From Ianthella basta (taxonomy: Eukaryota > Porifera > Demospongiae > Verongiida > Ianthellidae): DNA of 64,000 nucleotides. Numbering within the stretch: position 1 is the first letter of the stretch; every line of letters begins with the position of its first letter. The stretch spans positions 5,537,915-5,601,914 of the forward strand of contig OZ025870.1 in the NCBI GenBank assembly GCA_964019415.1, read 5' to 3'. Below are positions 1 through 64,000 of this stretch, piece by piece. The position numbers were made by a program, and so were the translations under genes. A model generated the notes under the pieces. That model saw only the letters and a program-made list of their open reading frames with translations. It ran no database searches and was not told the origin of the DNA.

Positions 1-2800
1 ACAGATCTTCAGAGAACTCTAGATGGTGTTGCCAAAAATGATGTACTGTTGCTGCTAGGGGATTTCAATGCCAGAGTAGGTAGTAGTGAGAAGCAGACAG
101 GATCTGTTACATCTAATTGGAATGGAGTGAAGGGTTAATTGCCATGGAGTGGGCAAAATGAACGAGAGTGGAGAAGCACTTCTATCCTTCTATGCTGTAA
201 ATGAGCTGGTCATCATGAATACAACTTTTGAAAAGAGGAACATACACAAGTACACCTGTCAACACCCTGGGAGCAAAAAGTGACATTGTATTGATTATGT
301 CATCATGAGACAGACACAGAGGAATTTTTGTTGTGATGTCACTGTTCTGTGTTCTGCAGAATGCTGGACTGATCACAAACTGTTGAAAGCTCAATTGAGG
401 TTGCAGGCCTCAACCAAAATGTCGCAAAAACAATCCAGAAAGAGGTATGCAGTCTCAGCGTTGCGCAGTGAGAGCATTCAAGCTAGGTACAATGAGGCAG
501 TGAGAGAAGAAGTCGGTGCTGGTTGGAAAAATGAAGCAGGCGGGTTACAGAAGTGGGAAACAATCAGAGATGGCTTGGTGATGGCAGTGAAGAAAACCAT
601 TGGTTACGAGAAGAGAAAGCAACCCGATTGGTTCAAAGACAATGAAACTACCTTACAGAAACATATTGACAAGTGTAATCTTCTGTTCAAAAAGTGGTTA
701 GGGACTCAGCATCACAGTGACAGGCAACGATATGTTGTATATACAGAGAAGACTGGTGGCATCAGAAGTGAAGTGAGTCAAGAACGAATGGTTTCAGGCA
801 AAAGCAAAAGAAGTGGAGATAGGAATGATGAAAGGGGTAGCTGGACAAGATGTATGGAAAGGCATAAGAGACATTCAGAAGGGAAGAAGTGGTATGCAGC
901 CAGTGAGACCAAGAGTGATTAGGGAACGAGATGGACAGCCATGTATAGGACCTGCAGAGACACTTCAATGATGGCAAGATCACTTTAATGCTGTTCTGAG
1001 TGTTAGTAGTATGTACACAGAGGAGATTGTACAAGCACAACACCAGTATCCACAACGAGATGACTTGAGCGAACCACCAACAGAAGAGGAGATTTGCAAA
1101 GCAATGGATAGTTTGAAAGCGAACAAGGCTAGCGGAAAAATGGAATTCTACCTGAAATGCTGAAGAGTTGCGGACTTGACGCCACGGCTAACATTCATGA
1201 CCTCTTCAGTACTGTATGGAGAGAGGAGAAAGTACCAGAAGAGTGGAGGGATGCAGTGTTAGTACCAGTACCAAAGAAGGGAGACCTAACCGTTTGTGAC
1301 AATTGGAGGGGGATTAGTCTGTTAGATGTATTAGGGAAGCTGTTTGCGAAGATCATCCAGAAGAGGTCGCAAGGGGTAGTGGAAGAAGTGGTGCCTGACT
1401 CACAGTGCGGTTTCAGAAAGGGAAGAGGGTGTACCGATATGATCTTTTGTGCGAGACAATTAGAAGACAAGGGAACAGAACACTAAGGTGTTTATGCTCT
1501 TTGTGGACCTTAGGAAGGCTTATGACTCCATCCCTCGTCAGCTAGGCTCTGTGGCTTGTTTTGCAGAAGTACGGCATACCTTCAGTTATGATCAACCTCA
1601 TCAGATCATTGCACGATGGAATGAAGACAGAGGTAGCCCTAAGCGGAGGAGAGACAACACCAGAGATCGAAGTAAACAATGGTTTGAGACAGGGATGCAC
1701 CATTGCACCTACTCTCTTCAACCTGTACTTCAACATGGTAATCATGTGCTGGCGAGAGCGATCCCAACTTTTTGGAGTAGACATCTTGTACAAGCGTGGG
1801 GGGAAGCTCATTGGCGAGGGAACCAGGAGTCCATCATCACTCTCAGTAACAGAGCTCCTGTTCGCTGATGATGCTGCAGCAGTAAGTACAACAAGAGAGA
1901 GCATGAAGCGGGCAGCTCAGGCACTGGAAGAGGTGACATCAGAATGGGGACTGTCAGTGAGTATAGCTAAAACCAAGCTACTGGTAGCAGGTGTGGACTG
2001 TGAAGAGAGTGACCTGCAGCCTATTAACATCAGAGGGGGAACCGAGTTCAAGTACCTGGGGTCGATCATGGAAGCAAATGGGAGTGTACAGAGGGAGGTG
2101 GAGAACAGGATATCTAAAGCCTCGAGAGTGTTTGGTGTGTTGAAGAGACTTGTGTTTGCAGGCAAGGACCTGTCGCTAGCTACAAAAAGGCTCCTGTATC
2201 GTGCAATAGTGTTGGGAGTGTTGTTGTACGGGGCAGAGACGTGGCCTGCCAAGAGAGATAACAGCAGAAAGTTAGAAGTTTTCCACAACAGATGCCTTAG
2301 ATCTATCCTAGGTATATCGACGTCTTGTCAGAGATCAAAGCGCATCAGTAGTGTACAGGTGAGCCAAATATTTGGAATGAGGAATCCCTGGAAGACTATG
2401 TATCAGCAAGCAGACTACGCTGGTTAATTAGGTCATCTAGCTCGGATGGACGAAGGCCGCTTGCTCAAGTAGTTGCTTTTTGGATGGTTACCCCAGCCCA
2501 GACCTGCACATGGACCTAAGTTGAGATGGAGAGATTGGGTGAGGAGAGACCTGCAGAAACTCGACATTGCTGAAAGTAGCTGGTTCCATACAGCACAAGA
2601 CAGAGACCTCTGGAGATCAAAGTGCAGGGCAGGACTAGAAGCATGCACCACCAAGCGAGTGGAGGCAGAGAGAGCAAAGCACCTCTCAGATACAACAACT
2701 GGTAGCACTCAGGGAAGACAAAGAGAACAGAGTGGTTAACTTCGTATGTGACACCTGCCAGAGATCCTTCAAAAGGAGACAGGATATTGCTAGACACAAC
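1..2800 (+). mobile_element. Decayed non-LTR retrotransposon (LINE) with endonuclease, reverse transcriptase and C-terminal zinc finger
   Basis: The window opens inside an endonuclease reading frame (1-138) with the catalytic block LLLLGDFNARVG, then a stop. Linker frames follow (305-922). Reverse transcriptase blocks lie in shifted frames: 1157-1486 (pre-RT and palm, FRKGRGC), 1488-1560 (FVDLRKAYDS) and 1561-2427 (NGLRQGCTIAPTLF, then the catalytic LFADDAA, then the thumb segment LYGAETW). A C-terminal tail (2473-2740) contains the RPAHGPKLRWRDWVRRDL segment typical of LINE C-termini, and 2732-2806 encodes a C2H2 finger (CDTCQRSFKRRQDIARH). Several frameshifts and stops break the frame, so this copy is dead. 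The 5' end is outside the window. I did not assign a clade; the APE endonuclease, RT and terminal finger fit the RTE/CR1 broad group. Confidence 0.88.
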
Positions 2801-2916
2801 GACCCGCCCTCGTGGCAGACGAGTTCCACAGCCAAGTCAAACATAATCATTTTTGCTCAGTCCGCCACTTTGTGGCAGAAAGGCATCATCCATGGATGGC
2901 CTTCTTCCAAGATCCA

Positions 2917-3025
<109 letters not shown>

Positions 3026-3046
3026 ACAGAACAGAGGCCAAAAGGA

Positions 3047-3113
3047 ACAAGTATTTTGAGTTGGGGCAGCAGCCCCACAAGCGTTTTAACACCAAATACT
3101 TGTTATGCAGGTC
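3047..3113. repeat. Short hairpin element abutting a (GT)n tract, copy 1
   Basis: An imperfect inverted repeat starts at AACAAGTATTTTGAGTT and ends at the reverse-complementary AAATACTTGTT. The same sequence, inverted, recurs at 10,908-10,965, also next to a CA/GT-rich tract. I infer a small MITE that travels with or seeds the microsatellite. Confidence 0.6.
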
Positions 3114-3119
3114 TTGATT

Positions 3120-4280
3120 TATTCTGAAACAGCAACTAGTAGATAACAATATAGTTTGATAGAGAAAAATTTGCGAACAAGTGTTACATCTGAAATGAAA
3201 TTAATTCAAAAGGTGCAAGTTAGTCTGGTTTAGCTCTAACCACTTCTGGTATCACTTCCACCTCAGTCCAGAAATGAAGTACATAACGTAGCCAAACCTT
3301 TGGCTATTATACACAAGTGCACAGTATACGTATGCCACATGGTAAGTACCAGATTGCCCATCTTGCCCATGTCGCTTACCACTTTCTATCCCACTTCTGT
3401 TTCCACCTTTGGGGACACATGCCATGGACCACCACCTCCCATTGAAATTTTGCATGAAACATTACCACATGTTTAGAGATCATGGAGAACCACCTGGAGG
3501 GTGTGGTATTGGGGGTAGAGATGACCCATGCTTGCTTTCCTCAGGGTTTGTGCTTACATTTCGGTGTTCTCTTTATAGCCTGCCACCATTTGTACTTGCG
3601 CTTCTGTACTACTTCTAATCTAATGTGTTTATAATGTAAACAATATGGCTTGTTCACAGCTGATTTTTTGCTTTGGTTGTTTGCTTGTTTCACTAAACGT
3701 TTTTGATTGGAGGACAAACAGGCACTGCTGTGTAATTTTATTACTGATAGTGGTGCCTTGCTACGTACATGGTAAAGTGTATTCATTTGTAATTCCATCG
3801 AAGTAGTGTGTAACCTCGATGTGGAAGTTTAAGGAGCATCTGAGTGAGAGAGACTGAGAATTCATGCACGCGTGCTCTAAATTTTGCACAGTTGCTAAAC
3901 CAATCACCTCCAAAGTTACACCAAGAATGCTATCTTTGGTTTGTCCAGTGACAAGTATTGTGCCATGGTCACTCCTCACAGGATCTGACTACAAATTATG
4001 CCTGCATGTCAATCCTAGATGATTTGCTTAGCATGTGGAATCATCCCCACTTCACTTCTACCTGACAACAACAATTTCCATGTGGCATTCTTCTGGGAGC
4101 ACTCATTCCAACACTCCCTCATCATCTAACTTGTGACATCCGTGTAACATTTTCCCAAGTTGGGCTGACAACGTGATGTCACAATGTGCTATCACACGCT
4201 TCACTTGTACAATTCTGTTTAAACTGTGTAAAGTCTAGTTTAAGTCAAAACTCGGAAGAAAAGTAGGCGAAAAGGTCAAA
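3120..4280. other. Non-coding stretch with no recognised gene
   Basis: No frame shows domain-like composition on either strand. The small open frames here (for example 3409-3618 and 3541-3798) have no recognisable motif. I see only ordinary AT-rich intergenic DNA. Confidence 0.5.
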
Positions 4281-4286
4281 TTATCA

Positions 4287-4430
4287 TGGCCTGGTTAGTT
4301 GGCTTGGGCTGCTGAAACCCCACAACAGAGGGTAAGTTGTCCTGGGTTCGATACCTGCTGGTGCCAGGTTTCCCTTCCTCATCTACATTTCTTCCTTGTA
4401 GTGACTTCCATTAAACTTCACTTAGTTACA
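4287..4430 (+). mobile_element. tRNA-derived SINE, copy 1
   Basis: An A-box-like segment TGGTTAGTTGG (4292-4302) is followed 43 bases later by a B box GGTTCGATACC (4345-4355), the spacing of an internal RNA polymerase III promoter. The acceptor-stem ends do not pair as in a functional tRNA. The sequence continues into a non-tRNA body (GGTTTCCCTTCCTCATC), which suggests a SINE. Confidence 0.55.
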
Positions 4431-4439
4431 ACCGACTCA

Positions 4440-5210
4440 TCTATGTCATGTTTAAACTGTACAGTGATGCCTCCATGCTCAAGTACATACCTAACTGCCA
4501 TCTATGATGCTTTAAAATGATTTCTTCCTGAGATGCTGTCAGATCATGTGTGCATCACATGACATCACATGCATAGCCACAGCAACACAGACTTCACACC
4601 TTTATTGGTGTAACTTGTGTTATTGTATGTATGAGCATTGCAGCTATCTCAAGCTACATTGAAAATTCACCGCTTCTATTATATGCTTATGTGCCCCTTT
4701 TGTATCTGACAGAGTGGTGCTGACAGGGACTCTGATGAAGCTATTCCAAGTGATGACCCTTCTAGGAAGTATGTATAGTGCAATGCATTTAAGTTCTTTG
4801 TGCTAGGTCCATGCTACTGATGAGGTTGCTGTGTTTTAGACTGTACATTATAAAATTTGATGTGTATTGCATAGCATGCATTCCTATCCTGTGGGATATT
4901 TCCACACTGTGTTATATTATACTGCACAAGTGACACAGCAACACTGCAAAATGATACAGCTCCACATTGTGTTGTGAGATGTAGCTGTTTCACTCTATAT
5001 AGGGCTCACCACCACCGCAAGTTGTTAAAAGTGTCTGCTGAGAGCCGTGATGTAACCCTACTACCATCCTCCCCCATGAAGCAAGCAAAAGGTGGCATTG
5101 GAATGGACAATAGTATTGAATTCAGGAAGCACCCCAAGTCCAAACCGATAAAAGCAGTCGGTGGAACAGAGTGGATGTACCGAAAAGGAGCCATGGAGAG
5201 AGGCAGACGG
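4440..5210. other. Non-coding stretch with no recognised gene
   Basis: Nothing recognisable apart from simple-sequence drift. The open frame at 4974-5309 runs into the GT repeat and has no domain features. Confidence 0.45.
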
Positions 5211-5213
5211 GTG

Positions 5214-5217
5214 TGTG

Positions 5218-5257
<40 letters not shown>

Positions 5258-5298
5258 CGTGCATGCGTGCGTGCGTGCGTGTGTGTTTGTGTCTGTGT
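5214..5298. repeat. (GT)n / (GCGT)n microsatellite
   Basis: A GT tract grades into GCGT and GCAT tetranucleotides and back to GT. Confidence 0.95.
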
Positions 5299-5378
5299 TG
5301 GGACCATGATCTTGAAAGTTCTTTATCAGGGGTAGTGGCCTTGCTATAATCACCAGGGGAACACCCCTATGCTAGTCT

Positions 5379-5678
5379 CAGGGGCGTAGGGAGGGGGGTT
5401 TCTGGGGGGTTCAGGAAACCCCTTTCAAAATAATAGTACCAATAAAACTGAAGAGAAGTAGCTACTGCAAACTGGTGCTTGAGGTAGTGCAGCCAATGGC
5501 CCTTTTGTAGCTTGTGCACTATAGAGGACAGGTTTTGTTCGAATTTACATCATTTCCCTCATGATTTCAGTTGTAAAAATGACAACCTCGTGTTTGGCAG
5601 CCATTCTGATGATGTAATATGACGTCATTCTTAGCATAAACCGGAAATCCCCTTATGAAATTCATGGCTACGCCCCTG
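5379..5678. mobile_element. MITE with CAGGGGCGTAG terminal inverted repeats
   Basis: The element starts CAGGGGCGTAGG and ends CTACGCCCCTG, an 11-bp perfect inverted pair about 300 bp apart. The pentamer AGTCT flanks both ends (5374-5378 and 5679-5683) and is a candidate target duplication. There is no coding sequence. The superfamily is not assigned; hAT-like termini are one possibility. Confidence 0.75.
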
Positions 5679-5904
5679 AGTCTGACCTACTGGTCAATGA
5701 CCTTAGAGGAATCACAAACTGCTCAGATGCAATCAAGGACCCAGCAGAATGGTAAGCTACTAATCAACCCTAGAAGTGTCCCCTTGCAGCAACAGATTTC
5801 ATATGCCCCCAATTTCCTAAGTCGACATGGAGAATGAAGGAGGAGGAAGTACATAAATCCATGTGCATGCGTGCGTGCATGTGTGCACTTCTGCAATTCA
5901 TGTA

Positions 5905-7600
5905 GTCAAGTGCAGGACCAACACAGCTTCATCACACACAATGTGGCCTTACACAGCAAGTACCAACCTACCACCATGCCCCTATGCTGGCCAAGGTCCA
6001 AAGATTGCCCTTCTTGCAGTGCCTGATTGAAAATGCTTGCCAGTGATGCAGAGACTGCTCCTGCAGAGTGTTTCCACAGTTCACCAGCAATTCCGTCTGG
6101 TCCACATGTGCGGTTGTTATTTAGTAGAAGAAGGGCATTCTCAACTTCAATCTCAGAAATGGGACAGACAAGTGGTCCTGTGACAGTGGCTTCGTTTGTA
6201 ATTCGTTGAACAGCAGATGGATTGAATTGTGATTGGAACCACTCGGACACTCTCTTGATTTTACATGAACTGTTGGTTAAAATTCTGCCACTGCTATCAT
6301 GTACTGTAAGAGCTTGTTGTGATCGAGGAACTAGGTGCTTCATGGCTGTGAACATCTGGATATCATTTTTATACTTCTCTACCTCTGCTGCTTTGGCATC
6401 CAGGATTGCATTGGCTCAGTGTAGTACCAATCAGCGGATTGCATGTTGTATCTGATTCCATTTTTGTTTAAGGCCTGCCTTGGTTTGTTCATCTTTGCAG
6501 CTGGAGATGCAGAGACAGAGGTTTCTTTGCTCACTGATCTTGGCAGCTATGTCTGAGTCATAGTGATTGCCATCGTGATTAGAATGTGGTGCAATTACTC
6601 CAACTGTTTCTCGGGCAGCTAACATGACAATGTGTCGAACAGTATCAAGGCAATGTTGTGCAGGCTCATTTGTTTGCTGGTGGAGAGCACCTGCAGTTAG
6701 AGACTCCCTGACTCTATGCACATACTCGATATGTCTGGGCTTCTGATGGACAAGTTCAATTACTGCAATATGAACTGCATTGATTGTTGGTCTTTTCTTC
6801 CACAGTCTGTACAAGTTTCTCAGTCGGACACAGGAGACAACCAATCGATGGTCACTGGATGTTTCAGTGCTCGCATAACTACGGCTGTCATGCAAAAGAC
6901 TATGATATTTAGTTGGGTCACTATGAAGTCAATGGTATTGCAGACTGGCACCATTGTCGAAGATCCATGAGGTTTGAAGTGACCTTCCCATGTAGTGCGA
7001 TGATGACTAGGGTGCTCAAAGGCAGTATCGCAGAGGAAAAGTTGTCTATGAAGCAGCCAGTCAACCAGGGCCTGACCATTCTCATTACACGTCCCTTTAC
7101 CATGGACTCCCATATGCAATCCTCTTCAACTGATTGCTGGCAACCCATTTTGGAATTGAAGTCACCTGCAATATATGTCAGTGACTTTCCTTCCTTTGTT
7201 TGTTTCCAAGCCCTGTCAAGGCTGTCGAAAAAATTGTCCCTTGTCTGTGGATTATCAGCACATAACTGTGGGCCATAGGCTACTATCACATAGAGTTTAT
7301 TTGTTCTTGATCTTCTAGTGACAGGCAGGGCAAATTCAGGTACTCCTACTCTATCAGACACAGACCAGTACCTTTCAAGTGCAGGTCTAACCTTGGAGAA
7401 ACAATAAAGCCGATTCCATGGTGACAAGTGGACAAAGGGAAGCATCTTAAAACATGTTATCTTGATCTCTTGTATTCCAACGAAGTCGAGTGCATAAGCT
7501 TTCATATTGTGTGCTAATGATTGTAGTCCGCATACGTTGAAAGTTGCTATTCCTAGCTCTGTAGATCGTAAAGGCAGGTTAAGGAGGGAATGGGGGGCGG
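5905..7600 (-). mobile_element. LINE fragment: APE endonuclease and pre-RT region, RT missing
   Basis: Read on the minus strand, the frame begins near 7,560 with ATFNVCGL and FVGIQEIK (endonuclease block 1 with the catalytic Glu), then VIVAYGP and YIAGDFNSKMG. NTIDFIV (near 6,930) and SSDHRLV (near 6,840, the catalytic SDH) follow in shifted frames. A helical linker comes next (6,431-6,895), and a pre-RT segment LLLNNNRTCGPDGIAGELW at 6,080-6,140. Homology then stops near 5,905, so the RT core is absent. Losing the 3' half while keeping the 5' half is opposite to the usual 5' truncation of LINEs and suggests a later deletion. Stops and frameshifts make it inactive. Confidence 0.85.
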
Positions 7601-7609
7601 ATCATCGGG

Positions 7610-7970
7610 TGATGACATGTTGATTTCCAGGTGGTATAGCTGGGAGAGCTTGCGGGGGGTCACTAGGTGAAGACATAGATGTTTCCGTGGTGAACCACGT
7701 GACAGGGCGTCACTTCTGCTGCCATTTTTGACACATCATATAAATATATCTTTAACACCACCACCACACAATTGAGGGTGCATGGGAAGATATTCAATGA
7801 CATGCCCTAAGGCAAGTTACATTTGCTTGCTGCAGCATGCACTCCAAATGCGGCAGTGCAAGTTCTGACAGGCTGTAAGTTGCGCCGGTGGTCTTTTTCT
7901 TTAGCCATTGAGCGCATTTACTTTCTGGCACATGTGGTGGTGCGAATGGCGCACATGCTGGCCTGGGGCC
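7610..7970. other. Non-coding stretch before the minisatellite
   Basis: No gene seen. Degenerate versions of the downstream minisatellite core (GTTACATTTGC, GTAAGTTGCGC) already appear from about 7,812. Confidence 0.4.
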
Positions 7971-8440
7971 ACTGTAACTTGCACTGGTCTTCTTCCATGA
8001 CCACTTACATAGCACAGATACTCTACTGGCACAGGTGGTGGTGGCTGCGATATTGTAACTTGCACTGTGTGGTGGTGGTGGGGGGGGGGGGGGGGGGAGG
8101 GGGGGGGGTATTTTTTCTACAGCAATGGTGCATATACTCAATGCATGCATTGTAACTTGCACTGTGTGGTGGTACATGGTGGTCTATTTTCTGGAGCAAT
8201 GGTGCATATACCCAATGCATGCATTCACTGCATTGCAATTTGCACCATGTGTTGGTGGTGGTGGCAGTCATTTTCATCTAAGAATGCATGTGGTGGCCGT
8301 AACATTGTAACTTGCACTGTGTGGTGATGGTGGTAATATGTGGTAGCAGCGCCGGGCCTGATGTGGTGGTCTGTTTTCTTGCAGCTCTAGCACATAATAT
8401 ACTGGTGTGCTCATTGGAACTTCCACTGTGGTGGTGGTGG
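7971..8440. repeat. Minisatellite built on CATTGTAACTTGCACTGTGTGG
   Basis: The core TGTAACTTGCACTGTG recurs at about 7,972, 8,054, 8,150, 8,233 (degenerate), 8,306 and 8,413 (degenerate), each followed by GTGGTGGTGG runs, at a spacing of roughly 70-110 bases. A pure G run with one A lies at about 8,080-8,108. Pro- or Gly-rich open frames here come from the repeat. Confidence 0.8.
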
Positions 8441-8574
8441 TAGCAGTTGTATCTATCTATGTGGTGGTATAGTAGTTGGATATTGTGGCTGGATAGTTGC
8501 AAGCAAGTGTACATGTGGGTGCTGTTCTGCTCCAGCATAGCGGCAAATGCCTATAAATTGATGTCAAAATGTGT

Positions 8575-8960
8575 TTGTTCAAAACATAGCCTCCATTTTG
8601 TGACTAATTAAGCAATCCTGCTGATGACATGAGCAAATGGGCCATCTAACTATGTCCACTTAGTATCATGATTTAGTGGGGCCGGGTTGGTGGGATATGT
8701 AATGAACCTCACTTTTCTCGGTCATTTTGTGACTAATTAAGGAATCCTGCTAATGACATGAACAATTGGATTATCTGGCTCAGTCCACCTAGTGCCATGA
8801 CTGAGCAGGCCTGGCTGGTTGAATGAATCATACACCTCAAATATGTTGGCCATTTTGAGACTAATTAAGAAATCCCACTAATAACATAGGAAGGTGGACC
8901 GCTTAGACGTGTCCACCAAGTTTCATGTGACAGCGAGCCCAGTTGCATTAATATAGTAAG
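8575..8960. repeat. Three tandem copies of a ~129-bp unit
   Basis: The block CATTTTGTGACTAATTAA followed by AATCCTGCTGATGACATG recurs at about 8,593, 8,722 and 8,850 (diverged), a period of 128-130 bases. Each unit also carries a CTNNGTCCACYTAGT segment. No coding potential. Confidence 0.8.
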
Positions 8961-8964
8961 TACC

Positions 8965-10900
8965 CCTATGCACCAATATGAATATACCATACATTAAGTG
9001 TTATGCTATGCACATTTATATTAGCATTTTGCAGGCTGCTTGTAGAAGACCATAATTATAAGTAAACCAGCCCTTGCCCATGTGCAATTTGCATTCCACA
9101 GAAGGTACACTAGGTTTAGAAAAGTGGGTTACTAGGTTTGGAAAAGTGTTTCCTATGACTACAAGGACAGATATAGAGATGATGCAGTGTGTACCTGAAA
9201 GGCATGGCAAGCCATATTGTGAAATAACTCAGGAATAAGGGGGACTGGTCCATGCAACCAGGTCAACATTTGCTGGCTTAAAGACAGTTGGGATGCAATT
9301 TCACCATCCCTACATCTGGCATCATTTTGCCATGCATCCTACTACTGAATGCCCAATCCAACTATTCATCTTTCCCTTTATATGCTTACCCTTGCTGTTC
9401 ATTATAGCTACTGTTGTCCGCTGCAACCAAGTGCACCCTCTGTCATGCCTTCACAATTACCTCTATCCAGCACTTACTTTAATACACTTACTGTCAGCTC
9501 TTGTAAAGTTCAAACTCCATTATATTATAGCTATGTAGTGGCTTTCAACATCATCTTTCGCCTGTATAATATATACTGTAAACATAAAAAAGGTTCGTGG
9601 TGGAAATATTTCCTATATTCGCGGGCACAGTTACATTGCAAAACTATGGCCTGTAAAATGTAACACGTGATACTCTCAGCCAGTTCGTAGAGACGATTTA
9701 CCAGAAAGCAAGGGGCCCTTCTCCTCAGCAATTCCGAGATTGTTGCGGAAGCCAAGAAGCAGATGCAAGGGACGGCAGTCGCGCAATCATCGAAGAACAG
9801 GATCAGTTTCCTCAGTGTGGGTACTTTGGTACGAAGGCAGTCGAATTTTCTGTTTCCTCAGCCACATGCGGACACTGCCACCCAACGTTCCACTGGGGTA
9901 GCTGCAGTGCTGCCACGAAGCACAGTGATGCCCACTCTCACGTATTGGACAATCTTCTTAGAAATTATTTTGCGAAGTGTATGCTGTGCGAAAATATTTC
10001 ACGCAAATAATTCATCTGTACATACAAATGGCTCTTCCGCAAAATTTATTACCTGCGAACTTATTGTTTGCAGTATGTGTCAAGGTATGTACCAAACTCT
10101 GCATTTGTTATTCACCCTTATCTCATTAGTGCTCTGCTAATGTACTGTGTGTGCATGTAGACTGGTCGTATATAGCTATGTATATGAATAGCTGGAATTG
10201 GCTTGTAGTAGAACTTGCGCATACCGTGGAACCCTTGTTATTGCACAATAATAAGCAGGCGAAGAAATAGTGGGTGGTAGCTAGACTAGTGCTGAATAAG
10301 GAAGCATGGTGAAAACATATCCACAGCATCTTGAAGTCAGCAAATGTTGAATGGGTTGGCCCCCTTCCTTGTTCCTAAGATTTTTCGCCAGCTTTTGCCT
10401 GCACCTTCCCTACATCTGTCCTTGGTTTTGCATGAAACACTTTTCCAGCACTTTATATTTATAGTGGACCTGAATAGGAATTGATCTAGTGCCTGTTTAC
10501 CCTCCATGCATGCAGGCTGCAAACAATTCCAGCCATCTGCATCAGTTTACCCGCTACCACCAGTGTTGGCTGGCAGATTATGTGTATGAGGAGGAGGAGG
10601 AGTCCTGCAGCCAGTGGTTCCTACATCAGTCTCCAGAAATGACCACTGTGAAGGAGGCAGAGGAGTACAGACCAGGAAGGGTCAGATACAGATATACCAC
10701 AACAAAGGGATTGCCTGCAGAGGTACAAGATAAATGAGTGTGTGCCTTGTTCGCACCATCAACCTTGCGTATGTTGCTGTTCTTTTGCCCAGTAAAGTAG
10801 CTAATGAATTAATTAAGGTCCCTTCTTTGTAGTGAATAGAGGAATCTTCTTTATGTTCCACCTGCACCGTTAACAATAATATGCAACTACATACTGTAAG
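8965..10900. other. Non-coding stretch with no recognised gene
   Basis: Open frames at 9,349-9,663, 9,763-10,140 and 10,489-10,737 are short, without recognisable motifs or codon-level signs of constraint. I see no gene that I can support. Confidence 0.4.
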
Positions 10901-10907
10901 TGCATGA

Positions 10908-10965
10908 ACAAGTATTTCGAGTTAAAAACTTGTGGGCCTGCCGCCCAACTTGAAATACTTGCTCC
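10908..10965. repeat. Short hairpin element abutting a CA-rich tract, copy 2
   Basis: CAAGTATTTCGAGTTAAAA is mirrored by AACTTGAAATACTTG. This matches the reverse complement of 3,047-3,113, including the flanking CCTTTGG and the CACACA tract that begins at 10,973. Confidence 0.6.
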
Positions 10966-10999
10966 CTTTGGTCACACACAGATATGCACGTACACACAT

Positions 11000-12400
11000 A
11001 TGCACTCACATGTACACACACACAAACATCACACCACACACATGTGAATATGTACACTCACATACACATGCACACACACATGCACAGAGAAAGCTCCAGC
11101 ACAGACAGACACACGACTGCTTAGCTACAGTACATGCATTTACAATGAGTATTTACAGAAATGGAATGTACCAAGAAATGCATATATAGTCGCCAGAGTA
11201 GCTAGTGCTCTGTGATGGCAAAAGCTACTTACATAGTTTGCTACAGCGCAGTATGTGGGGGTGATCTGAGGTTCTGAAGAGCATTCAGAAGAGCAGCTGT
11301 TTGCTCTAAGCTTTTCAATGCTATGGACAGTTTGAAAGCGGCGCTCGACAGTTTTTATGTTACTCCTGGCCTGTGTTTCAGGCTGTCCTGAAGCTGTCCC
11401 TTTGCCCGTTGACCACAAGTGCTGTAGGAGTCTGTTCCACAAGTAGCGACGGAAGAGGACGTCCAAAGTTTGCTCAGACAACATTTGGAAGCCAGTATGA
11501 AAGTCCCTTGGTCTCACACACAGTCCACTTCTGGCCAAATGAAATGGCTATAATATAATAAATTTCTATACCCAATACTTCGTCCAATACATTCAATACG
11601 AATGTAAGCATTGGCGTACAATCGTAGTAGCTTCATGTATTATATATATGTACTCTTTCATGAAATATGTACTATATATGACGCATTCTAAAAAGTAACA
11701 TGAGGGCAGTTCAAGGTATTTGATTAATTTATTATTCTCACTAGTTGAATGCCTGCCCTTTGGGTGGGTTACCAGCATTTCGTTTAAAATTTGAGCGTTT
11801 ATCCAATCAGATACATCCATTTAATTTGGAACATTCCGTAGACTTGCTCCGTAAACTCTGTGCGTACAGAAATTACTTTTGCTGATCTATTTTGTCTAAA
11901 GGAGTTCTGTGGTGAAGGCGCCAACCACCTTAGGTCACCCCCGTATTGCTGTGATATACTCTTCCAAGTTTGGCGAAGATTGGTGAAAAATTGAAGGAGT
12001 TTGTGAGCAACAAAACAAAACAAAACTCTTTTCCTATCCCTTAGATATGGCGGCGACCGTAAGAGAGGAAAGAACTCAGACAGAACGACCTTAAACCAAA
12101 TTTTGGCTTGGCGAGGTTACTCACAGTACGCCTCTTCATAATCCTACCATGTTTCGTGAGAGTCCGTCCAGAGCTTAAAGCGAATATTCTGAACAACGAA
12201 AATATGCGTTACGTTTATTATAATAAGATTCAAGCAGGTCCATATCATCTCTGTCTTATAACACCAGGTGGGATTACGTAGATCCCTGTAGTTTGTGTAA
12301 CCAGGATAATGTAATTGACTCTCACAAGGTCATGTAGAACAGGAAATGAATGAATAGAAACAATTGACATCACAACAAGCAGCAGCAGTGAAATGCAGTT
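11000..12400. other. Non-coding stretch with degenerate repeats
   Basis: A CA-rich tract (10,973-11,090) is followed by unassigned sequence. A minus-strand open frame at 11,140-11,538 (132 codons) has no motif I recognise. 11,830-12,140 contains a segment (CCAAGTTTGGCGAAGATTGG) of a kind often seen in dispersed repeats, but I cannot name the family. Confidence 0.35.
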
Positions 12401-12575
12401 TATGCTATTACAGCGATGCACAATTCGCTTGTCAGTGCGCAATTGATATTATATGATTTCACACCACTCATACGGAAGCACGGAATAATTGAAAATCATT
12501 TGCACGTATGTGCTGTGCACAGGAGCAATCAACAAAACAGTTCACTGAATCACTTCTTTCCAAAGTTGCAATGCC

Positions 12576-12869
12576 TTGCACGTATTCAGAAGATTTACAA
12601 ATGGAGAGTTGCTTGGCTCTATTGCTCAATTCCTCAATATGTCTGCTGATGAAGTTGCACAAATAATGCACATGAGTGTGAGGACTGTATACAGATATGC
12701 TGAACTATTTGGAGCAACTGATGATATACAGAAGTCAATCCAAAGAAACGGACCATTGCAGACATTATCTGAGCACAAGGAGCTATTTATAGTGAATTTG
12801 GTCTTGACCAGACCTGGAATGTGTCTTAGGGAAATACAGACACAATTGTCCCAACGTAACTACGTATAA
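12576..12869 (+). pseudogene. N-terminal fragment of a Tc1/IS630-like DDE transposase
   Basis: The 97-codon frame contains a helix-turn-helix typical of transposase DNA-binding heads: MSADEVAQIMHMSVRTVYRY, then a phase of basic and polar residues, then LREIQTQLSQR, which resembles the start of the second HTH. The frame ends at a stop well before any catalytic domain. A matching C-terminal catalytic end (PPYSPDLNPIE) lies 7 kb downstream on the same strand. This could be the head of that element, split by nested insertions, or an independent fragment. Confidence 0.65.
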
Positions 12870-13247
12870 CCATGTTTACATGGATGCTCAAGGTATTAGG
12901 TACAGCTAAAAGCTTCCTTTAGGGTACATTACTTTTGCCTATGCAACTCTCAAACCATAAATCCACCAATGATGATTGTTACAAATGTGATAAACAGGTA
13001 AGTTTCCCATAATTTGGTGTCACTTGTTAATTGATTGGTGATTCCCTTATTGAGATAATCTAAGTGAAAGTGAAAAATTATCACTTTGATTGAAATCAAG
13101 CAACTCCAGGGAAATTCGATCTTCTTCTACCCCCAAAGGCTGAGATGGACCAAACCTGGGATATACAATCTATAGACATGTGTGCACAAACCTATGGTAG
13201 CGATTTACTAGTTTCCATCTTGTTGTGAAGTTATTCTCTGTCCCTTT

Positions 13248-13622
13248 TTAACTTACAAAATTTGTGATAACTTGATCACAGAAACGATTTTCCGTTATCG
13301 CTGCCTTAGGAATCTGCCCAACATAATGCTCTACACGATGAAGCAAACCGCGTTTGGATCGGTTGTAACGCTTCAGACTAGATAGCACTGCAACACCTTT
13401 AGCGCGCACAGTGGTATGCCAGAGTAAGGAACAACCTTTATAACTCAGAATCCAGTCACTTTCAAGCTTTGCAATGGAAAGATCGCCCACAAGAGGCCGA
13501 AGTCTGCTATACTTCCCTCGCCGTTGATTTGGAAGGCCAAATAGTTGTGGTTTCACACTCATTTCACACCTGTCAACTTCCATACTATACGTATAAACAT
13601 TCTTGCTGCCAACAGTCAGCAA
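13248..13622 (-). CDS. Unrecognised open reading frame, 124 codons
   Basis: Uninterrupted and rather basic (many Arg and Lys), with mixed hydrophobic segments (SLLWHTTVRAKGVAVLSSLKRY). No domain recognised, no signal peptide and no obvious splice context. It lies between the transposase head at 12.6 kb and the Harbinger element at 15 kb, so a transposon origin is the simplest guess. It may also be a chance frame. Confidence 0.25.
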   Translation of the reverse strand: MLTVGSKNVYTYSMEVDRCEMSVKPQLFGLPNQRRGKYSRLRPLVGDLSIAKLESDWILSYKGCSLLWHTTVRAKGVAVLSSLKRYNRSKRGLLHRVEHYVGQIPKAAITENRFCDQVITNFVS

Positions 13623-13739
13623 TTACAATTCAGACCATTAACACTTAGAGTTTGCCACAAATCGCCGAATTTTCATTCTTTCATAACTTGTGACAGTGTG
13701 AAAGTACTGACTTGGAACTTTCAGTTATGACTTCTGATG

Positions 13740-14950
13740 ATGAAGATAACTCAACCACTAAAAATGAAGGCCAACTGATTTGGTCACTTTAGCCGTACCT
13801 ACTACCTTAAACAGGTTTATTAGCTGGCTCAATTGAGCTCTCTAGGTTAAGCCGAATCAGTTTACACTGTGTAATATAAGCCAACTTATTTACGTTTTCA
13901 TTATGTATTTTGCGTATAATCGAGGAGAGAATGGACCGTAGGCTTGCACTTGTTTGGATGCTTGTTTTCTGGCGACTCTGGTGCGGTAATGGGGAGAAGG
14001 CGTGTGGAGTTCCATCATCAATTCAAGCATTTGGCAGCAAAGCGCAGAGCAGCTAGGAGGCGCTTGAAAGCTAAGCAATGTCTGCAGTTCGCTATATTCC
14101 TGAGTGTTGCTGTTACGTACGCTACCTGAACTGTTTCACGGAGTATCTGGGCGAAGGGGAAGAGCTTCACATGGTGGGACAGAATTGTGCGTGGCTCCTT
14201 CACAGAAGACGCATGTATGTGGGATATGTCCAGTTTTGTTTACATAAGGTAATATGACACGTGAAGGTGTGAATTCCAGTGTTGCCATGGTAATGTGAGT
14301 ATTGGCATGTGACATGCGTGTGATCTAACAAGCGCTCAAGGCCGAAATTGTTTCAAAATGTTGTTTCTGGCTGATAGATACATGCTCAAATACGGCGACT
14401 GCCTTACCTTGCAGTTCTGATGAAATTTGTTTTAGTATAGCTGCTGAATAGCACGACGAATCACACATCGTTCGACATTTTCTGGAAATGTCACAGGGAT
14501 ATTACGTGTTATCGCGTGTACGGAGGGCTTTCAGCTAGTGCAGTTAGGAAATCACTGTGTGGTAATCGCTGACACACTTTCTTTGAGATCAACATTGAAA
14601 AGGTTAGCTAAGTAAATTTTTTGGCATTTCCATAATGCTACTCATGGCTCATAACTGGAGTTATGTGACCTATATTTTTGGCACCATCTATTAGCCAAAG
14701 TTTTCTTATGATAACTCCAGAGCGGAATGATTTAACAACTTATGCCACATGGAAAAGTTAGATTGTACTAATGCGCATCGGATGAAACCGATGAAACTGC
14801 GACTTTCCACACAGGCATTTACTGCTTTTAGGATCACTTTATGCTCACCTGTATATCTTGATGTTGGAGGGGATTGTTAACATGAATCATCCACAATTTG
14901 ATAGAGGGGTTTTTTGTCTTTCGTTTAGTGCTAGTCTCGCTCTAATCCAG
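13740..14950. other. Non-coding stretch, possible 5' side of the Harbinger element
   Basis: No gene recognised. The segment at 13,800-13,880 (ACCTTAAACAGG, then AGCCGAATCAGTTTACACTG) loosely resembles, inverted, a segment at 19,480-19,560 (CGTTTAAGGTG, GTTTAAGCCGACTC). These could be remnants of element ends, but I could not define clean terminal repeats. Confidence 0.3.
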
Positions 14951-14997
14951 CTTAGTATGTAAGAGAACCAAGCCAAAATACGAAGGTCAAAATCGGC

Positions 14998-15920
14998 CGT
15001 GTGCAGCAGCCACACTGTTTACATAGCCATAACTCACATACTGAAGACTGGCTCGAAAATTTCCGAATGTCCAAAGAAACGTTTTGTATCTTTGCCAGGA
15101 GCTAGGGCACACCACTTCAAGGCAAGACACACACATGAGAATGGCATTGCCGTCTGAGATGCAAGTGGCTATCACTTTGTGGCGTCTGGAAACTAACGAC
15201 AGCTACAGGACAGTTGGACATCTCTTCTCTTATTATGAAGGAGGTGTGTCAAGCTATTGTCAACCAACTCCTATCAATTTACATTAGGCTTCCCGAAGGC
15301 GACGCATTCAAAGATGTGGTGAGACAGTTTCAAAGCAAATATAATTTTCCACAATGCTTTGGCGCTATTGATGGTAGTCACATTCCAATGTCAGCTCCAT
15401 TTGAGTTTCCTGCAGATTACTACAATCGGTTGGCACTCTGTAATTTTGCAGGCACTAGTTAACCATGAGTATCGATTCATGAACATCAGTGTAGGCTATC
15501 CAGGAAAATCGTTGATATTTCAGAAGGCCCAAGCAAGAACTCTTCTTCCTGACTGGAAGAAGAGGATTTGTGGGAAGGAGGTGCCACTAGTGATCCTATA
15601 GGTGATCCTGCCTACCCCTTATTGCCTTGGCTGATGAAACCATTTGTTGATCATGGGGGGCTTACAGGCCAGCAGAAGACCTTTAATTATTCTCTGAGTC
15701 GTGCTAGGATTGTGGTATGTGGAGAATGCATTTGGAAGATTGAAAGGGCATTGGAGATGTTTCCTCAAATGGAATGACACCTTCATTGAATTAGGACATG
15801 CCAACTTTTATTTCTGCTTGCTGTGTTCATCATAACATATGTGAAGTGCACAGGGATCACTTCAATAGGAAGTGGCTACAGAGCAATTGCAACCTACTGC
15901 AGTATCAATGCCCCTTGCAA
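14998..15920 (+). pseudogene. PIF/Harbinger transposase (HARBI1-like nuclease), broken
   Basis: Fragments in successive frames follow the order of a Harbinger transposase. There is an N-terminal helical part (FEDWLENFRMSKETF), then the first DDE block with the family-typical FGAIDGSHIPM (about 15,360-15,390). A second frame carries HEYRFMNISVGYPGK, a third GDPAYPLLPWLMKPF (about 15,603-15,645) and FNYSLSRARIVV. The tail reads FISACCVHHNICEVH (near 15,805). At least four frameshifts or stops separate these blocks, so no functional nuclease is encoded. A convergent Myb-like protein lies just downstream, the standard partner in this superfamily. Confidence 0.88.
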
Positions 15921-16046
15921 TAGCCAATGTCAGCAGTGCCACAGCTATAAGAGAGGCATTACGTGACTATATAATAATTATGTTAACCAGTAGCTATGCA
16001 CACATGCATACAGTACCGAACTGCAGTGCAATAAGTATTCCTAATG

Positions 16047-16825
16047 CTATTTGTTACTGTCTTGATTTGGGTCTGGTGAGGGGGCCAGCATGAAGTATGG
16101 CACATGGGGCGGTGGTGGTGGTGCGGCAGGTGGGTACATCATGGAGCTGGATGTTGACATGAGCATCTGCCCCAGCATCTGAAACATGCGCATTTCATGG
16201 TCTCTCTGCTCCTTCTCTCTTCTCCGCTGATTATCTGCTTCAAACTTCATTCTCTTCTCTTCAAACTGCATCCACTTGTCGTCAGCCTCCTTTCTGCTCC
16301 AGGCAAAAGCTTTTGTCATGCTATCTATTGCAGCTTCCACTTTTGTCCTCTTGCCTTTCCTCCGCTGCGGCTCTGTACCTGCAATAACTTCATCTTGCTC
16401 TGCAGGTGCGGTGCTGCTCCCTGGGGCTGACCCATGCTGCTGACCATTGGTGTCAGTACTGCTGTCCAGACTACCAATGGCTTCAGCTGCTTCCTCTCAT
16501 CTGCATGAGTTAGCGGACAGCTGCTCAGTGCTGTAGCTAGGAGTCAAGGGTGGGTCTTGCTGCAGAGTGTCCAACAGTGCATGAGAGCTATTCAGTGGCC
16601 TGTCTCTGACAACAGAATCAATTAATTTGTAGTATGGGCAGGTATTGCGATCGTGTCCACTTTTTGAGTGCCCATCTTTCAGATCCTTATAAAACTCTCA
16701 GAGGTTTTTCAGCTTGTATTTGACGGCTTCTGTGAGTGCCTGAGCGATCCCTTTGTAAACATCGCAGATTTGTGTGGTACCATCTAAGCGATCGTGAATG
16801 GCCTGATCAAACCAGATTCAGAATA
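16047..16825 (-). pseudogene. Harbinger-type Myb/SANT-like DNA-binding protein, broken
   Basis: On the minus strand, a trihelix/Myb-like segment (VYKGIAQALTEAVKYKLKNL, then GHSKSGHDRNTCPYYKLID, 16,620-16,760) is followed by a low-complexity linker. A C-terminal coiled-coil tail (MEAAIDSMTKAFAWSRKEAD, EEKRMKFEADNQRRREKEQR) and a proline run end at 16,047. A stop interrupts the Myb domain and another lies in the linker. In PIF/Harbinger elements this second protein helps import the transposase and bind the element ends; that role is family knowledge. Confidence 0.75.
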
Positions 16826-16839
16826 ACTGCTGGATTGAA

Positions 16840-19030
16840 TTGGTAAGCGATCGCGAAAAAATGGTGGCTCGCAGCTATCCGATGTCAAATTTGTTCCTAG
16901 GATTAGCTGTTATCTTGATGTGTTTGGATGGTTTTGAGCAGCAATGCTCTCAGTGTTGTCCTACACCGCTGGATTGCTTAACAAGCTTTTCCCCATCTTT
17001 CCTGCCTCGCTACGCTGGAAGAAGCATTTCTTCACACCTGTGTGAGTGGGAAAAGCGAAGTCGCTGGCAGCTCTCCATCTTTAGAAGCCTTGTTCGTGGC
17101 TATACAACCCTGTTACTGTGATGTGGAGTTGTTGAGAGGAACCCTGGACCAGCCGCTACCACTGTGAAGAAGCCCAAGACCGATTTTCTGAACGTGATTT
17201 ACGTGAACACCCGCAGCCTTCTCAGACACTTCGATGATGTTTCCGCACTTGTTGTTGCTGAACAGTGTTGCTCATGAAGTCTCATCCATCAGCTCTGTGG
17301 AATACACTCAAGTTGGCTACCCACACTTCAGTAGACACAAAAACGCATTTTCCACTGGCTCAGATCCTACCTCCATTGCTGACAACCTTAACAGCCACTT
17401 TGCTTCAGTCAGTTGCAACACCATTGCTCCTGCCTCTCTTCTGTTTCCTCCCCAACCACTCCCACTTCTTCTTCCATGCCCGTCCTCTCTCTGACTCCAA
17501 CTACTCCTGAATGGTGTGAGCAAGCTCTCTCCAAGCTGAAAACCAGATGTGCCACAGGCCTTGATCAACTACCTCCATCTGCACTTATGGGTGGTTGTTC
17601 CATCATCTGCTTTCCGCTCTCATCCATCATCAATTCATCCATCTCTTCCTCCAACTATCCCTGCAAATGTGCCTCAATCCATCCACTCCACAAAGGGGGG
17701 TGACCGCGAGAAGGCAACAAACTACAGATCCATCTCCATTCTTCCAGCTACTAGCAAACTCATGGAAAAACACGTCCAACTTCAGCTGTCTTCACACGTG
17801 AACTTCAACAGCCTTCTCTTTCCTCTTCAGTCTGGCTTTTGCCCTTCCCACTCCACACAAACTCTACTTCTTCATTGCCTAGACAGGTGGTACAAGGCTT
17901 TTGATCAGAAGAAATTTGGTTGGAGTCGTCTTTCTTGACATCTCCAAGGCCTCTGACACCGTCAGCCACGAACTTCTGTTATCTAAGCTTTCTAACCTTG
18001 GCCTCTCTGTTTCTGCTGTTTCCTGGTTTTGTTCTTATCTTTCCAATCATTGCCATGTCACTCATGTCGCCGACTCTTCCTCTTCCTCTGGCTTCCCTTC
18101 CTCTGGTGTTCCTCAAGGCTCGGTACTTGGTCCTACTCTTTTCTCTGTTTTTATCAATGATCTTCCTTCTGTGCATCCTCCCGACTCCACAGTACTGTTC
18201 GCAGATGACCCCACCATCTACATTGTCAGCGACAATCTTTCCTCCATTCAATCCTCATTGCAGCTTTGCCTGGACCTTGCCAACCTATGGCTACAGAGAA
18301 ATGGCTTGAAGATCAATGTGTCAAAGACCAAGTTGATGTTGATTCTTTCCAGCAGAAAGATTGTGGATGGCAACTTAACACTGAAGATTGAGGAAAGTAT
18401 TGTGGAGCAGGTTCGGTGCTACAAATCCTTGGAGTAGTAGTCAACGACACCCTCACATGGGTTGATCACACTGACATGGTTTGTAAGAAAGTCTCTCATA
18501 GTCTAATTTTGCTTCGTCGTCTCTCTTAGTTTCTTCCTCAGCCTCTCCTGGTTCTTTTTCTCAAGTCCTACATACTCCCCCACTTTGACTACTGTGATGC
18601 TGTGTGGTTTGGCTGTACGAAATCTGAGTCCCATCGCCTTGAGTTTGTTGAACTTTGCTTGCCGTACTGTTCTTCGTAGATGTAAACACTCTTCTGCTTC
18701 TGCTGCTCGCCATGATCTTGGTCTATCAACACTGTCCTCCAGAAGGAAGCTTCATCTTTCCCAGATTGTCTTCAAGTGCCATGTTCATTGTCCATCCTAC
18801 CTATCTCAGCTCTTCTCTGGTTCAAACTCCTCTCATCACACTCAGCCGTACTCTTCTTGTCAACTCAGCCTCCCGCTCACAAGGTCATCTTTTGGTCAAA
18901 GGTCATTCAGTTTTACTGGTGCCTCTATGTGGAGATCACTCCCTGCGATCGTCTGCGAGACAAAAGATTGCCAGGCTTTATCTACCAAGTGTGACGATTT
19001 CCTCCTGGACTGACCTTTATGTGCATGCAC
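16840..19030 (+). mobile_element. L2/CR1-like LINE with a degenerate 2A-like motif, internally deleted
   Basis: An N-terminal frame (16,840-17,121) ends in a hydrophobic segment at a stop directly before VVERNPGP (17,128-17,151). This is a near match to the 2A consensus D-V-E-x-N-P-G-P. Next comes NVIYVNTRSLLRHFDDVSAL (17,195-17,255), the start of an endonuclease, after which most of that domain is missing. RT follows in shifting frames: pre-RT, VFLDISKASDTVSHELL (17,930), GVPQGSVLGPTLFSVFINDL (18,108) and a degenerate active site LFADDPTIY (18,198). It ends with the thumb and C-terminal region to 19,013. Stops and frameshifts make it inactive. Confidence 0.88.
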
Positions 19031-19039
19031 AGTCATGAT

Positions 19040-20040
19040 CTATTTTCCATTTTAATATTTTTATAACTGCTTGAATGAACCCAACAATGTAAATCCTCCA
19101 TGCATGTCTTTACTTTTACATCATTTCGTCTCTCTGTTTTGTTTTGTACTGTGTTCCCTTTTCCTTTCCCCTTTTCTTTACTGGGTGAACGCCGAACACA
19201 TGAATTCGACTTCTTCTTACGCAGCGTAGGGTAAAAGCAAATTCACTCGCTCATGTAGTTGCAGCTGATGAGCAAACATAGTCTGTATAAACACGTAGTA
19301 CCGAGATCTTGCGTTGCCAGTAAGTTACCACACATGCATGTACTGAAAAGGATTCTAGATTGTCACCGTATTGTATCGAAATGGGTGGCAGATCTACAGC
19401 AATGTCCTCAATATAGGATGCCATATTGGTTAATAGACCTGCGAATGAAGTTTAGTTAAGCGAGTTCAGCAACCCGTTTAAGGTGTTTACATTCACGTTT
19501 TGGTAAACCCCTTTATGTTTAAGCCGACTCGTAAGTCAGCTTAATGGTGTAGTGTAAGCATAATTTATGAATACTTGCAATTGGATTCATTGATCAACTA
19601 TCTGTAGGACCATAAAAAGCTTCGGAATGACACAGCAAAAGATAAAGCATGCATCTTGCACTGCAAGCATCTGAACAGAAACAAGCAGAGTTTGCTACTG
19701 AAATGCAGGCACTTGATCCTTCCCTCTTAGAGTAGATGTGTGATTGTAGAAATGGTCTGCAAAGCTTTCGGTATAGAATCAGAGGACAACCATCAAAGAC
19801 CATTCACTTAAGCTAAGAGGAAAACATTTTTCTGCAATTGGTATAATGTCTACAAACAGTATTGAAGATGTATATATATAACAGAGGGATCAGTAGATGG
19901 AGATGTATTAATTACTGGATTTTGTCAGAAAGCAACTACTCCCCTTTCATTCTCCTTTTGATAGACAGAGTGCCTGATCTGAAGTTATACTATGTAGTGC
20001 TTTAATTCACCGATGTAGATACTGTTTGTCGCTTCCATCC
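19040..20040. other. Non-coding stretch between elements
   Basis: The LINE tail and untranslated end probably run to about 19,200. No other gene recognised. Confidence 0.35.
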
Positions 20041-20048
20041 AGAGTGTA

Positions 20049-20204
20049 GGGGCCCTCGTCAGGTTTATTCCACCATACTCTCCTGATTTAAACCCTATTG
20101 AGTGCGTTTTTGGAGAAGTTAAACAATTTTTACAAGCAAATGACATGTACTGGAGTATGCTGTTGAGCAATAGCCCAGGCCATTTCAGCTACTGCTCCAT
20201 TTGA
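20049..20204 (+). pseudogene. C-terminal catalytic end of a Tc1/IS630-like DDE transposase
   Basis: The frame reads LVRFIPPYSPDLNPIECVFG, the hallmark final block of DDE_3 transposases with the last acidic residue (the E of NPIE), followed by a short helical tail and a stop at 20,202-20,204. The rest of the catalytic domain is missing upstream. It lies on the same strand as the HTH head at 12.6 kb. Confidence 0.8.
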
Positions 20205-20453
20205 CCACTAATAAGTGTGGCACCCTTCTCGTGGCCAGAGGGCTGGAATGCTGGAATGCCTTTAATATGCTCAGTCTTTTTCTCATGGCAGAAACCTTAC
20301 GCTTCTTCCTTGCTTTGAGATATCACTATCACTTCCCCTGCATCAGCAACTATCACATCACAGAGTGATTTTCTCACCCCTCATGGCTGATGCCCATACA
20401 TCTTAAATATCTTCTCATGATTGGATGCTCAATTTTAAACTGCCTTTCATGTA

Positions 20454-21434
20454 TCAAATAGAAAAATCAAGCTTACGAGAAACTTCTCCAAAGTGCCTGA
20501 CTAGCTCCTTCTTCAATTGCAGAGGTGTCTGCACAGTTTCCCTGGTGATGTCACGCAAGATGTGCGTCTCATAGCATTTCCTATGGTCAGGATTGATAAC
20601 TCCTACCATGAAGGGTTCCCTCTTCTGTGCTGATAATCCAGGAATTGTTGCATTAACATCATTACCAGTGCGACCTTGCTGAGATGTGGCATTGGACCGA
20701 GGAAGGATGACATTTGTCTGGCTCAAAATCTGGTTGCTAAGATAGGCTTGTAGTGCGGCCAAAGTTGCATTTAGAGGCAAATTCAAGAGGTGTAATGGCT
20801 ATGTATATCCATCGTTTGACCGAAACTTGTGCAGTCCCTGACTGTGACGAGTTCCCTGTAGTTTTTGGTCTGGTGCCAACGTTCACCATAGACAGGCACG
20901 CAGCAGCCATACTTTGGTGGCTCTGCCAGCCGGGTTCTGTCATCTTCCACGATTTCTCCAGGTTCTCAATCTTCCCCTTTCAGAGGTGAATCACGGGAAA
21001 GTAGCCAATGACGTTGTAGGTCAGAATGCTTTGACTGGCAGAGCACAATGTATAATCACGTGATTCCTAATCAAATCCGCCTTACTGACAAACGAATCAC
21101 AAATCGTTGTAGTAGTCAGCTAACAAGATGAATGGTCCTTCACATTAGTGTTGAACTGATGTGCTCATGATGAGGAAGCTGAACATTGTACATTGCATTC
21201 CAAAAGTCACACAAGTGATCCACTGACAAGCGAATTGCAAATCAGTGTAGTAGGGTTCTTGCGATCTATGATCTCCAGATTAATGGCGCAAGCGTGCCTA
21301 GCGACTCCACGGAGAAGCTGGTGAAGCATTTTTAGAGGATACAGATCTCCTTTTAGTTTCACCAAATTCACTTGCACTTGCACTTTTCTTGGTCCTACTT
21401 GTTCCTCAGCTACAACTGTTTTCATGGAGAGCAC
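20454..21434 (-). other. Unrecognised degraded reading frames
   Basis: Three minus-strand frames (21,434-21,207, 20,943-20,737 and 20,786-20,454) could be pieces of one decayed protein. They include CYETHILRDITRETVQTPLQ and LKKELVRHFGEVSRKLDF, which look like real helical protein. I do not recognise the family. The transposon-dense setting suggests a mobile-element gene, but a host pseudogene is possible. Confidence 0.3.
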
Positions 21435-21439
21435 CTATC

Positions 21440-22735
21440 CAAGTTACTCCCATTACTGCCATTAGCCATCGTGGGCCTTCACAGCCATCACAGCTTGTGA
21501 TCCCTCTTAATGATTAATTGCCTGGGTGTCAATTTAGAAAAAGGTCATAACCCGCTTCCTCGTTGTATGCTGTTAATAAACACTCCTTAGGCGCTCACAC
21601 TTCTTGCACTTGGCATTGTGCTAAGGAACATCATACAACTCAGAAGCAGATTGTAACCTTAACTGGAAGGGTATTTGGTATGCCAAATATCAGATTGAGG
21701 CCTGATAATTAGCATACCAACCACCCTTCTGTGCTTATACGTATAACATGATTGTGATCGATGTCACAGCTCACCAATGAAAATTGTTACAGTATATGAC
21801 AGTATAATGTTAACTTTTCGTTGACACAAAACGCTGGAAGTACAGAGCGTCTTTTTCCACTGTACGGCAGACATACCCGTTTATATAGAATGATAATATT
21901 GTGCAACAGTGAATAAATTGCTCTATGCTCCTTACCCTATCGAAAGTGTAGTCGCAATTTTCGCACAGACATGGATAGTCTACTTTAAGCTATAATTATT
22001 TATAGTTTCTGTACTTCTTGTCTGCATAAATATCAAATAACCCTCTCTTGCTATCCTGACACAATATATTTATACACCCTTTATATTCGCATGTTACCCA
22101 TGTGTACTATAGAGCTATCACTATAGCATTGCTACCATCCCTTTTTGTTGTTCACACCACTACTGCAATTCATATGGTGATGGAAATAGTGAAAGATTAT
22201 GCCTATGTTTGCAAAGCAGTCACACTATCACGGGTGACAAGACTATTATAACTCCTCTCTTGATTAATTATTTTCCTAAAGATTGCATCACCCATGTTGG
22301 GTACAGGAATCACCTTTCTCCAACATGTTTAGCAGATGTAGGACAGTGATGTTAGCTTAGATACAGGATGTCTAGGATGCTGCCAGTGCCCCAGGAATTG
22401 GTTTGTTACGTAAATACTGTCCAGCTTCCTTCAACGTCAGCATTGCACTTCCTTTGTGGTTGCTGTGCTATAGACAGTTACAAGAGCCTTTACTTGGTCA
22501 CACCGTGACCATGGCACTGCTATCATGATGGTGATAATCATGACAAAGTACAGTACGTCACAGCCACAATACATGAAGTGTACCTTGTATCTTGTTTGTG
22601 GAGAATTTATGCAGCAACTATTGAAGTTAAATAATACCTAACCATACCCCATTGTGATAACCCACTTGGCATGTTATGTTTGTGTGATTGTAGAGTGATG
22701 CAGTGTGGAGATATTAATAGAAATCATTAGTTGCC
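21440..22735. other. Non-coding stretch with no recognised gene
   Basis: AT-rich sequence with no open frame worth reporting on either strand. Confidence 0.5.
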
Positions 22736-22752
22736 ATTTATCCCATACATGC

Positions 22753-22939
22753 TGTAAAGGCCTGAGTGGCTAGGCAGATTCATGCTGATATTTCTAAAAG
22801 ACACTAGACAAAGGAGATCAGATATCAGACGTTTCGGCAGCACTATGGCTGCCTTAATCACTGATGAAGGCAGCCGTAGTGCTGCCGAAACGTCTGATAT
22901 CTGATCCCCTTTGGCTAATGTCTTTCAGAAATATCAGCA
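22753..22939 (+). mobile_element. Palindromic element with a hammerhead-ribozyme core (copy A)
   Basis: 22,782-22,860 and 22,861-22,940 are near-perfect reverse complements meeting without a spacer. The plus strand of the right arm has CTGATGA (22,861-22,867), a 6-bp stem II GGCAGC/GCTGCC with loop CGTAGT, GAAA (22,887-22,890) and CGTC. Bases before and after (ATCA/TGAT) can form a short stem I. The left arm carries the same ribozyme on the minus strand with a mutated core (GTGATTA). A 14-bp target duplication TATCCCATACATGC lies at 22,739-22,752 and 22,940-22,953. The 5' part carries TAAAGGCCTGAGTGGCTAGG, also found in the copy at 28.6 kb. Penelope-like elements are known to carry such minimal-stem-III hammerheads; membership here is inference. 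Confidence 0.85.
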
Positions 22940-23057
22940 TATCCCATACATGCACAACTATCAATCTTTCTGTGATTCCACAGAAGCTCATTGCTACGAA
23001 GCATAGAATAGGGACTTGTTGTTTCTTGAGTGAGCACGTACGTAGTAGGTTAATAAT

Positions 23058-23184
23058 AGATGGACACAGTAAGGCACTTTGACCATGGCAGTCTACGTCA
23101 GTTACACCTGCTAACAAACCTTCAAAAGGCCGTTTTGTAATTGACAAAGTTCTTCATGGTTAAAACGTCTTACTGTGTCCATCT
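23058..23184 (+). mobile_element. Foldback repeat with a decayed hammerhead-like core
   Basis: AGATGGACACAGTAAGGC at the left is mirrored by CTTACTGTGTCCATCT at the right. Inside the right arm, TTGACAAAG, a short hairpin and TAAAACGTCT (23,141-23,170) line up with the segment at 44,834-44,862 and with the intact cores, but two core positions differ. It lies 150 bp upstream of the death-fold GTPase gene. Confidence 0.5.
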
Positions 23185-23333
23185 TTCAACCCTGCTACAT
23201 GCTGACTCGAGAATCAGTAATTCCCTCTTAATCTTTCTGATGTGTTCAAAAAAATTAACCATAACCATGCAAAGCCCATCTTCTTTACATACATACCCAG
23301 GCTGACAATGCTGGCTCTTACCAAGAGGAAGTG

Positions 23334-25181
23334 ATGAGCCGCCGAGCTCAATTGGACCCGGGCCCACCACTATCTATCCTCTCCTATCACGGCCTTGATG
23401 TGATCCGCCTGTTGTGTGTCGAGGACTTAAAACTACACCTTCTGCAGACGGGGGCCTTGACGGATGGCGAATACGATTACATCTGTCAGCCCGAAATCCT
23501 GCGGAGAAGGAGGTTTGCGGCCGAGAAAGTGTGGGAGGCACTGAAGACAAAACCAGATGGGTTTCAGCGGCTTGTGAAAGCTTTGGAGGCGAATGTGGCG
23601 GAGGCGAACTACAACTGCAGGCACGAAGACCTTCTCAACATTCTCAAGGGACCTGACTTCGAGTTTGAGAAGTTAAAATCGTTGGTGGGCACTCGCCTGA
23701 GCGACAAGATGTGCCTGGATGTGGTACGCTTCTTGTTGAGAGTGAAGGTGAGCGAGGGACGCAGCCTTATCCACCCGTCCGTGCTGCAGGGCTGTAACAC
23801 ATGGCGCAAGTTGTTTCAGCAGTTAGAACGCTGTCGTCTCTGCCACGCGCTGGACACAGACCTGTTATTACACGCCTTTGAGTGTGTTGACGGCGATGTC
23901 ACTAATCTGAGACCGATTCTGCAGCGTCTTGTCAGCTTCAAGTCCTCAGAATACCCCGTTCAAGAAAAAGCAGGGCTGGTCGTTCCACTGCCCGGCTTCT
24001 TCCTGATGGCAGTCCACACATTAGACAGTGGTCTCCAGATGAACTCCAGACTGCGGCAACTGAAGGACACGCTCTCGGAAACGCTGGCTGTGACCAAACC
24101 ATTCTTCCAGTATCTCAGCACATTCCGAGGTGTGTACAACTATCAGTTTCCACTGCGATATCTGGAGATTGTACCCGAATATCTGCAAAGCAGCAAGGTC
24201 TACGGTATGTTATCACGTGCAGGGATTACTCACATCACGATCAGGAGTGATTCTCAAACGATGGAGTTTGATCTGGCTTCAGCAAGCATGGATGCTATGT
24301 CTTCATCATATACAGTGGCTTATTCCCCTGTCATTGACCACACGACTGATTTGGGGGTGTCATCATCGAGGCATGTGACGGATGACATGTGCCTTGCCGT
24401 TCCCCTGTTAGAACATTCCACTTCACCTATCTTGCAGAAGTCGGCATCAGCCTCCTCAGCCAAGAGTCCCACAGCAGACAAGGATCCTGAAGAACCTGAG
24501 CAATGTGTTACTCTTAGTCCAGGGATGCATCGGCGATTTCACCATGTACACGCTTCATTGTCATGGTCTCCAGCAAAATATCAACGTCGACCATGCACAA
24601 AGCGAGTGCACACGCTGAAGTTATTTCTAGTTGGGCCGAAAGGCAGTGGAAAGTCCACCTTTCTCCAGAGCTACATGGGCGGTCGTCAATGCACGCAGCA
24701 GCAACCAGGCGTTGACGTGAAAGATAAAGTCATATTTTGGAATCGCTATTCTGACATTAGGATTAACGTCTGGGACATGCCCGGCACTGATTTTGATCAA
24801 CCTACAAAGGACTGGGCTAAGACGCCTGTGTATCGCGAAGCAGATGGGTTTATCTTTGTAGCAGACATGTCCCGTTTTGATGAGTCCCTGGTACAGATCA
24901 AGGATTTGAGAAAGAAAGCTAGCGGTGTGCCGGCTCTTGAATCTCGCATCCCCATGGTGATTGTGGTGAACAAGTGTGACAGTGCTCATGCCAGTGGTCC
25001 CAATAAAGGACAGGTGAAGCTGCTCAAGCAGTTCATCCAAGCGCACAAGTTTGCTCACTATTTCACGACCTCGGCTAAAATGGACATTGGTGTGCAGAGG
25101 GTGTTTGAGTACGTTGCTGCGCGTGTTCTGAACTCTGAATCTGAACACATACAATCCATGCTACATCTTGAGCAGCAGTAG
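23334..25181 (+). CDS. CARD-DED-Rab-like GTPase fusion protein
   Basis: An intronless frame of 615 residues starting at ATG 23,334. Residues about 10-100 form a CARD-like six-helix fold (LDVIRLLCVEDLKLHLLQTG, then FAAEKVWEALKTKPDGFQRL). Residues about 108-205 resemble a death effector domain (LVGTRLSDKMCLDVVRFLL, WRKLFQQLERCRLCHALDTD). A long linker is Ser-rich at its end. Residues about 425-600 are a small GTPase: P-loop GPKGSGKST, switch II DMPG, NKCD for guanine specificity and TSAK. No C-terminal CAAX or Cys motif is present (it ends HLEQQ), so membrane attachment is not by prenylation. The death folds suggest recruitment into an apoptotic or innate-immune signalling complex; that is inference. 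An upstream non-coding exon is possible. Confidence 0.82.
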   Translation: MSRRAQLDPGPPLSILSYHGLDVIRLLCVEDLKLHLLQTGALTDGEYDYICQPEILRRRRFAAEKVWEALKTKPDGFQRLVKALEANVAEANYNCRHEDLLNILKGPDFEFEKLKSLVGTRLSDKMCLDVVRFLLRVKVSEGRSLIHPSVLQGCNTWRKLFQQLERCRLCHALDTDLLLHAFECVDGDVTNLRPILQRLVSFKSSEYPVQEKAGLVVPLPGFFLMAVHTLDSGLQMNSRLRQLKDTLSETLAVTKPFFQYLSTFRGVYNYQFPLRYLEIVPEYLQSSKVYGMLSRAGITHITIRSDSQTMEFDLASASMDAMSSSYTVAYSPVIDHTTDLGVSSSRHVTDDMCLAVPLLEHSTSPILQKSASASSAKSPTADKDPEEPEQCVTLSPGMHRRFHHVHASLSWSPAKYQRRPCTKRVHTLKLFLVGPKGSGKSTFLQSYMGGRQCTQQQPGVDVKDKVIFWNRYSDIRINVWDMPGTDFDQPTKDWAKTPVYREADGFIFVADMSRFDESLVQIKDLRKKASGVPALESRIPMVIVVNKCDSAHASGPNKGQVKLLKQFIQAHKFAHYFTTSAKMDIGVQRVFEYVAARVLNSESEHIQSMLHLEQQ

Positions 25182-25184
25182 AGT

Positions 25185-26050
25185 AGCAATGGAAGGATTT
25201 TAAAACGATTACTTCAAGCAATCAGTGTATACATAATACAATGTCATGTGTTGTGCCGGCAAATGCGGGCATTTGCAAATATCAATTGCTCTGGCTTAAA
25301 TTCTAGCTTATGTATGTTTTTCTGTAAAATGTCACTGGTCCTTGTATCGACATATTAAAGTTGTTTTAAATTATGCATTGACTTATAATTTATAGAAATT
25401 GTTATTATTATTATGCTCTTTCAAATGTATAGTGCACAGTGACTTGTGCCATTTATTCATTTTGCTGGTAGTGAATTAAACTGTGTTTACATATCAAGCA
25501 ACCTAGCTGTGTGAACATTCACCCCCTTCGCCTGTCAAGGGTTTGTCCCTCAATCAGAGAGTGCATTTTAAATCTATTACGCATCTATAGACAAACAAAA
25601 TAATATTATGCAGGCATGCATTGGAATGTCCACTAGGAAGTACCCATGTGGCCTGGTTGGAGTCATTCTGTCTGAGATTGAGGTTGAGTTATTTTAGCTG
25701 TCATCCTGTTGACTTGGGCACAGCACCATGCAAGCATAATGGCAATACATTAGAGATATCCAAAGCAACGTGGCCAAGCTATGGATGTACCAAGTGACCT
25801 CAAATACAAAGGACAGTGAATACAATAAGTTAAGTCAGTGGATACAATAAGTTAAGTTAAAACTGGGCTCCACAGCAGGTGGCATGAATAAAATTACAAA
25901 GCCCATGCTGTTGATTAAAATGTTGACACTCAATACAGAATAAACAGAGTCCAATGTAAAAAGACCCCCTACACACGTACTGTATGTGTGTTGGGACCAT
26001 TTGCTGCGAACTACTGTAGGTGGATGGTTACATGCAGTGCACAGCAAGGG
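25185..26050. other. 3' flank of the GTPase gene and intergenic space
   Basis: An AT-rich tail with a possible polyadenylation variant TATTAAAG near 25,354. No gene recognised. The kinase-like gene ends convergently at 26,057, so the two genes are tail-to-tail. Confidence 0.45.
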
Positions 26051-26056
26051 AAGTGT

Positions 26057-26440
26057 CTACCTCTTTGACGGATGCTTCTCAGCCATGAGAATTGCGACAT
26101 GCTCACAAAACTCATCCCTGATGGACTCTGGGAAGAGAAGGGTCTCATCTTCAGAGGAGCACACGGCCTTGAAGAAGTGGCCTCCTCCCCCACAGAGGCG
26201 GTTAAGGTGGACAGAGAACTTGTTTACGCAGGCTGTCTGGTCGTGTTGGCGGTCTGAGAAGACAATCAGGGACTTCGGAAACTGAAGGTATAGAGGAGAA
26301 TGGGAATGAATGTGTGTGTGCGCACTATTTGAGTATGCAAGTGTGTGGTGTGGGTATTGTTGAGTGTGTGAGACTGTACTTGTATGAGTGTGGTGTGAGG
26401 TTGGGCGTGTATGTACTGTAAATGTGTATGTATGTACATA

Positions 26441-26475
<35 letters not shown>

Positions 26476-29400
26476 GGTGAGTGTGTGTGCGTGTGTGTAT
26501 AGTTGCGTGTGTGTGTGTAGCGCGAGGTTGTGCATGTAAGTATTGAGTGTGCATCTGTGTGCAGCGTGAGTTCATGTGTGCTGTAATGTGAGTCATTCCT
26601 GAAACACACTACTCAATAGCACAAAATTCCGGCAAACTTTACAACATTGTGGAAAGTCCCTGTGTGGCAAGCCAGCTAAGGATGTTTACGGTTGGAGTCG
26701 CGTAGTGAAAGTGCAACAACTAGTATACACACAGTCCACACATTCTATAGGGGTGCAGCTGGGGGGTGCAGTTTCACATACGTGGCTCAAACCTTTCTAT
26801 GCTATTGAGCAGATGAGAGGATACTATCCCCCCTCTGGGCACTAGGTACTGTACCTCCATCGGAAATAGTGGAATTAAGGGAATGGCTGAGTGAGATTAG
26901 CCGAGGTGTGGCTGGGGCTGAAGGGTAAATAATGATGACATCCATCCAGTTGTACCCCCACCCACTCAGTGGTACCCCCACCCACCCAGTGGTACCCCAC
27001 ATTCATCCAGTGGTACCCCCACCCACTCAGTGGTACCCCCACTCACCCAGTGGTACCCCCACCCACTCAGTGGTACCCCCACCCACCCAGTGGTACCCCA
27101 CATCCATCCAGTGGTACCCCCACCCACTCAGTGGTACCCCCATCCATCCAGTGGTACCCCCACCCATCCAGTTGTACCCCACACCACCCAGTTGTACCCC
27201 CACCCACTCAGTGGTACCCCCACCCACCCAGTGGTACCCCCCACCCACCTTGTGACAACCCCACACATGCCAGTGGTACCCCCCACCCAGTACTGCACCT
27301 ACCTGCTCTTCACTCCTGGCATGTTGCATTAACGCAGTGTCAGCAGTGTCAATCACAAAATGGTGTCCCTTGTCGGCCAGAGTGTCAATGTGGTGGCTGA
27401 GGTCTTCCAAAAGGCTCTCCAGTGGGCCCTGGGGATCATGTACGACATCCTTCAACAGGATCACTTGCATTTCAGTGTCAGCAAGGTCCAGGCTACCTAC
27501 ATGCATGCCCTCTGAGATGGATGAAGGGTAGGAGGTTGGGAGGGGGAGGGGGAGGGAAGGAGGGGATAGGGAGAGGAAGGGGGGAGAGGGGGATGAGGAG
27601 GTGAAAATTGGTTATGACACACATGTACATATGCATAGGCAACTCCAAAGCACACACACACACACATAGTATTTACCCCTTGACTTCACTCTCAAAGGCA
27701 TAGCAAACACACCACACACGCCTTACCCAGAGCAAACACGAGGACTGAGTCCACTGGTCTCCATGCGCGGATGTCCAGAGATGTGAAGAACTCGTACATT
27801 TTGTCCCAGATGGCGTCGTGCTGTCCACTGCTCACATCCAAGGACACCACTCGATCAGGGAGAAAATAGTTCAACATGGGTGTACACACGTTCTGGTGCA
27901 TGATGAAACGGCGCTGATGGGGAGGAGGAGGGTGAGGGGCAGGGGAAGAAACAACACAAGAACAGTGGAACAGATCACACACAAAAGCACAGTGGTTAGC
28001 CACAGGTCAGTTTAACACTCCAAGGTCTTCTAATGGTCAGTGCCAATTCTGTGTGTATGTTGTCAACAAAGTCACAAGCTCATTATGCACATCCACAGAG
28101 TGATTTTAAACAATTGGCACTCAAGAAAAGTTGCAATTCTCACTGAATGTGTTTAGTCTTGCATAACCAATTCCTGACTCCATTTTCATATGCTGACATC
28201 ATCACCCGACTTTCTCCCCGACGATTACGTCATCAATTAAAAATGGAGGGGAGAAAGTGGTCGGCTATGTGAGGTTAGATTGTATTCTGGTATACAATCT
28301 TTCAAGGGAGTATATTCGTGAAGTGACAATTGACTGGTTCCTCCCTGTTTAGATGTGTTCACTGGTTTCATTGTTGTGGAGAAAATGTCCATGCAGGTAT
28401 CACCTGGTTGCCGTGGTAATGTAATGTATGCTAGTTAACACATTACCATACCCTTTTTGCATATACACACACAACTAGAAGCGCCTCTTCTAGCTGTTGT
28501 CTCTGGCTTCTCCTTAACCACTATGCACTACTTCCAGAGGGGCTTCTAAAATGCGAAGACCTAATGCTGGATTTAACTTATACTCAGCAGCTGACGTTTA
28601 AGTGTGAATTGTTAATCGGCTGACAGACCTTTGCCCACCTTAAGGAATTCCACAGAAATGCTAGCCTAATCACAAAAATGAATCAGACGTTTCCGCCGAA
28701 ACGTCTGATTCATTTTTGTGATTAGGCTAGCGTCTCCGTGGAATTTCTTAAGTCTTCCTAGCCACTAAGGCCTTTATCAAACCTTTGCTCTGGAGTTGTC
28801 TGCTTCGTCCCCTACTGTGGCACCGGCAGGCACCATTGAGGCAGTGTTGTGGTGTGAGTAGTCTAATGTCTGGTCAAGGCTGTCCTGCGTCAGTGAGAGG
28901 TTGAGGGCAAATGAGAATGGCACCTACGGTGACAACGGGAGGGAGGAAAGAACTGGATAGACACATTAGGAAGAGGTGAAAGAGCTGGATATAGTAGCAT
29001 CAGGGAAGGGTGTACAGCAGACACTTATAATTATGTGGAGTTGGACAACAAGGGATGGACATGTTGGAGCTTGCCATACTCATGAAGATGGATAATGGGT
29101 AGCTCCATCACATTTGTGTGAAGGGCACATGAGGTGAGTTTCGCAGAGATCAAATGTACATACGTACATTGCAAAGAAAGTTATAGGGAATCAAGGTGTA
29201 TAGAAAACAGAGTATATTGTTCTATTGTAAGGCCCACTGCAAAAGGTGAGCTGCATTATGCTAACTGCCGTTCACACTTAGCAATTAAACCATTCAAAAG
29301 GAATGTAGGCAAAGCATGAATACTTCAGCAAGACCGTATGACGTAAGGGCTTCTCAGCTGGCTCAGGTATAATAAAGGGTACCTAGTACTCCAAGCACTA

Positions 29401-30851
29401 GCTTAAAAACAAGATTGACACCTTTTTATGCAATAATGCAACGCCGAGAGCACATAAAGAATAACAATAGGAAGGGGTTATTATGCACTCCTGGCATTGC
29501 AGAGAGGGACAGAATACAATCCTGTATACAGTTTACGTACCATCTTCACCACATACAGTGGAACCTGTCTAAGACAGCCACCTGTGGGCCAGTTCTAACT
29601 GCCCTTTATAGAGAGGTGGCTGCTCTACAGAGGTAGACTGCAATGCGTTAGTGCTATTTGGGGCCAGGGAGGCTGGCTGTTTTAGAGAGGTGGCTGCCTA
29701 ACTCAGAGGCCATCTCAGACAGATTCCACTGTACTTCTACTCAAGTGCACCCAACACTTGCTGTTCACCTTCTCCTCAAAGGCCTTCAGGTGCTCCTCGC
29801 AGTTGGCAATCAGGTGTTCATTCCTCTGCATCCACTTGAGATTAGGCAGGAGGTCCACAATGTAGATCTTCTCTGGGTCTTGTTCCACCTGGTGTTGGAT
29901 CAGTCGGAGGACCCAGTCTAAGGTGACTTTCTCAGGCTCTTTGCGGATCAGATCAAGGACATCTTTGGTTGTCTTGAGCTCCGTGGTGTGGGCCACCTGT
30001 GTGTGGGGGGGAGGGAGGGATGGCGTGGGAAAGGGTGGGTGTGGGACCCTAACACACACACACACACACAACACAAACCTTCTTGGGTAGGTACTTGAAG
30101 ATGAGTGACTCTGCTGAAACAAGCTGCATCCCAAACATGGAGCACAGGTTGGCCACAATGGAGCCCTTGCCGGACCCAGGCCCTCCTGCATACATGGACA
30201 CCACACAGGGAGACAATAACATGCAAGAATGCTGCAACCCTATGTACAAATGAATGTACCTACATATGTACGTAGTTGAAAACAAAACCAGGGGACGTTT
30301 GAGCAGTGGACGCAGCATAAGGCACATAAATAAAGTCCTTCTATCAGTTCTAGCCGACAAAGTGGCTGAAAGATCCTGTCCTACTCATCCACTACTCAAA
30401 ACGTTCCATGTTTCTGCCAGCATGATACGCAATGAATGCACATGTCAAGAAAGAAGTACAGTATTGACAGTATATACCTGCAGATATGACACTTACTATC
30501 ATGTTCAAGAGCTCGCACATGACACAGTAGCTAGCTACATACAGTACATCCTCTTTCAATACAGGGAGGACCAGAAAACTGTACCATTTTACGGTATAGG
30601 GAGGTTTTGGACATAAAGACTTGTAGTCCAATTATCGATTTAACCAATGCATTAAAGATGTGAATGCGCTGGATACCAACTGCACACCTACCAAATATGA
30701 CCAGTGTTCTGGGTGTGGGAGGGGAGGGGAAACCCACTTTACGCCCCACTTTCACCTGAATTTCAGGTGGAGGAGGAAGAACGACCGACTTTCTCGGTTT
30801 ATTGCTAACAGTAGGCGCAACATCTACTTCCTTGCTCGGGCCACAGCCCAT
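26057..30851 (-). CDS. Adenylate-kinase-like P-loop protein, seven exons
   Basis: Minus-strand exons with consistent GT/AG junctions: 30,851-30,692; 30,185-30,079; 29,996-29,769; 28,923-28,783; 27,913-27,727; 27,511-27,303; 26,281-26,057. They sum to 419 codons including the stop, with phases matching throughout. The start at 30,851 gives MGCGPSK, a typical N-myristoylation plus palmitoylation signal; an in-frame upstream ATG at 30,902 is less likely. The P-loop GGPGSGKGS is split by intron 1. A later segment KIYIVDLLPNLKWM matches the adenylate-kinase core position of the IDGFPR block. The C-terminal half (FVIDTADTA, FPKSLIVFSDR) is not assigned. I infer a membrane-tethered nucleoside monophosphate kinase-like protein; catalytic activity is uncertain because the LID arginines are not obvious. 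Introns hold a minisatellite, a pogo-like MITE and a ribozyme palindrome. Confidence 0.78.
26445..26476. repeat. (GT)n microsatellite within a GT-rich block
   Basis: Pure GT at about 26,445-26,475, inside a longer GTGT-rich region (26,310-26,580). It lies in the 3'-most intron of the kinase-like gene. His-Thr open frames here are artefacts. Confidence 0.9.
26945..27295. repeat. ~20-bp minisatellite, about 17 units
   Basis: The unit CAGTGGTACCCCCACCCACC (20-21 bp) is repeated with small variants (GTTGTA, CATCCATC). It fills the last intron of the kinase-like gene up to 8 bases from the splice donor after 27,303. Proline-rich frames across it are artefacts. Confidence 0.95.
27530..27605. repeat. 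G-rich purine tract
   Basis: Runs of GGGGGAGGG and GGAGAGGGGG in the intron upstream of the exon at 27,511. The plus strand has G-quadruplex potential. Confidence 0.7.
28154..28277. mobile_element. Small TIR element of the TAGTCTCGCGTAGCC family
   Basis: It starts TAGTCTTGCATAACC and ends GGCTATGTGAGGTTA, with inner CTCCATTTT and AAAATGGAGG mirrored. The consensus matches the larger elements at 41.6 and 45.6 kb. No coding sequence. Confidence 0.6.
28635..28778. mobile_element. Palindromic element, ribozyme family copy B, at a splice donor
   Basis: A palindrome spans 28,639-28,752, centred on GACGTTTCCGCCGAAACGTC. It keeps GAAACGTC on both strands but has lost the stem II/CTGANGA part. CCTAGCCACTAAGGCCTTTA (28,757-28,776) is the inverted form of the family motif seen at 22,754-22,774. 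Near-identical 10-mers AGACCTTTGC (28,625-28,634) and AAACCTTTGC (28,779-28,788) are a candidate target duplication. The right copy spans the 5' splice site of the exon ending at 28,783. Confidence 0.7.
29340..29420 (+). mobile_element. Truncated copy of the 52-kb palindrome family
   Basis: AGGGCTTCTCAGCTGGCTCAGG here is identical to the left end of the element at 52,172-52,401, and similarity continues for about 75 bases. No inverted arm and no ribozyme core follow. Confidence 0.55.
29556..29731. mobile_element. pogo/Tigger-like MITE, copy 1
   Basis: CAGTGGAACCTGTCTAAGAC at the left mirrors CAGACAGATTCCACTG at the right. The element is flanked by TA on both sides, the target duplication of Tc1/mariner-type elements. 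It is 176 bp and lies in an intron of the kinase-like gene. Confidence 0.8.
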
Positions 30852-31111
30852 GGTCGTCTTCTCGGGGCGTGCACACAGACTGCAGCTGTTCTGCTCCAAC
30901 AACGCTTATGAATATCATTACATATCCAATGAATCTCATTATAAAGAGTAAGCCCCTGTCATTTTCTATTCGTTCTTTCGGGAGTGCTTGGGGAAGAAGA
31001 CAGCGTGGTAAGAAGAATCGCTTTGAATCAGACCTTGCATGAGAGGAACTTCAGTTTCGAAGTGATGGACTTGATTCTTATACTTACTATTTTGTCCTGT
31101 ATTCTGTAGAA
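30852..31111. promoter_or_regulatory. Compact divergent promoter shared by the kinase-like gene and RPL32
   Basis: The start codons of the two genes lie 261 bp apart in opposite directions. A pyrimidine-rich start (CGTTCTTTCGGGAG, near 30,970) fits the 5'-TOP type of transcription start used by ribosomal protein genes. A likely non-coding first exon ends with the donor GTG|GTAAGA at about 31,007. No TATA box is obvious. Transcription starts are inferred. Confidence 0.55.
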
Positions 31112-33390
31112 ATGGTAAAGTCACTCCGTCACATTAAAATAGTAAAGAAGCGGACGAAGCGCTTCATCCGCCATCAGTCGGACAGATATGGCAAGCTAAA
31201 GGTTAGTTTATGACTGTTGATGTAGCTGTTTGTTTCTCACTACCTTGGAACGTTTAGAGGGGGTTGAAATGTAGCTGTCGCTTTTCTTGTGATAGCTTCT
31301 CACGTATAGTTTATTGCAGTGTTCAGTGTTTTGCATGTATTAATAGATGGTACATGTTCTGTGTATGTGGCGATAGCCCTCTTCGTAGTCCTCAACTGTT
31401 TTGTATTTGACCAATGTAAAAGGCATATGAAGTGCATTTTACACAACGAATACGAAACAGCTAAGTAATTTATTATAACCCATTTATTATAGCTCTGGAG
31501 CAGTATTCATTCAAATTTGTATTCGTGTATGTGTCTTCGCTGTTGGAATCGTTTTTATGAGCCTACATCACCTGTCACACTTCTATATACATTTTCTCTG
31601 TGAAGCAGTAAAGTGTTTGTTGAGTGTGTACTAATCCAGTCTGCTGTATTAATGCCAGACACACTTCCAGCCATTTTACAATGCATCATGGGTCCAGCGA
31701 CATCATAAATAATGGAGGCTGAAAGTGATCTGGGTTTGAAACAAGTACTAACCTTGTTCCTTTTCTATGCAGTGCAACTGGAGGAAGCCAAAGGGAATTG
31801 ACAACTGCGTTCGGCGGAGGTTCAGTGGCACTCGCTTGATGCCCAATATTGGCTATGGCTCCAACAAGAAGACAAGGCACATGCTCCCCAACGGCTTCCA
31901 CAAGTTCACTGTGTGCAATGTCAAGGTGTGTGTGCGTGCGTGTGTGTGCATACATGCTGCCATCATAGTATGCACTAGTCACTCTCTTGGGGGTGTGAAG
32001 TGCAATAAGGCCAATGTGCTGCCAGTGAAAGTAGCTGCCCCAGCAGAGTAGCAGCTACTCCCTCCACCCCCCATCACCCCCCACACATCCTTATGTGGTG
32101 ATACTCTCGGACTGTTTAATCATTCCCAGTTTATAGTATCATTTATATGTGCACAACCATTGCAGCTGCTTCCACGTCAGACCTATTGACTGTGGTGGTG
32201 ACTTAGCACATGTGCTAACATGCTTTTCAGTAATGCTTGCTTTCAAGTATATTCCAGAAGGTATTGGGTGAGGGCTTTTGGGTGTTTGGACTATCATCAA
32301 TTGGAAGTCATCAATTGGAAGTTGTGCGGATATGTAATTGCAAATGGCGGTAAACCACAAAGGGAAATGGATTTGAAATTGTAGGATAAATTGACGGATG
32401 GTCAACTTGGAGGCCCTTATGAGACTATTTGATTCTCCAGTTGATTTAAATGTTTGGCAGTGTATTGGCATCCTGTCAAAATGGTGAAGAATCGTAAGTC
32501 ACTTGCTCACACAGAGAGACAGTCAGTCGATGTTCTTAATGTTTTGTTTGCTCATGTCCTCCCTATGACAGTATGCCTGCAATATCCCCGTGCAACGTAC
32601 ACTGTGTGGCTGTGCATGTACCTGAGGGTATGTATTGCATTACTGTGCATTAGCTATCAAAGACCTATAATTTTGCTACAGAAGAGGTGGACCAAATATT
32701 TCAAGGGAGGTCTGTCTAGTTAAGTGCATTCTGAAGATTAGTTCTCTGATGGGGTATCAAATTTTTGCGAAGATTGGTAGTGGGGTCCTAATATTTTGAA
32801 ATATTTGGATTAGGACAATCATTTCAGGGGGTCCACTTATAACCTGAAGGGTGTGCTATGCAGCTGATAGGGATGGCCATTGTAGCTCCGCTGATGAATG
32901 ACTGAATGGATAATTTCAATGAAACTGAATAGTGAAGCATACATTGGTGTCCAGAATATTGGGCACATGTTTCCCTCATGTGCTGTCATCTCAAACTCGT
33001 TTGCTATCTGGAGCTGTTTTCAGCAAAGTATATACACGCTAGTTAAGTGCAAAGGTGTTTTGCTCTGACTTGGAGATGAACGTATGCTTCTTACAGTGTA
33101 GGATACCATTAGTAATATCCTGTACCTATGTTATATGACCTAAACCGTGTTTATTTCTATTCAGTGTGCATGTTGCAATGTTGCTTGATGTCACTGTTGA
33201 CTTCCCTTGCCTTCTCCTTCCCTCCTCCTAGGACTTGGAGGTGCTGCTCATGTCCAACAAGACATACGCCGCTGAGATAGCACACAGCGTCTCTGCCAAG
33301 AAGCGGAAGCAGATTGTTGAGAGAGCACAACAATTAGACATTAGGGTGCTGAACGCAGGTGCACGCTTGCGCTCAGAGGAGAACGAATAA
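31112..33390 (+). CDS. RPL32: Ribosomal protein eL32 (RPL32)
   Basis: Coding exons at 31,112-31,201, 31,773-31,925 and 33,232-33,390 have phase-0 junctions and GT/AG borders and encode 133 residues, against 135 in human. Diagnostic blocks are [92 protein letters not shown] and the C-terminus ARLRSEENE. It is a component of the 60S ribosomal subunit in the cytoplasm. The acceptor of the last coding exon has a strong CT-rich tract (CCTTCTCCTTCCCTCCTCCTAG). It is divergent from the kinase-like gene, and the large helicase gene begins about 750 bp downstream. Identity is certain. Confidence 0.98.
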
Positions 33391-34140
33391 CTCTTGTCCC
33401 CTAGAGAGCTATGCACACTTTCTGTATTGAATGACGTGTTGGTTGTCGTTATTGGATAATGATATTCATTGCTTTGCGGGAAATAAGGCGGGACTTTGGT
33501 AGGGGAATTCCGAGAAGAATGTGTGGCGTGCACGTGTGCGTACTCTTGTGTACACTCGCGCGAGGCTGTCGTTTCTCGAGCAATTCCCTTTCTTGGAATG
33601 TACTTCCACGTAATGGCGTGACTCACTACTGGCTATATCAAGATTCTCCTTCAGAACTTTCACTGTCGAATGTGTTTGCGCTAAAGGAGAAGCCGTACAA
33701 AAGTTCCTATTTCAGTTGGAGTCAATTGTATCAGGTACGGCCGCGTTTACCAGCAATTGAAGGGGCTGTTTTGTTATATGCTTGGCCTTCAACTTATTCT
33801 ACATATTCTCGTGCAGAGCTTTAGGCTATTATAGGGAGTGTGTCAAGTTTAGTCGAAATTATCGAATGTGAACGTTCGAGCCTCAAACTAGCTAGCTATA
33901 TAGCCACACAACGCACTAGTTACTGTTGTACTTGGTAGGCTTGGGTACTGGCATCCGCTCTCCATCCCTACATAATTTATTATTATACGTGTGAAGGTAT
34001 TTTGATCAGAATTGGAGATGTACATGTGCTTCTTGCAATGTATTTAGTTGTCATCATCATCACATATGTACCCCCTTCTAATTGGTTGCACAGATTAACC
34101 ACAGCCTAGAAGGCTGTACCAGTAGCCGCTTCTCAGAGCA
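33391..34140. other. RPL32 3' flank and promoter region of the helicase gene
   Basis: No additional gene recognised. Open frames at 33,459-33,824 lack motifs. A further non-coding first exon of the helicase gene could lie here. Confidence 0.4.
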
Positions 34141-37100
34141 ATGGCTTGCTCTAAGTTGAAGCCTGTCTGCAAAGACTGCTTCGAGTTGATTGACTTCGAC
34201 AAGCTACAGAGTGGGCAGATACGATGTACTCATGGCATGGGAAGTTTAAAGGTGAGAATGACATGTTATGTTTAATACTGTTAGTCCTGTGTTTGTGTGG
34301 GCAGGGTTGTGGGTGGCAGCATAATGCGATCATTGTAATCAGTTTGTGTACGTTATTTGAAAGTGTAGTTTATCCTTGTAGTGCACACCAACTGTATTGA
34401 TAGCATTGTAAAAGTGTGGAGCATCTTGTTTGAAGATGTGTGCAGCTTTCTTAGTTCAAGCACTCTCAAGCAAGTTTAGCTGTTATCTTATTCTATTTTG
34501 TAATCTCATACTGCATTGCTGCAAATTTGTTCCTAGACCAGTTGAAGTACAAGTCTGGTTTGGGGGGAGGGGAAGGGGGGTGAAACTATTCTGTGGTTAA
34601 GACGGATTGTTTTTTACGTAATAGACAATAACGTTCAGTTTCAAGGTACATACAGCATGTGCAACAGTTACATACAGTGGAATTGAATACCCAGAGTGTT
34701 ATGCAAAAGCTGACCCATTGTAGATAATAATAGATCCTGTTGCCACAGTAACATGCATCTAAATGATGATTCTAATTCTCAGAGAAGCATTCCAATCGCT
34801 TCGCACGTGATTCTAAATCCTGTAGATTATGTGGCGGACAGAGTGTGCGTGAAGATAAATTTCATACACATATGCTCTGGGCAGAGTGTGCGTGAAGTTT
34901 ATATGGCGTCATCACAGCAATTTTGCATCTGCTGTAATACACCTTTGCGAACCATTTCTTGTCAAATGGCCTCCCTATGAAGTAGGATTAAAGGCAGATG
35001 GTGAAGGAGTGTAATGGGATGGTTCATAAGTGCAGAAGAGTTCTATTGGGCTCCCATATTGTCGTCTGTTGCCAGTGATGTGGACGTCATCAAGAGAGAT
35101 AACAGCGACGATTTGATTGGATTAGAGAACAATTTTTGGATAGATGTTGATGCTTAAATGCTGCCCAATTGGTGTCTGCGAAGATTTAGACCGCTCAGCA
35201 CTCGGGCACTTTGTGTCCTCGAGCTTTGGGCTCTAAATATCAGACACACCTGTTGGGTGGCATTTAACTATTACATAATATACTTTAATTCTTCTGTACC
35301 CAAGTGGACTATGTCCATTTGGGATGAACATTCTTTACTACTTCTGTGCCTGAATTTATGACAGCCAAAACTTACTGACCTTGCATTTTGGAGCAATAAC
35401 TTCATTTTGGTACGCAATTGGAATGGGACACCCCATAACATTTAACTAGGGCATACATAAGAATGCGGAAGCCTCGCTGTGGCTGCTGATGACATCTTCA
35501 AAATGGCCGCTCGCACACGATGCAAGAAACTGGCCTACCCACTGGCACAGGTGAGCTTTGGCCAACAAGGACACACTTGCTGTGCAATCACCACCTATAT
35601 ATTTGGTGCTGTGCGGGGTAGCCTGCCCCTGCTTAGCTAACACAGTTACGCTTAACCTGAGGGGACAGTGGAAGTGTTCCCGGCCACGTGGGGCAAATGA
35701 CGTCAGCCAATATGGCGGAAGCGCCAACAGGTGTCTAGCCCCGCTGCAGCAATGAGTGACGTTAACAACTATCTGAATGCAGCGTGCAGCGATGAAGTGG
35801 AGTGTTGAGCAGTTTCCTGGCTGATGGTGGCCAAGTAGAGCATTTTGTTGTCGTGAGCGCCTGCGGAGAACACCGGGCTATTGCACAATCTAGGTGTCTC
35901 AGGTTAACTGGGACGGATACATACATACAGTACAAATTGGGGATAACTACACAATGCGATTACTTGCCTCGCCTTTGGCTCGGCAATTAGTGAATGACTC
36001 AGGAATTTGCTTATGTACATGGAATTTAATTAGTTACCATGGCAACGCATGACAAATTACTAATGTACAAAACTTTAAGAATTTAACACATAGAACATGG
36101 TATAGCAGCATGAAAAACCTTATAGAGGTCACAGAATTTGCTTGAAACAGTCACGAGACATTACAGACGAGAACCATTGGTGCTGTAGAATCAGTTCAGT
36201 TGACCAAAAGTCATGCAAACTTGACAAACCAACAATGCCCATCGCAGTATGCAATCTGAGGCATGCCAGCATTTACTCCATCAAAACAGCAGCCCACGGT
36301 TTTGATGGAGATGAGACACTGGTCAGCAGACAGGTTTGTTTCCATGAAAGTATGCTGACCAGTGCAAGGACAAAAAGAGTTGGAAGCACTCAAGTGCTCT
36401 TTTTGCCAGTTTAGCTTCACTAGATGAACAAGTCGTTTCTCTAAAGTTTGGCAGTTCAGGCTCATTGCTGTTGGCTGGTACCTGTGCCTAATTGAACACA
36501 AAGCAGCAGTACGGAGTAGCACGGAGCAGTACCACAGGAACTGATGCCCTTCCCACGAGTGTTTCTATGCCCAATTGCTGCACTACCTTCCCCACAATCC
36601 CCACCTTCTTCTGCAATATCATCATTTTCCTCCCCAAGTAGCAAAGAGTCCATCTCTGAGATGAGAGAAGCCTCAATCATTGCTGGCACTCAAGACAGCA
36701 TCTCACTAGACAGAACAACGCTCTCACCACCTTCTGTCACGAAGTCACCGATCATTTTGTCTTCACTGAGATCATCTTCATTGTCAGAACCACGCGCAGT
36801 CAAAAGGCCCACAGCTTTGGCAATTCTCAACTTTTTCGGAGCCATAGCCAAATGTTTCACTTCACAAGACTAGGTAAATCGCATATCATTGAAAAGCCTG
36901 CGCTTTGCTCTTTTACATGATGTGCAGTGTGCTAAATTCTACGTCTCATGGATCGAGTTACACAGCGTAGAAAACGTGGAATAAATTATGTCCTGTATGG
37001 ACCCAATTCAGCACCAATGGAAACGTCACATGTAAAAAATGTAGGCAAATAAGAGTTAACTTCATTGTTGGTGCTGTATCTGGAAAGTGTGGTTGGTGGG

Positions 37101-40100
37101 GGGAGAGTAAAGCCAAGTGCGTGAAGGTGGTGCTATAGTTATGTCATTGTTTATGAGGGAAGCACTTTGTGTATGAGGGAAGCACTTCGCTATGAAGTAT
37201 CACACACTCTGTGCTGTATGCGTGACCAATCAATTGTTGCGGAAAGCTGTATATCTGCCAAGGCTTGTTAACAGCAGTTTTGTATGCCTGACGAAGCTGG
37301 TGGTGGGAGACACGTTGCTGTCCATTTCCTAACAGACTTGGCGTACTCAATTGTTCACAAAGTCTATTGTTACAAGTGTGTCTACTAACTTGCACCAATC
37401 AGATGTCACGCTCGTGACGTCTATTTAAGAATGTGCCTGGTTCAAAATGGCGTCTCCTATCTTAATGTATTAGGACGCTTCAGCGAAACTAGCCAAACAG
37501 CGGTGGCAAAGAACAATTAAAGGCCATGGATTCTTTTGATGTATTGAGGACGGCAGCATAGCCAAAGGCAACCTGGAGTACACGTAAGAGAAAAGCGTTA
37601 TAGGCTGCTCGTACCCTATTTTGTCTTTTCATATTCTTATTCTTCTTCCCACTGAATTTTTGCGCGCTCCTAATGCAAGACACAGGACATCTATGGCTTA
37701 CGTCACGTACCAGGACCCGCATACGTACCTGAAGGGTGAAGATCTGAGCACCGATGGCAATCCAATTCATACAGCGTTGGAGCGAGCGCGAAGTTTGTGT
37801 TAGACATACCCCAATGCCGCCATTTTGTTGCGTTCTACTGTATCAGACGTCGCGTTCGTGACGTCTGTATACTCAGCGCGAGTATTAATCTGATGTTGAT
37901 ATAGTCCTTTGGATATGGAAAAAAGTATTGTTAGGAATGGCTGGCAGAAAAAGCATAGAAACAAGCAAGAGTAACTCAATGCCCTAATAAACCACATTTC
38001 TGTGAAGTTCGCTCTGCATTCCTAATTTCCTTGTAGCTACATGTATCGATGGGACTATATAGCTGCTGGACATTTCGGTACATGTAGCTACAAGGAAATT
38101 AGGAATGCAGAGCGAACTTCACAGAAATGTGGTTTATTAAGGCATTGAGTTACTCTTGCTGGTTTCTATGCTTTTTCTGCCAGCCATTCCTAAATCCTTT
38201 TTAATTCTAAAGGAATTTTTATACACTAGTTCATTTTAGAATGTCAGACTTATAGAAAGAGTTAGACATCAATTGTAATGTCTTTTACGCCCTACGTTAC
38301 CTGTTGTTATAGGTGACTGTGGCTACAGTCCCATGTGGTAGCCTGTACATCAATCCTCGGGGGATCAGGGCACGACCTCCTCTGCCTCCAAGATACACTG
38401 GAAGATACAAAATGTGTCGACACCACCGCAGCTGCCGTTATGGGCAAGTGTGCAAATTTGCTCATTCTGAAGAAGAGTGTATCGTCTGGAACAGTGAGTA
38501 CTTTCTATTACTTGAATATGCTACCACTTTGATAGAAAGCGTGTGTAAACTGAGCAGGAGATATTGATCTCTTCTCGCAAGCTTCCACCCATCTGGTTCT
38601 TCCTAGTGTCTGCATGTTTAGGGTGTCGTCTTTTGGAAGTAACAAAGAAAGTGTATATCACAGACACATATACAGACTCACAGACAAACACTGAGTGTCT
38701 TTGAGTGTCAAATGTATAGGATGGTTTGCATAAACTTCAGGTATGTTTCTGCATTCATTATAGGGCATTCAGGAGATGTTTGTTTTGAGTGCATCAAGCA
38801 ACTACTTGCTAAACTGATCAGTCTCCAAGAGAAATTGTGCACTTCAAACCACAACAAAGTAAGTTTCTGCAGAGGGTTCTTATGGACAAGCGAAGTTTCT
38901 AGTGAAGAAGTGGCCAGAATTTCGGTCAGAGAGTGGAAGGTGTTTCATGTCTTACGTCCTCTCCCAACGAATGTGGACATGATGAGGCAACACAACTACC
39001 AGTACAAGTTCAAGCACACTTACTATGACTGTCGGTTCATGGGCACTTTCACGGGATGCTTTCATCCGCACAACCTGGAGGAGGACAGACAGTGGAACCA
39101 GTGGAAGAGTGAAGGCCTGACCCCAGTGAAGCTACACGACTCAGCAGTGGCAGAGTATGAGAAATGTGAGTTGACTGTGTTTGGGAGTTGAGCAAAAAAC
39201 AGCTATACTGCCTATAACTTTGCTTGTATGTATAATGTACAAAGATACTTTCTGAATGTTCTATAACTCTTGCACTTATCACGTTATGATTCCTTACTTG
39301 CAGTGCGAATAATTGAAACGAAGCCAGTGAAGCAAGTGGTCCCGGCCAAGAGCCAATGGCAGAAGTATGCAGATCTGGGGAAGACCTCTAAATATACCGT
39401 TGAGATCAAGGAGCTGGGACCTAGCAACTACAAAGAGTCCTTCCACAAAATGCTTGATTTAGAGGAAAATCATACGGGTCAACAGCTAACACAGATCAAG
39501 TGCGTTCTTGTGAACTTACATACCATGCTGCTTTCCTTCCCCTTTTCATGTTTGGTGAACTACTGCATGGCAACCTTTTGTTGCAGTATGGGAACTTGTG
39601 TGAACTGGCGTTTGTGACTACAGTAAAATTGCTTACTGCACTATAAATACAAAAATTACACATTGGAGCATTAACCATCGTCCCTACATTCAAGGGTGTA
39701 GGACTATATGGTGCGACACTCTTGCATGTAGGGACCATGATTAACGCTCCACTGTGTAAGAAGAGCCTTTACTTGTTTCTGTCATTTTTTAAGCCATCCC
39801 TACATCCTTATTATTTTTGTAGAATTTGTTTATTATTTCTAACTTGAATTACAAGTAGCAGGAGCGTCCACCTGCTAGCACAGAGGTGTATGAAGAAAGC
39901 ATAGTTCTATTATATACCATGTTTGCACTGACCCCGTTCGGTTTAGCTCAGTTGGAACGGCTGATTGTTGGCCATGTTTACACTGAAAAGTGTAAACTGA
40001 AACTGGCCTGGGTGTTAGACAGGAATAATGATATTCATAATATTATGAATATCATTATACAGAATAAGGGTTGCAATGTTATGTGAAGTTCTCTTTCTAG

Positions 40101-43100
40101 CCAGCTATTGAGCATGTTGCCGCAGACTTTCCTGTTTTGGGTCAGGTTTCTTGCAGTTTGCTTGCATCTTGTTTCTTCTTGTAGTTATTTTTCAATTTCT
40201 TATTTTTTTCCCTGCACTGCTCTGCAGTCTTCTTGAACCCAGCCTTCCCCATTTCTTTGGCAATTCTTTCATGAATTGCCTTGTTCCTTTTTGCTGACTC
40301 CAGAAGAGCCTGAATTTCCTCATCAGCCCAGATGCTAATGAGGTGGTGTACCTCTGTCTGTCCATCCGCTGTCCATCTTCGCTGCGGAGAAGAATCAGTC
40401 CAACGTTCGCGAAACAAGAACACTCGTAGCGCTAGCACTCACCCAAGCAACGTTTGTGTACTTCACATCGCTTGTGCGTCACTTTGGAAACGGTTAGCAC
40501 GTCCTTGTCGAAACAGGCGCTGTAAATGTTCGTTTACTAACTAAATTTGAGCGAAAACGCTGGCAAAGACGGCCGTTCTACGACGATTAACCTACTCTGC
40601 TCGTCCATGCTCGCTTCGGAATCAGTTGGCACAGTTACGGAAGCATTTACACTCACGATAGAACCGAACCGTGCTGACCCGGTTTGGTTCGGCACGGTTT
40701 GGCACGGTTCACACTACATTTTGTAACTGTTCCCGAACCGATATCCGAACCGAACCGGGTCAGTGTAAACGTGGTAATAGGGTCATAGGCCAAATTGGAA
40801 TCATGAATTATAAATGGCTGTTAGATGCAAATATGGAACATCGGAAGATTAAGGATGAATTTGGCAAAGTGGCAGTCTTCTAAGATTTGTAGGTTTGGCT
40901 GACTTTTGTGGTGAACTCCATGAGGAGTTATTGAACCATGGTGAGTCTTCAAAAAAGGAACAATAGACAGTGAAAGCATTACTATCCGCCATAAGGGACT
41001 TCACAGCTCCCTGCTGTGGCACGCTAAGCGAATTTGACATTCTAAGGTGGGATTACCACTAGTATCCTACTTGACTGTATGAGTTGGAGAACTATTGGTT
41101 GACCAGATATCGCTTCTCTTTCTAGTCGTGTGAAGTGCCTCTTCTGTGAAACTTTGGGAAGAACAATACACATTCTTCACAAATTGCAGCTCACAGACTT
41201 GAACCAGCTCGGCCTACCAAGCCAGCCTTTTAATACTGCTTTGTGTATAGAGCAATATTTGACTCTATCAATATTCTACACACTCTTGGCTTTAGCAGGT
41301 ATGTATGCAGAATTTCAATAATCCCAAGATGTACATAGTTAAGGGTAGTTGTCACTTCTTCACAATTGCTCCATAGGTGATTTTATACTATTGAATAACA
41401 TGTGTCAAACCTCGTTTTGGTGCCTACTGTAGATGCACAATCATGTTGAGTATGAAACTCTAACCAATACAAGACATGTCCATGGCTTATGCAGGTGAAA
41501 GATATGGACTGCCACAGTACGCATGCCAAATATAGAGGCACACACTGAGATTTTGTAAGCACCCCAAGGGCAATATCATAATATGGCACAAACATGCCTA
41601 AATTTAGTCTCGCGTAGCCAGACCGCTTCTCCCCTCCATTTTATATTATGACGTCATCGGTCGGGGAAAAGGGTCTGGTACATTGCCTATGCGCCGCTTG
41701 TGCAGAGACCCCCCGGAAGAGGGTGGTTATAATTGCATTCTCGCCCACGCGTTACCAGGCAACCACCCGCCCACAACTACCGGTGTTGCACAAGCCGTGG
41801 CAATGAAAGCCATGATTTAATTGGCGCTGAGTTTTTAGCCTTCGCAGTTCGAGCGATTTCTCTTGCCAAAGCCTTTTTGTAGCAGCCTGCTATATGCCGA
41901 TCGAGTCGTTAGCACTGTATGTGCACGTGTTGACAGCAATGCATGCGTACGTACGGTTAGTAGCAGTGCCCTGTGATCGATTCCGCCTTCGGGAGAGACT
42001 AAATTCGTATGGCGCGGCGAAGGAGTCCCTTCGTACGTGCGCATTCCCTTCGTACGAGCGAATTCCCTTTGTTCTCTCGCCCAGCAATCACGACCCAGTG
42101 TTTACGCAACACCGGTAGTCTTTGGTGGGCGGTTGCTGGGCGACGGGAGATGTGGAATGCAATTATAACCACCCTCTTCCGGGGGGGTCTCTGCACAAGC
42201 GGCGCATAGGCAATGTACCAGACCCTTTTCTCCGACCGATGACGTCATAATATAAAATGGAGGGGAGAAGCGGTCTGGCTACGCGAGACTAAACCGCATT
42301 TGGGTAGGCTGGTTCACGAGACTAGGTCTGTGTAAGCACATCAGTAGAAGCAATAATTCTGAATTCGCACTCTATAGCAGGATGAATGAGTGTGGCATAT
42401 GAAGTGTACAATCCTTGAATGTTGTGCATAATTCATGATTATTGTACAGTATGTATTTACCAAAAAATAGGTAGTCCATAATTTTAGGACATTTTGTTGT
42501 TGCATAGCTTGAAAAAGCTATACATTACTTTCTGCTCTTTTGATAGTGCCAGATGTGTCTCATTGAATGCTGTTTGTGATGGCCGTGTTGAGTCCAGAGA
42601 GTATAGAGATAGAGCAGGCTTCCTCAGCTATCGCCTGATCTACATCTTTACCATCAAGATGGCATGTGACACAGCTGAGTTCCTCAATCATAATGCTTCG
42701 TCAATTGAAGTTGACTTTGTTGGGCCTGGTGGAAGAATAACGCGTGTAACGGCTGTTCCTCATGGTGATGACGATACTGGACTCATCCTGTCAACCGAAG
42801 TGCCTTTAAACACTGGTGTTTACAAAGTGAAGTTTGCTTACTGTCGGCAGAAATCTACTTGGGGAAAATTTCACCCAAATGTTGAAAATGCTCCGGCTAA
42901 CCTAATTTTGAGACTTGTTCCTCAATTTGTTGACTTTGTAATCGGAACTGACAATGCAAGAATTGATTATACAAGGTATGAGGAGAGGGTGAAGGTGGAG
43001 AAAATTCTCGAACTGGACCACATCTTCCAGCAGGAAGCAGCAGAAGCCATCTTGAATTGCCCAGTGGGTCCTCCGTTCCTTGTAACTGGTCCCTTTGGTA

Positions 43101-46100
43101 CTGGGAAGACAAGGCTGATTGCCCGATTAACTCACCAGATTCTCTACACTGAGCCCAAGTCAAGGGTGTTGATCTCAGTGCATCACAACCAGACGGCAGA
43201 CAGCTACCCAAGATCATTCTTCTCTAAGCTAAGCCGACACTTCCCACTGCCGTGTAAGGTATTTCGCCTTGTGCCGGATGCAAAGGAAGCAGCCACTCAT
43301 GGTACCTCTGAGTACATCATCACTTGCACTGCTGACCAGTTTGTGAAGAAATTCCGCAACTTTGAGGAGGTACGACTTGTTGTCACTACCAACAACACAG
43401 CTGGTAGGCTTATGAAGGATGTTGGTCTTCCTCATGGTCACTTCACCCACATCTTCCTGGATGAGGCTGCCCAGTGCACGGAGCCAGAAGCACTAATGCC
43501 CCTGCTACTGGCTGGACCTCACACAAAGATCATCCTAGCAGGAGACCACTTGCAGGTAAGTAACAACAATGTAGTCTTGCATGCACCAGATGCTCCAGCA
43601 GTTAATATCCTATACAGGAACATTTGGCACACAAGACAAAGTATATAAAAAGTGCTATAATAAGTGTGGCAGTGTATTGCATTTCAGAAGTACGTGTTGC
43701 CTGTGTTGTTGCTAAAGGCTAACAATATAAATGAATGTCTACTTCTGCCCTTGCTATTTCCAAATGTACCAGACTACCAGATATTGTTACAGTCTATCAT
43801 TATGATAGTAAAGTGGAGCCTGCTTTAAGACAGCCACCTGTGGATCAGTTCTTACTGACCTTTATAGGGAGGTGGCTGCTGTACAGAGGTAGTCATTGCG
43901 ATGTTTTTACGCTATTTGGGTCCAGGGAGGCTGGCTGTTTTAGAGAAGTTGTTGCCTAAAAACACACAGTGACCATCTTAGACAGGCTCCACTGTATTCC
44001 ACATGTTTGCAAGGTGACTTGATGGTGTTCCTTTACCTCCTTCAGGTTGGCCCTGAAGACAAGATCAGATGCCCTGAGGCTAGGCAGCATGGCCTTACCA
44101 TGTCCCTCTTGACCAGACTTCATCGTCACTATGCTCAGATTAGCAAGAAAGACGGTGTGAAAGACAGCCCACTAGTCCGACGGTTTACTGCAAACCTGTT
44201 GACCAACTACCGCTGTGATGCAGGTGTGTATATATGTTTATGCTGTGTGTTTGGTACTGGAGTAGTATGATGACGGATGCAGTGTTTCCTGAGAAAAGGA
44301 ATAATGGGGGGGGGGGGGATGGAATGCTCTGTATCATGCACATGTGTATTGTAGTATGCGGCAGTAAAGTGGCTATGTCATGGCTGTGAGCAGTTGTATG
44401 CAGTGAATCAGATGCTCACATGTACCACTGTGGCATGATGGGCTGTGCTAATGGTGCAAAAAGGAATATGTATGTAATGCTGGAGACCAGCAGACAAAGA
44501 ATCTGCTATCGAGATCTAATCTAGAAAAGTGGTCAAAGATGGATTTGAACCTTAAGATATTGCATGTCACTCCACTGTACTGACCACCCATGCTACCACA
44601 GTGGTGACAAATCTGAATTAAATGATGTCATTTTGTTTCTTCTAATGGACATATCTGGCTATAGGCAATGGTTCCTATAACCGAGACCAATTCTCTATCT
44701 GCTGAAAGCTATTTATAGGGGGGGCGCTGTGCCCTGGTACCCTCTTTTGGGGAACCCCTGCGGATGTGGGCAAACTTATTTTTGGGAATAGGTTGTTCTT
44801 GATTAATCATTGCAAAGTGGGGTATATTAGTGAGGCATTTCAACCGTGAGGGTCTTTGTCAGTTGCAAAATCTTTCTTAAATCTGTTTTGTAACTGCATG
44901 TGTGTGATGCTTGGGCATACATGTGTGTGTGTGTGAGGTGCATGCATATGCGGTGTTTGAGTTCCTAGCTGTTGCTGTTCACAGTCTTCCAATACTGTGT
45001 GTTCATTTGCAATGATTTACAGTGTGGCTTTTGAAATATGTTCATGATACTTGGGATCACGGACAAACTCTATCTTGTCTCTGTACCTTTTTGTATGTAG
45101 CTATGCTAGGTGCATTGGTTGAACTTCTATCTCCAGTGTCACTACTGTAGTCTCCACTCGTCTGTGTTCCAATTTCTTCTCAGGTATCTTGCGCTTACCA
45201 TCCAACTTGTTCTATGAGTGTTCCCTCCTGGCAAGAGCTCAGCACGAGCTCCATCCTGACACTAACAGTTCTCTACTGTTTGTATGCACCTCTCTGCGAA
45301 GTGGTAGGCTACAGTGGTCTGAAACACAGGAGACATATGAGATTCAGCTGATGTTGCAGAAGGCTGAAGACCTCTGTCGTAAATGGCCTGAGGCTTGGAA
45401 GGAATTTGGTGAGGACAACTCGGTCTGCCTGATGGCCAGGACTCATCAACAGGTGGGTCAGTAAGGAGGTGTATGGTATCTCCAAAGGTGTAGCACTAGC
45501 TCAAGCTAAATGCTTCTAACACAAAGTTCGTACTCATACATCCATTCGCCGAGATCAAGGAACTCACCACTACTCCTTGACATTCAGTTATGTGGATGCA
45601 GGATTGAGCAAGTAACTTGCTTCAAGTTGCTTAGTCTTGCATAGCCCAGACCTTTTCCTCCATTTCCGCTGTTGCGTAATAGGGAGGAAAAGGTCTGGGA
45701 GTTTTCCTAAGCATAGGCTGTTCCACCCAGCACAGCCACAGTTCACTTAACACCATTGTGGGATGATAATTCAGAGGTGTTGATTAGGTGTTACACCGGA
45801 GATGTGCGTGCACGTCTGTCTAGCATCGAAGACTCAGATGGCGAACTGCTACTTCTGTAAACAACTGCAAACGGCGGCAGATGTTTTTTCTGGCCTTCCC
45901 TGCACTCGCTTGATGACAAGGGCAGCAATCCGTAAATAAGAGATTTACCGTAGCCAGTAGGAAGCGACACGAAAATATCACGATCGTTGATGAATTCTAA
46001 GATGGCTTACATCTGCTCTGGCTTTAGATCTTGGAACCCTGCTTTGGCTGCTGCCACATGCACTATTGCGGTAATACGGTCTTCGCTCGCACAAACACTC

Positions 46101-49100
46101 GCCGCCATTTTCGCTGACTCGCTTATGACAACTGTAGTACCACATCAAAGAGGTGTTAGATTCACACCTTGTCCGGCTTCTCACGGTCATTGAACAGTTA
46201 AACTTGAGCAAACTCCCAGACCCTTTCCACCCGGTTATTGTACAATAACCAGAAAGGAAAGGGTCTGGGCTACGCCAGACTACAAGTTGCTGGGAGCAAT
46301 CATTAATGACACTTTGTGTTGGTTGCACCATGTCACCCACATCTCCAAGAAGGTGTCCCAACATGTTAACCTTTTAAGGCAGCTTTCTTGGTTTCTCCTT
46401 TCCTTGCTTCTAGTTGTCTATCTCAAGTCATACGTACATCCCTCCATCTTTTGACTACTGTGATGTAGTTTGGGGCAACTGTTCTAAGAAGGACTCGAAT
46501 CGCCTACAGACACTGTTTAACTACATGTATGGTTGTCGCATTGCCTTACATTGTTCACGTCTTACCTCCTCTTCTGCCTTGTGGGAAGACCTTGGTCTGT
46601 CATCTCTAGCCTCTCGTAGAAAACCTCATCTTGCGCAATTTATGTTCAAATGCCACAACTGTCTTGCTCCTTCCTACCTAACTACTCTTTTCAAGGCACC
46701 ATCCACAATTACTTTACTTGCAAGAGAAATCTAATAAATCTTCCATCTTTCAAGTCATCCTATGGACAACTTTCATTCAGCTTCCTTGGTGTGTCCCTGT
46801 GGGCTCGCTCACTTCCATCTTCTGTTTGCATGTGCCTCGAGCTCATTAGCATCATTTACAAACTCAGCATCAGATTTTAATAGTACAAACTAACTTTTTA
46901 CAAAATGAACATTTACATGATGATGATAACTTGGCACTTATTTCACTTATAATACATTAACAATCAATCTGCATGGCTCTTATTTTATTTTTATATTATT
47001 TTTACGTATCGTACACTTTTTAGCGTGCCTAGTATAGTAGCCATGGCTAAAGGCTTTTCCTGATTAAATGAGCAATCCAATCGGATCCAAAAAGCACTAC
47101 TTTGTTAGGTGTAATCACACATAACAAAGTAGCACATTGTTAGGTGCAACAATACTTAGCTACTATATGTTTGTTACTGCATGCATGTCTTTTGTGTGCA
47201 GAATGAAAGCTCTTGGTTTTTACTATTTGCGCCTTCCATGAATAGCAGACTAAGGTGTTGAATTAATGCTGTTGCATGTTACTTAATTCCATTTGTTTAT
47301 TGCCTATCTGCAGCTCAGCAAAATTAGAGCCAGTGTAAGAGAAATGAGAGGCAGCCTAATTGAGGTTCGAAAGATGTTGCACTCAAAGAGCCTCCAGTTG
47401 AGGACTACACACAGTATTCAAGGTTGGTGAAAGTCTTCCACTCATTCAGCCCACTTTACCTATCACAGTGGTATGGCCCATTTTGCATCTGTAATCAAAG
47501 AAAGACCAATGAGTCTATATCTTTGATGCGATTAGCACCCAAAAATTGACTTTCATATCTCACTTTGTTAGTAAGCAATATTGAGTCCAGCATTGAATAT
47601 AAATAAACAAGCAGTATTCGTCCAACCATTGTTGATATTCTAAATTGACGTTGCTTCAAAGCTTTGAATCTTACAGACACCAGCATGTTACATCTTCATT
47701 ATTGTAGGATATTGTGTAGTGGAAATGGATTTGTGAATGCAGGATTCTTTGCTGCAGCAGTCATGTGGTCAGCAGTTACAGTTGGACACTTTCTGATATT
47801 GTTTGTGTGTGGTCTGGTAGCTTCTGATTTGTTCTATCTGTGCTAAATAGTGGAGGAGACATGCACCTGAGCAGTTGATCCAACACAGATGCAAAAGGCA
47901 TTGACAGGTTTATTCCACGAAATTTTGTGGAGTGCAAATTTTGTGGTTGAAGACTCATCTGCAAAATCTGCGAAATTGTGCTCCTGGAAAATTTGTCGCC
48001 ATACGGTGATAGTATTGCATATTCTTTCAGAAGCTTGAATGGAACAATTGAGAGAGTGAATACAATGATTATGAGATGGTTTGGTGATGAATGAATGATT
48101 GAGACGGTTTGATGGCAAACAGTTGGGCGCCGGCAGAGAGGCTCAGTTGCTTACAAACAATGATATTCGTTGCCAAAATGCATAATCACATCATTATCAG
48201 CTTAGGAGCAGATTCAAAACCAATTTCTTGTTCTTTGATGATCATAAGGACCCTGCTATTGGGGGGGCTTACATGTATACATGCACTTGGAATACGCTTA
48301 TAACCTTAAGCCATAGTCCCCTGGTTACCCCTGTCCCTACTTAGATATGTACCGGAGTGTGCAAACAGGCTCATTTCATTGCCGAGCTGAAAGTGAAGTA
48401 TGTATTCATGATATTTGGCTGTGCGGCCCTTTAGTACATTTGTAACATGTACACTAGACAGACTGAGTCCCTGCAACCATATAAAAGCAACAAAATCATG
48501 AATACTTGTGAACTGTGAAGTTAAGCATACTCAGTGCCTAGCCTATGAGTTAGTGCTTCATAGTCGACTGTGAAGTACGTATCTGCTTGTGGAGCACTAG
48601 TTATACACTTAGGTTTGTCTGTACATATCTGGATGCATATGCGCACACCAGAATGTGTAGCGCTACTTTACTGTTTGTTCTCTTGCCCATTCTCTTCAGG
48701 TCAGGAGTACACTGTAGTATTCCTATGCACCACAGAGCCGTATACCAGTGCGGCAAATGGACAGGCAGCCCCAAAAGCTGATGCCATTGGCGCAAGCATT
48801 GTGAACAAACGTGTTTTCAACACCGTCCTCACTCGAGCAAGGACACTGTTTGTTGCCATTGGCAACCCTTTCTACTTGATGCAAGCAGAAGCCAATGCCT
48901 CTTCAGAGCTGGGAGCTGGAATCTGTTGGAAGGAGTACCTGAGGAAATGCATCGAGAATGACAGCATTAAGCTACCTCCAGACTGCAGTGAACGCGAGAG
49001 GCAAGTCCTCTTGGAGAAGGTCTTTGATGACCATGACCCACTTGGGAGACGTGGCAAGGAATCTGGTGTTGAGCAAGATACCATCCTTGACCAGTATTCA

Positions 49101-52100
49101 TGGGAATTTCTCAGAAAGCTCAGCTTTATTGGAGGCAGTTGGAACCTTCCAAAGTTGAAACAGGAAGAAGAAGAGGAAGACAGCGCAGACACTATTGAAC
49201 AGTCACGAGTGCCTAATGAGTGGGTACTGGAGTGCAAATCTGCCCACTTAGCTGAGGCTGTGCCCAGAACCCATGGCCTTCCCAGGTATAGCATTCAGGG
49301 AGTCAAGAGCCGTGGTCATGCTCTTCATGGAGCTGTGGTTGTAGTTAAAGCTATTGCCTGTGGCGACCGGCATTCTGCTGATAGCAGCTCCTTACCGCTT
49401 GGTCGGGTTGACTCTGTAGTGAAGCAGAGTGAGCAGAAATTGTTCCTTTGTCGAATTGACCAGTTCAACAGCAACCTTTTTGTACCACTGAATGGGCTGG
49501 GACCAAAGCTGGCCAACTTACCTGCAGTTTCCAGAAAGTTGATCCAGATTGATAAGGCACAAGAAGAGATTGAAGAAAGGATGAAGGGGTATGCAGCCTT
49601 CAAGAAATACCCAGTTTCATGCTTTGACCTCAGCGGCCTTGAGAAGGATATCCCAGTTCCAAAACTTCGTGATGTAATTCCCTTGGAATCAGCTAAGAAG
49701 TTGGTGTTTATTGTGCGATACATTCAGTGGAATGAAGAGAATGTGTACCCAATGGCAGCCGTGGTGGGCACCTTTCCAGTTGCCCACACTCAATTTCATG
49801 CCGAAAGAGTGCTCAATGCCTTGCACCAAGGGCGTGATGACAGGTCAGCAGATATTCAAGCTGCCATGGAGGGCTTTTCTCGGCTCATGCTCAGTGATGC
49901 TAGTGGTGCACCCACTGGACCTATTTCAGGCAACCCTAAGGAAGACATGCGTAGACTGAATCTGGCATTGCAATGCTCCCAGTCAAGCAAGCTGTACCTT
50001 GATGCAACGGTATGTCGGGCGGAAGGGAAGCAGTTCTTCATAGATCTGCCAGACAAGCCTTGTGGCCCCCTGGAGTCAAGTCAGCCAGCTTTCCGCATAG
50101 GCTGTGAGAAGGCAGGAACAGAAGGAATGACTGTCAATTGGAGGTTCAAAGTTTGTTCAACACGGAAACCAGAAGAGGTGTTGCTGAATTTGTCCCAGTT
50201 GAAATTTGAAGGAACTGCCGCTCCAGTGACAGATGACAAAGTGCACCTCTCCCTAGTTGTCACTGACAAGGGAAGTGAGAAGACAACTGTTTTTAAAGGA
50301 TGGACCGCATCTACTATGCCCACTCCGGTGCCGCAGTTGCCCCTGGCCCAAGCAGTTATTTCATCCTCCCTCAGTGCAATTTCATCACTGCTGCATTCCT
50401 TTAATCCTTATCCAAGCACTACATCTGAGGAACTGCAGCTGCACAATCAGCAAGTGGCACTGCCTAGAAAGCTGAAAGGAGCAGAAATCAGTCTCTACTC
50501 CTTCACCATCAAGTGTTCTGTCACCATCGGTCAGGTGCTGCCTGTGTGGATTGCGGCCAACACATCAGGACTTGTAATTCAACCAGAGGTTCAAGTGGTG
50601 AAGCCGGCTCCATATTTGGACATTTGCATGCAACACTCCACACGTGCTGCACAGTGCTTCTCAAGCCCTGTTCTTCAGAATGCCTCGCTAGATCGCTACA
50701 GGGACATTGACGAATACGTAACCCTTTGGGAGTCAGTGCTCATGGCAGAGGCGGCTGAAAGCAGCGTCAAAGATGGAGAGCTGCTTTTCATTGATTATGC
50801 CTTTCTGGATTGGCCCGAAGAGGGCTTCAAACCAGTCACTAATCTGCTGAAGCCCAACAGTTACATATTTGAAGGGAATGTAACACTGCAGTTGAGTGGG
50901 GATTTTATCGACCGATGTGGACGATTTGTTTTGCTGAGCCCAGGGGACTTTGTGTGTGCCAGGTACGAGGTGCCATTCCCTTACACAAGCAATCCCCCTC
51001 ATCCTTCAGAAGTTGATCGTAGCGTCTACCACTTTGTGGTGCAGTCCTGCACAGAGGAACAGACTCCTGATTCAGTTCAACCAGCTAAACAAATTGTGGA
51101 ACTGAAGATGATTGGCGAACGTAATTCAATGGTGTCAGAAACCATGTACCGAAAGCTGACTGTTCCCAGACGGTTCTCACCTTGCACACTTCAAGTTATC
51201 CAATGTATGATTCCTCAAAGGTCAGTGCAGGCATGTAATATAGAATACTTGTTCCTACTCCATTGGTAGGAGTATATGCACGTGGGCAGCAATTTGATGA
51301 CCTACAAGTACGTATAGAATGAATGTGGTGTTTTTGTTACTATTTGTAACTTGCACAGTAAACAAAGCAGTTTGATCAGGCTTGCTCCATAAGGCTGTAG
51401 CATATGTTGATATAGTTGACACATCAGTTTAGCAAGAACATCATTGATACTTTGGTTGGAATTATGAGATACTATCATATCAGCTACATATGTAACCCTA
51501 TCTTACTATAATTCACGGGATCTTGAATTTTTATGTATGTTTGTTCAGCCATAAAATCGGTGCCTTGCAGGGAATTGGCCCGAGATGTTCCGTGCCAGTG
51601 GAGGGACTCGGGGGACATGTTCTTAGTGGGGTGCCGTTCGCCTAGCTGCCTTACGGCCAAAAAGTGAGACGTCCTACGTCAATTCTCCGCAGGCAGACAC
51701 GCCATTATTAACATTATAGACTGGCCCTTCCACACCTGGTCATTGGCGTACTTGATACGAGCCATGCCAGTTAAGGGAGTGGGGGACATGAGCTTAGAGG
51801 GGTGCCGTTCACCTAGCTGCCCTGCAGCCGAAGAAAGCACTTCCTTTTTTCTGTGGACCGAGACGCCATTTTTTATTATTGGTCTCTAGAACTTCCGGTT
51901 ATGGGAGATCTTATTCGTTGTCACAAACATTTGAATTCAACTCTACCGTCGTTATAGCAGCCAGCCTCTGTTGCTACAGATAGTTCAAAACTGGCAAGGG
52001 ACCGACTCCCTGGCTTGCAATAGGCTGGCAACCTGCCCGTAGTGCAGGCATTCAGTTATATATAATTCAGTTTGTTTGTTTGTTTGTTCGCTTTTGGCGC

Positions 52101-55100
52101 AAAAACTACGGAACAGAACACCACCAAACTCTCCGGGATTATAACGTGGGGCTCCAGAAGTGTCCTCCATGAAGTGAGGGCTTCTCAGCTGGCTCAGGCA
52201 TCAGAAAGGGTTGGTTCTCTAATACCAGCTTCACAACAGGGTTGAAAACCTTGCCGACGTTTCGACCAGATGCTCTGGTCTTCTTCAGGGCGAAGAATAG
52301 CGAAGATCTTCGCCCTGAAGAAGACCAGAGCATCTGGTCGAAACGTCGGCAAGGTTTTCAACCCTGTTGTGAAGCTGGTATTAGAGAACCAACCCTTTCT
52401 GGTGTCCTCCATGGGTTGAAATCGCCCATCTTGCAGTTCCTGAAGAGATATCCTTTAATTTCCGGTTTTCATTTGCTGCTGATGGCTATTTTATTAATTA
52501 TTGCTCATTGACTTCTGGTTATTGGGTGGTTTGATTCGCTGTAATCCAACGATTGAATTTAAACTCGGCCGTCGTTATAGCAGCTACCCTACGTTGCTAA
52601 CAGTGCAGATTCTTTGAATCAGCCTGGGCCTGACTCGCTGTCGTGCGACTTGCCGAAGCAGACGCCCGCTGAAGGCGGGCACCCTGCTGGTATTATATAA
52701 TATAAGACAGCAGCTGCAAGTGAAACGGCACAGGTCAACTGAGAATGCTGCAACTGTCAATGTAAGACCAAAGCTGTCAGCAAACAGAGCGTACATAGGT
52801 ATGGCAAAATCTATCCATCATTCTGTAAAATAGCCGGTTGGCAATTAAGACTTTTGCCTGCTCACCAACATCTAACTCACTATAGATCCCATTACCATGG
52901 CAATGGGCGTTCTAAGCGATGTTTCTAAAACTCGTAGACTTCCTGTTGCGTTTCGTGCGGGGTCTAAGTCATTTAGATACTGGTGGATAAATCCCGTAGA
53001 ACCCTCTGACGTCATGAAAGAAAGAAGCTGCAGCTGTGATAACAATAGTAGCTAATGCCACAACATAAGATGTACAGGTTGCCCGGCTTACTTGTTTCGT
53101 CAAGAAACAGGGTAAGGCAACAATCCGGCTATGAACCAGAGCCGAGAAACGAACTTTTTACAAGCTGGGAGAAGGCTTTGGTTAAAGACACTGCTCTGGG
53201 AAACACTGTGGCTGATGGGGCTGACAGTGAGTAAGCTTACATTTAGCTGACATGCCGCATCCACTGCCGACCTGTATGAAATGTCTGCTGTGAGATGACC
53301 AACCTAAATTGAGACCCGAACCAAGTGATGTTTGTGTGCCACTGTCAGGAGTAGCTAGCTAACAACTTCTGGAAGGCGCATGATGATGCAGGTATGAGTA
53401 GGTGAACTGATTTGCTGCTGGCTCCTTGCTTAATCATTTGGGATCTAAAACACTTAAATGCTGACCGATTGGTATCTCTGAAAATTGAGATTGGTCAGCA
53501 TTTAACTATTATGTAATCATGTATCTGGCCGGTGCCTAACTATTTGTAAGCGCTTTGCGTACGTACCACTAAACAGCCTCACTCTTTTTTCGTCGCTGGG
53601 CTTTTAATTGTTTAGTCACCAACCTAACTGTTTCTGTGCCCATTATATACGTATTGTTTTGTCTGAACTGGACTAACTGAAAATGAAAGTCATTCCAATT
53701 GCTTCGTATAAACATGGAATGTATGCATGTTGTCACATGCTGTACTGTTTTTTCTTACTTTTGGTCTGAACTGTGATGCAACAGGAGGATGTACGAGTCA
53801 CTGCTGAAGCTGAAAGGGGACGACAGCAGCAGTTTTGTGACCAGTGTAATCGCCTGTGGGCATGTGAACTTGACACAGCCAGAAAAATGTGAGCTTCATT
53901 ATTGTATCCTAAACTGAAAGAAATGCATCTGAGCTAACTTATGTGCAAATTTGAGTGTTCAGTGTGCTGTCTCCACATTAATTGGTACTAACAATGTCAT
54001 CATTGTTATGTTTTGTCTCTCTACAGTGAGTGCACACACGCCTGGAACTACTTCTACTTTCCTTGAAAGGGACCCTGATTTCGCACACTTGTGGTCAGAT
54101 AGTAGTGAACACCTTAACCTTAAACAAATGGAAGCAATGAAGAAGGCTCTCCAATACAAGTTCACCTTGATACAGGGACCACCAGGTATGCAATTTTGAC
54201 ACTATATGTCTTCAATTATATGCATACTATTCACTTGGACACACACTACATTTATCACGGAGCCTTCATCCTTGCCATTATCTAGACTAGCAGACTAGTT
54301 TTTGGTTAGCTACATCGCTGTGGATGTGTATACCACACCTTATTGTTTTAATCTCTCTCGTGAACAATTTTTTAAAATCAAATTTGCAATTTTTGCTTTG
54401 TTTGTAACTTCTCTCTCGCTGAGCTGAGGTGGATCAGATCCTGAGAATTGACACTTATCAAGAAATGGTCATGCCATTGGTTGTCAAAGTGTGTTGTAAA
54501 TCGCAGAATAGTCTTGCAAACTGTCCTTAATAATTTGTGCTGACATGTTACTGTTGTATGTACGTATACCTGTTTTTAATTTTAATCTTTTCCAGTCTGT
54601 GCGTTCATTCGTTCGTTCGCTTGCTTGTGCGTGGCATTGAAAACGGGCATTTGATTGGACGACGCAATGACATAACCGCAAACATGGCCGCTCTGGTAGT
54701 GTGCATGTGCCTCACAGCGAGCCGCTCTCTTAGACACTCCGCACTCCTCAGTTTGGGTCTCTCAGGCATGACACGCACTTGCACAGATGTTTACTGTTAT
54801 ATTCTGGTGCGAGGTAACTGCTCTGGCTATCGGTACGTGGGTATTTTTGTTTTGCTATTTGGATACTTTAGCTGTTAGCGTTCTTGGCTGCTGAAAGCCC
54901 TCTCTCTATTGCAAAGTAAGCTATTGCGCAAAAAGCTTGCTTGGCTTGGGCACTGTTTTATTGGCTAAGGAAAGACATGACCACGTAATACTTTTAACAT
55001 GGTGTAGATGTAGCTATAGCTATGTATATGTACATGAAAGTGGCCAAGGTCAGTGCAAACACGATCAGCACTATACCCAGGCAGTGTCACCCAGCTGCAA

Positions 55101-58100
55101 TCACCCAAATGGTGATGGATGGCCTGCCTTGTTCACAGGGCGGCGAGAAGCGGAGCGAGTGCGGCCAAAGGCCGCGCTTGCTCGTATGCTTCAATGTTGC
55201 TACAGCTTGCTGTATCTCTTCTAAAATTATAGAGCTCACAAAAATGTAGACATTTGATCTTCATACCTCATGTTATAGATAGCGAGATTAGGTCAGTTTT
55301 GTATGTGCAGGTACTATCTGTGTCAATATGCCACTCCCAATTCTTGTCTATTCCCATTTGGTGCAGGGACTGGTAAGAGTGTGACTGGAGCTCATCTGGC
55401 GTATGTCTTTGCCAAGTTCAACCAAAGGTTCCAGCTGGGACTGAAAGGACCAGCTGCCAATCGTTGTGTGCTGTACTGTGCACCTTCAAACAAGGCAGTG
55501 GACGTGGTGTTGGGTGAGTAGGGCCAGTATAGCTTAATAATCTGCTTCATGCACTAGTCTCTAACTTAAGTTCACCATACTGTTTAGTGGGAAGTATTGG
55601 CGGGCACAAAATTTGACAGATTTGCTAAGGAAGGCTTTTTGTTGATTCTGAGTCCTAAGTAACCAATAATGTCACAGAAAATGGTGACGATGAGGACAGT
55701 TGGCTCTGGTTTCATGGCATTTCAGCAGCATACCTTCCAATCTTAGCTCTCTCTCTCTCTCTTGACCACTCTATCTTCAGTGGCAATGCCAATGAAAGTG
55801 CTGCGCGAGCCTCACTGCACTTCTTTACAACCTTAATTTGTGTACTCACCAAGCACAACGGCTTGCCCCTTCAATGCATGTATTTGTTTACCTGCTGTGC
55901 CTTCTTCTCTGAGCTCCTATTCTCTGTGGATGTTGAAATTCATATCCATTGCAAACATACGCGTGCAATGGTTGACTGCCACGTAACGGAGTCACCATAC
56001 TGTGTACAAGGAGGGAAATATTGGCGAGGTATTTAACTTGGCTGATCCCTAAAATCTGTCAAACCCACCTAATTTAAAACCCCGAAAATTTTCCCCACTA
56101 TACAGTTTACAGTACGTATAGGTAGTGTCCTAATGTTTAAAAGTTTGCTAAGTATGTGTTCTCCTCACATTCCAGTAATTTCACATTGCTATGTGTATAC
56201 TGGTGGTTATGTGCTGTGTGTGTGTTTGTTGCAGGCTACCTTGACACTCTGTGGTGCAAAGGTTTTGCTAATGTCAACATTCTGCGGATTTACAGTCGTG
56301 CAATTGAGTACGAGACAGCTGGTGGAGGTCCAAAACAGAATGAGGAGGTTTTCAAGCAGATCATTGTAGAAGAAGTTCCAGCCAAATTCAAGAAATATTC
56401 TCTTGACAAAATGGTTAAGGACACTAGATATGGCCCTCAGATTTCTGCCCTGGAGCACGAATTTAAGCGATTAAAGGCAGCAGGTTCCATTCCTTCACGG
56501 GATGAGGAGAAGGAGTACCACAGACTTGTGTCATTGGCAGAGAGAGTTGTTTTTGGTAGCAACAGATTTCACATTGTTCTGTGTACCTGCAATGAAGCAG
56601 CCAGCACCAGAGTATTGAGGCATGTTCACCCACACCAATGCATTGTTGATGAGTGTGGGTTTGCAATAGAGCCAGACGTGATGATCCCACTTCAGCACTG
56701 CCAGCATGTGGTCCTGATTGGGGACCACAAGCAACTGCAGCCTGTCATCAAGAACAGGTGTGCGCGCATGCGTGCGTGTGTGCGTGCATGTGTGCGTGCA
56801 TGTGTGCGTGCGTGTGTGTGTATTGTGTGTGTCTGTATCTATGCACAAGAATATGCTTATGTATGTTTGTACGTATGTAGTTGCAAGTGTTTATAGGCGT
56901 ACTAGTGACCACGCATGTTTATTGTACATCATAACAACACATCTGTGGCTATAGTTAGATCACATATTATCTACTTTTTAATTTCAAAAAGTTATATTGT
57001 TTGCTTATGCATGATTATGATGCAAGTATGCAATTGTGTGATCATGTACTAGAATCCATGCATATGTGGGTGTATGCATGTTCACCCCTTTACCTTCACC
57101 TTACCTTGATTTCCTTCACTCAGTGCTGCTGGTGAGAGTGGCCTTAAGCGCTCCCTCTTCGAGCGATATGCTGACATGTACACAAAGGCTCGAGAGAAGC
57201 AGAAGAAGCGTGGAGAGGAGACTGGGCAAGACAAGCATGCCTACACACAACTACAGGAGCAGTATAGAATGGTGGGCAAACAGAAATGTGGTGGCTTATT
57301 AGCCCCCATCCCCACTGCCAAGTAACTATGCAACATTTAGTATATAACATGAGTGCCCTTTCATGTGTATGCATATGCAGTTTGTAGATTTGTGAATTGC
57401 CTTTACGAGTTCTGTACTTCAGTGTGGATGAGTACACTGCAGCCCTAATGCATAGTGTTGCAGCCTACAGTAACTGCCTATCTACCTATAATGAAAGTAG
57501 GTGCATTCACTGCAGACTGTGTTTGTGTATTCATGTGTATGTTCTACCACTCATTGCCACAGCGCAAAGGCATTTGTGACCCTCCTTCGAAGACCTTCTA
57601 CGATGGCACCTTGACTCCTGCTGCCAGTGTGGAAACGTCATCCTACAGATCATTTCTGCGTCGTGTTAACAGATTTCACTTCACTGCATTCTGGCCAAAC
57701 CCTGACAAACCAATAATGGTCTGCAATGTTGTTGGCAGTGAGTCCAGTCCCAACGCTGCCTTCAGTAGAAGTGGAGGGCCAGAGTCTAAGCAGAACCTAG
57801 AGGAGGCCAGGAAGGTGGTGAGTATTTTCCCAATTCTACTTATTGCACTTCATTAGTATGTAGGGATTTACACTTTGAATAGTGGCAGTGAAATACCATG
57901 TACAGTGGAACCTGTCTTACATGGTCACTGTGTAGGGCAGTGACCTCTCTAGAACAGCCAGGGTCTCCCTGGCCCCTAATAGCACAAAGATGGCATTAAA
58001 ACATTACATTCTATACCTCTGTAATGCAACCACCTTTTTATAAATGGCCTGCATGTGGTGTCTTAGACAGGTTCCACTGTACAACCATGTGTCTGTAAAT

Positions 58101-60580
58101 TGGTAGTAATGCATCTCTTCACTTTCTCCAACCTGTTTTAAGGGGGCGGGTGCACCTTTTTAGTGAAAAACATGGAAACATTATTAGCCACATAACATTT
58201 GCAGTGTATCTACTAGCTACTTCTTACTTTCTACACTGTATCTACTGATCTAGACGTAGCAGAAAGCCTGCCTCTTTAGCTATTTGAGGACAGTTTTGCT
58301 GACGATCACCTAAACCATGTTTATTGCGCCTGTTTCCTTGTCATTTGCGTCTACGACCTCGCGCTTTCGCATATAGACATTTCTTGATAGAGTACATGGA
58401 CATACGTGGGGGATTTTCTGATTTCGACCAGGAAGTGCAAAAACCATTTTCCTGTCTCACGAATTTGTGTAGAAGTTGCCCACTACATCAATGATATTCA
58501 CAAATCCTCATGTAAATGCATGGACTACATGGTAATAATGTGTGCTAGAAAGTTTCAGAAGTCTAACTTGAAAGATGATTGAGTAAAGCGTAATGAAGGA
58601 AGTTTTATTATTCCAGTCGCAACAGGGATATTGTGCAATCACCAGAAATGCTTGCGATAGAGTGGCCCTGAGTCTTCCTCACTTCTTCTTCGCCAACAAT
58701 TGCGCACACTTGGCTGAAAAATTGTTTCTATGCTTAGTTGGAACGTTGTAGTCTTGGTGCTGGCACGAACGGCAAATTCTAGGCTGCATATGTAGTTAAC
58801 CTTGTCGACGACCATACTTCCTGCTGCGCTATGAATACAATTATGACATCATGAATAAATAGTGAAATAATTAGGTACACCCGCCCCCTTAAGGCTCACC
58901 CATGATGTTTTAGAGATTCTATGATGCTCTGAACTAGTCTGGTACCTACCCCTGTCTGCTGTCGGCCATTTTACAAAGTCATTAATGGTGGCTGGCAGAC
59001 AGGGTCAAGTATGAGATTAGTTTGAAATTTGTCCTGCTTGTAAATGCTTTGTTTTTGGCCTTTCATCTGTAGGCAAACACCGCACAACGTCTTGTTGAAG
59101 ACTGTGCTCTGACTCAAGACGACATTGTTGTGCTCACCCCTTACCGCGGACAGAAGGACTGCATCTCTCATGAACTTGAAAGAAGAGGGCTGCGCCACCT
59201 TGCTGTCAAAACTGTCAATGAAAGTCAAGGTACAATGAGTACAGTGTACTAGCAATGTTATATGTGCATGATTTACAATTGTTGTTTCTTCACGTTTCTG
59301 TGCACATTATGACTGTTGATCAGCCGTTCAACTGTGCACTTCTTACGACAAGTCCGAATCCACCAACTTAAGTTCTTCTACCACTAAGCACTGCATTATC
59401 ACTTACTCTTTGAGTAGCATTTTGTATTTTCCACTTGTCAGGATCAAAGTTCTAGGTGTACTGGATTGTATGTAATATTTTATGGACTTTGTATTCACAA
59501 AATTGCAAATCTAATATTTAAAATTCCCCTAGTGCCTACGGCATTATGCTAATAAAGGAAATGAACAAACATTTTGATTGTGTGAAATATTCTAGAGTTA
59601 CAGTAACTTTAGAATGTAGACATGCATTTACCAAGGGTTGCCACCATCCAAACAGTATTCAAGTATTCAAGCAGTTGGAGAAGAATTTGAAAGTTGTTCA
59701 AGAGTACTCTGGTGGAATCACTCTCATCTATTACCTGCTAGTGTGTATTTAGGTTTTCAATTTACTCACTCCCTCTCTCCAATGTCCTTGACACATGCAG
59801 GTAGTGAGGCCAATGTGATCATCCTATCAACAGTCCGCTCGATGCCTACCTCTGACTTTGACCCAGAGCAGCTGAGAGGTGACCGCAGCTGGAGTATGGA
59901 GCACCTCGGGTTTGTGACAGACCCACACCAGATCTGTGTGGGCATCACCCGCAGCAAGTTTGGACTCATCATTGTCGGTGAGTGTTGTGTGGTACATTCT
60001 TGGCAATCATGTCATTGTATATAATATGTAACGAAAAAGGCCACTGTACGTATAAGGGAGACGTAGCAGCTGTGCTGTAGCAGCCAGCCTCCCTACACAC
60101 ACCATCTTATAATCACACGAACGTTTTGCTGGCTGTACGAAGGGTCATTAGCATTAGAGAAGGCAAACTGCTCCACCTGCACTGTCAGCTGTAATTCAAC
60201 AAAGAGAAGAGTCACACCAATACTGATGATCTGTCTCTACCCTCTGGTACTGAGCATGCATTACTTGCAGAAGCACTGCAAAGTTTAACTCCTTGTCAGT
60301 GTACTGTTGTTGACTGTCTTGGCAAGAAGAGATTAGGCTGCTGATCAAGGGATGATGCATTACAACTGAATGTTCTCACAATGTGTTTCCCTTCCTTCTT
60401 TCCTTTCCCATTTCTGTACATGTTTTCTTTCAATTCCACTCACCCAAATAATGTTTGCATTTACTGATTGAGTACATGGATGGAGTACATCTTTATCTCT
60501 CTCATTGTCCAGGTAACACTCGCCTGCTGAGCTGTGACCCGACTTGGAACAAGTTACTGCAGCTGTTCAGATCACACTAA
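34141..60580 (+). CDS. HELZ2-like protein with two UPF1-type SF1 helicases (about 19 exons)
   Basis: Exons read from splice signals: 34141-34251, 38313-38493, 38764-39165, 39304-39499, 41126-41298, 42618-43555, 44046-44223, 45184-45452, 47314-47422, 48700-51220, 53785-53888, 54027-54185, 55367-55513, 56235-56757, 57124-57271, 57563-57817, 59073-59229, 59801-59977, 60513-60580. All phases match, giving about 2,271 residues and stop TAA. The order is a Cys-rich/CCCH N-terminus, helicase 1, a long inter-helicase region and helicase 2, the layout of vertebrate HELZ2. In vertebrates HELZ2 is an interferon-induced nuclear-receptor coactivator and RNA helicase; any antiviral or anti-transposon role here is inference. 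The RNB exonuclease signature is not visible. The acceptor of the 42,618 exon is weak and is the least certain junction. Confidence 0.85.
35154..35267. mobile_element. Hairpin MITE, family TTAAATGCTG, copy 1
   Basis: TTAAATGCTGCCCAATTGGTG is mirrored by CACCTGTTGGGTGGCATTTAA. A second, shorter copy lies at 53,454-53,505, and both are followed by AACTATTAYRTAAT. Confidence 0.65.
36140..36873 (-). pseudogene. Degraded reading frames, possibly transposon-derived
   Basis: From ATG 36,845 on the minus strand an acidic frame (MAPKKLRIAKAVGLLTARG, DNEDDLSEDKMIGDF) meets a stop, then continues in another frame (EENDDIAEEGGDCGEG). Cys-rich sequence follows (36,522-36,211). The acidic head would fit a piggyBac-like transposase, but I see no diagnostic block. 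It lies in the first long intron of the helicase gene. Confidence 0.25.
37931..38193. mobile_element. Large foldback element, ribozyme family candidate copy C
   Basis: Arms of about 115 bp (37,931-38,045 and 38,079-38,193) are inverted copies differing at only a few positions, with a 33-bp spacer containing GGACATTTCGG. On the minus strand this reads CCGAAATGTCC, one base from the GAAACGTC of the intact copies. The upstream AATGGCTGGCAGAA resembles the family motif. It lies 120 bp before exon 2 of the helicase gene. Confidence 0.6.
39659..39756. mobile_element. 98-bp MITE with TA target duplication
   Basis: CACATTGGAGCATTAACCAT at the left mirrors ATGATTAACGCTCCACTGTG at the right. TA dinucleotides flank both ends. 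The ends resemble the CAGTGGA termini of the pogo-like MITEs. Confidence 0.7.
39916..40775. mobile_element. TIR element encoding a Myb/SANT-like protein
   Basis: ACCATGTTTGCACTGACCCC with GTTCGGTTT at the left mirrors GAACCGGGTCAGTGTAAACGTGGT at the right, about 860 bp apart. The only coding frame is a minus-strand Myb-like gene, so this is a non-autonomous or deleted Harbinger-type element that kept the DNA-binding partner. Confidence 0.65.
40142..40438 (-). CDS. Myb/SANT-like (trihelix) DNA-binding protein of a transposon
   Basis: 98 uninterrupted codons. The trihelix pattern is visible as WADEEIQALLESAKRN, IHERIAKEMGKAGFKKTAEQ and CREKNKKLKNNYKKKQDASK, with the spaced aromatic and basic residues of Myb_DNA-bind_4 proteins. 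The N-terminal 30 residues are unlike the family, so the true start may be internal. It sits inside the TIR element at 39,916-40,775 and opposite to the host helicase gene. It probably binds the element ends. Confidence 0.7.
   Translation of the reverse strand: MLALRVFLFRERWTDSSPQRRWTADGQTEVHHLISIWADEEIQALLESAKRNKAIHERIAKEMGKAGFKKTAEQCREKNKKLKNNYKKKQDASKLQET
41603..42293. mobile_element. Foldback TIR transposon with ~190-bp arms
   Basis: The left end TTTAGTCTCGCGTAGCCAGA and right end TCTGGCTACGCGAGACTAAA are inverted. Similarity continues for about 140 bp almost without mismatch and to about 190 bp with differences. The arms contain TGACGTCATCGGTCGG and AATTGCATTC. The centre (41,800-42,100) has no recognisable gene. 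It belongs to the same family as 28.15 and 45.63 kb and is intronic to the helicase gene. Confidence 0.85.
43811..43994. mobile_element. pogo/Tigger-like MITE, copy 2
   Basis: It starts AAGTGGAGCCTGCTTTAAGA (a mutated CAGTGGAACC) and ends AGACAGGCTCCACTG with flanking TA. The internal sequence GGCTGGCTGTTTTAGAGA is shared with the copy at 29,556. Confidence 0.8.
44530..44610 (-). mobile_element. tRNA-derived SINE-like sequence, copy 2
   Basis: On the minus strand, TGGTAGCATGGG (A-box region) is followed by GGTTCAAATCC (B box, 44,541-44,551). There is no intact cloverleaf acceptor stem, so it is not called as a tRNA gene. Confidence 0.45.
44834..44862 (-). other. Decayed hammerhead-like core
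   Basis: The minus strand reads CTGACAAAG, a small hairpin, then GGTTGAAATGCC. It aligns with the 23,141-23,170 segment and with the intact cores, but G8 of the ribozyme core is changed to A, so self-cleavage is not expected. Confidence 0.4.
45632..46282. mobile_element. TIR transposon carrying a RecQ-like helicase fragment
   Basis: TAGTCTTGCATAGCCCAGACC at the left mirrors GGTCTGGGCTACGCCAGACTA at the right. The 9-mer CAAGTTGCT is duplicated at 45,623-45,631 and 46,283-46,291, interrupting the LINE frame exactly. Each end also folds on itself through CCCAGACC/GGTCTGGG. The interior encodes a helicase fragment on the minus strand. The end sequences match those of 28,154-28,277 and 41,603-42,293. 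Superfamily not certain; Academ-type elements, some of which encode an SF2 helicase, and MULEs are candidates. Confidence 0.85.
45853..46108 (-). pseudogene. RecQ-like helicase N-terminal fragment
   Basis: From ATG 46,108 the frame reads through AAKAGFQDLKPEQM, a stop (TAA, 46,007-46,009), then AILEFINDRDIFVSLPTGYG and KSLIYGLLP. LKPEQ with a following AI is the RecQ motif 0 region, and PTGYGKS is Walker A (motif I). Coding stops before the DExH box, so only the first quarter of the helicase core is present. An in-frame stop and truncation make it non-functional. It is wholly contained in the TIR element. Confidence 0.8.
46890..47310. other. Intronic AT-rich sequence
   Basis: No gene recognised. 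A short inverted pair AACAAAGTAG...ACAAAGTAGC lies near 47,100-47,140. Confidence 0.35.
48700..51220 (+). other. HELZ2-like gene: giant inter-helicase exon
   Basis: One 2,521-bp exon finishes helicase 1 and encodes about 790 residues before helicase 2. An acidic patch (EEEEEDSADT) is followed by a segment like the HELZ2 pre-RNB region (FLCRIDQFNSNLFVPLNGLG, FIVRYIQWNEENVYPMAAVV). A region without recognised signature follows, then a conserved-looking stretch before helicase 2 (IDEYVTLWESVLMAEAAESS). I searched by eye for the RNB metal-binding signature (an Asp-rich block of the form D-P-x-x-A-R-D-x-D-D) and found none. Confidence 0.75.
51566..51890. repeat. Two diverged tandem copies of a ~190-bp unit
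   Basis: GGGGGACATG, GGGGTGCCGTTC and CCTAGCTGCC recur in the same order at 51,608-51,650 and 51,782-51,822, each followed by a GACGCCATT segment. Intronic to the helicase gene. Confidence 0.7.
51866..52605. repeat. Direct repeat pair flanking the 52-kb palindrome
   Basis: The segment with ACTTCCGGTTATGGGAG, ATTTGAATTCAACTC and CGTCGTTATAGCAGC (51,891-51,985) recurs in diverged form at 52,508-52,605, and similarity extends a little beyond both. The palindromic element sits between the copies. Confidence 0.65.
52172..52401. mobile_element. Perfect 94-bp-arm palindromic element with hammerhead cores on both strands (copy D)
   Basis: 52,202-52,295 and 52,308-52,401 are perfect reverse complements with a 12-bp spacer. 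Plus strand: CTGAAGA (52,315-52,321), stem II GACCAGA/TCTGGTC (7 bp, loop GCA), GAAA (52,340-52,343), CGTC. CTGAAGA fits the hammerhead consensus CUGANGA, in which position 7 is free. The same core occurs on the minus strand at 52,256-52,288. A 12-bp target duplication GTGTCCTCCATG lies at 52,160-52,171 and 52,402-52,413. The single-copy left end (52,172-52,201) carries GGGCTTCTCAGCTGGCTCAGG. The perfect arms imply recent insertion or gene conversion. Confidence 0.92.
53454..53505. mobile_element. Hairpin MITE, family TTAAATGCTG, copy 2
   Basis: TTAAATGCTGACCGATTGGTA is mirrored by GATTGGTCAGCATTTAA. It is shorter than the copy at 35,154. Confidence 0.65.
57903..58079. mobile_element. pogo/Tigger-like MITE, copy 3
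   Basis: CAGTGGAACCTGTCTTACAT at the left and AGACAGGTTCCACTG at the right, flanked by TA. It is intronic to the helicase gene, between exons ending 57,817 and starting 59,073. Confidence 0.85.
58090..59070. other. Intron with a TIR-like pair
   Basis: GGGGGCGGGTGCACCT (58,142) is mirrored by GGTACACCCGCCCCC (near 58,872-58,888). This indicates another element of about 750 bp with no recognisable gene inside. Confidence 0.5.
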
Positions 60581-61900
60581 AGAAAGCAATGCCATGCATA
60601 ATTGTTACTATAATGTGGACATACATAACTTTATACACAAGAACACATGCATTATTACTACACCAACTTAGTGTATGTACACAACAGTGCATGTATTGCA
60701 ATTTATACTATTATAGCTGTAGCCATTGATGGATAAGTATTACATGCTTTACTTTTGTATTATCTTACAAGAATGTAATTCAATTTATTGTTATATACAC
60801 ATGCACAATCAAGCTAATGCCACTTTATGTCCATAATGAATGATATTACACACAATGCATTATATATAAATTATATATACACAATTAATGATGTTACGTA
60901 TACATTAAATAATTGCATAAATTTGCATTGGGTTGAGGCTTTAAATTGGACCTCTTCTTTGAGATTGATATAATATAGTAGACACATTGATCCGACTGGC
61001 CACACAGGAAGTCATGCAGGGCCAGGTCCTTCCTCATCCATAAAGTGTAGGTGGTAATGCAGTGTCGACGTCTGTCATGGGCTCCAATGCATGTCTCATC
61101 CCAATAAAATCACATCCTATAATTTGAACAAAACGTTGCCACAATTAAGCCATCATGAATGAAGGAGCCAATAACGTGTTGTCATTGCTAGGTAGCCATT
61201 TTCACATTTGGTGACAGTGGTGTATACAGCAGTGTGGAATGTAATTATACCACACATATTCAGTACTACACATTAATGTGGTTGTATATACCATATGTCT
61301 ATTTCTAGGGTGTCCTTGCCTGAGAATATGCCCAAGAAGCCATTATATATACCTATTAACGACAGCAGGTAAACTTTGAGTTTATAATTTTGTGAACATC
61401 TGTTACAGTGCAAAATTTGTGATATAAAGATTTGTGCATTTTATGCATACAGTATCACAATTCCACAGCATATAGGAATACCAGTCATTAAACATTGTCA
61501 CTCAACAGTTAATCCAAGAATCAATGCTTGGGCTCTATGCACACTATACAGGCCTGGAGACTGTGGAGGCTGAGGCCACCTCCTGGATATCTCCACATCC
61601 TCCTTCATTCACATAGATCCTGATCGATGCAAGACACAGCATCACCCTGGATAGAGACCACCAGGCACCATGTGCACTCATCCAACCCTTTCGGACATGA
61701 TTTATTATGTCTGTTTTCCTGTTATGCTATGACTTAGCTAGCTTACTGATTCATGTTGCATTATTTGTTGCTGCGCACACTATTTTTGTTATCATCATGC
61801 CTCACTTAATGCATGCATATTAGGATTGCAGAATAAAGGAGTGGAAAGCGCGAAGAGCTACAAGGGGTAGCTGTGGCTGTAGCTTCCAATATTTGCAAAA
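60581..61900. other. 3' flank of the helicase gene and AT-rich intergenic DNA
   Basis: No gene recognised. Very AT-rich with short alternating TATATA blocks near 60,860-60,890. Confidence 0.5.
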
Positions 61901-61904
61901 TAGC

Positions 61905-62115
61905 AGCTATAGGCTTGTTTCGAATGACTGGTTTTGTCACCGAGCAGCCACACCTCCCGACTCCCCCGCATTCCAAACCCAATTCTGTTCTGCCATCACT
62001 GCATGCATGCGTTCAGTTTACACACATCTATATGCTAAATGCGGCTGTTTGAGTAAACATAATTATTTATTGTTCTTATGTCTACACCACCAGTGTGTAC
62101 AATCTGTATATTGTG
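61905..62115 (+). repeat. Dispersed repeat, first copy
   Basis: GCTATAGGCTTG, GGTTTTGTCACC, AGCAGCCACACCTCCC and GTGTGTACAATCTGTRTAT appear in the same order and orientation here and at 63,549-63,783. Confidence 0.8.
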
Positions 62116-62174
62116 CAAGTGACGTATATATACGGCTAGGAGAAGGTGCATTGAGTTCTGGCTGAAGGTAATTG

Positions 62175-62806
62175 GGATCGATGGATGACAGAAGGCTGAT
62201 TTGGCTGTTGGCACTAGAGGCACAGGAACCACAAAACAAGGTAAAATGGTGGGAAGATTTGAAACGTGGTCTGGAAAAGATTGGATGAACGAGTGAGGTG
62301 GCGGAGAAGCTGAAGGGAGTAGTGTCAGGGAGTGAAGTTAGTCAGATGTCGAAAGATTGTGCGTGGAGGGAAGTAAGGAAAGAGTGGCTATCAGAGGCAA
62401 ATGAAAGATCAAAGTTGGGGGTGTTACAGGTGCTTATGGGAAGAGAGTATAAGTCGAGGTGTGTGCAGATAGGGAGGGAGAGCCTCAGATGGATCTTAGC
62501 TAAACTTAGAGGTGGGACAGCGAAGCTGAGGATAGAGTCTGGCAGATGGGTTGGGCTGTCAAGAGAGGACAGAGTTTGCACACAATGTGACTCAGGAGAA
62601 GTGGAAGATGTAGAGCACTTTTTGTTGAGATGCAGCAGGATGGTAAGCGAGAGAGCAGAGATGGAGAAGCATGTGGAAAAGATTGTAGTTGATTGTCAGG
62701 ATAAATGTGTAAAGAGAAGGTGGTGATGGTGTTGGATGACTCAGAGGCATGTTTGGATAGAAGAGTAGGTAAAGCAGTAGAGATGTGGAGGAAGGGGTTT
62801 GGATAA
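62175..62806 (+). mobile_element. LINE C-terminal fragment with zinc-knuckle-like tail
   Basis: Frames at 62,179-62,288 (LLALEAQEPQNKVKWWEDL) and 62,298-62,726 carry KLRIESGRWVGLSREDRVC and CDSGEVEDVEHFLLRC, a C-x2-C-x10-H-x4-C pattern found at the end of many non-LTR elements. A shifted frame ends at 62,806 with AVEMWRKGFG. No RT domain remains. The element is 5'-truncated and frameshifted. Confidence 0.75.
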
Positions 62807-62899
62807 CAGGTACCACAAGTTTGTGATCAAGCCCCTGCTTGTATACCGGACTATGAAAGGGGAATTCCAAGAAGCACACTGGTGTAGACAAAAGAACAA

Positions 62900-63545
62900 A
62901 GAAATGTAGTTATAGGCCCGCGTTGCTGAGCGTGCAGATGATGAAGCAAGTATGACGTTGGCGCATAGCGCTGTCATGCATTCCATGCATTCCACGTATA
63001 TACGTACGTCCGCCTCGCCAATTGGTCTGTGTCATACGCGTGTGACTAGCCGTCAACCTATTGAAGCTACCCACTGTCCAGTCTTCTTCAGCTGTAACGT
63101 TTGTCCCAAGGAAGTTCTAGAAGGTATGCTTGAGGCTAGTATAATTGATGCGCATTTTGTCTATTTATGAATAGTCCTAGCTAACTTGTCCTAGCTTGTA
63201 TATCAGTTACTCAGTTGTGCTGCTTATAAGCCCATTGGGAAGAGGCCAATAGCTGTTAGTCTAAATAGTTCTATATAATAGTTCTATATAAAAGTAAGGC
63301 CGGGTAACTTGGACCGAACCTTGTAGCAGCGAAACGGCACTTCTAGAAACAGTTTAAATTGTTTGGTCGTTTTGAAGGCAACCTAATGCACTTCCTGACA
63401 AACGCTGCTGGGGTTCTGGTTTCAGCGGAGTCCTCTACTCGCGTCTTCAAGTGCAGCAAACAAGAATATCATAATTATCGTAAAACAGCTAGAGTCTTCA
63501 AAGCCACCAAGCTACTGAAAGCTCCGACTCTGGTTGCGAAGCCCT
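62900..63545. other. Non-coding stretch
   Basis: No gene recognised. The frame at 63,359-63,556 has no motif. Confidence 0.35.
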
Positions 63546-63548
63546 TCA

Positions 63549-63779
63549 TGTGGTAGGCTATAGGCTTGACCGGTTTTGTCACCAAGCAGCCACACCTCCC
63601 CCCCCCCCCCCCCCCCCACTCCGGATCCCCCGTATCCCAAATCCCAACCTGCCACTACTGCATTCATGCATGCGTTCATGCTGGTTTACACACATTTATC
63701 TGCCAATTGCGGCTGTTTGGGTACACATATAATTATGTTATTCTTTGTTCTTATGTCTACGCCAGTGTGTACAATCTGT

Positions 63780-63810
<31 letters not shown>

Positions 63811-63811
63811 T
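63549..63811 (+). repeat. Dispersed repeat, second copy, ending in (ATCA)n
   Basis: This matches 61,905-62,115, with an expanded C run (63,597-63,617) and a tetranucleotide tail (ATCA)7 at 63,784-63,811. A tandem tail of this kind is a common 3' end of LINEs and SINEs. Confidence 0.8.
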
Positions 63812-64000
63812 TACTATTAGAGTGTGCTGCGCCAAATGGTGCTAGGACACAAAAGGTCCAATGCAGCACTAGAACAGAACAATAGCTACAATGGATAGTT
63901 CAACAGAAAGAGGAAAAGTGCCTTGATTTCTAGCAGTAAGGATGCCTTGGGGTGAAGTGTGCCCACTAGCTCCAACAACATTCCGAGAGCACATAGCTGG

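Follow-up and report, generated by a model that had tools for sequence, protein, structure and literature searches.

The 64 000-nt stretch of Ianthella basta DNA analysed here (the window; C3:5537915-5601914) contains, at 52160-52413, two head-to-head arms with a hammerhead-like ribozyme sequence on each strand. The question raised by this locus is whether the palindrome is a small mobile element in its own right, or whether it was left behind by the insertion of another element. The initial annotation had suggested the former, proposing a non-autonomous element derived from, or mobilised by, a Penelope-like element (PLE).

Structure of the inverted repeat and its ribozyme

The locus had been described as a perfect palindrome with two identical 94-bp arms. 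Inverted arms were indeed found, but these were 98 nt each (52199-52296 and 52307-52404), 99% complementary and separated by a 10-nt spacer; the locus is an inverted repeat with a short spacer and not a strictly perfect palindrome. An additional 32 nt, hereafter the tail, was located on the left side and was absent from the right. The hammerhead-like core reported for each strand was confirmed, as the same 33-nt sequence (CTGAAGA to GAAACGTC) was identified once per arm, where 100 shuffles gave an expectation of zero. The coordinates of all features are listed in Table 1.

Table 1. Coordinates of the head-to-head repeats and their component parts
Feature	Position	Strand	Basis and remarks
Left copy of the 12-bp target site duplication, GTGTCCTCCATG	52160-52171	+	Supported by the empty site; final TG may also be tail
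32-nt tail, 3' end of the left arm (reverse complement of ATGCCTGAGCCAGCTGAGAAGCCCTCACTTCA)	52170-52201	-	Alignment to element
Left arm, PLE sequence, 5' end -41 to 3' end +85	52170-52296	-	Alignment; 0 = first base past predicted cleavage
Left-arm hammerhead-like core; predicted cleavage between 52256 and 52255	52256-52288	-	Fold of the identical right copy
9-nt filler joining the two arm ends (ATAGCGAAG; 6 nt match element)	52297-52305		Junction analysis
Right arm, PLE sequence, -42 to +53, tail absent	52306-52401	+	Alignment
Right-arm hammerhead-like core; 7-bp stem II 52323-52329/52333-52339; predicted cleavage between 52347 and 52348	52315-52347	+	Sequence and fold
Right copy of the target site duplication	52402-52413	+	Border comparison
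Second head-to-head hammerhead-type insertion; 14-bp direct repeat TATCCCATACATGC at both borders; extra tail on left arm only	22739-22953		Borders by eye
Third head-to-head repeat; core reduced to GAAACGTC; 8-bp candidate duplication ACCTTTGC; extra tail on right arm only	28627-28788		Borders by eye
Head-to-head repeat in locus L049; 8-bp border repeat; extra tail on right	near 4729-4862 (in L049)		Borders by eye

The same 12-mer was present at both borders, as had been claimed, and was assessed by a search for the empty site. A 158-nt query composed of the flanks and a single 12-mer matched a dispersed repeat at 87-93% identity in all 40 of the copies scored, from 452 first-look candidates. 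Alignments ran end to end in 24 of these, from base 3 to the end in two and from base 1 to base 134-151 in the remaining 14, and the join at base 82 was crossed by all 40. The insert therefore spans ~52172-52401, and the 12-bp repeat behaves as a target duplication.

The hammerhead consensus consists of an invariant core (CUGA.GA, GAAA and UH) with stems I and II. When folded in isolation, the core from the window formed stem I (GCC/GGC) and a 7-bp stem II, enclosing CUGAAGAA and GAAACGUC (z -3.2, -14.8 kcal/mol), which is the hammerhead layout minus a stable stem III. The invariant core and stems I and II were thus recognisable in both the sequence and the predicted fold, with one A more than the consensus between CUGAAGA and stem II; the same extra A was found in the complete core (22861-22894, + strand) of the second repeat in the window. 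A search with hammerhead models had been recommended in the initial annotation, and the Rfam hammerhead models gave no match to the locus at the gathering score, nor at E up to 10. Matches resembling microRNA hairpins in a low-threshold Rfam search were an effect of the long inverted repeat, and two further low-threshold matches were at chance level. The minimal type I hammerheads of PLEs have a near-absent stem III (Cervera and de la Pena, 2014; Lunse et al., 2017, as cited in the available part of PMC7761336), and dimer activity has been proposed for them. The core in the window is alike in this stem and in its pLTR position; it is likened to them by description, differing in its lack of an Rfam match and with cleavage that is predicted only.

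It had also been proposed that RNA of either strand contains a ribozyme and a long hairpin. As sequence this is the case. However, a transcript of the whole repeat is predicted to form a hairpin of -202.9 kcal/mol, as against -14.8 kcal/mol for the isolated core, and within such a transcript the prediction places the ribozyme inside the hairpin, base-paired to its complementary copy.

Head-to-head insertions in the genome

The core and its next three bases (36 nt, up to three mismatches) were sought in 209 Mb of genome and were located at 766 and 797 places on the two strands (1563 in total), while the reversed control was located at none. The 3'-end sequence occurred at 1087 and 1072 places (2159) and the 3' end with tail at 618 and 562, the last two counts including leaders inside longer copies. 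A 3' segment of 1.09 kb from one copy of the element was aligned to 91 merged loci, with 0 assigned to the first base after GTC in GTC/GGC. Sixty-three of these loci were ribozyme-sampled, being taken from the exact matches that head the list of 1563 places and cover C1 and part of C2, and 28 were picked by likeness to the window copy, itself a one-tail copy. All ribozyme-sampled loci hold an exact ribozyme match, so that young copies are favoured and old copies under-sampled, in one genome. The initial annotation had called for a count of copies with both arms and their duplications; 72 head-to-head insertions were obtained, 44 ribozyme-sampled and 28 likeness-sampled. Border direct repeats of at least 9 bp (mode 13) were present in 56 of the 72, compared with 2 of 1420 mismatched flank pairs; 16 had no such repeat, some owing to point changes as judged by eye. 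Loci L038 and L039 are duplicates of L026 and were dropped from the junction, filler, tail-class, border-repeat and arm-pairing counts, while being retained in the arm-identity test (66 pairs), the border reading, the 170 arms described below and the 63 loci.

Exactly one arm carried the 32-nt 3' tail in 69 of 70 classifiable insertions (of 72; L013 and L045 were unclassifiable), and the tail was on the left in 38 and on the right in 31. In the ribozyme-sampled set, 41 of 42 classifiable insertions (of 44) had one tail (binomial against 0.5, p = 2e-11). Both tail and border repeat were absent from L085. A further exception, the three-arm locus L037, was counted by its outermost arms; its inner (adjacent) pair has two tails. 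Two tails facing each other were also found at the match positions C1:1892632/1892802. Among 27 listed close pairs on C1, 18 had one exact tail, none had two and nine were without an exact tail. Of these nine, L034 and L083 each have one base-changed tail, L085 has none, L045 is unclassified and five lie beyond the loci read.

The 3' ends of the arms fell mostly at +50 to +57 or at +82 to +85, the exceptions being -11, +41, +47 (three), +62 and +78. Because the alignment query stopped at +85, the distal 3' end was verified on the flanks: TGAAGT was present there in 44 of the 46 insertions whose border repeat could be read. A motif scan of the window and the 91 loci detected only three additional head-to-head repeats (Table 1), which were unalignable with the first family outside the core and would represent other PLE families. 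Each of the three had one tail, in a scan that targeted the motif and not tails. Two other inverted repeats in the window, 37931-38193 and 41603-42293, failed the scan.

The 5' ends of the arms were similarly constrained. Among 170 arms with a 3' end at +45 or beyond, 124 began between -44 and -38, 100 of them at -42 or -41, with 16 longer and 30 shorter; the corresponding figures in ribozyme-sampled loci were 69 of 114, with 16 longer and 29 shorter. In all 14 long arms printed, a TATA box started at -72, 30 nt before -42 (TATAAATA in 12, TATATATA in one and TATCAATA in one, by hand count), and a spacing of 30 nt is that expected of a TATA promoter. On this spacing -42 is read as the presumed transcription start and RNA 5' end; it could instead be a reverse transcriptase (RT) stop or a processed end rather than a cap. 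None of the 170 arms started at the ribozyme cleavage point, the nearest 5' end being at -5, which suggests that the templates of the arms read were uncleaved. This agrees with the normal insertion of hammerhead mutants in vitro, as given in the accessible part of PMC11167929. The loci of this set each hold one or more intact ribozymes, however, and two pairs too close to hold a ribozyme, C1:13477239/13477325 and C1:15531659/15531712, lie outside the 170-arm set.

The central junctions of the 72 pairs were variable. Overlaps of 1 to 7 nt were found in 25, no gap in five and added bases in 42, the extremes being a 7-nt overlap and a 68-nt gap. Fillers of 5-30 nt (n = 29) had a mean longest element match of 6.9, compared with 4.9 when shuffled, and none of 500 shuffles was as high. 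Microhomology and copied fillers are typical of polymerase-theta-type end joining, and RT template jumping may also be a source of the junctions. Overlap junctions recurred between insertions, as microhomology is expected to produce. One 9-nt filler was common to L026, L038 and L039; the flanks and border repeat of these three loci also agree, and they are thus one insertion, duplicated. Among the matches listed, about half of 111, a few non-trivial junctions recurred, at C4:3962472 and C4:6608322, C5:343678 and C5:1146369, C3:434238 and C3:446017, and C1:4389032 and C1:5368625; both locus duplication and movement as a unit are possible origins of these.

Of the 2159 3' ends, the first 100 exact ones listed all lie on C1, and within this subset the 27 neighbours less than 400 bp apart were without exception in -/+ orientation, which is expected when both target 3' ends are extended. 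Inspection of the target sites for a motif found weak T richness only and nothing strand-specific. Untruncated pairs comprised 41 full/full, 3 long/long and no mixed pairs, and the truncated classes comprised 25 full/truncated, 1 long/truncated and 1 with both arms truncated, in a sample that required an intact ribozyme. Among 66 pairs, a variant at +35 was common to both arms in all three pairs that had it. Differences between arms amounted to 1.03% within pairs and 1.22% when shuffled, and none of 2000 shuffles was as low; the gap is small owing to an almost uniform source, and the models are poorly separated by it. The long/long pairing and the common +35 variant are compatible with a single RNA in each insertion or, at the least, with a single source acting at any one time, and the shared variants equally fit one active source locus as opposed to one RNA molecule.

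The source element

The link to a PLE made in the initial annotation was upheld by the long copies, in which RT and GIY-YIG domains are encoded by a frame that ends immediately 5' of the same ribozyme region. RVT_1 was detected by Pfam in the partial frame of L032 (E 5.7e-7, 29.9 bits against a cut-off of 29.6) and GIY-YIG on the last 122 residues of the frame (E 2.4e-5, 25 bits against a cut-off of 22.6). GIY-YIG was unreported by Pfam when longer frames were scanned, and a Pfam scan of the 355-aa C-terminal frame found nothing. A PDB sequence search with E up to 1 found nothing, a further run gave weak RT matches only (best E 0.27), and PHROGs gave a weak RT match (E 0.0013). At least 117 matches to the 355-aa frame were listed (114 of 1261 candidates were scored), and among the 117 listed the open frame was of 837-854 aa at four and of 1999 aa at one. 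The 837-854-aa open frames fit the single long ORF of an EN(+) PLE, and inverted as well as direct pLTRs, a tail in the 30-40-nt size range and a target duplication of variable length, all of them EN(+) PLE features, were also found. Judged by the RVT_1 and GIY-YIG frame that shares the 3' region, the putative source is an endonuclease-bearing, or EN(+), PLE.

Proposed priming from both target strands, and the alternatives

The palindrome is probably the footprint of one EN(+) PLE insertion by priming from both target strands, and not a mobile element of its own. The PLE nuclease would cut both target strands ~10-15 bp apart, each side keeping a 3' end. One of these ends would start reverse transcription internally on the element RNA, ~+85 from the ribozyme cleavage point, and the other would start at a second internal site at ~+53, 32 nt nearer the RNA 5' end. 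Both cDNAs would extend through the ribozyme until the template runs out at -42, the RNA 5' end. The repair route that we infer is end joining of the two cDNA ends, by microhomology or by short fillers partly copied from the arms, and filling in of the staggered cut would yield the target duplication. As both start sites would lie only ~95-127 nt from the 5' terminus of the RNA, a tiny head-to-head repeat would result in place of a full element.

A more specific version of this reading, to which we give somewhat less than even weight, is that each PLE insertion uses one RNA twice in an obligate division of labour, with the start at ~+53 serving one strand and that at ~+85 the other. If true, it would explain the tail on exactly one arm, and PLE integration would be a two-strand primed reaction unlike that of R2 or LINE-1.

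Head-to-head arms with mostly short spacers, near-identical within a pair, could also be generated by self-priming, a fold-back reaction in which one cDNA (or an antisense template) serves as primer and template at once. This was proposed for Penelope in Adineta vaga from palindromes at the inverted junction (PMC3846280, in the portion available). A copied arm should, however, share the end of the first, yet one tail only was found in 69 of the 70 classifiable insertions; the arms are often cut back to different points, as in the 25 full/truncated pairs, and the fillers and microhomology resemble end joining. We therefore regard self-priming as unlikely. The 5' inversions of L1 arise by two-strand (twin) priming, in which one RNA is used by both target strands, the second initiating at a more upstream position. 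Two-strand priming and inversion are shared with the insertions described here, but twin priming joins different parts of the RNA, while the arms here share one pair of 3' start sites and overlap, making a LINE-1-style event very improbable.

Movement of the palindrome as a unit by a PLE, in the manner of a MITE- or SINE-like element, was the reading of the initial annotation and would account for many similar copies with target duplications. The few non-trivial junctions that recur at two or three places would also be expected of it, although the one common to L026, L038 and L039 belongs to a single duplicated insertion and the recurring overlaps are expected of microhomology. Most of the evidence is against it: the centres vary over the full range of the 72 arm pairs, the tail is left or right in near-equal numbers, the arms are truncated to differing extents, and the TATA box of the long copies falls outside the short copies. 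Furthermore, the short insertions intergrade with otherwise similar ones whose arms are several hundred bases long and reach into the ORF (L035, L088). On balance we consider unit mobility distinctly unlikely. A MITE or fold-back DNA transposon was likewise rejected, on account of the varying junctions and arm lengths and of ends made unequal by the tail, some junctions recurring. Finally, two separate insertions, the second adjoining the first, might be envisaged, as PLEs form tandem arrays (PMC11167929, in part) and as further arms exist at the three-arm locus L037 and ~640 bp away at L043. This appears extremely improbable in view of the single duplication that encloses both arms in most insertions and of the exclusively -/+ orientation of close neighbours.

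Several components of two-strand priming have precedents. In Penelope of Adineta vaga (2013), the sections of PMC3846280 available describe an inverted pLTR head-to-head with the element, an optional 31-bp tail on one inverted pLTR and target duplications of 8-10 bp that are not in every copy, with self-priming on an antisense template as the favoured route. Inverted head-to-head arms, tail and duplications are alike in I. basta, and the head-to-head arrangement, which the initial annotation did not assign to a described class, is thus already known for Penelope. The differences are that the A. vaga examples have element bodies, whereas many of the insertions here are minimal and consist of the RNA 5' leader only, and that the tail, optional in A. 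vaga, is confined here to exactly one arm in nearly all of the insertions sampled. Two-strand priming agrees with the present data better than self-priming does.

The PLE protein of Poseidon/PAc from Anolis carolinensis cuts and extends both strands in vitro, with reverse transcription initiated internally, at two neighbouring sites between which the tail lies (Frangieh et al., 2024; PMC11167929, in part). The two-strand reaction, the adjacent start sites and the hammerhead ahead of them are all alike. The strands showed no difference in start site in that system, as far as the available text reports, and a strict one-of-each rule would not be expected from this; here, one of each was found per insertion. 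A term search of the main text of PMC11167929 found neither 'palindrom' nor 'head-to-head'. The additions beyond the in vitro work are the one-of-each start-site rule and the class of run-off insertions. Neither the strict one-tail rule nor this class was found in the literature searched, whose scope excluded key work on PLE hammerheads and diversity.

Metazoan retrozymes are also small non-coding hammerhead repeats in animal genomes, for which spread via circular RNA has been proposed (PMC7761336, in part); the repeats here differ in being head-to-head with a fixed 5' end. A non-LTR retrozyme, with direct tandem hammerhead units of 150-300 nt, was rejected as the close neighbours are head-to-head instead. 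Two direct pairs 255 bp apart were present among the core matches (C2:3533022/3533277 and C2:5972599/5972854).

The integration route of PLEs, and the reason for the frequent inverted repeats beside their copies, are described as unresolved in the literature consulted. The genome of I. basta provides many minimal insertions with few moving parts, and these place three constraints on any mechanism: one tail per pair, a common RNA 5' end and a 10-15-bp stagger. For annotation, such palindromes are probably insertion footprints and not a transposon family. A little-understood mechanism of PLE insertion is thereby made testable in an existing in vitro system.

Additional head-to-head repeats

Three repeats in head-to-head arrangement were identified besides the insertion at 52160-52413, which defines the first family of Penelope-like element (PLE) copies; two lie in the window and one in L049, a genomic locus aligned to the PLE 3' piece. 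The second repeat carries a single tail (the extra 3' stretch on one arm) and is bordered by a repeat of 14 bp, and when the best 40 of 128 candidate relatives were scored, most matched the tail-bearing arm alone. This insertion probably represents a PLE family distinct from the first. In the third, which is of the same kind, the inverted repeat is shortened to GAAACGTC, and CCTAGCCACT.AGGCCTTTA in its tail is common to the second repeat. A 93% copy of the entire 161-nt query was found on the same contig, 79 kb distant. The tail of the fourth ends in TCTCACTTCA, as does the first-family tail.

Features located in the window and in L049
Feature	Position	Details
Second head-to-head repeat, hammerhead-type insertion	22739-22953 (window)	core CTGATGAAGGCAGC...GCTGCCGAAACGTC
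Third head-to-head repeat	28627-28788 (window)	inverted repeat, one tail
Fourth head-to-head repeat	4729-4862 (L049)	GAAACG motif, one tail
Two long inverted repeats	37931-38193 and 41603-42293 (window)	arms 119 nt and 112 nt, 97-99%
Open frame, 899 aa	48570-51269 (window)	a short way upstream of 52160-52413 insertion
Reverse transcriptase fragment, another retroelement	1561-2427 (window)	RVT_1, E 9.2e-16

The two long inverted repeats were absent from the results of the head-to-head hammerhead scan of the window, and a Pfam search of the 899-aa frame (E up to 0.001) gave zero matches.

Single arms, recurring junctions and direct pairs

Copies with one arm and without the tail were observed at three loci (L011, L080 and L089), with 5' ends at -40 to -42 relative to the predicted ribozyme cleavage point and border repeats of 8-9 bp, judged by eye; these are possibly one-sided insertions.

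Among the matches listed, the same non-trivial central junction was present at separate places on one contig (C4:3962472 and C4:6608322), and such junctions were identical at at least three further pairs of places. Duplication of the locus or movement as a unit could each account for this recurrence, with flanks read for a minority of the places.

The ribozyme was also observed in direct rather than inverted pairs at two places on another contig (C2:3533022/3533277 and C2:5972599/5972854), spaced by exactly 255 bp at both, and these pairs are possibly retrozyme-like or tandem PLE leaders.
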